Origin: Owenia fusiformis
Taxonomy: Eukaryota > Annelida > Polychaeta > Sabellida > Oweniidae
NCBI GenBank assembly: GCA_903813345.2
Contig: CAIIXF020000004.1
Location: 2,439,525-2,503,524, forward strand
DNA: 64,000 nt
Reading direction: 5' to 3'
Shown here: piece by piece, positions 1 through 64,000 of the stretch
Numbering within the stretch: position 1 is the stretch's first letter
Layout: each line of letters begins with the position of its first letter
Made by a program: the position numbers and the translations under genes
The notes under the pieces: generated by a model
Databases searched by the model: none
Told to the model about the DNA's origin: nothing
Seen by the model: only the letters and a program-made list of their open reading frames with translations

Positions 1-389
1 TTTAAGAAAATCGCTTGTCTAACTGTGAATGTGCTACTTAGTAGAAGAGGTGCTACTTGTGTAAATGCATATTAGTTAACTTACAAACCTTTATACTTCC
101 AAAAAAAGTTATTTTCAAGGTCTATGGTCTATACAGATTGTTCCGAATTGTTACTTTAATTTTGGAGTTATTTAGTGCCAGAGTTGGGCAGTGAGTCTAT
201 TCAAAACTCACGCAAAATATTTAAGTAAAATAACATGGCTGTTTTCAGAACATACTTGATTTTGTATAGACCTCTGTTAAGTCATGGGCTTTCAACAGAC
301 TCTCTTGAAAGCCCATGGTTAAGTTAATGCTTATCAACAGTCTACACTTTTGAAATATACACATAGATACTTGTAATGATTTATTTTAG
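1..389 (+). other. Intron of the galactosyltransferase gene
   Basis: Non-coding AT-rich sequence upstream of the acceptor at 388-389. The only structure I see is the 35-bp palindromic insertion at 283-317, listed separately. Confidence 0.6.
283..317. mobile_element. 35-bp palindromic micro-element with 7-bp target duplication
   Basis: Two 13-base arms (CATGGGCTTTCAA and its exact complement) surround a 9-base loop. The palindrome is flanked by perfect direct repeats GTTAAGT (276-282 and 318-324), as expected for an inserted element reduced to its terminal repeats. A diverged relative with the same arm is at about 60191-60219. Confidence 0.6.
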
Positions 390-1828
390 ATTGTTAAAGA
401 AGGTTACGAGACAGTATTGGTTCTAGAAGATGATGTAAGGTTTGACCGTGGGTTCAGGCGCAGACTCGACAGTGTCATGGATGAGGTTAAAAGGTCACAG
501 GTTGGAGCTGAACTCATGTAAGATAATATTTAGATTTCAAGGAAAAAAAGTACTTAAAGGTCCTCTGAAATCATTAAGATGATATTTAGATTTCAAGGAA
601 AAAAGTACTTAAAGGTTCTCTGAACTCATGTAAGATAATATTAAGATTTGAAGGAAAAAGTACTTAAAGATGCTCTGAAATCATTAAGATAATATTTAGA
701 TTTCAGGGAAAAAGTACTTAAAGGTCATCTAAAATCATTAAGATAATATTTAGATTTCAAGGAAAAAAGTACTTAAAGATGCTCTGAAATCATTAAGATA
801 ATATTTAGATTTCACCGAAAAAGGTTTTTAAAGGTCCTATGAAATCATTAAAGACAATCTTCATATCTCAAATTGTATACAGTGAAGGATTTCTCAGAGC
901 TAACTCGTATATTTGTTTGGAGCTTTTGAGACATAACTGGTCCTTTCATTATATAAGCATCATTTACTTATGAGAAATATATTGACTCACCATAAATATT
1001 ACATTTAAGTTTACACATATAAGACATTAACTAACATGTATGACAATACTAAGATATTGTCATTTCAGATATATAGGGCGAAAGGCCTTAAAATACAAAG
1101 AGGAAAGTTTCCTAGAAGAGTCTGATCAACTGGTGTGGCCTCACTACACTTACTGGACATTAGCTTATATAATAACCCAGTCAGGAGCAAAGAAACTACT
1201 TGACCAAAAACCATTGGGAAAGATGGTACCAGTGGATGAATATCTACCCATAATGTTTGATAAACATACAATGTAAGCATGCTTTTTATACATATGTATA
1301 TATGGTTTCTTTCTTAAAGAAGGGCTAGTGGGCTTTGGTGGCACCATAACACTTAAGCAGTTAGGCTATATAGAATTTCATGAATTATTATTGTGCTTTC
1401 ATGGTGTGCATTTTCGGTGACAAGAAATTTTACATGGAATCATTAACTACACTGTAGCCTGTGTAAGCATTTTTGCTGAAATGCTATTTTAACAGGCCAT
1501 TATAATTACTAATTTTTTTGTTAGGTAGGGCCTTGTATATTTTTTCTCATTCAGAATTTAAACAGCTAACTGCATCTCGGACTGTTCGCCAAAAATAAGA
1601 AATAACATTCATCTTGTTTTCAGGGATGAATGGAAATTAGCATTTGAGCCGAGGAATCTAGTCAGTCTCTCTGTGTATCCACTACTAGTCTACCCAATGA
1701 AATACACGGGAGAGCCTGGCTATATCACAGATACAGAGGACTCTGAGGTTACTTTACAAAATGCAGATCCCCCAGAGGTTAGGGAATTCACACCTCAAGG
1801 ACCTGAGATAGTGAAGGAGGAGTTGTAG
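390..1828 (+). CDS. Procollagen galactosyltransferase (GLT25/COLGALT family), last three coding exons
   Basis: Partial gene; its 5' exons lie outside the window. Exons: 390-517, 1069-1272 and 1624-1828 (stop TAG 1826-1828). All introns are AG/GT bounded and the codons split across both junctions rejoin in frame. The first exon carries the EDD acidic motif (VLVLEDDVRF) typical of the C-terminal glycosyltransferase-25 domain. The second has the family block YWTLAY...GAKKLL...PVDEYLPIMFDKH. The third has EPRNL...YPLLVYP.KYTG.PGYI.DTE. Family members add galactose to hydroxylysine of collagen in the ER lumen. The protein ends KEEL, a variant of the RDEL tail of vertebrate COLGALTs, which fits ER retention. 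COLGALT1, COLGALT2 and CERCAM cannot be told apart from this part alone. Family assignment is confident; orthology is not resolved. Confidence 0.93.
526..862 (+). repeat. Intronic tandem repeat, about 55-bp unit, six copies
   Basis: The unit contains TTTCAAGGAAAAA, GTACTTAAAGG and CTGAAATCATTAAG. The TACTTAAA motif recurs at 551, 606, 661, 715 and 770, with a degenerate copy near 826. The array begins right after the exon ending at 517, inside the galactosyltransferase intron. Confidence 0.85.
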
Positions 1829-1835
1829 TATGAAG

Positions 1836-2040
1836 AGGGAGAGAGTGGATGCGGGACAGAGGGGATGCGTGAGAGGGGATGAAAGGAGAGAGGGGATGAG
1901 GGAGATGGGGGATGAGGGAGAGAGGGTACGAATGAGAGGGGGGTGGGGACAAGGGATAGAGGGGATGAGGAACGGAGCATATGAAGGAGAGAGGGGATGA
2001 GAGAGAGGATGAGAGGGGATGAGAGTAATGCACACACACA
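1836..2040 (+). repeat. Purine-rich low-complexity tract (GAGAGGGGATGA repeats) in 3' UTR
   Basis: About 200 bp of irregular GAGAGGGGATGAG-type repeats begins 8 bases after the stop codon of the galactosyltransferase. The opposite strand is pure pyrimidine-like, which gives spurious Ser/Pro-rich open frames there. Mirror-repeat purine tracts of this kind can form triplex DNA; that is inference. Confidence 0.85.
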
Positions 2041-2525
2041 AAGTTAATGTTTTGACATTTTTTAATTTTTATTGATTTATATTTGTAAAACCAGAGGAAA
2101 TAAGAAAGATTGTTTTACACGTGTGCATGTATACTGCTTAATATGTGTCTGGAAAAGGTTTACCTATACATGTACTGTATGTTTTCTGATAAGAATTGAT
2201 TTCTTGAAACAATTGCTTTCAAATAATTTTAATTCTTTTACATGCTCATATCATCAATTCTTCATTTGCCTAGATTTAATATTGTGTTAAAATAACCATT
2301 AGGCTACACAAAGTAATGTCTGTTATAGTGTCGATTTAGATCAGTAAGTAACAACCCTAATAGATGTAATAAGCTAAAAATTGTACATAGGACCCTTACA
2401 AATTAATTTTCTATTTGACAGTGTCTGCCAGGGCACACTAAAGACATCCCTGCTCAAAACCATGTTCTTGCCATTTTGAAAGTGTTCAGGGCATTCCATT
2501 GAACAATTCTTTCCTTGCCAGTTTA

Positions 2526-2531
2526 AATAAA
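2526..2531 (+). terminator. Possible polyadenylation signal (AATAAA) of the galactosyltransferase
   Basis: An AATAAA hexamer about 700 bases after the stop codon, with no earlier canonical signal that I saw. In AT-rich DNA this hexamer is common by chance. Confidence 0.3.
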
Positions 2532-3035
2532 ATGAAGTTAGGTGGCCATTTTCTTTCTTTTTCAAATCACCCCCACAACTACCTGTCTGTTGAAACCCTG
2601 CTGTTGAAATTGAGCTGGATTAGTGGTAATTTAGATAAAATTCAGCTTTGTTTCCACTACTGACAACGTTTTCCAACCCCAGGATTTCAATACAAAAGTT
2701 GTTGTGGGGGGCGATTTGAGAAATCAACTCCACATTTATGGGGTACCTTTTCAAAAACTTCTGCTAGATGTTAATTAACCTGTAGAGGCAAATCAGATAT
2801 AGACAGAAATCCATTTCAAAATGGAAAGCCATACATGCCAAGTGTTCATATTTAGCGTTCTCATTATAATTTTTCAATAGATTTGGATATTCAAGGGCTG
2901 ATCAATAAGTATGACTTTTTTATTCAGATGCTTCTTTTTGACCAATTATATTTTGTTATACGAATTTTGTTACGAACAACATTTATTATCATAAGATTGC
3001 ATATTTTGTTGTAAAATCATGCTTTGATTTGGAAG

Positions 3036-4085
3036 CAGAAAGTGTAGAGAGATTTAAAGTGCAAGCAATATTGATTTATATTACATGTGGAATCTTATGT
3101 AGAAAGATTTAAAGTGCAAGCAATATTGATTTATATTACATGTGGAATCTTATGTAGAAAGATTAAAAGTGCAAGAAATATTGATTTATATTACATGTAG
3201 AATCTTATGTAGAGAGAATAAAAGTGCAAGCAATAGTGATATATATTTAATGTAGAATCTTGTGTAGAGAAATTAAAAGTGCAAGCAATTTTGGTTTATA
3301 TGAAATAAAGAATCTTATGTAGAGTGTTAAAGCAATTTTTATTTATATTCAATGTAGAATCTTATGTAGAGAGATTAAAAGTGCAATCAATTTTGGTTCA
3401 TATTACATGTAGAATCTTATGTAGAGATATAAAAGTGCAAGCAATTTTGGTTTATATTAAATGCAGAATCTTATGTAGAGTGTGCAAGCAATATTGATTT
3501 ATATTGATGTAGAATCTTATGTAGAGATATAAAAAGTGCAAGCAATTTTGGTTTATATTAAATGCAGAGTCTTATGTTCTAGTGTGCAAGCTATATTGAT
3601 TTATATTCAATGTAGAATCTTATGTAGAGAGATTAAAAGTGCAATCAATTTTGGTTCATATTACATGTAGAATCTTATGTAGAGATATAAAAGTGCAAGC
3701 AATTTTGGTTTATATTAAATGCAGAATCTTATGTAGAGTGTGCAAGCAATATTGATTTATATTGATGTAGAATCTTATGTAGAGATATAAAAAGTGCAAG
3801 CAATTTTGGTTTATATTAAATGCAGAGTCTTATGTAGAGTGTGCAAGCTATATTGATTTATATTACATGTAGAATCTTATGTAGAAAAATTAAAAATGCA
3901 AGCAATATTGATTTACTGTACTCTATTTACTATGATAAGAATCTTATATAGAGACTAAAAGTGCAGCTTATGATTTATATTCAATGCAGAATCTTATGTA
4001 GAGATATTAAAATGCAAGCAATACTGATTTATATACATCTAGAATCTTATGTAGAGAGATTAAAGTGCAAGCAATATTGGCTTGA
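3036..4085 (+). repeat. Satellite array, about 55-bp unit with a 258-bp higher-order repeat
   Basis: The unit has the core AGAATCTTATGTAGAG followed by ATTAAAAGTGCAAGCAAT and TTGATTTATATT. Around 19 copies of variable length run through the region. Blocks starting near 3347 and 3605 repeat the same ordered series of variant units, giving a higher-order period of about 258 bp. No coding frame survives through it. Confidence 0.9.
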
Positions 4086-4436
4086 TTATTGTGTGTTTAG
4101 ATAGATTTATTCTCTATATATTCTATAACCATTTTTATAAAAATATTCAAAGTACTGCTGATGTATTGGAATCTGTTGTCATTATTGACCTGGGAAACAG
4201 GGTGGAGGTGCATCTGGTAATATTTCTATCACACTACAATACCTAACATTTGGAAATCAATAAGCCACAATGGAATCTAAGCAATTACTATGGACATTCT
4301 GACATAAGTATATTTAACACGATTTCTCACATATTCTCACTTTTACTTATCCATTATATAAGAGCATCTGCTAAGCATTTGAATGGTACCAAAATTAACC
4401 AATAACCTTTCAAGGGGTTTTAAATTTGCAGATTTG

Positions 4437-4950
4437 TGCGTCTAAATGGTCTACTAGAATAAAGTGTTTATACCAGTCTGAATGGTCTAAGCCTAGTCTT
4501 AAAAAACAAAAGTGCTGTAGCAAACATGTGACAAAAGGTCACACAGTGACATTGGTCAACGTTCATGCCAGCCCTAATTATACTATTGCTTGAGTATGAA
4601 GGGCATGTGTCCAACTTTACGATTTATAATATCCCTCTTTATAAACGCCAACCTCCCTTAGAAAAAATGTTTTCCCTCTCCTTTCAATAAAGGCCCGTGG
4701 ACGTTTATTTTGAGTTCTTTTAAATAAAGTCCTTATGCAGCAAAATAAACGCCCAGTGGACCTACTGGCGAGAAACACCTGTACCACTCAAAATGACCAT
4801 CTAGTCTAAATAGTCTACTAGTCTAAATGAACGACTAGTTTAATTTGTTTAATAGTCTAAATGGCCAACTGGACTTAATGGTCTACTATTCTTAATGGCC
4901 TTCTAGTCTAATTAATCTACTAGTCTTCATGGCCATAAATCATTACTAGT
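4437..4950 (+). repeat. Degenerate short repeat (TAGTCTAAATGG / GTCTACTAG) and G run
   Basis: The motifs AGTCTAAATGG, TAATGGTCTAC and CTACTAGTCT recur many times in loose order, densest at 4798-4950. An 11-base G run follows at 4977-4987. Confidence 0.6.
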
Positions 4951-5493
4951 ATTTACTAGTACTATTACTAGTATTTGGGGGGGGGGGCTTATAAAAGCCA
5001 AATGTCTGGTGTTGTAGTGTGTCTTTGCATATAATGTTATGTAGATAAAACCTACTATTGTTTGAGGCATTATCATCTACATCTTTATACTATTTACACA
5101 TTTTAAAGTCATCAAATAATCAGCATTCAACATTGCATTTAGTTATAAAATCCATTATATGCATAATACTCATAAAATATAAAGTTACAAAAAGAAATAA
5201 AATTGTTTTGTTAATACAATGTAACAGCAATGCCTGTATTGTATCAATACATATCTCAGTATTTACTATTTGTTATATGTGCTTTTAGAGAAACCACATG
5301 GTTAAGGTAACAGTTTGAAATTATTTTCTTAGCAATAGATATACTGAATTACTAGTAATTGAATTTTTAGTGAGCTATAGTAGGGTATCATCTACAAGAC
5401 AGCGAAATGCATAAAAGATCAGGCGCAAATTATGCGAGGCTGGTCAAATTCAAAACAGCATATCAAAATAGGAAACATCAATAAAGAAGATAC

Positions 5494-5694
5494 TTATTTC
5501 AGTCGTCTATGCTCAAGCCGTTTCTTTAAAGCAGAAATGCGTTTTGTAGAAATGTATTGATGAAGTTGCATGACGTCTAAAAATCTGAGAAAGTCTGAAA
5601 AATCGGCCGAATATGGCTGATAATCTACATAGGTCCGTACCAGAGAACTAAAAAATTTAAGTTTCTCGAAAACACTTGAAATTGACAAAATCTC
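5494..5694 (-). CDS. Candidate terminal exon, unknown protein (weak)
   Basis: Reading the - strand, a pyrimidine-rich stretch ending TTTCAG is followed at 5694 by 66 open codons and a stop. The predicted residues are rich in Leu, Phe and charged amino acids (for example FLRFLDVMQLHQY). No family recognised and no upstream exon identified. An open stretch this long is possible by chance in AT-rich DNA, so treat it as a pointer only. Confidence 0.2.
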   Translation of the reverse strand, partial: EILSISSVFEKLKFFSSLVRTYVDYQPYSADFSDFLRFLDVMQLHQYISTKRISALKKRLEHRRLK

Positions 5695-6569
5695 CTGAAA
5701 CACAGGGAAATAAATATAACTTCACAGATAATTTTCCTTTTTTCCACAAACACTGCGAATGACAAATAAGAATGCTGAAACTTTGAATGTTTTATCAATT
5801 TGCTGCACACACATTGTGCAGTTTACATCCCTTTGTATTTGAAACAGAATTTGGTCGACAAGACTAAGGTTCGGAGTGAATTTTGTACTTCTAAGTCATG
5901 AATGTATCAAAAACAAAGTTTGAGTTATTTCAGCGTTATTAACGTGTGCTGGATGCTGTTGACCTTATTTCAGATTAAAGTTGTGCTAAGGTCACTACCA
6001 GAACTAAAGAATTAGTGAAGCAAACTCAAATAGGTCACAAAAATGCCTGAATAAAAAGAAGACAAGGGTAGAGCAATATCGCACCCTTTAATAGAATAGA
6101 CAGTGTCCGGAACGGGATATTCAAAAGTACCGCCTTAACGTTTACTCAGACTGCCCAAAACAAATCAGTTCTTAACTTTCATACAAAGAATCATTCCTAA
6201 AATTTCAGATCACTCCATTGAACAGTTTGGGTGGAAACATAGAGACAAGACTTACAAGTTCACAGACAAGATTTTGAGATGGAAATCCAAAATTGTTTCA
6301 GGATCTTCTTTCTATCTAGATTTACCCATCACGTATTAATTATCACAACGCATGGTGTTATGAAATGTACTGTAAATGAAACAATGCTCGAGCATTTATA
6401 TTGGCTGATGCTTATGTATCCTTTGAATAATTCACTCTCTCGAAGTTTATAGAATCATTGTAAACTTTCTGACAAATTCTTTTATCTTCAAAACGATTTC
6501 AATAAACTTGAATTTACAAAACTCCCCTAACTTTTAAAAAATAGACTGATCCAGTACACACGCTTTGAG

Positions 6570-6660
6570 CTGCCATTTTGTTAGCTCTCATAGTGAGCTA
6601 TTGCAATTACTCACTTGTCCGTCTGTCGGTTTGTCTGTCCGTCTGTCAACAATTGGCCCG
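6570..6660. repeat. CTGTCCGT-type repeat, likely part of a dispersed element
   Basis: Contains TAGTGAGCTATTGCAATTAC followed by a run of GTCCGTCTGTC units. A similar CTGTCCGTCTGTCC run with a preceding GTGAGTCTGTC occurs at 62660-62704. The shared layout suggests a dispersed repeat, but I could not define ends. Confidence 0.35.
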
Positions 6661-9373
6661 TTTTAAAACCTCTGTCAATAGGATTCCCGTTTTAAGTTAT
6701 TTTTGTTCAACATCAATATAGAAAACCCCCTGTGACTCCTGGCTCAAAACCTCGCCTATTTTCAAAATGGCTGCCATTTTTGTCTCGCGAAATGCACGTT
6801 TGGCACATTTCCTAGCTTTACAAATAATTTCAGGTGTTCTACATTGTAAAAAGTCACGTCACTGTAAACAGTAAAAGAGTAGTTGTATGGTATAATTTTG
6901 TAACAAAAATCGGCAAATATTATATCCGTTTTTTTTATTTCCTGCCATTTTAGCCACCATTCACTTTTGAGTAACACCATGTGAGCCCAGTTCCCAAGGT
7001 GCTATTTTTATATGGGAGGCTTATCGTAATCCTTTAAAATTTCACAAACTACAATTACATATAACATGCAGACAGGTAAAAGCCACCTCCTGGGCTAAAA
7101 AGCACTGAATAGTGAAAACATTTATTTATTCACGGTTGAATCACGAAGTATGAATTAGTGTATAAATAATTTCTATACGGTCAAGATGATTTGAAATGGT
7201 TTAATAAGAGAACGAGGTGATGTGTGAGAGCATTGTTTTCTTGGGGATTGAAAGGTTTTAAAGTCGTCATCTCGGTTCTAAACGCCAAAGCGGGTGGATT
7301 AAACTTAACGTATCATATTATCTTAGAATAAGAAGTGTTTAAATATTAATTGTAGTGTTTAAAAAGTATTTTCATGGTTTTTAGATACATTGTGTGTAGT
7401 AACTGAAATCCTCACAATACTCTTTTTCATGGAAAGGTGGACCTCCCTGTAGAATGTTCTGTAAAAAACGCGCTGGTGTATTGCAGTTTTCATTTAAAGG
7501 GTTGGGTTCCCGGATCAGGAGTCGGTGCACCAGTTGCATCGTTAACAATTTTGGTCACAGATAAACCGTATAATTCAAGTGCAAAATAGCAACTATGGAA
7601 TCAGCGTAATCGTTCCTAGACGTCAATTAAATAAATTATAATCGATAAAGATCGATTGTACTGTAATAATCTTAAAGACAAGTGGTATGGTAATGTAATT
7701 GTCAGTTGGCCGGCGTGTCATAAATTTATTGAATATTCTAAAAATCGCCAGATAAATAAATCATTAATTAAAATGGGACCAGCTCAGCTCCTTTAAGAGA
7801 TATTACATGATTTCGTCAGGATTTCGTCTAAAATTGAAAGAAAATGGAAAAATAGCGATATTCGAAAACTGGAGGAAATGTCGTTAATTAGTCTTGCTCA
7901 AAGACGGTATCCACCCCCCCCCCCCCCCGCCACCTTCACTCTCTTTACCAGGCAATATACAATATGAACTAATACATTAATCACTTCATGTGTGTTTTGG
8001 AATTTTTGGTGAGGTAATAAGACCAAAACTGGCAATTCAAATTGTGATGTGGAAAAATAGCGGACATTTGATTTCAAATTTTATTTTATTTGCGGCATGA
8101 CCCTTTATACATGCCGGAATTTATCTTTGGACGAAGGCCACGATACAGTGGCCTTAGAAGAAGGTAATAATAAACGGTTACTGCAGCTCCACTCTCGGCG
8201 CTTGGCGCAGAACCATACTTAAAGTGTGCGCCCGACCTGGCTACGTATATAACAGAGTTTATACTGGCGGATTAGACTAGTTCATTTTTTATATGTGTGT
8301 GAAAGCTTTCTCTTATTTTCGTTTTTTCGTTTAGTACGGTTTCGTTATAATTGCCGAGGTCATATAACCGGGATAAAACAATGATTATCGTTGACTGCGC
8401 ACACAAAAACATTTACGTCGAGTGACCAGTGTTATTAAAAACAACAAGCTTTAGAATACAAAGCCCAGTAGTGTGATAATAAGCTGTACACTACCACTGC
8501 TGCATGTACATATTAGGGCTCATAAAGAGTGGATAGGGAGATTGTGTTTGTCATTTTTAAATTTTACATTTCAAAATTGCCATTTTACATGTCATAATTT
8601 CTTGGTTTCATTCGTTTAGCCGATCAAAACATTGTAAAACAATAAATCGTCTGTTACGTATAATCAATTTTGTTCAGTTTTGATTAGTTGTAAGAATGAA
8701 GTTACGTTCATCTGAATCCATGTTTCAAAACAAAAATCATATTTTCTTCACTTCAAAATACTTCAGTGAGATGAATGCTCGGAATTGTCGTTTGCAATAA
8801 CTTATTGTCGTATCCGTTCTTTTATCTACTCGATAGAAGCATTTAGTCGTATATTTGATGCCAGGTCACCTTCTCGCGTACCTCTTGGGGAGCCCCACAT
8901 TTGTGTCTGTACTCATGGAAGTAAATTCCCCGGTGTAGCCGAGAGCCACAAACTTTCAACAGGTTCGAAATGGCCAATTTCTCTCATATATACTCATATT
9001 TTATTTTATTAATTATCACCTACAAAGTATTGCTAATAACTATATGTAATTTCAATAAGGAAACTTATCTGGCTACATGTAAATTCAATATCAACACTAC
9101 ATGTTCGCTCAACACGTCCTGGCTTACCTTGTGATGACAAACCCTGGGTTTTCGCTATTTATAGTTTATCAACACCTGGCCTGGACGCATGCGCATTTTA
9201 TAGTTTATCAGGCACTTTAAGAGGATGTGTGTTAGGCTTTCATTGAGAATGAAGAAGCTTTGTTAGAACAGAAGGCATGAAGTCAAAATAACCGTACCAA
9301 ATATTATTAAGACATTTACAAAAAATCCAAATAACAATTATATATAAGTTTATGAAAATACATAAACGGAGAA

Positions 9374-9553
9374 CTTGACAGTATTCATTTTATAAAGAAT
9401 CGGAGGATGGAAATAGAACCGTCAAAATCCAAACAGTAACGGATTATGAAAAGATAAAATCAAAACAATTGACAGCATTTATTTTATATACATCGGAGAA
9501 AGAAAACGTCCAAATCAGAACATCGGATTATGAAAAGACAAAAACAAAACAGT
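9374..9553 (+). repeat. Diverged direct duplication upstream of the transporter
   Basis: Two copies of about 90 bp (from TTGACAGTATTCATTTTATA at 9374 and TTGACAGCATTTATTTTATA at about 9470) share CGGATTATGAAAAGA and AAATC blocks. The second ends about 100 bases before the transporter start codon. Confidence 0.55.
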
Positions 9554-9651
9554 TATTTTGATGAATTACCTAGTCCATGTGATGTGATCATCTGCAAAAT
9601 ATATTTCATCTTCTCATCATAATCGTGTCATCGAACTCAGAAGAATTGAAA

Positions 9652-11064
9652 ATGCAGAAATATATATCCTTGTTCGTGGGCATACTGTGCACATTTTTAG
9701 GAGGTGGTGTGTTTTCGTTCAATACATTTGCGATCACCTTGAAGGCGACATTCAACTATACACAGATAGATTTGGAGAATATCTTTATAAGTGCGGACAT
9801 TGGGCAAAATATTTGCTTTCCCGCCGGCTTAATATTTGATAAATTTGGACCTAGAGTTGCAAATTTATTTGGTTTGATTGTTACCGGAGCCGGATTTACA
9901 CTTCTTTGGATGACAACAAAGTTTAAAACATTTTTCGCAGCTAATGTCTGGTTGTGTTGTATTATATATTTCGTTACACTATTCGGAACAACATTTTCTT
10001 ATGTTGCAGCTATTTCTGTAAACTCAAGAACTTTTGAAAAGAAATATAGAAGTTTAATACTGGCGATTCTCTCAGCTGTATTTGGGGTTGCTGCGACAAT
10101 ATACAGCGCCATCTATCAAGGCTTTTTTGTACAAGGTCACGTGGAAGATGCCGAAAATCAAAAATATGGAGATTTTATGCTGTTGCTGGCTGTGCTTGCT
10201 GTGGTTATTCATTTGTTAGCTATAGGCTTTCTTAAGGAAATCCCTGCTGATGAAATAGATGAACGTATTGAATTGAACGATCTCTTCAAAACATGCGAAG
10301 AAAACAAACTCACTGACACCGAAATAAATGCAATAGAAGGTGCAAATGAGGAAAAGACATTGATTCCAAATGACACCAATTCATATACACCAAACCTGAA
10401 TATATGGCAAATCATAAAAACGCTGCAATTTTATTACCTTTTTACAATAACTTGTATTCTAGTGGGATCTGGTGCTACATATGTCAACAATATCTCGACT
10501 GTCTTGAAATCTTTAAAGAGAGAGACTGACATTTCGGTTTTTACAATCAGCCTTCCACTATTTAATGTGATAGGAATGATTAGCAGTCCTCTTTGCTTCA
10601 ATTATATTTGTCTCAAATGGCCTAACATTCCCAAATCATTAAGTCTCTTACATTGTTCTGTTTCAATGTTGATAGGTCTACTTGTTATGATTTTCTTTTA
10701 TCATGAATTCGCTGGCTTGTTCATTAGCGCGATTATGATAACCTTTGCATTTGGGTCAATATTTGTGCAAATACAATGGGTCTTTCTTGAACTATTTGGT
10801 GTAAAATACATTGGACAAATCCTTGGGCTTGTATATTTCGCATTTGGCCTGGGTATGTTAGGACTTCAATTATTATTTGGGTTTAGTTACGAAGTCAATA
10901 GCCCACATGGATCAAAAGAGTGTTATGGTGAATCTTGCTCAAAAGGATTGTTTGTTTTACTTGCAATTTTATGTTTTTGTGCATTGTTTTTAAATGTTTG
11001 TCTTATCAAAATTGAAAGAGATGACATTCTGAAGCGCAAAGAAAACGTGCGCGTTAATGAATAA
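9652..11064 (+). CDS. MFS transporter, nodulin-like/NFD4 type, intronless
   Basis: 470 residues from the first in-frame ATG at 9652. The frame is open from 9583 and has an upstream GTG at 9625, but ATG is the expected eukaryotic start. There are about twelve hydrophobic segments in two groups of six, split by a hydrophilic loop at roughly residues 200-255. The N half begins with YISLFVGILCTFLGGGVFSF and carries a motif-A-like GLIFDKFGPR between helices 2 and 3. The C half has GSGATYVNNISTVL, which matches the NNL-type motif of nodulin-like/NFD4 transporters. Substrate is unknown; the fold predicts an integral membrane protein. The absence of introns in an intron-bearing genome suggests an old retrocopy or an intron-poor lineage-specific family. 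A short basic C-terminus (KIERDDILKRKENVR) is probably cytosolic. Confidence 0.85.
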   Translation: MQKYISLFVGILCTFLGGGVFSFNTFAITLKATFNYTQIDLENIFISADIGQNICFPAGLIFDKFGPRVANLFGLIVTGAGFTLLWMTTKFKTFFAANVWLCCIIYFVTLFGTTFSYVAAISVNSRTFEKKYRSLILAILSAVFGVAATIYSAIYQGFFVQGHVEDAENQKYGDFMLLLAVLAVVIHLLAIGFLKEIPADEIDERIELNDLFKTCEENKLTDTEINAIEGANEEKTLIPNDTNSYTPNLNIWQIIKTLQFYYLFTITCILVGSGATYVNNISTVLKSLKRETDISVFTISLPLFNVIGMISSPLCFNYICLKWPNIPKSLSLLHCSVSMLIGLLVMIFFYHEFAGLFISAIMITFAFGSIFVQIQWVFLELFGVKYIGQILGLVYFAFGLGMLGLQLLFGFSYEVNSPHGSKECYGESCSKGLFVLLAILCFCALFLNVCLIKIERDDILKRKENVRVNE

Positions 11065-11760
11065 GAACGATGAAGTATCGCTGCCGCAGTAGTGGGCATC
11101 TTGATTCACAAGGTTTCGATTGTTCCTACCTCAACCAACAAAGTTCAATCTGGATAAAGTGAAGTCCCTCCTCCGTCCGTTCGAAAATAACCAAGATACT
11201 AGCGGACGGATTTTCCTCATATTCGATGGAAAGATTTTCGCAATTATTTTTCAAACATGTCCGCCTCTTTGAACCCCCCCCCCCACCGCCCTCCTACCCC
11301 CTTTTTTATTTGCATTCGTATACTACACATTATGTTGTAATACAAAGAAATAGGGGCGTATCTTTTATTTGATCTAAGATTGTGAAGGCGTACGTATTAC
11401 AGATTCGATTATTCTTGGCCTAAAATCACAGCAAGTCTGTTAGTCGGTTGACAAAATCTCTCAATGTGACAAATACTTGTTCAGGGGGTTGTTTCAGTAT
11501 TTTGCCAAAATAAGTATACAAAACCATAATGTCAATGGTTTGCATAAAAGCATATAAGTTGAACCATTTGACTTAAGATCAATAAGTAGGTACTATGAAT
11601 AACTATTACGTGAATCGAGAAGCGAGCCAAAATATTTTAAGCGATCGGATAGACGAGACCACACTGTGAAACATTTCTGTCTATGTAAATTGTCAAAATA
11701 TTGTTTGTATCAGGGAGAAAAATTGTTTATTGCCAAAATAGCTGGGTTTTGTATAAGGCC
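11065..11760. other. Transporter 3' flank, no gene seen
   Basis: AT-rich sequence with a broken C run near 11273-11310. No canonical AATAAA is seen before the tandem repeat; the first clear one is at 12159-12164, beyond the array. Confidence 0.4.
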
Positions 11761-11761
11761 T

Positions 11762-12147
11762 GAGTGAGACAAGGTTGTTGTTATCTGGAGGCCAGAACCC
11801 CCCCCCTGTCTAGAGGCCTAAATATAACATGTATTTTTATATTACTTCTTACTATAGTGAGACAAGGTTGTTGTTATCTGGAGGCCAGAACCCCCCCCCC
11901 CCTGTCTGGAGGCCTAAATATAACATGTATTTTTATATTACTTCTTACTATAGTGAGACAAGGTTGTTGTTATCTGGAGGCCAGAACCGCCCCCCCTGTC
12001 TGGAGGCCTAAATATAACATGTATTTTTATATTACTTCTTACTATAGTGAGACAAGGTTGTTGTTATCTGGAGGCCAGAACCCCCCCCCCCCCCCTGTCT
12101 GGAGGCCTAAATATAACATGTATTTTTATATTACTTCTTACTATAGC
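11762..12147 (+). repeat. Tandem repeat, about 94-97 bp unit, four copies with variable C runs
   Basis: Four near-identical units start at about 11762, 11855, 11951 and 12046. Each holds GTGAGACAAGGTTGTTG, a C homopolymer of about 6 to 15 bases, and CTAAATATAACATG. The copies differ mainly in C-run length. The low divergence implies recent expansion. Frames crossing it are artefacts. Confidence 0.9.
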
Positions 12148-12189
12148 CAGGACTTTACAATAAAAAATACACAAGTAATGAAAATATAA

Positions 12190-15100
12190 TTCAAATTTTA
12201 ACATTTTCCTTATATGGAAAAGAGGCGGTCTTAATATTCTTTTGAATCTGGTTAAGATCTTTTCAGTATATAAATCACTTTTCGGACATTTTTGGTTTAA
12301 GCAACATTAACTTCTCATTTAGATATAAACTTCAAAACTATATAAATTACTATCAAAATTCTAAATTATATTAAAACCATCAGCATATATAAACTGAGAA
12401 CAAGTATGTAATCATTATAATTATCATCGTTAGAGTAGAATTGATCCTGAACATTACTATAAATAAACATGGAACACTATTTCATATTTTATGTTGAATT
12501 ATTTATACGGAATCAACATGTCGTAACGAAACTACATCTTTTTTTTATTTATTTATTATTTATTATTTCCTAATGAAAGATACAAGTATACAAATAACAT
12601 AATACAATACTAACAACAGCAACAGGTTGTGTAACACTTACATTTTTCTAATCAATATTTCAAAGTTAAATAAAAACTCCAAACTTGGATGGTCTCTCTT
12701 TTTATATTTGCTTATAACATAATGTAACTACAGCTTAATATAACAGTACAATGATTTCTGTTTTTCTTCTGGCTTTTGAAGTGCATGTCGAGTTTTTTTG
12801 TGTCGAGTTCTGAAAAAAATTAATGATATTCTGAATTGGATGATTCCAATATGACTGGGGCTTTTTAATGTTTTACATATAAATACATTTGTTTTCTTTC
12901 AGATCATATGATTCGTCTAAAAACAAGTTCAAAACCATCTTTACAATGTATTCCTTCACACCCAGTATTCTTTCATTCATGTCGTCCTATTATATAGGAC
13001 TAGCTATGTGTGTGGGATACCAATATTTTAAAAATCAATTTGACGTTCGGCCATTTTTTAAAAGCAAGCATGACATCTTTTCAAACAAAGATTTTACATT
13101 TTTCATTTATTGAATGTAAATTAAAGATCTCCTTTTTGTTATTTTGACTACACAGCTTGTGATATTTCCCCATACAACACGATTTATTAAGATAAGCCTG
13201 TCAACCTCTGAAATGTTGTTACTTTGCGCACTTTTTGAGGTCATCTGACCATGGCGTACCGTGTGCCAAGTTATTCTAGCGCTAAATCGAAAAGTTGTTG
13301 TTGCAAACTACTACGAAGGCTGAACCGAAGTAGAAATATACATAAGTTCCACATTCGCACGCATTCCAATAGCCACATAAATATTTTTACAAGGAATTGA
13401 CATCGTGTTATATATTGTGTTATATTGTATATATATTATACTGTTATATATTAACTTACATGCTTGCAATACCGTTTCAGCGCAATGGTCCTTTTTCCAT
13501 ATAGCTTTGCAATCTCGTTAAAAACGATGAGATGAGATTTTAGGAGATCTTCATTTTTAACCATAAAGACTAACATTTTCTTCTATTTGATGGCATATTT
13601 TATTCCAAAACAATTTTGATTTGCACCATTATTTACCTTTATTCAAATTCTAATGATTTTATAGTTGTCTAAAAAAGGTCGGGCTAAATCCCCACTGACA
13701 CAATGCTGCAAAACCTTTAAAAGTCCATTTACTCTCACATGGATCATAATTTTAATGTGAGATCACAATCCAGATGTCAATAAGATTATATATTTGTATT
13801 CCAATGGTGTTTTAAGTTGATCCAAATGGAATTACTTCTAAAATCAAGAAATTAGGTGACTCTGGTAATACATTTACATGTATTCTAGCCCTACCCTAGC
13901 CCTACCAATACCCACGGTGCCATCTATTTTCCATTTATATGGAAAAAGGTCAATTGATTCCGCACTCAATTGATATCATACCCTTTGCGAAATTGACGAC
14001 AATAGCCTCAATCATGCAATAATTGTCTCAAGATAAGAACTAATAACTCGTTTTTGAAAGCCAGGGTTTCATTTTATCAACAAAATCGTATTTCAAATTG
14101 TTTCAACCCCACACGTCATGTCACGTGACGTAACATTTCTGCTCTGAAAATGAAATCAGTTTTGCCGAAAAAACAGACACGTGCTGACTTTATATCCCCA
14201 ATATCATGATAAGATGAACTTCTGGAGTGTTGTTGGTTCACAATCGTAAAGTGTGGCCTTCATATGGTAAGATGGCATAAGTATATCTAAAGCGAGTAAA
14301 ATGGTTTGAGTACAACTTTAATAAAGGGCGATAGAAATGATTTTTAAATAAAGAGGGCAGACCAATCAATATCTTTCAGATACGATTTTACCAATGCTGC
14401 CATCTATATATCGGCCCAAAACCTATGATCAAAACTGAAAATCATTTAAGTGTCAACGTTTTCCTTCCTTAAATTTTTCATTGTAACATTAAAATATTAC
14501 TGATATAGATTCGTTTCCTTGGATATACTGTTTACTTTTAGAATAGAGGTCTTAAAAACTGTTTTTAATTACAATCTTCTACAAACGATCCTGGTATTAT
14601 CATTTAATGCCGTATCCAGAGTGAGCTGAAACCGTCTATATTTTTAGCTTTGATATGACTTTTAGAACGCATGTGGATTTCAGTATTATGTAATATTTGT
14701 ACACGTGATGCAGATGCAGTTTTACGCTTTCAAAGAAGATACTCTGTCCAACATCAATAACGAAAATTAAAACGAAAAAGCAAATAAATAGAGGTTATTT
14801 ACTAGGAGGGATTGAATATGGATTTTATCCCTAGGAACAATATGATCACATCACTCCCGAGGACCCTGAGTGCCAGGTAGAAATATCATATTTTCACGAG
14901 AAGTAGACCAATATTTGGTCCCTTACAGTGAATAAGCTTTTTATCCCATGATATTCATGACTCTCTTTATGAAATCATTAGTTCAAAAACCCATATTTAA
15001 TTTTTGTATGAAACAAAACCATACTATATATTTAGTCTAAAACATATGATTTTACTTTATGACATTTTGAAATATAAAAATATTATTATATTAAGAATAC

Positions 15101-16600
15101 ACATCAAAAAATTAGCAATACGTATACATTGTCCACCACAGGGCATTCGCATATTGCTCAGATTTCTTTGACGTTGACTGTCCGTGTCAGAGCATGATGA
15201 TAAAATTGAATTCACCTATGTTTAATAGGCTCACAATCTCCATACTTCTTAATTCAAAATCTCTATTTCCAATTTTTTCCAAAATATCGTTTCTCATATA
15301 AGAACAGCATTATAGCACGCTCGATCCAACTGAATGTAATAGGAAGCTTTGTTTGGCAGAAATTCCTGGGAAGTGAAATACCATTTTCGGAAGCGGGATT
15401 GGGAGGTGAATAGTGATTACGATTTTCGTGAGTATCATGTGATAAAATATGAAATCGCGTTGATTAAATAAGTTTGATAATATAATACTATGACATAATG
15501 AAAATTGAATGCATGAAACATTTTAAATAAATACCAAAAAGGCTATTATTCCAATTCAAATTGACAAATCATTGGAATAGTCTTATACACGCTATGTCGA
15601 CCTTATTTAATTGCAGTTTAGTTTGATATTGTATTAACGGCGTGACGTGCATCTTGTGCGCAATTTCTTCTAAAGAAAAAACTTGACATTTACCAAGTAC
15701 GCATCAAAAGTCTTCTTTAATAGCTATCGAAATAGCTTGTTGAGTTTATAATTACATTTAGTTATATTGCGTAGAATCTGGAGGAAGCGTGATAACTGTA
15801 TCTATGTGGAGAAAAGAGCTTGTTTGGATTTACCTAGCAACCAATGGGGTCACTTAGCAACTTGAATATTGGTATTGGTTGATTTCTAGTGTTGTCCGGT
15901 GATTCGTATAATCTTTAGCAGCGATTTAATTCTTCATTTCCCCTTCACGTCTATTAAGTTCGAACCTTTCCTGGGCTTGAGGAAAGTCAACAGTAACTGA
16001 ACTAAATGACCATGATGATATTTTTAACTTTTATTGAATAATGGGCGACATGTAAAAGCCATGCTATTAATAGACACGTTACATCAAAGCCAAATACCCC
16101 TTTGCACCTTTGGTTTCACTCTTCAGTCTTACACAAAAATGGTTTGATTCAAACTACAAAATATTGGCAAGGTGGATTTTGCGCATGCTTGATGCTACGC
16201 CCCTGTTCGACTGTGACCAACCCACGCAACTGGTTCTGATATTTTGAATCTGAATATGGGAGATTGTGATTGAAAATTCTGGTGTTGAATCACAGTTCAA
16301 CGTTCTCAAAATATGGTATTTTATTATTCCTTGTCGTGACTATTTTCTAAAAGTTCGAAAACTTCGCATATACCTATGGAAACAGACATTTTTCATAGCT
16401 AATTAGGAGAGCTATACTAAAAATATAGGTTTTTGTACTAGATGCTCATAGAATGAGTTAATTGTACTTTTTTCTGCTCTCCGACCACCGGTCATCATGG
16501 ACTGTGAATAAAAAATTGTCGCATCGCTGAGCCGAGGCATTTAACAGAAAAATAAAGGTAGAATTGTGTCTGAAGAGCAACTTTCTCAAAGCTTTTTCAA
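12190..16600. other. Region without recognised genes
   Basis: About 4.4 kb of AT-rich sequence. I saw no protein family, tRNA or transposon ends. Open frames near 12889-13113 lack recognisable content. Confidence 0.45.
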
Positions 16601-16604
16601 CTTA

Positions 16605-17100
16605 CAGGGTGTTCCAAAATGTACCGAGATAAACACGAAATAGCCTTTTTAGTGATTGTCATAAATATCTGAAAGTTTCACCAGTTTTAGAGAAAAGTTT
16701 GTTTTGGTACCACCATCCATATTCAGTACAGAGACAAATAGGGAATCTCTGTAAGTGATGAAGAAATATTTTTGGAATTTGGTCATCTGACAACCAATTT
16801 AATTACCATAAACATCTGAAAGTCTCATCAGGTTACTATTCTAGTTGTAGATGAAATATCCTGTTTTCGTACCATCGCCAATACATGTTGAAATTGCATT
16901 TATTTTTGCATCGATCAAGATGTAGGTGATGTAGAGCATGATCATCTAAAATGTCATTTCCCTGAATCTAATGCGCAGACTGTTTTAACTGCTAAGTGAA
17001 AAATAATTTTTTCTCATGCTGAGAGAAGCTATTATAGGGCACAACTTTTGGACACCAAGTATACTCTGTCATTTTGTGTAATCATTTCTTCTCAATAAAG
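16605..17100 (+). mobile_element. Possible Tc1/mariner-type end and internal duplication
   Basis: TA followed by CAGGGTGTTCCAAAATG at 16605 has the shape of the CAGGGTG-type terminal repeats seen elsewhere in the window. Two related blocks follow (ATAAATATCTGAAAGTTTCA near 16660 and ATAAACATCTGAAAGTCTCA near 16808). I did not find the opposite terminal repeat, so this is an incomplete element at best. Confidence 0.35.
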
Positions 17101-18134
17101 TTTAGAAGAGGGGATGCAGGTCGTCAAAGTATTTACTCAATTTTCCCCATATCTGGCTAAAGCGCTTCGCTTCGCTTCGTTAGATATCTGCGTCGGTGAT
17201 TTCTAAGTGGAGTTTAAATGAGTTACCATGTTGAAATTTCCGGTACTCTCCGACCTGAAGCGATTCCTTCTGTGACGTCCTTAGCAAGATGATTGAAGGT
17301 GAGCTCCACTAAATTACTTTTCTTGTTGATTCTGGTATCAAAATCCATTCAACTTGGGTGAAGGGAAACCCCTCTTAAAGCCGATAAGAAATATCCAGGA
17401 AATCAGTTTAGTTGAATAAAATGTGTTGTGGTCTTGGGCTGTGATATGGCGGGGAGGGGTATTAGACATAGTTAGATCATGATTCAGGATAGTTGGGTTT
17501 TGTTTTCCTTATCATTGGTGTACTCTTAGATGTTTCTCTTTTCTTGCTGTGTTCTAAAATAATGTTTGGTTCTATCCCTTTGACACGTGTGCATACGTAT
17601 TAAAGTTTTGAAATGTTTATCAAATGTTAAATTTTGATAAACTAAATAGCCAAGCAATTCTCAATTTCTTTGAACATTTTTGAGCATGCACATCAATTGC
17701 GTAGCGCCATATACGCATAGAACGCCATGGCGTATACTCTCAAAAGAAAGTTGATGTTCTATATTGAATCGCCCCAATCTTTAAGTCAAAAATGCCCAAT
17801 AATATACATTTTATTAGTAAGAATTTCGTATTTTATAACGCTCTAGAACGCTTCGAATGCAGTCTCAATTTTTAAATTTACTTGCGGAGAACCTCACCCC
17901 CTAATGCCCCTCAAAACTTGTTCGCTTCGCTCACTCTTGGCGTTCACTCACAAAATATCCACGCTTCACCATTGTGCATTGTATATGGCATTTGAATAAC
18001 TCACAATCTCAATGACAGATCTTGAGAAGACATCTTCGTAAAACAATACATCAACTACGATTAAGCGATTCTTCAAATAATTTTGACGAATCAAATGTTT
18101 TTTAGCACCAGTATTTGCTTATTGCCCTCTAGAA

Positions 18135-18420
18135 ACTTGTAAAGCAGATGCAGGCCTGAGGGGCGTAGCCTTTTAGTAAGGCAGTTGACTTGCCTGCATC
18201 ATGGCTGGCTAAGCCCACGAGGTTGCAGTTAATCACCTCTGCCGAGGCTCCTTCGTAAAAAGCAGATAGCCGTCGATGCATAGACTGCTAGCGAAAGTCC
18301 ATTGTAAAGCCCCAGAAATCAGACTAAATGGTGCTACAAGTAGACTAAGTGAAGTTTCAGTACTGATGAAGTAGCTCGATATCCAGTTTAATGTGCACTT
18401 ACTGTTTATTTCTCTCAAGT
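18135..18420 (+). mobile_element. Possible tRNA-derived SINE
   Basis: A stretch with tRNA-like spacing: an A-box-like GTAGCCTTTTAGTAAGG at about 18167 and a B-box-like GAGGTTGCAGTTA about 50 bases later. The phrase CACGAGGTTGC is shared with a - strand sequence near 36868. No folded tRNA or poly-A tail was established. Confidence 0.3.
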
Positions 18421-18575
18421 AACTACTGAATGTGATTTATCGTCGACGGAATATATTTTGATTTGTTAATTAATATATCCCTCGTTCCTGGACTGCATTG
18501 TGCATTATCATTCCGCCGAGGTGTTGTTTTTTGCAAGAGATTTGCAGAATCCAAAGTGCTAGGTTTATGAATCAA

Positions 18576-18740
18576 AGGCCCGTAGCCAGGGGGGCTTGGC
18601 CAAAGATTCTTTCAAAATCTTTTGAGCTCCATTTTGAGTGATTTTAGCCATATTTGGGCCAAAATTGTCAAATGTGAACCCCCCTAGAAATTCTTGAAAA
18701 CTGACCCCCCCCCCCTTGGCAAATCCTGGCTACGGGCCTG
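18576..18740. mobile_element. Short inverted-repeat element, CAGGCCCGTAGCCAGG family
   Basis: Begins AGGCCCGTAGCCAGG and ends CCTGGCTACGGGCCTG, a 15-base perfect terminal inverted repeat. Inside are G-rich and C-rich runs. No clear target duplication remains. Related ends occur at 23682-23804 and 40049-41779, where 5-bp duplications are intact. Confidence 0.7.
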
Positions 18741-18918
18741 GGAGACGACGCCTGATTGGAATGAATAAGCGACAATTCATTGAGTCTTGGACTTAAATTA
18801 TCTTCACACATTAAAAAATATTTTCTACGAAGTAACCTGAAATACTAAATTAAGATGATTTTTTGAAAGGGTCAAGTTGGCAAAGTATCGTTTCAATCTA
18901 AAGAGTCAAGTTGTCAAC

Positions 18919-19060
18919 CAAGGAGGATTGGCTCCCAGAATGCAACAGTAATATTCTGTCCCATATATGGTATGGTGACCTGTCACGTGTAAATAAGGTT
19001 AAATGTCAGCATACATGGGACAGAATATCGATGTTGCATTTTGGGAGCCAATCCTCCTTG
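18919..19060. mobile_element. MITE, Mutator-like, 142 bp with perfect 9-bp target duplication
   Basis: Terminal inverted repeats of about 50 bp start CAAGGAGGATTGGCTCCCA; the inner parts share ATTCTGTCCCATAT-like sequence. The element is flanked by identical 9-base repeats GTTGTCAAC (18910-18918 and 19061-19069). Nine-base duplications are typical of the Mutator/MULE superfamily. It is non-autonomous, with no transposase frame. Confidence 0.85.
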
Positions 19061-19875
19061 GTTGTCAACCATTCAACAAATGACCTTGGGTGGTTTGTCG
19101 GTTATATAATGCAGTGCAGTTATATGAAATACATACTGTGTTCGGATTGGCTTTGAATCGGACCCTGCCTAGCTATGTGTGAATAGATAAACGTTGAATC
19201 AAAATTACAAAATACATATGAACTGATCATGAAAAGGGGAATCAAGTGTGGCAAAAAGTGACAAAGATTTTACAAACCACTTCCCGTGATCATGATCCTT
19301 CTTAAAGATTCTGACTTGTATTGAGAGATAGGTGATTAGCCTAAGGAAGTATCCAAGATACTATTAATTAATATTACAAAGAAATGGATTCAAGGTTAAT
19401 ACGCTATTCATCATTAGTGTCATTTAAAGGTCGCTGTGCTTTTATGGGATTACAAGTAAACAATATCTAATTAAAGATATTAATGCCCGTTTTACGAGAA
19501 ATCATACATTACATCGTCTCATAGATGTCCCCAGGGTTTTTCCATATTTGAAAAAAATATTACATGGGAAATGGTAATCAACAATTTTGCTTTTTAGACT
19601 TTAGCACTGGTGTCATGGTAAAATGGACACTCGTATCTTTATGCCAGAGTCACTTCTAAATATAATATTACAAGAAGCGCATGTTGCCCGATTTTTATTT
19701 TCCTTGTAGGCATCCCCTAGATCATGGACAACTATAAAACAACTGCATCTGCGTCTCCTTGACTACGTACTATATCTTCATAACTGTTCTTAAAAACACA
19801 GCTCTTGGCTGTAAACATTATTTTTGTTGTATTAACCTTTCGATTGCCCATTATGTCTATTTTATAAATACAATG

Positions 19876-20186
19876 TGACTATCCAGGCCAAGTATATCGC
19901 GAGTAAGTTCCCGATGGCATCGCGAGCTAGGTTCCGCTGACATTGCAAGCATTGGGCTCATGCTAGAAGCGGGGCCTTGAGAATTATGATAAAATATAGT
20001 TATACAATTGAAGAACGTCGTTACCCTGCAATTGAAATAACCATTGTTCTACGAAATAAAGTTGGAATGAGTTTCACTTACTAATGTTTCATCGAAAGTT
20101 CTATGTTTCAATTTTATCATATCTCTCAAGGCCCGCTTCTTATATGAGCTCATTGCTTGCGATGTCAGCGGGGCCTGGATAGTCAC
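19876..20186. mobile_element. Inverted-repeat element, about 311 bp
   Basis: The outer arms GTGACTATCCAGGCC (19876-19890) and its complement (20172-20186) pair, and inner arms of about 65 bp pair again (CCGCTGACATTGCAAGCA..., and its complement near 20113-20175). The left arm carries an extra segment of about 45 bp with repeated ATCGCGAG. No convincing target duplication was found. Confidence 0.6.
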
Positions 20187-20643
20187 CGTGAAATTGCTTC
20201 CAGTCTTTTCTAAATGAAAGACAAGACAGGTAGAAGTAATATATCAATATGGAGCCTGGAATTGGTGTTACTGTGTCGTATTTAAGTTTTTTCAATTTCT
20301 TTTTTAAGAGTACAGTTTCCATCAAGGACGAACGTAATACACGGAACGTGCCTCGTTCGCAATTTCAATGTATTCTGCGTTCGGCCTTTTACCTTATACT
20401 GTTCTATCAACCAATGAAATAGAGGGGTGCATGAACTTTGAATTTATTCTGACAGTGTGTGTTACCCTCCTTTGGACATGAAGTCATGGTCACTCATCTT
20501 CCGATCTGAAATTATGAAATTGATTGAGGGTAACTAAAATGACCATGTACTCTGTTGCAATTTTAGAAATTGCAGAATTACTGTGTTTTGATTGGCTAGA
20601 ATGTTATAGATGGCGCCTAGCTAATTAATGAATCGATTATGAG

Positions 20644-20676
20644 CAAGGACGTCTATCTCAGAGATAGACGTCCTTG
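20644..20676. mobile_element. 33-bp perfect palindrome with 7-bp target duplication
   Basis: Arms CAAGGACGTCTATCTC and its exact complement are separated by a single A. Identical repeats TTATGAG flank it at 20637-20643 and 20677-20683. The layout matches the 35-bp micro-element at 283-317 but with unrelated arms. Confidence 0.6.
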
Positions 20677-20897
20677 TTATGAGTAAGAAGAGATTTAAAT
20701 CCTAGCAATCCCTCAATCGTATGTTAAATGCTGAGAGGGAATTCCCTTCTCGCGACACAGCTTCGTCACGTGACTTGAACCAAAGCAGCCAATCAGAGTT
20801 AGAACGGGGTTTTGATATCTTTGAGTCAATATTGTAGTCTAAGAAACCTTTTCATCGCAAACAATTGCCAGTGTTTAATAGAGTCTTGTCAAGTTAG

Positions 20898-21176
20898 CCA
20901 TTACAAAATAATGATACGGTGATCACACAGATTTTGAGGAGCCCGGAGAGAGCTACCACAGTGAAGCTACCTGTTTCATACCAAACACGAGATGGCGCAA
21001 TGCAATGCTTGGCCAGAAAAAGGAAAAAACGTTTTTATATAGGAAACCAAATTACCAGCTCCGATCTGTATTCTTTAAGAATTTCCGACCGTCCAGAATT
21101 TAGAACAACTAATAATTTAAAATATCAAGGGGAATACTTAAATTGTGTTCCTTTCAGACCTTGCACCGTCTCTTGA
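20898..21176 (+). CDS. Candidate terminal exon, unknown protein (weak)
   Basis: After AG at 20896-20897 there are 92 open codons and a stop (TGA), with no suitable ATG at the start. A second possible acceptor (CACACAG) lies near 20930. The peptide includes RKRKKRFYIGNQ, a basic nuclear-signal-like stretch. No family is recognised. It lies convergent to the neuropeptide gene. Confidence 0.25.
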   Translation, partial: PLQNNDTVITQILRSPERATTVKLPVSYQTRDGAMQCLARKRKKRFYIGNQITSSDLYSLRISDRPEFRTTNNLKYQGEYLNCVPFRPCTVS

Positions 21177-21514
21177 CTGTTCCCAACGGAGAAGTTAGTG
21201 AAAGGTTGATATATTTACAGAAAAGGGTTTGTATAAAACGGCATTGATGTTTCAAGTTATATTGTTATAGGGTCCTTTATTAAGAATAGGATTCAAGGTT
21301 AAAGGGATTGTCTTTTGCTAATTTGGTTTGATATGTGTGTTAATGAACTCTTTATCATTTTTTGTACGATAACTTACTGGACTAATTCTTGTGGTAAACA
21401 TACACAGACTTTAGACAAATATATTTGTATTTACATAAGATAATGAAATAACCATCTTTAGGACACTCGTCTAGCATGCATTGTAATTTATAGCAGTTTA
21501 CTGCGCGTAGGTCC

Positions 21515-21520
21515 TTTATT
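21515..21520 (-). terminator. Polyadenylation signal of the neuropeptide gene
   Basis: AATAAA on the - strand, about 215 bases past the stop codon of the precursor. Confidence 0.45.
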
Positions 21521-21735
21521 TCCCAATTCTATTTGTTTCACATAAGAAAAGAAAGTTATGTCAAACGCTTTTTGATAACACCGGCAAATGTTTGATTCTG
21601 TTTTATCGGAAAGCGTACAACGAACAATGAGGTGATTTGCCCATATCTAACGTCTGTAAATTTCAAAAAATCACTACCAAAAAAAGACTAGCGAGAATTG
21701 ATATGAGTTTAGAAACTTAATTATTTGAAATGTCC

Positions 21736-22912
21736 TCAATGTTTTTTGTTTTCAGAGTTCCTTTTTCCGAGGATGTGTCCACCAATCTCGTCAAGGCTTC
21801 TTTCTAAATTACGTCTGCCCAGGATATTGCTTCCTATTTCGTCTAACTGTCGTCTACCCAAAATATTACTTCCAATTTCGTCAAGATTTCTTCTTCCTAG
21901 TATATTGCTACCAATTTCGTCCAATTGTCTTCGTCCAAGGATGTTGCCACCGATTTCGTCCAAATTTCGTCTACCCAAAATATTGCTACCAATTTCGTCC
22001 AATTGTCTTCGTCCAAGGATGTTGCCACCAATTTCGTCCAAATTCCGTTCACCCAAAATATGGCCACCAATTTCGTCTAGATTGCGTCTACCCAAAATGT
22101 TGCCACCGATTTCGTCCAAATTCCGTTCACCCAAAATATGGCCACCAATTTCGTCTAAATTGCGTCTACCCAAAATGTTGCCACCGATTTCGTCCAAATT
22201 CCGTTCACCCAAAATATGGCCACCAATTTCGTCTAAATTGCGTCTACCCAAAATGTTGCCCCCAATTTCATCCAAATTGCGTTCCCCCAAAATATGGCCA
22301 CCAATTTCGTCCAAATTCCGTTCACCCAAAATATGGCCACCAATTTCGTCCAAATATCTTCTACCTAAAATATTGCTTCCGATTTCATCAAGCTGACGCT
22401 CGTGTTTGTCACTCTTTTTAATAAGTCCCATACCGATGCTATCTATAGGCCTTTTCTTGATTAAGCCCATGCCAATACTGTCCAAAGGTCTCTTCTTGAT
22501 AAGTCCCATTCCGATACTGTCCATGGGCCTTTTCTTAATGAGGCCCATTCCGATACTGTCCATGGGCCTTTTCTTAATGAGGCCCATTCCGATGCTATCC
22601 ATTGGCCTTTTCTTAATGAGGCCCATTCCGATGCTGTCCATTGGCCTTTTCTTAATGAGGCCCATTCCGATACTGTCCATGGGCCTTTTTTTAATTAGTC
22701 CCATTCCGATGCTATCCATTGGCCTTTTCTTAATAAGTCCCATTCCGATACTGTCCATTGGCCTTTTCTTAATGAGGCCCATTCCGATACTGTCCAAAGG
22801 TCTCTTCTTAATGAGCCCCATTCCGATACTGTCCATAGGTTTTTTCTTTATAAGGCCCATTCCTATTGAGTCAAGTCCTCTTTTAGCAGCACTTTCTTTT
22901 GCATCACCCGAA
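21736..22912 (-). CDS. Pedal peptide/orcokinin-type neuropeptide precursor, main (last) exon
   Basis: The acceptor TTTCTTTTCCAG precedes 22912 on the - strand and the stop is at 21736-21738. Joined to 36346-36404 it gives 411 residues. The exon opens with SGDAKESAAKR, then about 12 tandem units of the type PMDSIGMGLI + KKR, a linker (SDKHERQ), and 16 units of the type NLDEIGGNILG + RR/ER/KR, ending NSENKKH. Prohormone convertase cleavage at KKR and RR would release many short peptides. GRR and GKR predict C-terminal amidation (-NIL-amide), whereas the DSIG set ends in Ile before KKR and should be a free acid. The xLD(E/S)IG core resembles orcokinins (NFDEID) and molluscan pedal peptides (PLDSVY), so I place it in that superfamily. 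Its exact orthology is inference. Both domains use a 13-residue (39-bp) unit. Confidence 0.88.
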
Positions 22913-23681
22913 CTGGAAAAGAAATAAAAACAACATATTCAATGATACTCCACGAGATACTACTAGAGTAGTTATTTGATCAATAGCAAACATTTTCACA
23001 TTGTTTTACGTTGGAATGGTGAATTATCAAAAACGAGACCTACTTGTTCATACGTGCTTTTCAAAAACATGTTTTATGCAGACAAAAATCATCTTTAAAA
23101 GGTGACAAAATATTGAGACTTGTTCAAAATTCAAAGTATAAATATCATAAGAGTTTGTGTAGCTTGGCCTTGACCAACCATTGGCCATTGAGCTGCTTGA
23201 GACCAATTTCACTTTAAGAGATCATGGTGTAAACCATATTATCATTAATATAGAAACAATAATTGAAAATGGCAACTCAATAGCTGTATCAATCAGAGCT
23301 GCAATCAAAATAAATTTCAAAATTCTCAACGCCAAATAAAGATATCATGCGAATACCAAGACGAATCCCGAACAAACGACACATTTTACTACTTTTGATT
23401 TATAAGGAGCATGCAGTGCAACATACGAGTATCAATTTCTACATTGATCCATGAATTCGAAATGTTGTTATTATCGGAAAGTGCTTTACATAACTAGTTA
23501 GTGGTATCTAGGAAAATTCAAGCATATCCTTGATATAACTTATGAGGTATTAGTCTATGTATATTAATCACACCTTGGCATTATAAACGCCGTGAACAGT
23601 CATGATTTCTGTAACATTCTTCGATATATATTGTAGTTTGTAGTAATCAATTGTATGTAATAACCGAACTCCTACTACATT

Positions 23682-23804
23682 CAGGCCTATAGTCAGGGGG
23701 AGGGGGGGGGGGTCACACAGTTTTCACCATTTCGAGCACTTTTCAAATCCCCTTGGTTTTTCAAAAAGTGAAACCCCGGCCCACCTTAGCTGGCCAATAG
23801 CCTG
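23682..23804. mobile_element. 123-bp inverted-repeat element, CAGGCC family, with 5-bp target duplication
   Basis: Ends CAGGCCTATAGTCAGG and (complement) CAGGCTATTGGCCAG; flanked by identical ACATT at 23677-23681 and 23805-23809. A G run follows the left end, as in the 18576 and 40049 copies. Confidence 0.7.
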
Positions 23805-25333
23805 ACATTCGTAGAACTAGGGGAAATCATTATGATTTAACAGTTAATATAAACGTTATGATGGAGAAATCTTATACGAAAATTCTTTATATTTTAAGAC
23901 AAGGACCTGTTATAGGTTATGGTTAAAGCCGTATCATTACTTTGGATGGTGATTAAACTGTTTAAAGCTCATAAGTCATATTAATGAAGCCATTAGCGAC
24001 ACATTGGCTAATTCAATCAGGTATCTTGTACAGGTGCAAACGTTTCTTCTAAATATTGCGCTCGTTTTGATGTATGCCAATATTTACAATGAATCTAGAC
24101 ACGTTTTCAAGTTTTTTCTTAAAACAAATCTTCCAGTAAATATGCAATTTTCGATCTTTTGATTGATATTCAAATGACATTCGCATCATCTTGAAACAAA
24201 ATTCTGAGGAATAAATAGATATGAGCAGGACTATGTTTGCAGCCGATATTGTGTTTGTACAGGGTGTCCAAAAGACAGGACCGTAAGAAAGTTGAATTAC
24301 TCGGTCAATTTTGCATATTTTGCCTTGAAAGGAGTTGGGTAAACTAGCAACAGAGAGTGCCCCAATTGAAGTGTGAAAAAACTTTTTTTAAGAATAGGAG
24401 AAAAAAACATCAGAAATGCATAGATTGAATATATTATTGGGTAGTATTTTTTAAAAAATTTAGAAAAAATTGTTACGGTGTCTGGAGACCTTCAAAGAGG
24501 GTGGGGGCCAGAAGGAAAAAAATTCACATATTTTGCAACCCTCTTGATGAATTCCAATTTACTCAGCTATGAATGAATGTTTTTGATTTATCTGTCCAGG
24601 ATTATGTAAATATATATTTATTTGATCCATACATACAATTGATTTAAACAATATGTACAGTTTAGAGGTAAGTAAAGCTTTGAAAGGACATTTCATGCTG
24701 AGTCTGGGTGACATTTTTATTCACTGGAGGTAGTAATCCTTTGAGTGTTTTCACATAGAGCATAACAAGTCTCCACTCTAATAAGTGCTTCTTTAGTTAC
24801 ATAAATGTTATATTGTTGCATACAAAGAATAATTTTGATGGAGACTTATTATGCTCGATGTGAATTTTAGAACTTTATAGAATATTTTGCCAGCCATTTT
24901 TGTTGATTATTCAAAATGGCCAAATGCTATTCATGCTGCATATGTAGGAAGCAAGGGCATTATAAAATTTTAGATGCTAAAATACCTGAAACATCAAGTG
25001 GTTATATGTGCACAACATCTGAATCAGGTAGTTCAAGTGATGATGAGTAAAACTAATCAGAAAATGTTTCATTGTTATTTCATTAACAAGCCAATGATGA
25101 AATGTGTTGAGATTTTAGATGTTTTTCACCTTTTAGGTGATCTCCAAGAAGTGATTATCTCCGTTATGTGTACTTACTGTTTCCTAGACATTATCAGAAT
25201 GATTGATAATAAACTTAATAGTTGCTTTAAAATTATGTTGAATAATATCATTATGTTGAATTATAATATACACAGTGTGTGTGTTTAGTGTGTGGTTTTT
25301 AGCATACCCTATGTCGCTAACAGGAAGCAGGAC

Positions 25334-28300
25334 ACTTTGATTAAACACAAGAGAGTGCTATGCTACGATGTTCCTGCTTGCCTTTCAACTCACTCGGTCA
25401 GTTTGTCATGTTGGTACCAACCTTTACATTCTTCGATGGTTTGAACACCACTATAGCCAGAGCGGTCGACCTTTAAGCGCTACCTGCTGTACGCACTACT
25501 CTGCCCTTGTTGGTAAAGGGATGGTGAACAAACCCTCGATGAATGTATTAGCAATTGTCAAATAAGTCGTTGGTTAATGTTGTCTCCCCTTTGCCCATTT
25601 GTCATTTCTCCTCAGCCAGAGCCAGCGGGAGGCTTCCTCTGCTGCAGATCCAACTGCTCTGTTCGCTCTCTTGAGCCATGAGGGTGGGAGTCCTACATTT
25701 TTGAACATTCGGTTGAGAGATGTTGATGGAAATCCTCTACAACCTACTTCAACGGGATAGTAATGAACTTTCCACCCTTTGGCCTCTATCTCCTCAACCA
25801 GATCTTGGTACTTAGCGCTTTTGAGTTGGTGTGCTACCTCAATTCGATCTTCCCAAGGTACTGTCAGTTCTATCATGACAGCAATTCTTTTATCCTCTGA
25901 GAATAAAAGCATATCTGGTCTTTGGTTTGTTGTCGTGATACTGCTGGGAAATGTGAGTCTTTGGTGTAGATCTACTCTCAGCTCCCAGTCCTGTGCTTGT
26001 TGTAAGATGCCATATCTTCCTCGAGAGGTGTGCCTGCTACCGCTAGGCAAAACCTTCCCTTTAGGATTTGCGTTGGCACCCACAAAATGTTTCTCTAAGG
26101 GTTGCAACATATCTGCCCTTGGTCCTGGTGTTACAGTTGCATTCGTTTTGTTCATGATCCGTGATTGGTCCACCCAGTGAGAAATCTTTTGAAGAACTTT
26201 GTCATGCCTCCATGTGTACCTTCCCTCTGCAAGTGCAGCCTTGCACGAACTCAGGATGTGTTGGATGTTACTTCTCAGAGCTCCACAGTGGATACATGAT
26301 GCATCTTCATTAAGACCCCAGGTAGTGAGATTGGCAGGAGATGGTAAAAGATCAGATATTGCTCTTAATAAGAAGCTTATCTTGCCCTGCTCCATATCCC
26401 ATATGTCTTTCCATGAGAGCTGTCGATCGAGTGTAGACTCCCAGTGGGTCCATGCACCTTGTTTGACTAATTGTGCTAACCTCACCTGTCTACCCTCTTC
26501 CTCTGATTGCCTTATCTGCTGTACTACAAGCTTCCTTCTTGTCTCTGTGTTGGCATCTTTCCACCTGGATGTGCCATAGTTTCCAAGGCCCATCCTACCT
26601 TTGCAAACGACACCTACTATGTCCTTATGACGGAGTTGGCTTTCAGCAATACCGATTGCCTGTTGAGGATTCCATCCCCTCCCGCTCGATATTGTTTCTC
26701 CCGAGCTAGTAACTTTATTGTCCTTTGAAGAGCGTAGAGTGGTTACTGCTCTTACTTTGGCTGCTTTGTACTCTTCAAGTACTGAAGTTACCGGGAGGCT
26801 GAGCTTGGGAGATTTACTGAATAGAATACCTCTGCTGAATGAAGGTGGTACACCTAGCCATTTCCTAAGGAACCTTGATGACATTCTCTCCATTTGCTCA
26901 ACCTTGCCCATAGGGAAGTCATAAAGCAGAAACGGCCATTGTAGTCTTGAGATAATTCCATGCTGGAACGCCCATGCCTTGAACTTGCCCTGGAGCTGGC
27001 ATTTGTCAATCGCTCCGAGCCATCTCTTGAGCTCACACACAACATTGTTCGTATTGTTGATGTCGTTCAAGGAATCATCATAGTGTTTACCGAGGCATTT
27101 AATGGGCTGTTCACTGACAGTAGGAATTCTCTCTCCCTGGATAGTGAATGTGTTCGATTCTACTTTCCCCTTGATGATAACGAGGCTTCTGGATTTAGCT
27201 GGTTTGAACTTCATCCTAGCCCAGGTGGCCATTTTATCAAGCCCCTGTAACACCCATCTTGTTCCAGTCATAGTTGGTGTCATGACAGTTATGTCATCCA
27301 TGAATGCTCGACAAGGAGGATGGCGTTCTCCTGAGTCTGCAACTGGGCCTCTACATTCTTTCTCTGCCGCAGTGAGGATGACATTCATGGCTGCCACAAA
27401 TAGCACCACTGAGACTGTGCACCCAGCCATTATGCCCTTCTCTAGCCTTTGCCATTTGGTGGTATAGTCTTCTACTGTAAACCGCATCTTAAGAGTGTCA
27501 AAATGATGCATGAGGAGACTGATGACTTCATCTGGGACATGATAGTGGGTCAGTGCTGTCTTTATAAGCTGGTGTGGGACACTCGGATAGGCCTTGGCTA
27601 GGTCAAGCCAAACGACTGCTAGGGTTTTCCTCCGTTGTTTTGCTTCTTTAATCAGTTGTGTGATGGCTGCAGTGTGTTCTAAACAGCCAGAGTAACCAGG
27701 TATTCCTCCCTTCTGGACACTTGGGTTAAGATATTTATTCTCCAGTAAGAAAGATGTCAGTCTTCTGGCGATGACTGTCCAAAATATCTTACCCTCTACA
27801 TCCAGCAGTGAGATTTCCCTGAACTGGTCTAGTTTCACTGAGTTTTCCTCTTTCGGTACAAAACAGCCTTCTGCTAATGCCCATGCTTTTGGAATGGTTT
27901 TGTTTCTCCAAATAGACTTAATGAGCTTGCTGAGTCTTTGTAGTAGCTTTGGACAGTTCTTGTACACTTTGTATGTGTTCCCTGATGGTCCTGGGGCTGC
28001 CGATGATCGGGCATGTTGCACTATCTGTCGTATCTCCTCCATCTTGATGTCACCTAGGTCAAATGCAATCTTCGGAGGTGGCTCAGGAATAGGTAAAGGA
28101 CATTCCCCTAATGGAGTTGCTCTCTCAGGATCACTGTGAGCAGCTCGAACACTTTCCTCGACATCCTCCTTTGGGCATTGTAATTTCCCACCTTTAGGTT
28201 TCCCAAGTAAGTTGGATGTATACTGGAATGGATTCTTGAGAAAAGATTTTCGAGCTCTCTTCTTTTCTCTCTGCTTTTTCCTGAGGTTCTCTGCTCTTCT

Positions 28301-29153
28301 AAGAACTGAAAGCTGCTTCCTGAGGCTGTCTCTTAGATCTTCCAGTGCCGGTTTTTTAAAGTCAGGGGCATGCTTCCATCTCCATGTGAGCCTTCTCATA
28401 TCTCTTCTTAGTGCAGCTATTCTCTTCTGTCTCCTGCTAGGTCCAGCTTTACCCTCTTTCTTGCTGTTTGCTCTCTTCTCCTGGAATCGTTCTGCACACA
28501 TGGCGTACACTTGTCTTGTCATTGATTCCATCTTCTTACCAGCTGTCCCTTTCAAGGAGTTCTCAAGTACATCATCCATCTCGTCATCAAGTTCTTTCCA
28601 AACTTTGTCTGTTGTTGCAGGCAAGCGCAGTCTTGGCTTCCTTTCGAGAACTGGGCCATCATTCTCTTCTCTACCAACTTGAGGTGGGTCAGGTTCAGGA
28701 GAAACTTGGAGGTCTTGAACACTGTGGTTTAAGTCCTGGTTCAAATCCTCCTGTGTTTTACGGACAGGAGACTCCTTCCTACACTGTTTCTGCTTCTCAT
28801 GACACTTCATCTTTCCCTTGTGTATTGCTACTCCTCGGATGTTCTTGAAAAGTCCACCACAACTGTCACATCTTGCCCTTGGCTCTACTTGTGTTGTAAT
28901 CGTCTTCCTTCTCGTTGTCCGGGTCACATTGCTTTGGTCAGTTTCCGTTAAATCTGTCCGATTTGGTGGATCATCCTCCCCCGAGTCTCCTCCCACCTGG
29001 GGGTGTTTTCCTTTAGTTCTAGTCGTAGCAATTCTGTTTTAGGTGTGTCGGGGAGCTGGCCCTAACACCTGGTTTGCTGTCTCTCCAGCTGTCACTGCTC
29101 TTTCGCAGACGTCATAGGGACTTTCCCCTCGGTCACTGGCACTGCCAGAGTTA
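25334..29153 (-). mobile_element. R2-group non-LTR retrotransposon, full-length copy
   Basis: 3.8 kb element read on the - strand: about 157 bp of 5' leader, one large ORF, and a 240-bp 3' UTR ending in ...TTTAATCAAAGT. The 5' boundary is set by its junction with the 3' end of the second copy at 29153/29154. No poly-A tail is visible, as is usual for site-specific R2-group elements. Flanking target duplications could not be recognised. Confidence 0.85.
25574..28996 (-). CDS. Retrotransposon polyprotein: zinc finger, reverse transcriptase, restriction-like endonuclease
   Basis: 1140 residues if read from the GTG at 28996; the frame is open back to a TAA a few dozen bases earlier, with no ATG before residue 63. 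Domains in order: an N-terminal CX2CX12HX5C zinc finger (C43, C46, H59, C65); a basic region; reverse transcriptase at about 330-640 with motif A DLAKAYPSVP (D465), motif B GCTVSVVLF and the catalytic FMDD at 565-568; a thumb/linker region; a CX2CX8HX4C knuckle (C901 to C918); and a restriction-like endonuclease with RPD (1026-1028) and ELTVPWE (from E1043). This order and endonuclease type define the R2/NeSL/Hero group rather than the APE-type LINEs. No Ulp1 protease domain is seen, which argues against NeSL. The frame is intact, so recent activity is possible. Confidence 0.9.
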   Translation of the reverse strand: MGGDSGEDDPPNRTDLTETDQSNVTRTTRRKTITTQVEPRARCDSCGGLFKNIRGVAIHKGKMKCHEKQKQCRKESPVRKTQEDLNQDLNHSVQDLQVSPEPDPPQVGREENDGPVLERKPRLRLPATTDKVWKELDDEMDDVLENSLKGTAGKKMESMTRQVYAMCAERFQEKRANSKKEGKAGPSRRQKRIAALRRDMRRLTWRWKHAPDFKKPALEDLRDSLRKQLSVLRRAENLRKKQREKKRARKSFLKNPFQYTSNLLGKPKGGKLQCPKEDVEESVRAAHSDPERATPLGECPLPIPEPPPKIAFDLGDIKMEEIRQIVQHARSSAAPGPSGNTYKVYKNCPKLLQRLSKLIKSIWRNKTIPKAWALAEGCFVPKEENSVKLDQFREISLLDVEGKIFWTVIARRLTSFLLENKYLNPSVQKGGIPGYSGCLEHTAAITQLIKEAKQRRKTLAVVWLDLAKAYPSVPHQLIKTALTHYHVPDEVISLLMHHFDTLKMRFTVEDYTTKWQRLEKGIMAGCTVSVVLFVAAMNVILTAAEKECRGPVADSGERHPPCRAFMDDITVMTPTMTGTRWVLQGLDKMATWARMKFKPAKSRSLVIIKGKVESNTFTIQGERIPTVSEQPIKCLGKHYDDSLNDINNTNNVVCELKRWLGAIDKCQLQGKFKAWAFQHGIISRLQWPFLLYDFPMGKVEQMERMSSRFLRKWLGVPPSFSRGILFSKSPKLSLPVTSVLEEYKAAKVRAVTTLRSSKDNKVTSSGETISSGRGWNPQQAIGIAESQLRHKDIVGVVCKGRMGLGNYGTSRWKDANTETRRKLVVQQIRQSEEEGRQVRLAQLVKQGAWTHWESTLDRQLSWKDIWDMEQGKISFLLRAISDLLPSPANLTTWGLNEDASCIHCGALRSNIQHILSSCKAALAEGRYTWRHDKVLQKISHWVDQSRIMNKTNATVTPGPRADMLQPLEKHFVGANANPKGKVLPSGSRHTSRGRYGILQQAQDWELRVDLHQRLTFPSSITTTNQRPDMLLFSEDKRIAVMIELTVPWEDRIEVAHQLKSAKYQDLVEEIEAKGWKVHYYPVEVGCRGFPSTSLNRMFKNVGLPPSWLKRANRAVGSAAEEASRWLWLRRNDKWAKGRQH

Positions 29154-30624
29154 ACTTTGATTAAACACAAGAGAGTGCTATGCTACGATGTTCCTGCTTG
29201 CCTTTCAACTCACTCGGTCAGTTTGTCATGTTGGTACCAACCTTTACATTCTTCGATGGTTTGAACACCACTATAGCCAGAGCGGTCGACCTTTAAGCGC
29301 TACCTGCTGTACGCACTACTCTGCCCTTGTTGGTAAAGGGATGGTGAACAAACCCTCGATGAATGTATTAGCAATTGTCAAATAAGTCGTTGGTTAATGT
29401 TGTCTCCCCTTTGCCCATTTGTCATTTCTCCTCAGCCAGAGCCAGCGGGAGGCTTCCTCTGCTGCAGATCCAACTGCTCTGTTCGCTCTCTTGAGCCATG
29501 AGGGTGGGAGTCCTACATTTTTGAACATTCGGTTGAGAGATGTTGATGGAAATCCTCTACAACCTACTTCAACGGGATAGTAATGAACTTTCCACCCTTT
29601 GGCCTCTATCTCCTCAACCAGATCTTGGTACTTAGCGCTTTTGAGTTGGTGTGCTACCTCAATTCGATCTTCCCAAGGTACTGTCAGTTCTATCATGACA
29701 GCAATTCTTTTATCCTCTGAGAATAAAAGCATATCTGGTCTTTGGTTTGTTGTCGTGATACTGCTGGGAAATGTGAGTCTTTGGTGTAGATCTACTCTCA
29801 GCTCCCAGTCCTGTGCTTGTTGTAAGATGCCATATCTTCCTCGAGAGGTGTGCCTGCTACCGCTAGGCAAAACCTTCCCTTTAGGATTTGCGTTGGCACC
29901 CACAAAATGTTTCTCTAAGGGTTGCAACATATCTGCCCTTGGTCCTGGTGTTACAGTTGCATTCGTTTTGTTCATGATCCGTGATTGGTCCACCCAGTGA
30001 GAAATCTTTTGAAGAACTTTGTCATGCCTCCATGTGTACCTTCCCTCTGCAAGTGCAGCCTTGCACGAACTCAGGATGTGTTGGATGTTACTTCTCAGAG
30101 CTCCACAGTGGATACATGATGCATCTTCATTAAGACCCCAGGTAGTGAGATTGGCAGGAGATGGTAAAAGATCAGATATTGCTCTTAATAAGAAGCTTAT
30201 CTTGCCCTGCTCCATATCCCATATGTCTTTCCATGAGAGCTGTCGATCGAGTGTAGACTCCCAGTGGGTCCATGCACCTTGTTTGACTAATTGTGCTAAC
30301 CTCACCTGTCTACCCTCTTCCTCTGATTGCCTTATCTGCTGTACTACAAGCTTCCTTCTTGTCTCTGTGTTGGCATCTTTCCACCTGGATGTGCCATAGT
30401 TTCCAAGGCCCATCCTACCTTTGCAAACGACACCTACTATGTCCTTATGACGGAGTTGGCTTTCAGCAATACCGATTGCCTGTTGAGGATTCCATCCCCT
30501 CCCGCTCGATATTGTTTCTCCCGAGCTAGTAACTTTATTGTCCTTTGAAGAGCGTAGAGTGGTTACTGCTCTTACTTTGGCTGCTTTGTACTCTTCAAGT
30601 ACTGAAGTTACCGGGAGGCTGAGC
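29154..30624 (-). mobile_element. Second retrotransposon copy, 5'-truncated, head-to-tail
   Basis: Carries the 3' 1471 bp of the same element; by eye I see no base differences from 25334-26804. Its coding part keeps roughly the last 408 residues (including CCHC and endonuclease) and is cut at the codons for SLPVTSV. Its 3' end directly abuts the 5' end of the full-length copy; both copies begin this 3' end with ACTTTGATTAAAC on the + strand. Confidence 0.9.
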
Positions 30625-31139
30625 ATATTTCTCATAAAAAATAAACATTACTTTACGAGTCAAATCATGAAATGTACATTCTGAATTTAAATGAATTAAA
30701 AATAATAAAGTATTTTCATTATTTTAGGTACTTTTGTTCTCTTTCAGTGTTGCGTGGGAAGGGCGGAATATATTAATATAAATATCTCATTATTGGCAAA
30801 TTGCCAATTTACTATATATTGTAATTCCAACCTCTATGAGACTAAATTCCTACAGATATTTGTGATATTTTAACCAAAAAGGTATATTTTGGTAGAGATA
30901 ATGAATTTTTTTAATTTGACCTTGACCTCGGGAATATGACCTTGACCTAAATTTTCATACATTTTTGAAACACATATATCACATAGATTAATAAAATAAA
31001 GAGAAAACTTGAAAATCAGGTGGGGCTTAAAATGGCCTTGTTTACCCAACTCCTTTAAGAATTATTTAGTTCATTTAATGTAAATTTTGTTCTGAAAGTT
31101 TGATGATAATCTGTTTATTGTTTCAAAAACTACAGTCCT
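30625..31139. other. Decayed transposon sequence between retrotransposon and transposase remnant
   Basis: AT-rich, with repeated TGACCTTGACCT near 30918-30950 and a block AAAGGAGTTGGGTAAAC (on the - strand near 31040-31060) also present at 24338, just inside the left terminal repeat. Probably pieces of the host element. Confidence 0.4.
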
Positions 31140-31428
31140 TTACGAAACATGCTCAACGTGGGCACTTCTCCTCTCTATGCACAAACGAATCCTGCGAACA
31201 AAGTTGTTAATGACCCTTACCTATACACATTAATGTGGATGGTAAATATTGGGGTAGTTATTGCCCTCTTAAGATTGTTAGGGGCCTGTCAGTATACACA
31301 TTGGCTTTGAGAAATCCTCAAAGATAAAAATTCGGGGGATTTAGATCAGGCGAATGAGCTGCCCATATAGTTTGCGTTCTGCAACTGATGAGCTGACCAC
31401 CAAAGCATTGCCTAACCCATTTCAGCAT
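31140..31428 (-). pseudogene. Tc1/mariner-like transposase C-terminal remnant
   Basis: The - strand reads MLKWVRQCFGGQLIS..., then WAAHSPDLNPPNFYL-stop-GFLK, the SPDLNP.DF.LWG.LK signature around the last catalytic Asp of IS630/Tc1/mariner DDE/D transposases. It ends VINNFVRRIRLCIERR...HV-stop. At least two in-frame stops and one frameshift break it. Confidence 0.8.
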
Positions 31429-31734
31429 ATCATTTGCAGTGTTAGGGTGGTATTAGCTTTTTGAAACCACTGCTTAATTATCTCCTTAGATGTCCCTTCT
31501 GGTGCTTAGTGACATCCAAAACTTGGTGAGAACTTACTGGTCCTTGTTCATGGTAGTTGCAAGTCCCCAGTCACCTTTGAACCAAAAGGGACTGATGATT
31601 CCATGTTTCCTCATTGCCACCCAGGGAGTGCATTGTTCAAAATGCAATGGATGCTGCAACACTTCACCAGGAGGATGTAAGCCCCAGTAGCAATTGTTCA
31701 TGTAACAAACTTGTCCATTCAGAAAGAAATGTGT

Positions 31735-31817
31735 GTAGGAGGATCATCAACAGCTTTGTTCGCCGGATTGAATTGTGCATAGAGATGAGATTTGCACATT
31801 TGGGGCATGTTTTGTAA
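31735..31817 (+). pseudogene. Second transposase C-terminal remnant, + strand
   Basis: The + strand reads CRRIINSFVRRIELCIEMRF and then AHLGHVL-stop, clearly homologous to the end of the - strand remnant at 31140. It is followed by a matching 3' flank that runs into the right terminal repeat ending at 31976. Confidence 0.65.
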
Positions 31818-32297
31818 GGAGCTGTAGTTTTTGACTCAATTGGTAGATTATTCTCAACCTTTCACAACAAAATCTACATTGAATGAACTAAATAATTCTG
31901 AAATTTCGAGGCAAAATATGCAAATTTGACAGAGTTATTCAACTTTCTTACGGTCCTGTTTTTTTTGGACACCCTGTAGTTTGTTTAAATTGTAGTTTAG
32001 ATATACCTGATTTGGAACAGTATAACCTAATAAAACAAGTCTCAAAATGATCTCAGCATCGTTCTGATGAAAAAATGAAGAAAACCCGTCTTCCCATTGT
32101 AGTTTAGAAACATGTAAGCCTAAGGGCAAGTAACCCGACATATATCAAGTTACAAGTGAGGAAATCCCCAACACCCCGGCCATCGATTTCACTTGCGGGC
32201 CTGGTAATTTGATATTAAGGTTTTAATTAAGGCTCTATTTAAGTATTATCTACATTATAATATCTGAAGGTTACATTTGTTTCTCATTTACACTTAG

Positions 32298-32657
32298 GAT
32301 TCACAAGCGTATGCAAAAACATATGATACAAAAAAGCTTACTAGTACAAGAATCTGCGGACTCCGAAAGTCGAAAGATATATATCCTTCAAACACAAGCC
32401 TCCAGAGAATCTGGAAGAAGGAGGTACAAGATCTGGAGGCCTTTGTTCCGAGGTTGAAAAGATACATAGCACAAAGTGTTAAATCGGATTATATTTGTGA
32501 GAACAATATGAATAAAGCCGAACAACTAATTAATATTTACCCTGATACCCCTGCTTTCATAAATCTTTTTAAATGTGTTTTCCATTTTCTTTTCAATATA
32601 TTACCAGGGGACCTAAAGAAACAGAACTATTTAATAAATAAGCCACTTATGCTTTGA
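32298..32657 (+). CDS. Candidate terminal exon, unknown protein
   Basis: TTGTTTCTCATTTACACTTAG forms a good acceptor ending at 32297. It is followed by 119 open codons to a TGA at 32655-32657; the upstream stop in this frame is the TAG of the acceptor itself. The first 45 codons are GC-richer and protein-like (SLQRIWKKEVQDLEAFVPRL), and an internal GTACAAG could act as a donor after KKE. The tail is AT-rich. No family is recognised and no upstream exon is linked. Confidence 0.3.
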   Translation, partial: DSQAYAKTYDTKKLTSTRICGLRKSKDIYPSNTSLQRIWKKEVQDLEAFVPRLKRYIAQSVKSDYICENNMNKAEQLINIYPDTPAFINLFKCVFHFLFNILPGDLKKQNYLINKPLML

Positions 32658-33534
32658 CAGTCACCGAGTCATCGTCATTTAAGATATATTACAAAAACCT
32701 TTTATGAAAGAAGATTCAAAGTCTAATTATAAAATTATGTAAATATACATTTTAACGAGGCTTGATGAATTTACCTAGAGAGTTTAAGAGCGCCCGTGAG
32801 GATATCTGATTCCTATTTCAGACTCTAATGAATCAATGCATCCTGTATGTCTTACAAACATATCACGTCACAATCTTTAACAAATTGAGGGGATATGTTT
32901 TTCATGCAATATACTCTTGTAAAATGGATAAATCAGAGAATATGTGATGCGAGATATTTTTAAAGCCAATATATCACAATATCAGAAAACATAATTGTCG
33001 CTGGAAATACATCAACACGTACTGACGTTAATTTGAAAGACAATGAATTGGGTTCTATTAGAGTCCTTCTAAAATACAATGATATGTGTCTCCCCGATTA
33101 AAAGGTTATGCCTCGTTACTACAGCGTAGACTTAAATAGTAATTTAGTAATATTCGGATCTTGAGTGTTGCGCATGCGTTCCCCGAAGAATTACATGTTG
33201 TTTAGTATCTGTAGTCATCGCCATTATTCGGTATACATGAGAAAAATTACTTAGAAGTTGAATGGAATTAATATCTTAAATTCTATATCATGATCGGTGT
33301 ATGGTGGCTTTTATTGAAGGAATAAAGAGCCTCGTATCATTCTTGATTGAAAATTCAAAATGAAAGGATGAGTGCATGCCCTGATTCATACACATAATTC
33401 ATTTTCATTTTCAGGATTGATTAGTACACCTACGTATAAAAGCTTTTAAATACTCTAAGCTGATTGGCTGAGACACACTTTGCATATTTGAATGTAGATT
33501 AATTCATTCAAACATCAACTACATTTTAAATACG

Positions 33535-36500
33535 ATGAAACCAATCCTTCAAATTGCATATCGATGCATTGGTAAGTTTAATCTTCATAAAGGGTGAAAT
33601 CTTTCTAAAGCTTGAATGTAAAGATGAATAAATGTTTCTTTGTTAAGTGGTGGACTGGTGAGAGTCTTCAATCAATGTTCAATGGATGTCTGTCGGCGAG
33701 AGATTAATAGAAGACAAGAAGGATGAAACTTAATCCCAAGTTGTAATGACTTAATTTCTGCTTTGCGTAAGAGGATTATCTACGCGCAAAGCATTATGGG
33801 AAGTCCGTTTTGCATCACGTGATTAACCTGTTAGATTGTGAATTGGAAGTGTTGCATCTTGGGATTAATAAAAAATCCTTTGTGTATGGAAGTGAATAAG
33901 TCATGGATCAAATACGGAGTGAAGATAACGTCAGGAAACGTTCAAAAATAATGAACCGGAGTTACCCAACAAATTAGTTACCGTTAAACTACCGTGTAAA
34001 ACCAATAGACCGTTCCAAAAAACCCTGGCATATTTTGTTGTACCAAAGAACCTGAAATCAGATCCATATAATGTATTATTTTGTAGCAGGTAGTTATTTT
34101 TAAAATCAAACTGCCAACATGCTCAAAATGATACTTCTGTTTCGTAACTTTGCAATTGTTGCCTATGGTATTATAAAAAATATCGAATACAACTCCCGGG
34201 ATATTACTCAGTTTCAAAGTTCATGAAAAGAAAGCATTGATATTTATATACCACCCTATGCTTAGTGAGCGGACCTAATTTCAAGGGTGATGGTAAGACG
34301 AGGCATGGCGCCCAAAAACCAAAGAATATTAGTACCATAAGTCGTATTATTGCAGCATTAGGTGATGATATTGTGATATTTCATGCTGTTTTAGAAGTGA
34401 AAGATGTTAAACTATGCATACCGTTTGTTTTACATCCAATAAAACGAATAGTTAAGATGAAACAGTCGTTTAAAGATACAATTTGAATTTACCGCAAGAA
34501 ATTACAACCTAATATTGTCAATATGTCAATAATTCCTGATCGATGTCACATATAAAGATATATGTAGCTAGATATGTTTATTTTTTTCATATATGCGAAA
34601 TAAGGCGGTCTCTAGTTATGTACATCCAATACAAAATGAATGTTTACTATTCGGCGATCAGAATTTCGATGACGAGCAATGGCGATGTAATTTGCGAAGA
34701 AAGCATCAGTGCACCTAGTTACAGGGCAGGTTTGGGCGCCATGCATCGTCTTTACCATCACCCTTGAAATTAGGTCCGCTCACTAAGCATAGGGTGTATA
34801 CGAAATGTGTAAATGGTAATTATTTTCGAGCTCGGTCAGAAGCTCTTTTTGCTTGTTTTCATAGCAACAATTATTTCAAATAAACATTTCAACCCCCTTG
34901 CATATGTAAAATAGCGGCTAATACACTAATTTGGGTTAAAAAATCAAATAGAAATCATCCGACTTTAATATGGGATAGATAGTTGGATTATTTTCCGAAT
35001 GCATTAGTATTCCATTAGTATAATATAGCAAGCGAAATAAACCCGACATTCATTCGAATTCGAACGTGTTCCAAATTACGGTGTGAAAGAAATTATGGTC
35101 CCCCGGGGATTATGGTCCCCTTCTTAACGGCCCTTACTGACCCTGATTATGTATAAGATAATAAGGGAAAGAGGTCACCATATAAATCAATGGAGAGTAG
35201 GACCATAATTTGATAGGACATCCTCCCCTTTTGCAACGGTTAATCTTGATATTTGAGTGCATGAATGGCACGATACGCACGGTGGTGTTAATAAAAGACT
35301 CGCTAAAAGTGTAATAATTAGATAGATATAGAATAATGCAGTGCAATTATTTGAATAAGTTCACATTGTTAAAATAACCATATTATCTTAAATTACTACA
35401 TGACAAGAATTGAACAAAATACAATTAATTCTTAAACCAACTATGGCCACCCAGCGTACTTCAATACGCTTAGTTCCGTGACAGTCTACTTTTCATGATA
35501 ATTTTTATATTGCAGATATCGGCACAAGAAAATTCCATTCGCAGGTACGTAGAAATTGATATGTTACTATAGAATGTAATAGGTGGTTTTACATGCGTGC
35601 TAAGTAGCTAGTTAGGACTTGCTGAAATCGTTATTTTATTGTTATTACCTTCCGTTTGGCACAGAGTTAGCAGTCAAACATTATAAGAATTAATTCACCT
35701 ATCGACACCTACATACAGGATTTAAGTAAATTATCCTCACGCAGGTTCATATGGAATTCTTAAACATAAATGTTGTTTATGTTTGACGCGAGGAAACTTT
35801 AAGCAATTTCAATAAATCGAAAATCGTTGCTGTATTCGAATGAAATAGTGCAATTCAGTGGAAATATTGTTAAAAGGGCGTGCATTCCATACTAGACTGA
35901 ATAATGAAGATATAAAACTATTAGAACTAAGTATACGATTATTGTTTTGAGTTGAATTAGTGTTATTGGATCGTTGATGAGACTTTAAGCTTGTGTTAAA
36001 GTGAAGCAACCGCATTTGATGTAAATCACCTGGTTGCAATCGGAATTATAAGTGAATGGTAAGGTTCTCAGGTGCGAAAAACTATCCAGCCCATATATGT
36101 TCATTCACACGAATATTTGAAATAAATTAACTCGATGTGAAACGAAAATTTGGAACGCGACAGGAAAGATATAATCAGAAATGAAATTAATAACTGAAAT
36201 TCTTTATAGCCTATTTTGACAATTTTAATACTTTATTTCCAAGTATAGAGTTACTATCATGGCCAGGACTTTTCGGTTAAAGCAAATTTATTTGGGGTGG
36301 TTCATTGAAAAGACTGATCAATGAAAACGTGTCCCCGATTCTTACCTTGGCATTAATGTCACTATAGCAACGACTAATCCTGCCAGCCACCCGTGTGACC
36401 TCATGGCTACTCTTCTCTAGAAACCCTGCAAATATACAAAATAAAAATAACATTATTTGTTTATTTCAAATGCAGTAAATATAAGTGTTTTTTATACACG

Positions 36501-38897
36501 GGTCTCTAGAGATGAACAACTGATTCAGCCTTTAGGAAGGGAAGTCTAACGAATGCAAATGGTATTTTATTTTCTGAATATCAAGTTGATATTTTTTAAA
36601 TCTCTTCATTTATCGTCACTAGAAATTGAAATATGCACGTTAAAATTGTTCAAATATGCAGTGGAATATAATAACGCATTATGATGATTTTTCCTATTTA
36701 TTTTGTATATCAGGACAAGGTTAATTTTGAAGGCCGTTGGTTTAATTAGCTGCTTTATTGATAATTCCCCAGGGCTCAATGTAACTACTAAATGCTACTT
36801 GACAATGTAAAGGAAAGGCGTGAATCGGTTTAGAATTGGTTCCAAATTGAACTCGCAACCTCGTGGTCACGGCGCCCAATCGCCTAGCTCGAACGTGCTG
36901 GCGCTCAAGCTAGAAGTAGGGTGGAGGGGGTTTCTTGGGAAGTCAGTGATGCTGAAATCCCTTGGAATGCCATCTACCAATGTATATTGACTCGAGAAGC
37001 TACAGAGTGAGTAAGGAACAAAATGGGGTAACAGCCCATGAGTGTTTAATTCAGCAACTGTACACCATCTTGTATATTTTGGCCAGTTCGACTGATGAAA
37101 ATTCATCTAATGGATTAACTGGTGCTTAGCCATTCTTCTATGAACAATAGCCGCAGAATAATTAATGGTTAATAGGTGAAATGAGCAGACGCAAGATTCT
37201 ACAAATAATGTGTAGGTGTATCATGTAAGGCCAATGGGAAAATATTTAAACAATATGTTCGGAATCCAATTTCGTGAAACAGAATGATCTAATTTTTCTC
37301 ATGTCATTATATCAATGTACCATAATTAAATAATCCAATAGTATACCGACTTTACCATGCCCTTGGTCATTGTACTGCTCCCCGTTGGCTCATAGACTGT
37401 ATGGGTCAAATCGACTCGTCCATTAACACCAAGGTGACGGCTTAGACAATGTAACTACCAACATCACCCGTTTTCTGTCTAACTATATAATATATTACTC
37501 AAGTTTAGTTTCTATTTCTAACTTGTTTCTAACATTGTTCACACGTTTTTTGACTAACTAAACCGCCGGGTTGCATTAAGTTAAGCCCAATGGGTGTGAT
37601 AGTATAAATTTGTCATCAATGTTCGTCGGCCGCGGCTGAGGCAACGAAATAATCAACCACAGCCACAGAGGGGTTTCCAAAAGTTGATCGATTCAAACGT
37701 CGTGCATTCAACGAGTCAGTTGCTAAATTTAAGATTTTCGCTAACAATCCTAAGTTTGAAATGTTTTGTCTATGATTTAGATGAAGTTTAGTAGGCGTTG
37801 ATGCAATATGATCAGCGGAGTTAAGAAATTAAATATTGAAGTGAATAATTGTCGACTCAGGATATTTCAAAATTTTAGGTTTGCGCATGCGTCAATTGCC
37901 AAAAACTCCTTGAATAGGCATGTAACGTGAAACACTTGTTGGAAAATCCTGAGAACTTGATTGGTTGCACTGTGCGTATAAATTGATAAGCCCATGTGTG
38001 GTAAACTATTATCAATAATACATACATGTGAGTCAAATTCCTCAGTTGAGGATTCTTCCAATATTTCATGCCTTTTAGATATTTTGACAAAATAATGATT
38101 TAGCAAAGTAAAGATCGAGATTTGAACACGTCCATAGTGAAACCAGACGGACTAATTTCCCCAGATTTTGGATATTATGCATTTGCCCGCCGCAGTGTAT
38201 TTTCCTAGACACTGCCATGGGAGCACTAGTTCCATCCTCTTCACTTTTTTGACGGCTGATCTAGACATTGTATTACTGTACATCCATGTCTGCTTATATT
38301 AACGCCTTTTAGACAAAATGATCTATTCCTAAAACAGCCTAACCGTTCACAGATAATATTTCCAATTTTGACCTCATGGAAAACACGTCGTCTTTGTAAT
38401 TACGACCTTGAAGGTAGTTGTAAACATGATTCGTAGAATCAAAGAGTGTTATCATTTTCATAGTTTCGACGTCAATGCCAACCAAAGTCTTGGATGACAC
38501 TGCCATTTCCATGTTTTATAACACGCCCTCGGCTATTGGCCGGGATTAAAAAAATATTTTTCAGTTTAAGTTGGACATTTTGAACACTTAAAAGGTTATT
38601 CTACTTGTAATATATTAAATCTAAATATTTGTATTTTAGCAAAAGACATTAATGCGATCAATGAAACAAAAACTTACTGCTTATCTTTGCAGCTTATTTG
38701 GTCCAAGAACTTCCCAATTCTACTCTTACTTGTTGATTTGGAAATGTTTGAAAACCCAATACGCGAAAAAATGTGTTCAAACCATTAGTCGATACTTCGA
38801 TATATGTATTGACTTTTTATTTTCATAAACTTTTAGAATAAACAATTTGGAAGAATAACACTCCAAACGCCCACGGGTGTGACATGTGGAGCTTCTG
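33535..38897 (+). CDS. Candidate start of an unidentified spliced gene (three micro-exons)
   Basis: Three short open stretches with good splice sites keep phase: 33535-33571 (ATG start, donor GTAAGT), 35516-35544 (acceptor TATATTGCAG, donor GTACGT) and 38837-38897 (acceptor ATAAACTTTTAG, donor GTGAGA). Together they encode 42 codons plus one base, beginning MKPILQIAY and ending GVTCGAS. Each is short enough to be chance, and no family is recognised; the consistency of phase and sites is the only support. The neuropeptide signal exon lies on the opposite strand inside the second intron. Confidence 0.2.
33728..33872. repeat. Short imperfect inverted repeat (possible MITE remnant)
   Basis: TTAATCCCAAGTTG near 33731 pairs with TTGCATCTTGGGATTAA ending near 33870. 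The arms are only about 16 bp and no target duplication is evident. Confidence 0.3.
34252..34796. mobile_element. 545-bp non-autonomous DNA transposon, long inverted repeats, 5-bp target duplication
   Basis: Terminal repeats of about 65 bp start CACCCTATGCTTAGTGAGCG and run through GGTGATGGTAA...GGCGCC. They are flanked by identical TATAC (34247-34251 and 34797-34801). The interior has short open frames but no transposase signature. A 5-bp duplication together with a CAC-starting end is compatible with a Transib-like origin; that is only a suggestion. Confidence 0.85.
36346..36425 (-). CDS. Signal-peptide exon of the neuropeptide precursor
   Basis: On the - strand: acceptor TTTGCAG, exon start 36425, 21 bases of 5' UTR, ATG at 36404-36402, donor GTAAGA after 36346. 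The 59 coding bases encode a signal peptide with core LAGLVVAIVTLM and end two bases into a codon. The next - strand coding exon, ending at 22912, needs exactly two bases to complete its first codon, making Ser. The combined N-terminus is a signal peptide, a short acidic propeptide and KR before the first peptide GLDSIGMGLI. The intron would be 13,433 bp. The acceptor implies a further untranslated exon upstream. The link rests on phase, strand, splice sites and biological sense; no transcript was seen. Confidence 0.72.
36840..36915 (-). mobile_element. Possible tRNA-derived SINE head
   Basis: On the - strand, CACGAGGTTGCGAGTTCAA looks like the end of a tRNA with its B box, about 45 bases after an A-box-like stretch. 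It shares CACGAGGTTGC with the candidate at 18135. No complete cloverleaf was shown. Confidence 0.3.
37100..38830. other. Region without recognised genes
   Basis: AT-rich sequence; short open frames on the - strand near 37867-38106 show no family features. Confidence 0.4.
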
Positions 38898-39111
38898 GTG
38901 AGAACCGGAATCGGGACGGTAATTAATTGATTGAAGCTACACAGTTACGAACAATGAAATTGTATAAAAAATAGCAATATTGATGCAGCTTGGAGAAAGA
39001 ACAAATCAAAACATCGGGGTGCTCATTTCCGTTTTTAAATTCACGAAATATAACCCATGGGGTTACTAAATGAGCAATCGAAAATGAGTTTCGATTATCG
39101 GAAACAGAAAG

Positions 39112-39310
39112 ATCTAAATCCGAATGCAGAAGTGCCAAAGGGAGAGGAATATAAATTGTAACAGAACACAGCAAGAAAAGGAAAACATCTGAGAGTACAA
39201 CATCAACAAGGGAAACAAATCCCAACTATCCCAAAGCATAATCTGAGGTGAACGGTAACAATATCTCATACCCCCTACCACACATTCAAGAACCATTGTC
39301 ATTATTATCA
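39112..39310 (+). repeat. Dispersed repeat family A, copy 1
   Basis: About 190 bp from AGTGCCAAAGGGAGAGG through AACAAATCCCAACTATCCC, CATAATCTGAGGTGAA and ATACCCCC...CATTCAAGAACCATTG. The same ordered blocks recur at 53540, 54490 and 55622. Confidence 0.65.
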
Positions 39311-40048
39311 TTGTAGATCATATTACCCGTGTATTTATTAATACCTATCTTGTTTTGGTTATTTGTATGGATACCTACTAATTTAATTACATAAATTATG
39401 GAGGACCGAGTATTATATTTAACAGCGATCGACAAAATACAACGTTATTATGTAATGTATGGACATTTAGGTCAATAACTACAGAAAATGTATAAATAGT
39501 CCAGTCAGATGACAAACAATGACTGTGACAAAAAACAATACTTGCTATGTCAAACATGGACATAAGGGTATTAATTGAACATCTCACCACACATAATGAC
39601 GGTTATTACATGTACGCAGATGAGTTTGTACAAACGAATATGTCTTATAGTATCAAGGAATGTTTGTAGTTACAAAGAAAGACACCGGAGGTATGTTTTT
39701 GTTGTTTATTTACTCCAACTCTAGTTCGACTGTTAAATTAATGGATATTTTGACCATTTGACTAAATATTTTCAGATTAATTCAAGTAAAACTTAACATA
39801 CATGTATTGATATACAGTACTATACATATGCGGGTTGCTTTTTTGACGTTTAGGGGTTTAAGCACGCACATTGCATTAAGTACTTGATGAATCATGACAC
39901 CCTGCATCTAAATGGGTGTTGTTTAACTCACTTTACTATAAGTAAAGGGGCTAATGTCTTTATCACGAAAAAGCAAATTGTCGATTTCGACACGAGATCA
40001 TGCTTTTGATTGATACGGGTCGAGTTAGAACGAGGATTTCAACGTCAC

Positions 40049-41779
40049 CAGGCCCGTAAGACACTTTTCTCCAAGGGGGGGTGCGGTTTTTAGCTTTTTT
40101 TAGAAAAATTTGAAATTAAGTTGTATTTGGAGCGAATTTGCAACCATCTGGTACGCCTGTGCGTTATGAGTCAATAAGAAAAATGTGATTTTTTTCAAAT
40201 TCTTTTGGGGTGTCAAAGAGGATGAGAGGGTGATGTGGGGTGGGGTGCCAGTAGGGGAGCAAGGGGTTGTCCCCCAGAAACATTGACCATGCATATCAAG
40301 GTGCTATTTGATGATGTCTGGCACTTCTGAGACAATACATGAAATTCAGAATATTTTGTTTTGTTTTGTGGGGGATGTGAGGGGTGGCTAACTCTCCTAG
40401 AAAATTTAGGGGGGTCTGGGGGTTGTCCCCCAGGAAAATTTTGAAATTTGGTTGTATTTGGAGCGAATTTGCAACCATCTGGTACGCCTGTGCGTTATGA
40501 GTCAATAAGAAAAATGTGATTTTTTTCAAATTCTTTTGGGTGTCAAAGAGGATGAGAGGGTGATGTGGGGTGGGGTGCCAGTAGGGGAGCAAGGGGTTGT
40601 CCCCCAGAAACATTGACCATGCATATCAAGGTGCTATTTGATGATGTCTGGCACTTCTGAGACAATACATGAAATTCACACAGAATATTTTCTTTTGTTT
40701 TGTGGGGGATGTGAGGGGTGGCTAACTCTCCTAGAAAATTTTACAATTTAAAGATGATATTTGGTGCTTCTGGGCACTTTTAAAGTGTATTAGTCAATAA
40801 AAACATTGAAAAACAATCGCAATTTTTTTCAAATTTTGGGGGTGTCAAAGGGGGGGGGGAAGGGTGCCAGAAGGGGAGGTGGGGCTGGGGTGCCAGAGGG
40901 GAGCAAGTGTTTGTCCCCCATATCAAAATTTACAATATCAAGGTGCTATTTGATGAAGTTTGGGCACTTTAAAAGTGTCTGTGCCTAAAAGTGCCTATTT
41001 CCCAAGAAAATTTTACAATTTTAAGATGCTATTTGGTGCTTTCTGGGCACTTTCAAAGGGTATGAGTCAATAAAATTTTTTTGAAAAATCTCAATTTTTT
41101 TTGTTAAGGGAGGGGGGCTGCCAGAGGGGGAGGTGGAGTGGGGATGCCAGAGGGCAAGTAAGTGTTAGTCTTCCAGAATCATTAACTTTATCAAGGAGGT
41201 ATTTGGTGATGTCTGGGCAATTTAAAAGTGTCTGAGACAATACATAAAACAAATTCAGAACTTTTCCATTTTTTTGGGGTGTGTGAGGGGTGGCCCACTC
41301 CCCCTAGAAAATTTTACAATTTTATGACGCTATTTGGTGCTTTCTGGGCACTTTTAGTGTATGAGTCAATTAAAGAATTTGAGAAAATCACAATTTTTTT
41401 GGGGGGGAGGGGGTCAAGGGGGGGGGGGGCGCCAGAGGGGGGGGGTATGCAAGTGCAAGATGGGGAGTAAGTCCCCCAGAAACAATAACTATATCAAGGA
41501 GCCATTTGATGATATCTGGGCACTTTAAAAGTGTCTGAGACAAAACTCTAAAATAAATTTAGAACTTTTCCATTGTTTTGTGGGGGTGTGAGGGGTGGCC
41601 AATACCCCTAGAAAATTTTACAATTTTAAGATGCTATTTGGTGCTTTCTGGGTACTTTCAAAGTGTATGAGTCAATGAAAAGAAAATTACAAAAAAAAAA
41701 AAATTTCAAATTAATTTTGGGGGGTGACAAAGGGGGGTGCGGTCGCACCCATCGCACCCCCCCCCATCTGACGGCCCTG
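40049..41779. mobile_element. 1.73-kb element of the CAGGCC family with internal G-rich satellite
   Basis: Left end CAGGCCCGTAAG, right end GACGGCCCTG (complement CAGGGCCGTC); flanked by identical GTCAC at 40044-40048 and 41780-41784. A GGGGGGTGCGG motif lies just inside both ends. The interior is a tandem array and has no coding frame of its own. Confidence 0.75.
40106..41770 (+). repeat. G-rich tandem array, about 300-bp unit, 5.5 copies
   Basis: Units start with GAAAATTTTACAATTT-like sequence at about 40106, 40434, 40734, 41007, 41308 and 41612 (spacings 328, 300, 273, 301 and 304). Each unit has GCTATTTGGTGCTTTCTGGG, GAGTCAATAA, and long G runs with GGGGTGCCAG. The first two units are nearly identical to each other; later ones diverge. 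Confidence 0.88.
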
Positions 41780-41784
41780 GTCAC

Positions 41785-41891
41785 TGATGTTCCACTGTTG
41801 AAATATCAATATCCATCAACAACAGATTTCTTGAATGACATATTCGCACATGATTTTAAGGACACGCTGGCCGAGATAGTAGATGAACGGT
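41785..41891 (+). CDS. Candidate exon 3' part, interrupted by a transposon (weak)
   Basis: Directly after the GTCAC target duplication, 36 codons are open (LLKYQYPSTTDFLNDIFAHD and on), up to a donor-like CG/GTGAGA at 41891-41893. Joining across the element restores EDFNVTDVP in frame with the sequence left of 40049, where TTAG at 40025-40028 could be the acceptor. No family recognised. Confidence 0.25.
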
Positions 41892-41899
41892 GAGAAAAA

Positions 41900-43500
41900 C
41901 AGATAACATTTTGGTTTCAAACGTCCTAATTTGTTCTTCATGATAATTTCTTCAATTAACTCACATGGAGGTTTAATTATCTCGGACTATAAGCAAACAC
42001 ACTCATTTCGCAGACATCTGACAACTTTTGCGTTCTTTATGAAAGAAATGACATGATTTCATCCTTTGATAGGTAAACTAGATCGCCATTAACCCATCAA
42101 CACAATGACATGGTTCACATTTTGTAGAATCTGACTTGTTACCTCTAAATCGGCAGGTACAATGAACACAATAATTTACGCGGGAATTTATTTTTCCAAT
42201 CACGGAAAGTGCCGATGATTGCCGTCGACACTTTCATGAGTTTTTGCCATATCACCAATTAACTATATACTACATACAATATGTGATGTTTAATAAAGTA
42301 AATATAGCTCACACTTACAATCCGTTATGAGTAGATGTGTTATTGCATAAATATTGTCGAAATTATAGCCATCTAGTGGGACATTCTGGAAAGACGCTTT
42401 TATTTGGGAGAGTTAAACTCTATTTTATACAAGAATTGACTCATTATTACCATTCTTGTAGATGCTTTTCAAAAATGAATACTCTAGTTAACTAGGGATA
42501 TTAAATGGGTACATCATATGTATAATGTCCACATGTTTTTTCTGTTTTTACATCTTTCAATCAAGTACGTTCGATTAACACTTGTTCAATTACTACTTGT
42601 CATTTCAAAGTGTTAATTTCGATAACTCAAAAGAAAGAGTTTTTGCAAAATATAAAATGTACAGCACTACACGAGGCCTAGGGACATTAAAAAGTGTGAC
42701 TGAGTTCGTATAAATGATTCTTTCTTCTCATGAACATTATGTAATGTTTCAACGTCAATCATTTATTATTTTAAAATAAAAACTATTATTTTGTCTCTCG
42801 TATCTAAAGTATAACCATTTCACGAATAAACTTAAACAGAATTCTCAGGTAGATAGCAATGAAAAGTTCCAAAATAAGATGGCGTTAGTTGCGTTGGGGT
42901 TAAATACAATTACACAATACCGAAACGGTTACTTTGGTTATGCAAGATTGGAACATGAAATAAAAAATGCATTAGAAGAATGTGCACTTCTAATTGATGT
43001 GATATTGCCCAACACCTAGAAATGCATAAGATACTTTGTCTAATTGTATCGTTTAGTACATTTTTGAAAGTACCTTATTAACATTGACCAATCATCCGAT
43101 AAGGAACATAAGGAACAGACAAAAAAACAAATAACATAATCATTACTAATAAGCCAAATGGGTTGCTCATGAACACCCAAGGCAAGGAAGACAGTAGAGT
43201 AATTGTACGCAAACCTGATTGCTTTTAACGCGTTTGCTTGATAAAAGTTTACGATGACATCGGTGACTTTTCAGACATAGGTACGTACAGAAACATTGTG
43301 ATAAATGAAATAAAAGGATTTTGTGATTTTAAGATAGAGAGAACAACTTACATACGCGACTGCAAGATATTGTACCGCTCTTAAGTGTAAGATAGAATGC
43401 TATGCATAACTAATGAAAGGGAACGACACGCTGAGTTGCCAGTACGAACTATATATAGCAGGCAACAACGCTGGGGTTTCGTCGACCCCATTGAAGAAGT
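41900..43500. other. Region without recognised genes
   Basis: AT-rich; nothing beyond short chance frames was seen. A 126-residue frame beginning at 43515 (MGLLPWFSNK) has an ATG but runs into a MITE and resembles no family. Confidence 0.4.
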
Positions 43501-43887
43501 AACTATTGAGTTAAATGGGTTTATTGCCATGGTTCTCAAATAAACTATGTCCATGTTGGTCTAATATACAGAAGGTGGGGACAAAAGTTGTAATCTGTGT
43601 AATAGGGATTTTGTCTAAATACAAATTGTTCTATACGTCGACTAAAATTGCTCACAAGTCATATACAGTTGGAGCCCAGTTGTCATTACTACCGTGGTAC
43701 GTACCAGAACAAAACTTCCCAAGAAACACATATTATGTTCTAAATCGGGTTCATCCAGTCCTTGATGTTTTTTTTAATTTGATGAACACGATTTCAATTT
43801 CAGCTATTGTATATTTAAAGAAATTAACTATTAACAAGTGTACGTACCATGAAATCTTAAATCTCAATATGCAATCGTGTTCATATA

Positions 43888-43977
43888 CAGGTTGATCCAG
43901 AAGTAACATCAAAGGTGTTGCCATTTCAACACTATTTTAAATGGCAATTTCTTTGACGTTACTTCTATATCACCCTG
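43888..43977. mobile_element. 90-bp Tc1/mariner-type MITE
   Basis: Ends CAGGTTGATCCAGAAGTAAC and (complement) CAGGGTGATATAGAAGTAAC; the arms pair over about 40 bp around a short AT loop. Flanked by TA on both sides. Confidence 0.75.
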
Positions 43978-44307
43978 TATATATATACCTAATACATGAT
44001 GTTCTTGCACACAGACGGATCACCCTGTATATATACCTAATACATGATGTTCTTGCACACAGACGGATCACCCTGTATATATACTTAATACATGATGTTC
44101 TTGCACACAGACGGATCACCCTGTATATATACCTATTACATGATGTTCTTGCACACAGACGGATCACCCTGTATATATACCTATTACATGATGTTCTTGC
44201 ACACAGACGGATCACCCTGTATATATACCTATTACATGATGTTCTTGCACACAGACGGATCACCCTGTATATATACCTATTACATGATGTTCTTGCACAC
44301 AGACGGG
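43971..44307 (+). repeat. Tandem array, 48-bp unit, seven copies, seeded at the MITE end
   Basis: CACCCTG recurs at 43971, 44021, 44069, 44117, 44165, 44213 and 44261, so the period is 48 bp (50 for the first). The unit runs CACCCTGTATATATACCT, ATTACATGATGTTCTTGC, ACACAGACGGAT. The first CACCCTGTA is the right end of the MITE at 43888-43977. Because 48 is a multiple of 3, all frames stay open by artefact. Confidence 0.92.
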
Positions 44308-47300
44308 CAAGAGGCAGATAGACAGACGGACAAAAAACTACCACAACCCAGAACAACCCTGCTACAAGACTAAATGAGAAAATAATTGACCTAAAACGAC
44401 TAGAGTATAGGATAAGAACGGCCGTTTTAATGGCATGTCATATTTGCAGATTGGAGAAACTCAGCTCTGATCACAGTGTTTTCTGAAATTAGGCAGTCTA
44501 TCCATAAAGGCCTGACAGGAGACGGACGAGTTAAGGAGGGGACAACATAGCGAGGGATGTAACAGGGGAGGGGTGTATCGTTGATTATTTTTGTCTTCCT
44601 TTTAAATCCTTACATTATATTTTTACCTTCACGGTCGTCGCGTTACGTTAGTTGGAGGAACAGCACAAGGGCTTTGGATCGCAGATTGACCTCTAGTTCT
44701 AGTCTTTCTTTAAGTCTTATGATTTCTATTATTTTTGAATTCGAAAGATCAACATAAAGAATTCCGATATTGCTGAATTTGCAAATGTTTTATCAAGTCA
44801 TAATTGCGCAAATTAACTGTTGCAGGCAAGGAAATGTAAATAAGAGAAACCTCCCAGACCCAAATCGAATGTATTGTGTCGTTTCTAAAAATTTAATATG
44901 TTTTAATTATCTTACTTAAAGTCCATTATATGTTAATCATATGAATGTAACTCTCTTTTATTTAAGAGGTAAATAAATTATACATACATACATTACGAAA
45001 GATAATAATTTCTATTTCATAAATAGCTGACCTCTTGGTGCAGAGGAATTAAAAAACGGAGGAAACGAATATGTCAAACGTTTTACTTTATTCGACCTAC
45101 TTCCTGACAAACGTTGAAAACCCCTTAGGAATTTATTAAACAACCTTTCCTAATGTAACAAAGGTAATGAAAAGAATACCGTTTTTTTAAATACACTATA
45201 AACGTCCTATAAACAATCGAAAATCCCTGGGTACAATATTTTTATGTGAATGTTTCTGTTTTTGAAATGCAAGTCGGGTCAACACATCTTAATGTAAGGA
45301 GCTACAACTCCCGGGGACTTTTATTCTGAGAAACCTATTAACGGGCGATAATCCCCGTGTCGTTACCTTAGGGAATAGACGCCCACATATTCAACTTCAG
45401 AAACTCTAACGAAAGTAAGCGCTCCTTGTCGAATTATGGTTACCACCCCCTAACTTGGAAAAGAACATGTACTACTACCCCAGTGGTAATCTCTGGATCG
45501 TTATATTTAGAAAAGACGCCACATCTTAGAAATACTAGAGGGCTACAATTGATCCACGATGAATCAGGACTAAAAATCCCCTGGCCTCTAAGTATAGAAA
45601 GCAAAAAAGGAGTTGTATCGAAACACCTATTAAAGAGCGGTAATCCGCGGGTCATTACCTTGATGAAGATAGAATACCGCTATTACATCGCGATATTTTC
45701 CAATAAGGAAGTCTTAATCGCGTTCCTTAGTCATTTGACTGCTTACAACTCGAGTACCAATCCGTGAAAAAAATCCCGGCGATCGTTTTTGAAAAATACT
45801 ATAAAAGTCGTTCAACGAGAAAATAAAGAGGAATCTGTATATTTTGAGATATTTAAAGTACTTTATGATCTGAAAGAAGATAGAGCGAGTGCAATCGAAG
45901 GATAGACGAACGAGAAATCCCTAAAAATCTAATAGTAATTTACGCATTTTCCGAGGGAAATGTCCGATTTACATCAATATGAAAAACAATGTTCCAACGT
46001 GAAGATAGTTTTATAATTGTTGCATCAAACATAATATTCTTCTCATTTGGACGGAAAATTGATTGATAAAATTGTGTTTATTGTTTTGAAAAATGAACCT
46101 AATGTCCTGCTTTGACGTTAAGAATATGGTTGTTTGGTAATAAATGTGATTGTGGTGTTTCTTGACGGAACGGGAATTAACGCAAATAGATAAATGAATA
46201 AATGATTTGGAGCTGCCAATGTAGACTTTGAGGTTGTTTATCAAATTTATATTTACACAACCCGATTACAAAAAATCTTGTTTTTGTTTATTCAAAAGGG
46301 TTGATGATTGCTATCCACTGAAAATATACTTCAGCTAATAATGAGGTGATCGACTAGTCTGAAAACATCATGTGCTTTTTATTGAATTAGAATGGATAAT
46401 TGGCGATAGATAAGTACCAATCGAGTCACGGGTAATCGGCAATAATCGTGGCACTAGTACGTTCCAGTAAACGTACAGGAAATACTCGCATGTTTGTTTA
46501 ATGGGACGCAGTCAACATCATTGTTGTTACAGAAGAAGCAACAAGCTCCATGCTACACCCGTTTCCAGTTCAAAGAAACGTAGTATCCGTATCCGTATTA
46601 AAGGCCACACTCGGTTAGTTGTATGGTTAACATACTTTCGACAAGAGATTTCTAGAGTTGATTATATTGAGATAAATATCTCAAAGCAAATTATAAGTCT
46701 TCTTCTTTTTAGATTTTTTCGACTTAACTGCGAATATTATTTCGAATATGAGCTCTATCTTCGGCTTGAATTTTGCTTGGCTTATTCAAAATTCGAAATT
46801 GCCGTGTCTTTTTCTTCCTTGCTCGATCGTTAGACCTGCTAATGTTATTTGGCATGAATGGACTATTCCTTATAAACCAATGCATATGGATGCCTATTTT
46901 AACAAATGTCATGTTTAATAGCAAAAGTTGCGAGCACTTTGTCAAGTTCAGATCTAATGTTAGATAATAGATAATTGAAAAATTGAATTAAAGATTGAAC
47001 AACCATCGATGCCACATTTAGTTGTCATATGTGGAAAGCGACAGTCTCTTGAATATAGCAATAATGGGACTTACTAACCTCTTACGGAATAATCAAATTT
47101 AGATTGTCGTTCTACGGATGAATAATGTCAAAAGATGTTAATGTGAATTAGGACCCCTTGAGCAAAAGTAGGTTTGCCGACTTACTGGCATTTTCCTGAA
47201 AAATGACAAGGGCACGAGTTTTTATTACTTTCTTAAATTGGGGGAAATGATTTGTTAGTATCAAAGAATAGTCAAAGTAACATCGATATGATGTAAGGAA

Positions 47301-48235
47301 AGTTTGACCAACGAGAGTTCAAAATGACTTACAGAGTTAAACTACAGCCATTCTATTTTTGTTTGGGCCTAACAAGAGCCTATCATTCATAGGCACGTGA
47401 GGTCATAACGCCACAGCGTTCCAAATGTAATAATGAAAAAATTAAGCCAGGAAAATTAATCTAGAATATTCACGAAATAACACGTATTGTGTATACTAGA
47501 TGTGATCTAAAGCACAGATTAGCTAATCTGGGAAATCACAATATGGTGTCCGGTCTAAAATTGAATTTGTAACTTATTTCATCAGAAAACGATTTCTACC
47601 ATTATCTCAATTTGCGGAAGAAAGATAATTCCATCAACGTTGATTGCGTCGTGTAATATTTGCTTCTAAAGGCCCGTATATAACTTGTTTAGGAAACAAT
47701 GACCTAAACTTAAATGAAACAAAATGGAGAAATTAATGGACATGCGCTTATATCAAGTATTCACAAAGCTCCAAAACTGGCGATTCTCTAAAAGCCTGAC
47801 GAAAGTCGGTACAAGCCAAACAATATTTGGTCATTTTCCCCCGGGGAATATAATCTCTGTTACACCAGTAGGATTTTCGAAAAAATGATCATTCGCTTCA
47901 AACACTCGGAACTGCAATAATTCAGTTCATTAATTCTACTGTATCAGGGTCAATCAGAAACCAAATAGATGAATTGACGAAGGACCATTATCTTTGGTTA
48001 GTAGTGTATGGAATTGAAACTAAAAGAGTCATTGACTCAAAATCAATTTCATTTTCCACATTAACTGATTAACGTCCATCGCCTTGCATTCCGATTCTAA
48101 GGATGATATTGTTCCCCAATCAAAACATTGTATTCATAAAAACGATTTAGATAGAATTACAAGACTGTACCACGTGGTCTAAGGGTGACTTCCGGTGTCC
48201 AAACTTACGACAATTCCAAAGCAACATGTTGGTAC
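44308..48235. other. Region without recognised genes
   Basis: Contains a diverged direct duplication near 45330-45660 (ACCTATTAACGGGCGATAAT and ACCTATTAAAGAGCGGTAAT, each followed by a GTTACCTT or ATTACCTT block). An ATG frame at 46501-46833 encodes 110 residues without recognisable features. No RNA gene seen. Confidence 0.4.
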
Positions 48236-48237
48236 TA

Positions 48238-48345
48238 CAGGGTGTTCAAAAAATGCAATCCGAAGAAATGAAAAAATGAAAACGATTGGATTAGTATTTT
48301 CTAAGATATAGCGATTTCTTTGGGTTGCGTTTTTTTAACACCCTG
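48238..48345. mobile_element. 108-bp Tc1/mariner-type MITE
   Basis: Ends CAGGGTGTTCAAAAAATGCA and (complement) CAGGGTGTTAAAAAAACGCA with TA on both sides. The arms pair over about 35 bp. It shares its first 9 bases with the end at 16605 but differs inside. Confidence 0.8.
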
Positions 48346-49599
48346 TACTTACGACTTATTCAAAGCAACATCATCAGCTCAGGCCTATATCGTATATTGC
48401 TACAAAGCTGGTAAAAACTAAAAACAGATGATCTCCAAGTAGAGAGATTGGCATGTTGAACATCTGCCTTTAACTCATTATCTAACTGGTTAGGCTCTTA
48501 CAAATTATGTGTCAACGGTTAAGTGGCGCTTGTCTTTTAGGTGAAATCGTATGGCCCTGATAAATTGAACATCAACATCTTTAAAATACGTGTACATGTC
48601 CGACAAATTCTCTTATAAGTTCTATTGAAATAATGTAAAATTGTAAATTGGCTGATGAAATACCAATTGAACTTAGTTACGTCATGTATTATTGAATCTA
48701 TGATATCAATCAGTAAATTTGAAAAAGGAGACACAGAGTTATTAAGAGAGGCTCAATTGGGGCAATGAATTATTCAATGCCAAATATTCGTATTTGATTT
48801 AATGTAAGGCTTATTTGAGGAAAACTAATGCTCGAAAGGCACAAATCCCAAACATGAAAACGTATATATTAAAATATGAGCTTTCAACAGATGTACTCTA
48901 AATGACATATTTGAATAGAAGATTAGCAATTTACTCGAAATTTCATTTAATGATCTTATAAGACTTTATTTGAAGATGCAAGGGAAAGCATCTCTGAATA
49001 AAACCAAGACTGACATTCGGCACATATAGATTCGTAGTTGATTTGGAATGCATTTGAAGAAATACGTTGAATATAATGTGACAATGGGATTTTATTCAAT
49101 CTCTTAGAAGTTAAAACCAAAATTGAATTACGGAATTTGACAGAATATTCCATCCTTTGTAATAAGTCAAATATTTAATTCGTCGGAATTTTAAGCGATA
49201 GTATAATTTGATCATTGAGCTCGAAAAACGTGTGATATTTGAACTAAGGCAAAACCTTCCGGTCGAACCCACGCGATAAGAAGGTCAGCTGCTAATTCTG
49301 TGTCCAATTTCTCCCAAACCTCAAACCACCCCCAAAATCAAATTCTAGGTATGTATGTACATATTGTGATACTTTCTGACATAAAAATGCTAAGTGTGGC
49401 TACGGGCCAAATACGCATCAGGTGCGACTGCTTTATAATGACGCCACTTAGAGAAAATGCAGTGTACATATTCACTACCCCCCGGGCACTAACCTTTGAT
49501 TGTGACATATGAACGAGCTAGTTTCTTTTATCAACCATTTCGTTCCATTTATTTTCTTTATCCTGTATTATACATTGTACAGTCAATATCTCTTTTCCC

Positions 49600-49705
49600 T
49601 ACTTACACTACTATATCTTTGTTTCCAGGACCCTATAGGCAGAGGCAGCAGCCCCCCACACTCCAATAAAAATGAAGATACTTTCTTCTTATTTTTCTTC
49701 TAATA
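49600..49705 (+). other. Strong acceptor-like site and short terminal frame (weak exon candidate)
   Basis: A pyrimidine-rich run ending TTTGTTTCCAG at 49628 is followed by a short frame (DPIGRGSSPPHSNKNED...) to a stop. AATAAA occurs at about 49666. It could be a terminal exon or an isolated chance site. Confidence 0.2.
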
Positions 49706-49819
49706 TATAACTGTGTATAAACCATGTTTACAAATTGTAATTACTACATTGAGGGACACCTATAATGCCACTGGCGATTGGGTCCCTCGTGTATGATATG
49801 TACTTATAATAATTAATGA

Positions 49820-50460
49820 TTGAACAGGTTTCCCGTCCTCTAAATATTGACTTGTGATTCCGCCATTATTTAAAAAAATGTTGATCACCCCAAATCTTTC
49901 CCACATTCAACAATTTGGAAGGCTTTCCCTATATATAGAATGTAAATTAATTAATCTCTTGATAAAAAAAAACAGTCAATACCCCGTGATTTGATTTGAT
50001 GCTCTATGCTACTTATGCTTCTTCCAAGATTTCAAGGTTTTGATTGAACAGGTTTCCCGACCTATGGATTTTGGATTGTGATCATTTTCACATAGTTTTC
50101 GATGAATGAATTACTAATTTGTGTTATTTTGCGCTACTAAAACGCTCAATGTCGAATACTGCAAACTAAGACGCTCCTCCAACAGAGAACAGTGACTTTA
50201 TTTGTAAAATAATTTAACACTGAAACACAAATTCATTATCTCGCCCAAAATAAGACTCTTGAAGACTGAATATCAAATTTCTTTACGACACAGGATACAC
50301 TTTAAAATTCACCATAGATTTTGGTCTACAGGAAAATACTATACAATGAACAGCGTCCTCCAAATATTGACTTGTGATTCCGTTATTTAAAAAAAAGTTG
50401 ATCACCCCAAATTTTTCCCACATTCAACAATTGGGAAGGCTTTTCCTATAGAATATAAAG
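49820..50460 (+). repeat. Pair of about 115-bp direct repeats
   Basis: CTAAATATTGACTTGTGATTC ... GTTGATCACCCCAAAT ... GGAAGGCTT at about 49840-49945 recurs at about 50347-50458 with small differences. A third fragment, TTGAACAGGTTTCCCG, is at about 50044. Confidence 0.7.
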
Positions 50461-53400
50461 ATATAAAGGAAATAATCGGAAAATAAAATAAAGAGGGCGA
50501 CAGCAATCCATAGGGCTCAACGTTTTGAAAGGGTCAAAATGAAAGAAAAACTAAAATGTTGAATAAAGCATGACCTTAAATGCAATCGATCATCGACAAA
50601 AAATATGATAGCTTTATAATTACCCAAATGTGTTTGCGTGGGTGAAAACAATAGAGGTATAGTGGTAGGCAGGTACAAATTCAATATCAGTTATTGGTAA
50701 GAAAAAAATTGTTACGTGTAATATGTTTATAACATGTATATAAAGTTTACATTTGACCTTCAGATGGGTGCATTTCATTTATCGATCAGATAAATATTCT
50801 TGCATGTGGTTCATGGTCCCTGGAAAGCCTACGTTTGATCCCACAATGTCAAAAATACCCAAAGCATGTCCAGAAAACGTGTGATCGGCCACACAATGTC
50901 GGTGTCATAGAAAATAGGGCTTAGAAAATTACTTGATTGTGTTGATAACCAATGGTATATACAATCGGGTTAAGTAAGGAAACCTCCAATTGTTCGATAT
51001 AACGATGATTAAAAACTAGTTAGAATTTACTTATTTTCTATTACATTTACATTTCTTTCAAAATAATACAGGTAGTATGTATATTTGAGCTTGCAGGGAT
51101 CATAGTTATAGTTGGGTAGTGTTGGGTATTGTTCTGCAAAATTCTACAAATGTGAAACTAATAAAATGAATCCGACACTCCTTTTACTTTTCCCTCCAAC
51201 CCCCTGAATGGCCAAGGAGTTTCCCCGAGTGATCAAAGAATCTTTAAATTCAACACTTGTAGAGAAGGCTTTCATTTCCACTTAAAGTCACCACTGTGAC
51301 AAAAAGCTTTTAGAACTAAATGTTGTTAATAAATGGAATTTCTTATCAATTTGCTAATGGACACAATACAATTTATATTTGGATTTCTTCAGGACGTATT
51401 CATTAACACTTATTGTTGCAATTTATGTGTTCAATTTTTACCTTGGTGTGAAAAAACATAAATTTTTCACAAAAGGCAAGTTTCAAAACACGCTCAGAGA
51501 ATAAACCAAACAACCTAAAAGACAAGATGCCTTGTTTCACATGATTCGTGTTCTTAAGAAAGGGGTCATTTTAACATTTCAATTCATCCAAAATTACCTT
51601 TCCCTGCCAATGTTAAAGGTTTGAAATCAATAGGTATTAACTTTGTGATGTAGGAATAAAAGTTTCTGATTCAAAGAATGATTGATAGGCGTCGTTATAT
51701 CCAGGCCATGCGATCTTCCGACTTATGTTTCCGCGAAGATAAACGATAATCCACGAACGAGTTTTCAGTTAATCCGGCCACGACCTTTCATTGATTAATC
51801 GTTTGGGCCTCGGGCTCCCAAGTTGCGAGACAAGCATAGACTTTGAGAGCGCTATCCACATATGACGTGGACAATGGCGGGAATGGGCAATCATATCTCT
51901 TTTGAGCAGGACCACACCACTAAAAATAGAATCCATCCACATTCACTCACACTCAACAAATATGAAAGTCGCCTTGGATATTGCAATCAACGAAACTTTT
52001 TACATCCTTCTTCAAATGACTTCATTTATGCTTAATATATACTTGTAAAATACCCTTGCAGCAAGGATGACTTTTTATCACGTGGGGTATTTGAGGTTCA
52101 GAGTCTCGACACATTCAAATCACAAATCGAATGATCCCCAATGGGAATCCCGAATACCAGATCAAACAACTTAATATTACCATATACTATACTCTCATAA
52201 AGAATCAATATGCGCATTCAATTAATATAAACCTGAGTTACACTTTGATGTTATATACAAATTGAACGTCATAAAATATTGCTTCATACTTTTAGCATCG
52301 CATATGATACCCAGGGGCACTAATTCCACTTATTAGCATTTATTATCAATTTCCCGTCAGCTTTTATTGAAGTGACTTAACGCTGACCAGAAGTCGTTGA
52401 TAATTTGACTTGACATCTCTATGAATAATTGGTATATTAGCGTGAGTATCGCATCCGCCATGTTTACATCAAGAACCAAGCAGTGTCTGGTGTGTCTTTG
52501 TTGGTTTTCTGGAATTTTTCTATTGTTTGTTTTCAGATTTTGGCTCTCTATAAGAAATATACTAATGAAATCAATAACAATACAAATGCACCGTAAAAGG
52601 TACATGTTGTATTGTATAATGTTTATTCAAATGAATCTGCGGACGATCCTATATCAAATATTACATAATTTTCAAACTTTTAAAATGCTCACAAAAATTA
52701 ACAATAAATGGTGATTACAAAATTCAGTACAAAGTCATCCCCCGTAAATGATATAACCTCAACACAACATTGTTTTATTAACGACCAACAACTTAACCAA
52801 GAGGAAATGAAAGTTGCGAAATAACAAACCGTTTGATATATGGACGAATTGTATGTGATGATATAGCCTTGAAGTCGATATAATTAATTGATGAAAAGAA
52901 ACTATTCCCCTTTCAAGCAATCAGTCAGTCGAAGTGACCATCTAATTGTCCAAACTATGTCATTGAACAGAGACTGCTAACAATGGCTTATATTACTACA
53001 CAAAGGGTTTAACGTGATTGATTATAAAAGTCGGGATTCCTCTGATAAAACCTCATTAGAATATGACCGCGAAATATTTACAGGTTAATCGTAAATTGTG
53101 AATTCATACTTTTTTCATGAAATCCTGACTTATAATGTCAAGAGTTTTACGCAGTGACAAAATGAAAATTTTACAAACCGGTGGATCCCCCAAGGCCAAG
53201 GGAAACATGTCAAAATCAAATTAAAATTTCCGTAAAGAACGGAGGTTGACTTTTTATTTCCTAAAATAACCTCCCACGTGACCAACACAGAACCATTCTA
53301 AAATAGCCTTTCGTTAATAGAAACCATGTCAATCTTTTGAGTCATTTTCTCTCCATCCCACTTCGATCTTGCCATAGAGGTGGATATCCTGACCACCTCA
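50461..53400. other. Region without recognised genes
   Basis: AT-rich sequence. A GC-richer stretch near 51690-51900 shows no clear promoter or frame. A 97-residue frame at 52421 is hydrophobic and matches no family. Confidence 0.4.
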
Positions 53401-53539
53401 CACAAAACGAAAATATTTACACGTAGAGCCATGATGAAGTTGGTAGTCTGTGGATGACTTGAAAGACTCAGATAGTCTGATAAACATGTGTGACCTGGGA
53501 GTACAGCCCCAGGGCGGTGATATACAAATACGCATGCTC

Positions 53540-53715
53540 ATGTGCCAAAGAGAAAGGACAAAACATGTTACAGAGCACATTAAGAAAAGGAAGACAACTG
53601 AAAGTAAACCACTCATAAGGAAAACAAATCACAACCATCCCGAATCATAATCTAACGCGAAAGGAAACAATGTCTAATACCCCCCTCCCACCATTCAAGT
53701 ATCATTATTAATCCA
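53540..53715 (+). repeat. Dispersed repeat family A, copy 2
   Basis: TGTGCCAAAGAGAAAGG ... AAACAAATCACAACCATCCC ... ATAATCTAACGCGAAAGG ... AATACCCCCC ... CATTCAAGTATC, in the same order as at 39112. Confidence 0.7.
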
Positions 53716-53736
53716 AGACCGTAACACCAAAAAATT

Positions 53737-54010
53737 GACGCCCCATACTCGAAATGCTGGTTAAAGTAGGAAAGAAACTCACCAGCATTACACACGATTG
53801 AGCCTGGCTGGTTTATCGGAACGCCAACTTATACTTAATCGACACCCAAGACTTGAAATGACGGATAGAGTTGGGAAGAACCTCACCCGCATTAGAGATG
53901 ATTTGAAAAGCCTATGGTAAATCGAAACGCCAACTTATACTCAATTGACGCCCCATACTCGAAATGCTGGATAAAGTAGGAAAGAACCTCACCAGCGATA
54001 GACACAATAA
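53737..54010 (+). repeat. Tandem repeat, about 115-bp unit, roughly 2.5 copies
   Basis: GACGCCCCATACTCGAAATG recurs at 53739 and 53948, with a diverged version (GACACCCAAGACTTGAAATG) between at about 53844. Each is followed by TAGGAAAGAA.CTCACC.GC.T blocks and AACGCCAACTTATACT. Confidence 0.75.
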
Positions 54011-54487
54011 TTGTTAATAAGTCTGGATGGTTAAACAAAATGTCAACTACCAACCGCTCATCATGGAAATGGAATCAGCAATGGAAATGTCGGGATACAA
54101 CTTTATTTGAAAAAGCATGCATTAAGTTTTTTACCCACACCCCTATTGTTTATTTGTCGATGACCTACAGAGCATAAGTGTGGTTACCCGATGGTAATAA
54201 GTGTTATATATAACTAATTTAGCTAAGTAGGTGTACCATGAAGCCTAATGCAATTCCAGGAATATTATTTTTAGTTTAGTTTTCCACTGAAATAAAAAAT
54301 TAAAAAACACAGAGTTTTTCTTTGTGTTCCTTATGGCAATATATTTATGTTCAAATGTATCTTGAATACTGCTCACAGTCTTGAACCATTTGAGCACCGA
54401 ACCAAAATATGTTTTAAAATGTGGCTATCTTTACTACATTTGCAGAATTGAATCCCAATTTTGTTAAATTATCAATATATAAGCACT

Positions 54488-54685
54488 AGTGCCAAAGGGA
54501 AAGGCCCAAAGGTTGTAATGGAACTTAGCTAGAAAAAGCAAAACTCTAAGTGCATACCAGTCAAGAAAAACAAACCCCATATAGCCCAAAACAATGATCT
54601 AACGTGAAAAGAAACAATGTCTAATACCCCCTTTCAAACCAACATTCAAGAACCAATATCACAATCCAAGGCCAGATGACCAAGG
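54488..54685 (+). repeat. Dispersed repeat family A, copy 3
   Basis: AGTGCCAAAGGGAAAGG ... AAACAAACCCCATATAGCCC ... GATCTAACGTGAAAAGAAAC ... AATACCCCC ... CATTCAAGAACCAATATCAC ... AATCCAAGGCCAGAT. Confidence 0.75.
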
Positions 54686-55126
54686 GACATTTCATTCATA
54701 CTGAAGTCATTACAATACATGTTGAAGAAAAAATTAGAAATTGATAGCCAATACTCATAACCTCAAAAATAGTTGTACATACAAGTACTTATACAAGATA
54801 GAGCATTCAGTCTCAAATGATGTGGGATAGATAAATCCAGTCTCCAAGTCCATAGGCGTTTCAAAGGGTCAACATCCATTCACAAAAGCCGTCGCCATAA
54901 TCCACAAAACACAATAATTCACAATGGTCATCAGGAGAAAACTATGGCTGGTTTCGATTCCTATTTCTCAACCATTAATGCAATAGCCGGGATCCACCTC
55001 AAAAGGTGCCAAGTGAAAATATTGTGAGTTCAGCGCCAATGAAGATTATGTAGATTAATGACAAAGCTGACAAAATTAAAAAATCGAAATTGTTTGGTTG
55101 AAGTATTTTTATTTTTTCATTCACAG

Positions 55127-55288
55127 CTATATTGGAATACTCTATCGGTATCAGCTGGTTGGAAAGGAACTAAATTATCCATACATGGATTATTGTCTCG
55201 ATTAGCACATGTACCCTGCGTGCAGAGTCTAGTTAAACTGAAGACGAAGCTCTCTCTCTTAAGAAGTGAAGTCAAACGAATGCAAAGG
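55127..55288 (+). CDS. Candidate internal exon, unknown protein
   Basis: A strong acceptor (TTTTTATTTTTTCATTCACAG) precedes 55127, and a donor AGG/GTAATA follows 55288. The 162 bases between are 54 open codons in phase 0-0. The C-terminal third, from SLVKLKTKLSL to VKRMQR, has heptad-like leucine and basic residues that suggest a coiled coil or basic helix. I recognise no family. It sits between copies of repeat family A, so it may be an exon of a host gene or a remnant of an element. Confidence 0.35.
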
Positions 55289-55621
55289 GTAATATACATG
55301 TATACATTGCTTAGATATCCACGCACTCCCCTAGCAGCCTAGTCATACATTTTCAATGACCTACTTGGAAATGAAGGGCTATCCAAACATCACACAATCA
55401 GAATATCAGACAGATATTAGGTTAGTTAACAATAATTTATCAATGTAACGAACTAACATAACAACGTCATAGATTGAACGGGGTTAATCAGAAATTCCAG
55501 GGTTGTTTTCGTACGTTTGAATTGTCGTTTAATTTTGTGGTTCAAGACCTGGATTGAGTAATATCCACAAATTATGATTATTTCAGAATAATGTCCATTT
55601 TGTTAGCTTGGGAATATATAA

Positions 55622-55785
55622 GCTCAAAAGCAAAAGGGAAAGGTGACTAAAAACTTTAAAGAAACCTATATATCCCAAAACCATGATCTAACGTGAAAAG
55701 AAACAATGTCTAACATCCCCCTCCCCCTCCAATCGAGAACCAATATCACAATCCAGGACCAGATATACCAGGAAAATATTCATGA
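55622..55785 (+). repeat. Dispersed repeat family A, copy 4 (internally deleted)
   Basis: AAAAGCAAAAGGGAAAGG, then a shortened middle, TATATATCCCAAAACCATGA, TCTAACGTGAAAAGAAACAA, ACATCCCCC and GAACCAATATCACAATCCAG. Confidence 0.7.
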
Positions 55786-55789
55786 AGTT

Positions 55790-56955
55790 AGGATGAAACG
55801 ATATTAGTTATGTTCGAGATTTTCTAATCTCAATTCATGAAGACAATGTTATCCCCATGGAATTAATAATTTGATTAGGTAAGGTTGGTAATTATGTTTT
55901 TAAAATTGATATCCCATTAGTTCTCGAGAGGACAAACGTTTAAGTGAAGTTTCTAGGTGGAATTTTAATCGTTCCAAAATATTTTATGATGTTATTCATT
56001 TAACAAATACGTTACCTCCGCCTGTACCGAAGTCACTTTCATTTAAACCAAATACATTTATTATTTACTATTATATACAAATAATATATTATCAAATTTG
56101 CAAATTGCTGTTGCTTGCATAACCATAATCAACGACATATATGATTATTTCGATTGTTACTTATTATTGTATTTCATTTATTAAGAAATATTTATCCGCT
56201 CGTTTCGCAATCGACTCTTGTTGTTAATCATAATTAACACAATCATTAACATTACTCCATGTCTTTTTTATTTGTGCATTAACAGTTTTTTTATTTACGT
56301 TTACATACATCTGTGCATCCGGTACAGGTACTCGGTAAATTTTTAAATTTTTAACTATTTCATCGGATCATCAGATGTCAATATTGTTCTTTGCAATGGA
56401 AGGTGTGTTAATAAAGACAGCCATGAGCAAAGGGGGTGGAAAGGAATAACTGACCCAACTATGAGTGTATCAAAAATTATATGAAACCTATCTAGCTCGA
56501 GGTGTATTATTAAATCTATCAAATAAATGTTTGATTAAAAAGCTGTGATAGCAAAAGGAAAATTTAGTTTTCGTTTCGTGTGCAGTAGAACTTTAATATG
56601 CAAAAGAGTCGGTTGTTCGCACGAATATTATTTCCATTTGTAAAAATAATATGTCAATGGCATAAGAAATTTTAATTATTTATATTAACTCACTTAGATT
56701 CTTTGAAACTACTATTCGATATGTTCGCATGCTAGATATGTCCAAGGTCGGATTTTTGAATTTAGAGCCTATAGAAACAAGACAAATTGCGTGTTTATCA
56801 TAGCGGCGATCTTGATTAATATTTCCCTGTTATACACTGTATAGCTATTGATAGTAACACAGTTTCTGATAAATATAAGACGGCGGAACATATTTCCTCG
56901 AATATTTATTACAATGTTGTGTTATCTGTTGACATTGTGAGCTCGGTAACAGCAA
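55790..56955. other. Region without recognised genes
   Basis: Strongly AT-rich; nothing structured seen. Confidence 0.4.
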
Positions 56956-56960
56956 TGGTA

Positions 56961-57678
56961 CACTCCCCTTCATAAGTTTGGCAACCTTTGCCCAAACCCC
57001 ATTGAACTACGTGTTAAAGCCTCTTTACTTTTGAATTTTTAGTTACTTAACCTGCGGTAAAAATACTTATACTATTGATGGAAACGTAATTTGACTTTAT
57101 TTTCAATACATCCAAATTTTCTCAATTTTTTCCTCAATTACAATAGGTCGAAAATTGATGATAAATTTGATGAATTTTTGAAAATCGCCATTCCCATGTT
57201 AACCAATGGGAAATGGTAGGTTTGCCGCAAGTCATATGGCAGAAGATCCATTCATCCGAGTCATTGCAAAAAATACAAGTTGGGTAGGCAATTGAATTTG
57301 CTAACTTTATTAAACAAAAAATTGATACGTTTCTTCAGGTTCTACAAAGTTATAGGTCTTTAAAGTAAAAAATGTTTTTTAAAAAAAACTCTCCCATTGA
57401 AATAACACAAGAGGCGAAAAAAAGATTTTCAAAAATGACTTTGAAGCTCTATAGCTTTAGTATTCATCAAGTAAACTAAACAATTAGTGACAAAAAAGTA
57501 AGACAATTTAATTTTCTATATAAAAATATTTTTTATATACTGAGTCAAATTACGTTTCTATCAATAGTAAAAGTATTTTCATCGTAGGTTAAGTAAATCA
57601 AAATTCAAAGGTAAAGAGGCTTCAACATGTAGTTTAATGGGGGGGGGGCAAAGGTTGCCAAACTTATGGAGGGGAGTG
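56961..57678. mobile_element. 718-bp Tc1-like MITE with about 140-bp inverted repeats
   Basis: Ends CACTCCCCTTCATAAGTTTG and (complement) CACTCCCCTCCATAAGTTTG, flanked by TA. The arms stay paired for about 140 bp, through GCAACCTTTGCCC, GCCTCTTTAC and ATTGATGGAAACGTAATTTG, at roughly 88 per cent by eye. The interior carries no transposase frame. Confidence 0.85.
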
Positions 57679-57679
57679 T

Positions 57680-60600
57680 AATACAGTCGCTGATATTTAA
57701 CCCCGAATTCAACTTTATTAACTTCATGGCTTCCAGAACATTTTTTTTTCTGCCAGAAAATTATTTCCACGATGTTCAATTTGTAAAAGACTATCTAAAA
57801 CATAGTTTAGAAATTCATATATATTGTCAAAATTGTTGTCAGTCTGGTGAGACGATCTACTCTGGATATTCAAAGGGTTAAATACCCATAGCAATCACTG
57901 CGGTCTGTAAATGATCGAATAAGGTAAATTCCAATTTGTACAAATTGAACAACCTCCGGAAGAGAATGATTCTCCCAATAGTAATTCTGAAAATGACATT
58001 ATGTCCTGTATATTAGCCGGAAAATACTCAATTACGTCGACAAATAACACAACGTGAATGTTGGATTCATCTTCTAAATCACTGATAGCTTATGATACAT
58101 ATCAGTTATAAAATTGACATAGCTTATACATATGATGACTTGGTTTTCTCTTACCTTCCATAGCGACAAGGAAACAACTAACACAATTGATCGCAAAAAT
58201 GACTGTTACTTAGAAATTGCTTATCAATGTGAGAAAAATTGTAATTTGAAAAGTTTGCAATGGGTCAACACTTACCATTTAACTTTGAACATAAGAGATT
58301 TCATGTTAAGTAATGAACTGGTCTCAGATGGGTTAACATCGAGACACTTTATTTGTTGCTAGCATATTCTACTTCTTCAATATACAGTATCTGCTGTTCG
58401 ATTTGGTAGCAAAGTTAGAGCTGTCAAATTTCAAAATTATTTCGTGTATTTGAAGAATATCATCAAGGCATATAAGGTTGAGTCATTTTGACTAAGTATA
58501 TTTGTCACTCGGGTTTATGTTAAACTGATTAGATTGACAAAAAATAAAATCCTGGTTTGAATAGTATACAGGAAAATATCAGGAAACGGATCACGGTTAT
58601 TTTTTGAGAAAATCTCGACTTTCTGACACGGTTGATTATGTTGAACAACATAGAAACATTCGTTTTTGATGATTAGAATGAACACATTACGTAGGAAATT
58701 CATTACAAATTGAAAAATTAGACTTAATTAATTAATTCGATAAATTGTAATTGATTTGACTTTAGCTGTTTCATTCACGACTTTTATCACACCTAACACT
58801 GCGATCGCTAAAATTGTAAAATATATCTTCGATTCCCAAGTAATGAAGTTTTCATATTAACGGAAAATCAAACTTGTGAACCAGTTTTTAGGTAAAATAC
58901 TGAACTAATTGGTTCTGTCACTTTTGGTTTTCACTACATGGCGCCATCAACACCGTTCATGAATCACAACCTGCATTCATTGATGTCATTGACATAGTTG
59001 TCGAAGATTGAATGACTAAAAATATCAAAACCTCATCACCGTAATTGAGTTTTTGTACTGTTAAGAACAGCTGTTTTTCGACAAAGAAATTCACGATGTA
59101 GCGACAAACGAGAGTTGATCGATGGTTCTCTTAAAGCGCACAATTCACAGGGTTTATCAGCAACGATCTTTACTCATTATTTTACTTCGTTGCCTTAGCT
59201 TTTCCGTTTAAATTGCATCACATAATCCCTTCTTCTAGACCTTTCAAGGAGAAACAACTATTTTGATTAAGTAGATGGACGTTTCTGTCTGTTGTAATCG
59301 TTACGTAATTTATCTGGTGCAAAATTAGTACTATAAAATTACCCTAATGTTCGTTTAATAAGCCAACGTTAACTAACTTATCCAGAAGTTAGAGGAATTG
59401 AGACGAATAGTATTTCCGCCAATTTCTTGAGCTACGTTTTTATAGATTATTTACTGTTTTAGTTATACAATTAATATACGAACAATACTTCGTTTAAGGT
59501 GAATCTAGGAACAACTTATCACTAACTTCCATTGTATTAATTTTTATATAATTATTTATATAATATAATTTCCTTGCCTGTTATGAATGTATCCTCTCCT
59601 CTGGAATCCGTTGCCCTTTTCTTTCGGGCCTTTTCTTTTGTGATCTTTAGCGAAATGGAAGTATCTACCGATCGCAAGCTATTATATCCCTCCGCCTAAA
59701 ATTATCTTACCGCCCTTGGATTGCTATTAGGCGTAGCGTCGTAACATCTGAACTCGAACTTTGATTGGAGATTCGGATTGATATTTTATGACGTCATCAG
59801 CGTTAGTTATCAATTTTGATTTGCTGGTAGCGTAGAATAGATTAGACGAGGAAACAATTGACGGTTGTTGTCGGTTACCGGCTCTGCTTCTAAAGGATAC
59901 TTGAAGCAATAATGCAATTGTATATTGGAACGAACCAATAACATATTTTCGAATAGTTGAATCGCACTTTGCGTGGGCTCTGTGTTTAACCTCGCACCTT
60001 TTGTTTCTATATTAGGTTGAAAATGATGTCGCAGTGTACGACTTTAGTAAGGAAATGATTCAAACCAGGTTAAGATAGCATAATCTCATATCAACAGGGA
60101 GAATTACAATAAACAATTGAATCACCTCACCCGATTTGAATTGCGTAATTGCGTAAAAACGCACTCTTGAATTCTAATCAACAGCTACAACCATGGGCTT
60201 TCTCTAGTTGAAAGCCAATGCTACAATGTAGTGTTTGTTCTGATGTTGCAAAATCATTCTACAATGGAAAGTAAAAGTAAACAAGTCATATTAGCATGTC
60301 ATTTTGTGTACTACAAGAAGCAATCTCAATATCTCACCATATGCTCATTCCCCGAGGCGGTTGACCGGACGCGCTTGGAAACTAGTTGCTCCTTAGCTGT
60401 AACATCTTGGATTTCCAAGGCACGATATGTCTGGGAAACGAGTTTGAGCTGTAACGGGTGCAGAATAAAAAGCCTGAACTTTATACAGTATTTGTAGTTT
60501 TATATTATTTATATGTAAATATCTTTCAAGGTTGATTTGCCTTTGACTCAAATAACATAAGAGATGCAAACGTTGACGCTAAGCTTCTTTATAAAATAAT

Positions 60601-61020
60601 TTCCGATTAAATCAAAAACAACTGGACAGTATCTTGGCTCTCGCGACCACTATCTTATCTGTCAAAATGGCAGATGGTAATAATCAAGACAGAACAAACA
60701 GCTGCAGTTTAGAGCTTTCTAGACGAAGTCTAAATAACTTTCAAACGAATGCTGCGCCATTAACAGTCATAATGATGGAATTTTGAAAAAGAGTATTATC
60801 TGATCATGTCTTGAAAATAAATATTCATTGGCAAAATGTTCTGTTACGCATAACCTGTGAATACTGGGTTTTGCGCCAATTACTTCTCCTAAGTTCCAAT
60901 ACGAATGATTTTTCTTACTTAAACCCCATACTGACTCTTATGAAAGGTAAAGATACCATGATTCAATTTTAAGAAATCTTGATATTTTTGCATAAACTAT
61001 GAGGTGTGTTGAGAAGTGAG
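57680..61020. other. Region without recognised genes
   Basis: Short frames near 58132-58362 (+) and 59727-59909 (-) are open but lack family features or linked exons. Only the micro-palindrome at 60191 stands out. Confidence 0.4.
60191..60219. mobile_element. 29-bp palindromic micro-element, relative of that at 283
   Basis: CCATGGGCTTTC and GAAAGCCAAT form imperfect arms around TCTAGTT. Flanked by identical GCTACAA at 60184-60190 and 60220-60226. The arm matches the CATGGGCTTTC of the element at 283-317. Confidence 0.5.
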
Positions 61021-61185
61021 TGTAATTAGTTCAGCTTCAGTGCACTGCATGTAACAGGTCAGGTACAGTTTAACATTTGATTTCCTTTGTGTTTCCTATT
61101 CAACTAATTAGTGAGTGAATTATCGTCACGGTGTTAATAGTTCAGCTTCATCGCACTGCATGTGACAGTTCGGGTGTAACCATTG
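61020..61185 (+). repeat. Direct repeat of about 50 bp, two copies
   Basis: TAGTTCAGCTTCAGTGCACTGCATGT-like sequence at about 61026 recurs at about 61136 as AGTTCAGCTTCATCGCACTG (both followed by a GACAGTTCGGGT or AACAGGTCAGGT block). Confidence 0.6.
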
Positions 61186-61993
61186 GGCATAGTGTAATCC
61201 TTGTGCTATACGTAGCCAAGAAAAGGCGGATACTTTAATATTACAGTGCTGGTATATATTAATTGATCAGTCGTTTAATTGGCATATTTTCTTGAATTTT
61301 AACATTTAATGTTCCAAACTCCCACAAACTGCAGAAAAGTATACCCCATAAATCATATTTACCAAAATGAGTGTCTCCAAGGCTTCACACCAGCGTATGT
61401 ATAATGCATTTGTCACGAGTTTGAGCTGAAATTTCGCCAAAATGGAGTAGGCTAAGGGTAGTCTCTGCCAGGTTTGTTTATTGTGGTAAGCTTGTAAGTG
61501 CTCAGAAGCAAATAATTCATGTGCGCAAAATAATCAAATAATCTGATTGGTCTAAACTTTGCTGCACATGCGCACAATGTGTGCCATGTTTTTTCTAGTG
61601 ATTTCGTTTCGTTTCATGGAGTTTGCGTTTCAGTGTAACTTCCGCAAAAATGGCGGACCATGGACAGAATTAACAGGTAAAATCACTCCGAAATTTCAAG
61701 AAAACTTTTTACCTATAATAGCAAAACTTTTGTTTTATTTGTGCATTCTATCTATCAGATAAGAGTCTCAGGAGTATGTAGGCAAATTCATTTTGATAGG
61801 AGCACTCTGTTTAGTTTGAAAATGCACCCTTAATTATTATATATCAGCACTGTACTGAAATTTAAGCCCATAGGTCCATGAGAGATCGAGTAGCTAAAAT
61901 CGTCTGAAATCAAACACTTCGATATCTTCAATTCTCGTTATAGATGTCAATGTAACCTGACACGGTTCAGTGAACAAAAATTAAACTTTTATG

Positions 61994-62260
61994 CAAGGAG
62001 GTTTGGCTCCTGTGGCTCGGAATCAAACGTTTTATTCTCAATTTGTCAAGTGCTGACCTTGATTGTCGACAACATTAAAAATGTCGTTATTTCTGACATT
62101 ATAACTGACTATTTATAATTCATTATCAGCGATCCAAAAGATTTGAACTCATATCTAGATCACCTCTTGCGTGTTTTAAACTTTTTGTTCGGAAATAAGA
62201 CCAAATCTCGCTTCAAATTTTGCGTATTCCGAAAGCCATTATGGCAATTGCAAATAAGTA
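61994..62260. mobile_element. Mutator-like MITE, copy without right end
   Basis: Starts CAAGGAGGTTTGGCTCC and shares internal blocks with the 62954 copy, in the same order: ATGTCGTTATTT, ATTATAAC.GACTAT, GGAAATAAGACCAAA. The right terminal repeat is not found. Confidence 0.65.
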
Positions 62261-62659
62261 TAACGTAGCAAAACCTCGATAAGAAGGTCAAGGTCATCGA
62301 TCACTTATTATATACATTCACATTATTTCCTTGACAATTTATGCCTGCAACCAGCTCATTAATGGTCTTCATAGAAGAACTTTTATAATATCCTATATTT
62401 TCTTGGTAGCCAATCAAACCATTACCTCATTTGGAATAACCCATTTGTGACCACTGATGATGAGCAAATCGATTTAACTACAGCAAATAAACCATATGTT
62501 GTTGCATTTGAACTGGATCGAAGAATTCATTGATAGACTGATTGGTTTAATACAGATAATATTTGTCAAGATTTGGAGTTATTTTGACGAGTTTGGATGG
62601 TGTTATTTGACAAGAAAATGAAGTCCCCAAAGACTCCTGTCAATAAAAGTACACAGTCT

Positions 62660-62704
62660 ATGTGAGTCTGTCCGTCTGTCCATTCGTCTGCACGTCTGTC
62701 CGTA
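62660..62704 (+). repeat. CTGTCCGT run
   Basis: GTGAGTCTGTCCGTCTGTCC followed by further GTCTGTCC units, similar to 6600-6650. Confidence 0.4.
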
Positions 62705-62953
62705 ACTGCTACAGATACTAGTACCACCCTGGTGTGTTTGTAGAAATGAATTCAAAATAACTTGGTACTTTGTCAACATAATTTATCATTCAAGATGATG
62801 CTTTCAAATTAAAAATAAATAAATTGGCCAGGTACCGCTTTTTCAAATCAACGATGGTGTGTTAGATAAGCTGTCTAACAAATCGAACGATACACTTACC
62901 AAGAGTGGGAGTGACGATGAGATATCATTCGCTCCATGACCATGGGTTGAGGG

Positions 62954-63245
62954 CAAGGAGGATTGGCTCCTAGGATCGAAACTCGATATTTTCCAACAAT
63001 GAAAACGTCGAAATGTCGTTATTTTCTGAAATTATAACCGACTATAAGTTCAAAATAAACAGTTCAAAAGATTCGAACATTTCTTGTGAGCTTTGGAATC
63101 TTTCGTTAGGAAATAAGACCAAAATTCACTATTCAAATGTTTAAGTGAACAAAATGGCGGCTGTTTAAATTCGAATTCTGTATCACAACATGCCCGTATA
63201 TGGGACAGAATATCGATGTTGCACTCTGGGAGCCAATCCTCCTTG
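62954..63245. mobile_element. Mutator-like MITE, 292 bp, with decayed 9-bp target duplication
   Basis: Left end CAAGGAGGATTGGCTCC, right end GGAGCCAATCCTCCTTG... read as complement of the left. Flanks GGTTGAGGG (62945-62953) and AGTTAAGGG (63246-63254) agree at 7 of 9 positions, the two differences being transitions. The right arm, ATGGGACAGAATATCGATG, is almost the same as in the 142-bp copy at 18919. Confidence 0.85.
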
Positions 63246-63254
63246 AGTTAAGGG

Positions 63255-64000
63255 TCAGTCTATTGATTTGGCTTTAATGGGCGATTCCAATGATGCTTTA
63301 TCAGGTAATGACTTATTAGCACTAACGCCAGATCTGCATTTATCAGAAAAATAAAAGAACAGATCAGATAGGCGAAAGTAGAACTTCAAACGGTCCCACA
63401 CACAACAGCTACTATCGCCAATGAGGCGCTGGATGTATCATTAGTTGTGGAACCGTTAAAGACATCTGCAATTAAATAAATTGATGAGTGATTATATTAA
63501 CTGCTTTTGAAGTGTATGCTTCTGTATATTTTCATCCATACCTACAGGAATGTTCAATGATCTTAGTCCATTGTGTTCTCTGTCATGTAAATGATATTTG
63601 GAACTAGTTAAACTGACTGGAGGTCCAAACAGAACTCTGTTATCTTGGTTCAAAATTTTTTGAAAATCCAGCATGGTTTTGTCATTTCCTGTTAACTACT
63701 ACCGCACCTTAAGTTTTTATAACAAAATGGATAACAACTGCCATTGTAGAAAATTTGAAAGAATTTTTTATTTTCATAATTTTCAATAATAAAGAGGTTG
63801 ATTTGTACTCAAATATTTTACCCTCATGTTAATAGTAGCATCCGGTAATAATTGAAAAGCTAGTCAGTAATAGGCAAATATATCCAGCAGCTCCAATAAT
63901 CGAGGAAGAATTCCATTACTTCAGCAACGTTATCTGTTGAATTCCGTAAAGAGAGGGGTTCCTCACTCGATTATTGGATACTATGGATGTATATATCAGT
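63255..64000. other. Window end, no gene recognised
   Basis: AT-rich sequence with only short chance frames. Confidence 0.4.

Follow-up and report, generated by a model that had tools for sequence, protein, structure and literature searches.

A putative annelid neuropeptide precursor gene with FCAP2-like free-acid and mainly amidatable peptide arrays in a single exon

Introduction

FCAP peptides are listed in molluscs and rotifers, and the excerpt of the paper that lists them also describes the family as widespread among other lophotrochozoans (PMC6425005). In the scallop Patinopecten yessoensis, Py-FCAP2 peptides such as MLDRVGMGLI were confirmed by mass spectrometry (MS) and appear without an amide in the excerpted account (PMC5996578). 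The cuttlefish precursor So-orcokinin B, formerly FLGamide, is described in its excerpt as the source of amidated FLGa 3-5, a stated non-amidated FLGa 6, and FLGa 1 and 2, which end in PYY (PMC9410093). Among annelids, a Platynereis LYamide/FDSIG precursor is mentioned in PMC4990251.

Here we describe a locus on the minus strand of a 64,000-nucleotide window from Owenia fusiformis (contig CAIIXF020000004.1; positions below are those of the window), which is very probably a real marine-worm neuropeptide gene with two sets of short signalling peptides. Like the scallop FCAP2 precursor it is multicopy, and its first array (array A) shares the D, the G-M-G-L-I and the ten-residue length of the scallop peptides, with 12 copies here versus 13 in the scallop and Ser at position 4 where the scallop has Arg; the excerpt on Py-FCAP2 describes no LDEIG-amide array of the kind that forms the second array here (array B) (PMC5996578). 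With the mollusc FCAP1 type (Py-FCAP1, PMC5996578; Hermissenda FCAP, PMC8735849; both excerpts) it has in common multiple copies and an LD-x-LGG core, whereas the FCAP1 peptides listed there end in HGY/HGF or HGGW/HGGGW and array B units are shorter and mostly amidatable. So-orcokinin B offers a precedent for amidated and non-amidated peptides on a single precursor and has a DS(L/I)GGG core, but carries 12-13 peptide copies against 28 units here, and its excerpt mentions neither two segregated blocks nor joints ending GER, both of which are present in the worm (PMC9410093). The insect orcokinin B peptides NLDTIGGGHLV and SLDGIGGGNLVG resemble NLDEIGGNIL(G), although in the excerpted reports they are products of alternative splicing of the orcokinin gene, whereas here the two arrays share one exon (PMC10570428, PMC4237046). 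The Platynereis precursor, comparable by its name and a mention only, is likewise an annelid precursor named for amidated and FDSIG peptides (PMC4990251).

Results

Two peptide arrays in one exon

An earlier note on this DNA had joined 36346-36404 to 21736-22912 on the minus strand; its coordinates, frame and unit counts are right, and the spliced frame of 411 residues plus a stop comprises 12 DSIG units (array A) and 16 LDEIG units (array B), 28 in all. Both arrays lie entirely within the repeat exon (21736..22912, minus strand), which opens at the acceptor TTTTCCAG/T and closes with a stop codon at 21736-21738; an AATAAA resembling a poly(A) signal (21515..21520, minus strand) begins 216 nt past the last base of that codon.

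Array A (22411..22878, minus strand) consists of 12 13-mer units of 39 bp with the consensus PMDSIGMGLIKKR, and would yield free-acid, FCAP2-like decapeptides: eight PMDSIGMGLI, two PLDSIGMGLI, one PIDSIGMGLI and one GLDSIGMGLI. None of the 12 has Gly directly before the dibasic site. In most of them Pro comes after the basic site, where it often slows convertases, and this counts against our preferred reading. The linker DKHER (22396..22410, minus strand) includes an Arg that, having Lys residues at P4 and P8, is a plausible site of monobasic cleavage.

Array B comprises units 1-15 (21811..22395, minus strand; consensus NLDEIGGNILGRR) and, after NLER, a last unit SLDEIGGHILGKR followed by the tail NSENKKH (21760..21810, minus strand), and all 16 units read as 13-mers of 39 bp. 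Gly precedes the dibasic site in 11 of the 16 (10 GRR and 1 GKR), as in precursors of C-terminally amidated peptides. The earlier note had extended this to the whole LDEIG set and missed five units that end in GER instead of GRR: units 2 and 3 (22279..22356), whose Gly is not exposed, unit 5 (22201..22239), unit 7 (22123..22161; identical to unit 5 in DNA) and unit 9 (22045..22083), all on the minus strand. Since these units have no dibasic site, their own Gly cannot be amidated, and processing at dibasic sites only is predicted to yield, from array B, three tandem-dimer amides of 23 residues and one trimer of 36 residues.

Differences between units are mostly synonymous, which points to a selected coding repeat (pS/pN 0.685/0.059 over 66 pairs of units in array A and 0.664/0.123 over 120 pairs in array B). 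Variable columns occur at codon positions 1, 2 and 3 in 4, 3 and 12 of 13 codons in array A and in 7, 2 and 12 of 13 in array B; this bias, together with the 36 and 13 stops in the exon's other two frames, argues that the frame is not due to chance. A Pfam search of the repeat exon gave no family above cut-off, and a PDB sequence search returned two weak matches alone (E 0.28 and 0.33).

The candidate first coding exon (36346..36425, minus strand), whose sequence matches the genome once, has a short 5' UTR behind an acceptor AG ending at 36426, and an ATG at 36404 with G at -3 and an in-frame stop upstream. Its coding part (36346-36404) specifies a hydrophobic, signal-peptide-like stretch MRSHGWLAGLVVAIVTLMP and ends at the donor CCAAG/GTAAGA in phase 2. 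Splicing to the repeat exon would remove a putative intron of 13.4 kb (22913..36345, minus strand) that contains a non-LTR retrotransposon, also on the minus strand.

Relatives in the genome and in the literature

A query built from five of the six scallop FCAP2 peptides confirmed by MS found array A as the best match in the genome (E 9.6e-12) and reached array B at 0.195 only; E-values of such repetitive queries are inflated, this one giving 7.3e-6 to frames with 4-6 stops, and outside the gene each of its matches below E 1e-3 contains 4-6 stops. PMDSIGMGLI and MLDRVGMGLI are identical at 6 of 10 residues (score reached by 1 of 20,000 shuffles), and NLDEIGGNIL agrees with the first ten residues of stink-bug orcokinin B, NLDTIGGGHLV, at 7 of 10 (3 of 20,000), in tests that are lenient because the ten-residue peptides were author-chosen and pre-aligned on their shared Asp. 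A composite FCAP/orcokinin-B query ranked an FCAP1-like paralogue first (4.7e-11) and this gene next (array A, 7.2e-9; array B, 6.8e-7), with the best non-precursor match at 0.0013.

The 28 units conform to the FCAP/FCAP2 type in being many copies of ~9-13 residues, set between basic sites and built on an xxDx[L/I/V/M]G core, 5 of the 28 being without a dibasic site on the C side. The classical pedal peptide is a non-amidated 15-mer of PLDSV... type, with which array A, a 10-mer ending GLI, has the P-x-DS start alone in common; longer FDSI units sit on a different precursor in the genome. The orcokinin B hexapeptide DS(L/I)GGG (excerpt of PMC9410093) is approached closely but inexactly, by DSIGMG in array A and DEIGGN, DEIGSN or DEIGGH in array B. 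Placing the gene in the pedal peptide/orcokinin type with one free-acid and one amidated family, as had been proposed, stands for the broad assemblage and for a pair of paracopy families that are related, the first free-acid and the second for the most part amidatable; the nearest described relatives are FCAP2 for array A and orcokinin B/FCAP1 for the main array-B unit, not the classical pedal peptide. The paralogue bears NFDSLGGAMVHGKR units that fit the mollusc FCAP1 type as excerpted (PMC5996578, PMC8735849), and a separate pedal-peptide-like precursor bears SFDSINGDAGFA units, with no convincing first exon in the 5.3 kb upstream.

The Cu2_monoox_C domain, of the amidating-monooxygenase family, has 28 matches in the genome, a broad family in which not every match is the processing enzyme. 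Pfam matches on the two related precursors were spurious and to unrelated families, with RepC (27.7 bits versus 22.8) above cut-off through repetition. An APGW/RGW query gave 27 weak genome matches (best 1.1e-4), of which L015 was not a peptide gene when inspected; among other weak matches, L011 was an FG-rich, nucleoporin-like frame and L012, L013, L016 and L017 were unrelated tandem repeats. Another, at C5, has E 8.4e-5 and 6 internal stops. Genome searches for COX1, the FMRFamide family and the molluscan haemocyanin beta-sandwich found no match, control queries for the latter two being equally silent. In open-access texts, supplementary files being outside the search scope, this gene's peptide strings and consensus were not found; core strings of the gene and its two relatives gave matches in 2 papers.

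Alternative readings

A coding-looking minisatellite with no gene function is scarcely credible: Tandem Repeats Finder detected a 39-bp period in each array and, in the second, one of 78 bp as well, and units 5-6 equal units 7-8 exactly, a recent duplication, but synonymous change is in strong excess, most units keep their cleavage sites, and there are known relatives and a candidate signal-peptide exon. That the repeat exon is real but takes its signal peptide from elsewhere, for example 25178-25251 (minus strand) or outside the window, is unlikely. Upstream of the repeat exon within the window, 26 phase-compatible ATG-to-donor stretches are available, and the stretch at 25251 exceeds the exon at 36404 in hydrophobicity (3.09 versus 2.73, the second-highest value); the intron to 36346-36404 is long, and its phase 2 is unlike that of the two related precursors, whose best acceptors have offset 0 and one of which also has a weaker acceptor at offset 1. 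Against this, the donor of 36346-36404 scores highest of the 26 (10.5 versus 6.7 for the 25251 candidate), and its ATG has the G at -3 and an acceptor just upstream.

The origin of the arrays is a separate matter. The earlier note derived both unit types from one ancestral 39-bp unit, and D3, I5, G6 and R13 are indeed common to the two consensuses in register; four identities are, however, equalled by 4569 of 20,000 shuffles (best of 13 rotations), and we dropped the argument that these residues alone prove homology. The DNA consensuses give no signal: in register they agree at 14 of 39 positions, in another rotation at 15, and 19,881 of 20,000 codon shuffles are equal or better. Under similarity scoring, 408 of 100,000 shuffles do as well for the first ten residues in fixed register and 101 of 20,000 for the 13-mer over all rotations. 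Common ancestry nevertheless appears likely, because array-B units alone, as a genome query, find array A at E 1.8e-8 (best unrelated match, 0.142) and the FCAP1-like paralogue has intermediate-looking units GLDNIGVGLVHG and QLDTIGGGLVHG. Separate origins followed by joining, the four common residues being convergent or derived from different ancestors within the FCAP/orcokinin assemblage, would suit the missing DNA register and the nearness of array A to FCAP2 and of the main array-B unit to orcokinin B and FCAP1, yet seem rather unlikely given also the equal unit length, the single exon and the QLDEIGSNIL units of array B, which score nearer FCAP2 (25) than orcokinin B (20).

Discussion

We favour, at a probability of roughly 0.77, one FCAP/orcokinin-B-like neuropeptide precursor gene whose product is processed to free acids and amides, with the GER joints partly yielding tandem amides. 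The putative signal peptide would send the precursor into the secretory pathway, where prohormone convertases would cleave at KKR, KR and RR and a carboxypeptidase would remove the basic residues. Array A would then give free-acid decapeptides ending GMGLI, and the GRR and GKR units of array B, through peptidylglycine amidation, amides ending NIL-NH2 or HIL-NH2. The same neurons may release both sets together, and the peptides may act as modulators on G-protein-coupled receptors.

Cleavage at the five GER joints is probably inefficient or absent, and part of array B would then leave as tandem amides (23-mer dimers and one 36-mer). It is a serious possibility, at somewhat less than even odds, that every joint is cut, GER included, giving NLDEIGGHILGE free acids and no tandem dimers; monobasic cleavage is reported in the nemertean Lineus, usually, according to the excerpt of PMC8557429, where another basic residue lies 3-6 positions upstream, but none of the five joints has Lys or Arg from P2 to P13. 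If the joints remain uncut, tandem-dimer neuropeptides would be directly testable by mass spectrometry. The calculated [M+H]+ values are 1033.506 for PMDSIGMGLI acid, 1056.568 for NLDEIGGNIL-amide, 1083.568 for pyro-QLDEIGSNIL-amide, 2460.284 for the dimer NLDEIGGHILGERNLDEIGGNIL-amide, 3913.02 for the trimer amide and 1266.632 for NLDEIGGHILGE. We consider it improbable that the joints are a functional design, in which a lost dibasic site was multiplied along with the adjacent unit in pairs of 78 bp and bivalent tandem peptides are released; if so, a single precursor would supply three classes of ligand at a fixed ratio, namely the tandem peptides (NLDEIGGHILGERNLDEIGGNIL-amide and the trimer), the monomer amides and the FCAP2-like free acids.

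The kind of gene is ordinary and its layout unusual, including several joints without the usual cutting signal; apart from those joints, it would be an ordinary, if handsome, multicopy precursor. On the reading that we favour, FCAP2-like and FCAP1-like peptides are placed in an annelid genome, for which we claim no first since the family has already been called widespread in other lophotrochozoans (excerpt of PMC6425005), and the locus would be a clear case of a single exon that holds one array of free acids and another of mainly amidated peptides.

Coding frame and repeat arrays

Joining the candidate signal-peptide exon (exon 1, 36346-36404, - strand) to the repeat exon (21736-22912, - strand) yields 411 residues plus a stop, with 12 units in array A (22411-22878; consensus PMDSIGMGLIKKR) and 16 in array B (consensus NLDEIGGNILGRR), separated by a short linker, DKHER. 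The earlier note's minus-strand precursor with two kinds of unit is correct. Tandem Repeats Finder returned a 39-bp period in both arrays plus a 78-bp period in array B, and the remaining two frames of the repeat exon carry 36 and 13 stops. In pairwise unit comparisons, whose pairs are not independent, pS was 0.685 and pN 0.059 for array A (66 pairs), and 0.664 and 0.123 for array B (120 pairs). Variable columns at codon positions 1, 2 and 3 numbered 4, 3 and 12 of 13 in array A and 7, 2 and 12 of 13 in array B. The direction is clear: unit peptides are conserved while the DNA drifts, and the units of both arrays lie in a coding frame under selection.

Related precursors and family assignment

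The assembly searched comprises 498 Mb in 525 contigs, with the window in contig C4. Protein search found the 411-residue gene once: of eight matches, seven fell within the gene (one of them antisense); the remaining match (contig C5, E = 8.4e-5) has 6 stops inside. Exon-1 DNA had one match in the genome. A pedal-peptide-like unit query led to two further precursors, both on contig C1. One is a large pedal-peptide-like exon (L009:5298-7346 in local coordinates, near 54060500, + strand) with many SFDSINGDAGFAKK units of free-acid type in a stop-to-stop frame of 682 residues; the 5.3 kb upstream of it showed no convincing signal-peptide exon. The other, an FCAP1-like paralogue (L010:701-1675, near 4885000, - strand; 324 residues), carries many NFDSLGGAMVHGKR units, predicted to be amidated, along with QLDTIGGGMVHGKR, GLDNIGVGLVHG (then LEEEKR), QLDTIGGGLVHG and QLDTIGGGMVHG units; its good upstream signal-peptide exon candidate, MTNFITGSVLLCLLQCSSSAPLVQ, has the best donor (11.8) and second hydrophobicity among those listed.

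In the scallop Patinopecten yessoensis, Py-FCAP2 is described as having 13 copies and six MS-confirmed peptides, including MLDRVGMGLI, LLDRVGMGLI and AIDRIGSGLV, and Py-FCAP1 as having 21 copies, with GLDRLGGAYLHGF among its peptides (PMC5996578). Searching the genome with five of those six FCAP2 peptides gave array A as the best match (9.6e-12 and 1.3e-11); although repetitive queries inflate these E-values, with frames containing 4-6 stops reaching 7.3e-6, the gap is wide. Array B by itself was reached only at 0.195. In lenient shuffle tests (11 hand-picked known peptides aligned on the shared Asp, where weaker pairs likewise outscore most shuffles), PMDSIGMGLI of array A was identical to MLDRVGMGLI at 6 of 10 positions (1/20000 shuffles as good), and the main array-B unit, NLDEIGGNIL, is by this measure nearest to orcokinin B (NLDTIGGGHL; 7 of 10, 3/20000) and FCAP1 (GLDRLGGAYL; 5 of 10, 7/20000). 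The QLDEIGSNIL units of array B scored 25 against FCAP2 and 20 against orcokinin B, and are thus nearer FCAP2. A composite FCAP/orcokinin-B query reached the paralogue at 4.7e-11, array A at 7.2e-9 and array B at 6.8e-7, with the best non-precursor match at 0.0013. Because neither array exactly contains the orcokinin-B hexapeptide, stated as DS(L/I)GGG (PMC9410093), the gene is filed as FCAP/orcokinin-B-like and not as orcokinin B.

Both arrays had been proposed to descend from one ancestral 39-bp unit. An array-B-only query reached the paralogue at 1.1e-8 and array A at 1.8e-8, far ahead of the best unrelated match (0.142); at the protein level, both arrays thus group with the paralogue. The BLOSUM score between the array consensuses was reached by 408/100000 shuffles over the first ten residues and by 101/20000 across all rotations of the 13-mer. 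A DNA register signal between the arrays was not found (14/39 identical, 15 in another rotation; 19881/20000 codon shuffles equal). Common descent of the two units is likely.

Predicted processing

Processing was predicted with cuts only at runs of at least 2 basic residues and a signal peptide that we set at 24 residues. Under this dibasic-only rule, array A would yield eight PMDSIGMGLI, two PLDSIGMGLI, one PIDSIGMGLI and one GLDSIGMGLI, and array B three QLDEIGSNIL and one each of NLDEIGGNIL, NLDEIGSNIL, SDKHERQLDEIGSNIL and NLERSLDEIGGHIL as monomer amides, together with tandem products (the 23-mer NLDEIGGHILGERNLDEIGGNIL-amide in three copies and a single 36-mer amide); short flanking pieces were also predicted. 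Adding a monobasic rule, with a basic residue at P4, P6 or P8, would free a fourth QLDEIGSNIL-amide and SLDEIGGHIL-amide.

Array-B units 2, 3, 5, 7 and 9 end in GER rather than GRR or GKR, and the monobasic rule cuts none of their C-terminal joints; all five lack Lys or Arg between P2 and P13. Even with a GER joint cut, its Gly would precede Glu and could not be amidated. The suggestion of one amidated and one free-acid family is supported in part: the array-A units are predicted acids, and 11 of the 16 array-B units keep Gly before a dibasic site. His occupies position 8 in all five GER units, the sole other His unit being the last of array B (GKR). Units 5-6 match units 7-8 exactly at the DNA level, so this pair of units spread recently. 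The GER joints may represent tolerated decay or a means of making tandem peptides.

Exon 1 and genome context

Upstream within the window, 26 phase-compatible ATG-to-donor stretches (length 38-119 nt, minimum donor score 4) were screened with a simple donor matrix and a simple hydrophobicity scale. By these measures, 36346-36404 had the best donor (10.5; next 8.7) and second-highest hydrophobicity (2.73), with a competing candidate at 25251 higher in hydrophobicity (3.09) but weaker in donor (6.7). Exon 1 also has an in-frame stop upstream and an acceptor that ends at 36426, and its ATG carries G at position -3. AATAAA lies at 21520-21515, 216 nt after the stop codon's final base. The best acceptors at the two related precursors have offset 0, compared with 2 here, and a weaker acceptor of offset 1 is also present at one of them; this difference does not favour the inferred 36346/22912 join.

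The putative intron holds a non-LTR retrotransposon (25574-29038, - strand; RVT_1 and zf-RVT, 1154-residue open frame), and a second, partial copy lies at 29394-30647 (- strand). Across this region, 25334-26804 and 29154-30624 share 100% identity over 1471 bp, which points either to duplication in the very recent past or to an artefact of assembly. The window also contains a 48-bp minisatellite (43969-44306; 7 copies, 98% matches) open in frames on both strands, a long nested tandem array (3043-4079; periods 55, 101, 157 and 258 bp) and an apparently single-exon major facilitator transporter (9583-11064, + strand; 493-residue open frame, MFS_1 and Nodulin-like matches).

The annelid erythrocruorin-linker domain was matched three times above cut-off, each time on contig C6, which suggests an annelid host. 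For the molluscan haemocyanin beta-sandwich, a genome search in which no control responded returned nothing, and a clear APGWamide gene was not recognised among weak genome matches; both fit an annelid host, with absence not established. The amidating-monooxygenase domain family, a broad one, is present, with 28 exon-level Cu2_monoox_C matches on several contigs pointing to an expanded monooxygenase family.

Precedents and possible roles

The cuttlefish So-orcokinin B precursor is described as combining amidated FLGa 3-5 with a stated non-amidated FLGa 6 and with two peptides, FLGa 1 and FLGa 2, that end in PYY; its predicted peptides are said to be MS-detected, and tissue mapping in the same study picked up FLGa 1-3 but not the remaining three (PMC9410093). 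Bugula BnPep is likewise described as mixing a Gly-Lys-Arg unit with others (PMC4990251). Because of these precedents, the idea of two peptide kinds in one gene is not new; the exact peptide strings of the 411-residue gene were not found in open-access main texts.

The precursor would be secreted, then cleaved and amidated, and peptides of both arrays would be co-released to act on receptors. FCAP is reported to drive feeding rhythms in Aplysia (PMC8735849), and in cuttlefish So-orcokinin B is reported to modulate both oocyte transport and capsular secretion (PMC9410093); by analogy, the peptides described here may have similar roles. The earlier observation of a two-array neuropeptide precursor was right and its interpretation mostly so, and the gene is a further member of a known precursor type, with a curious second array.
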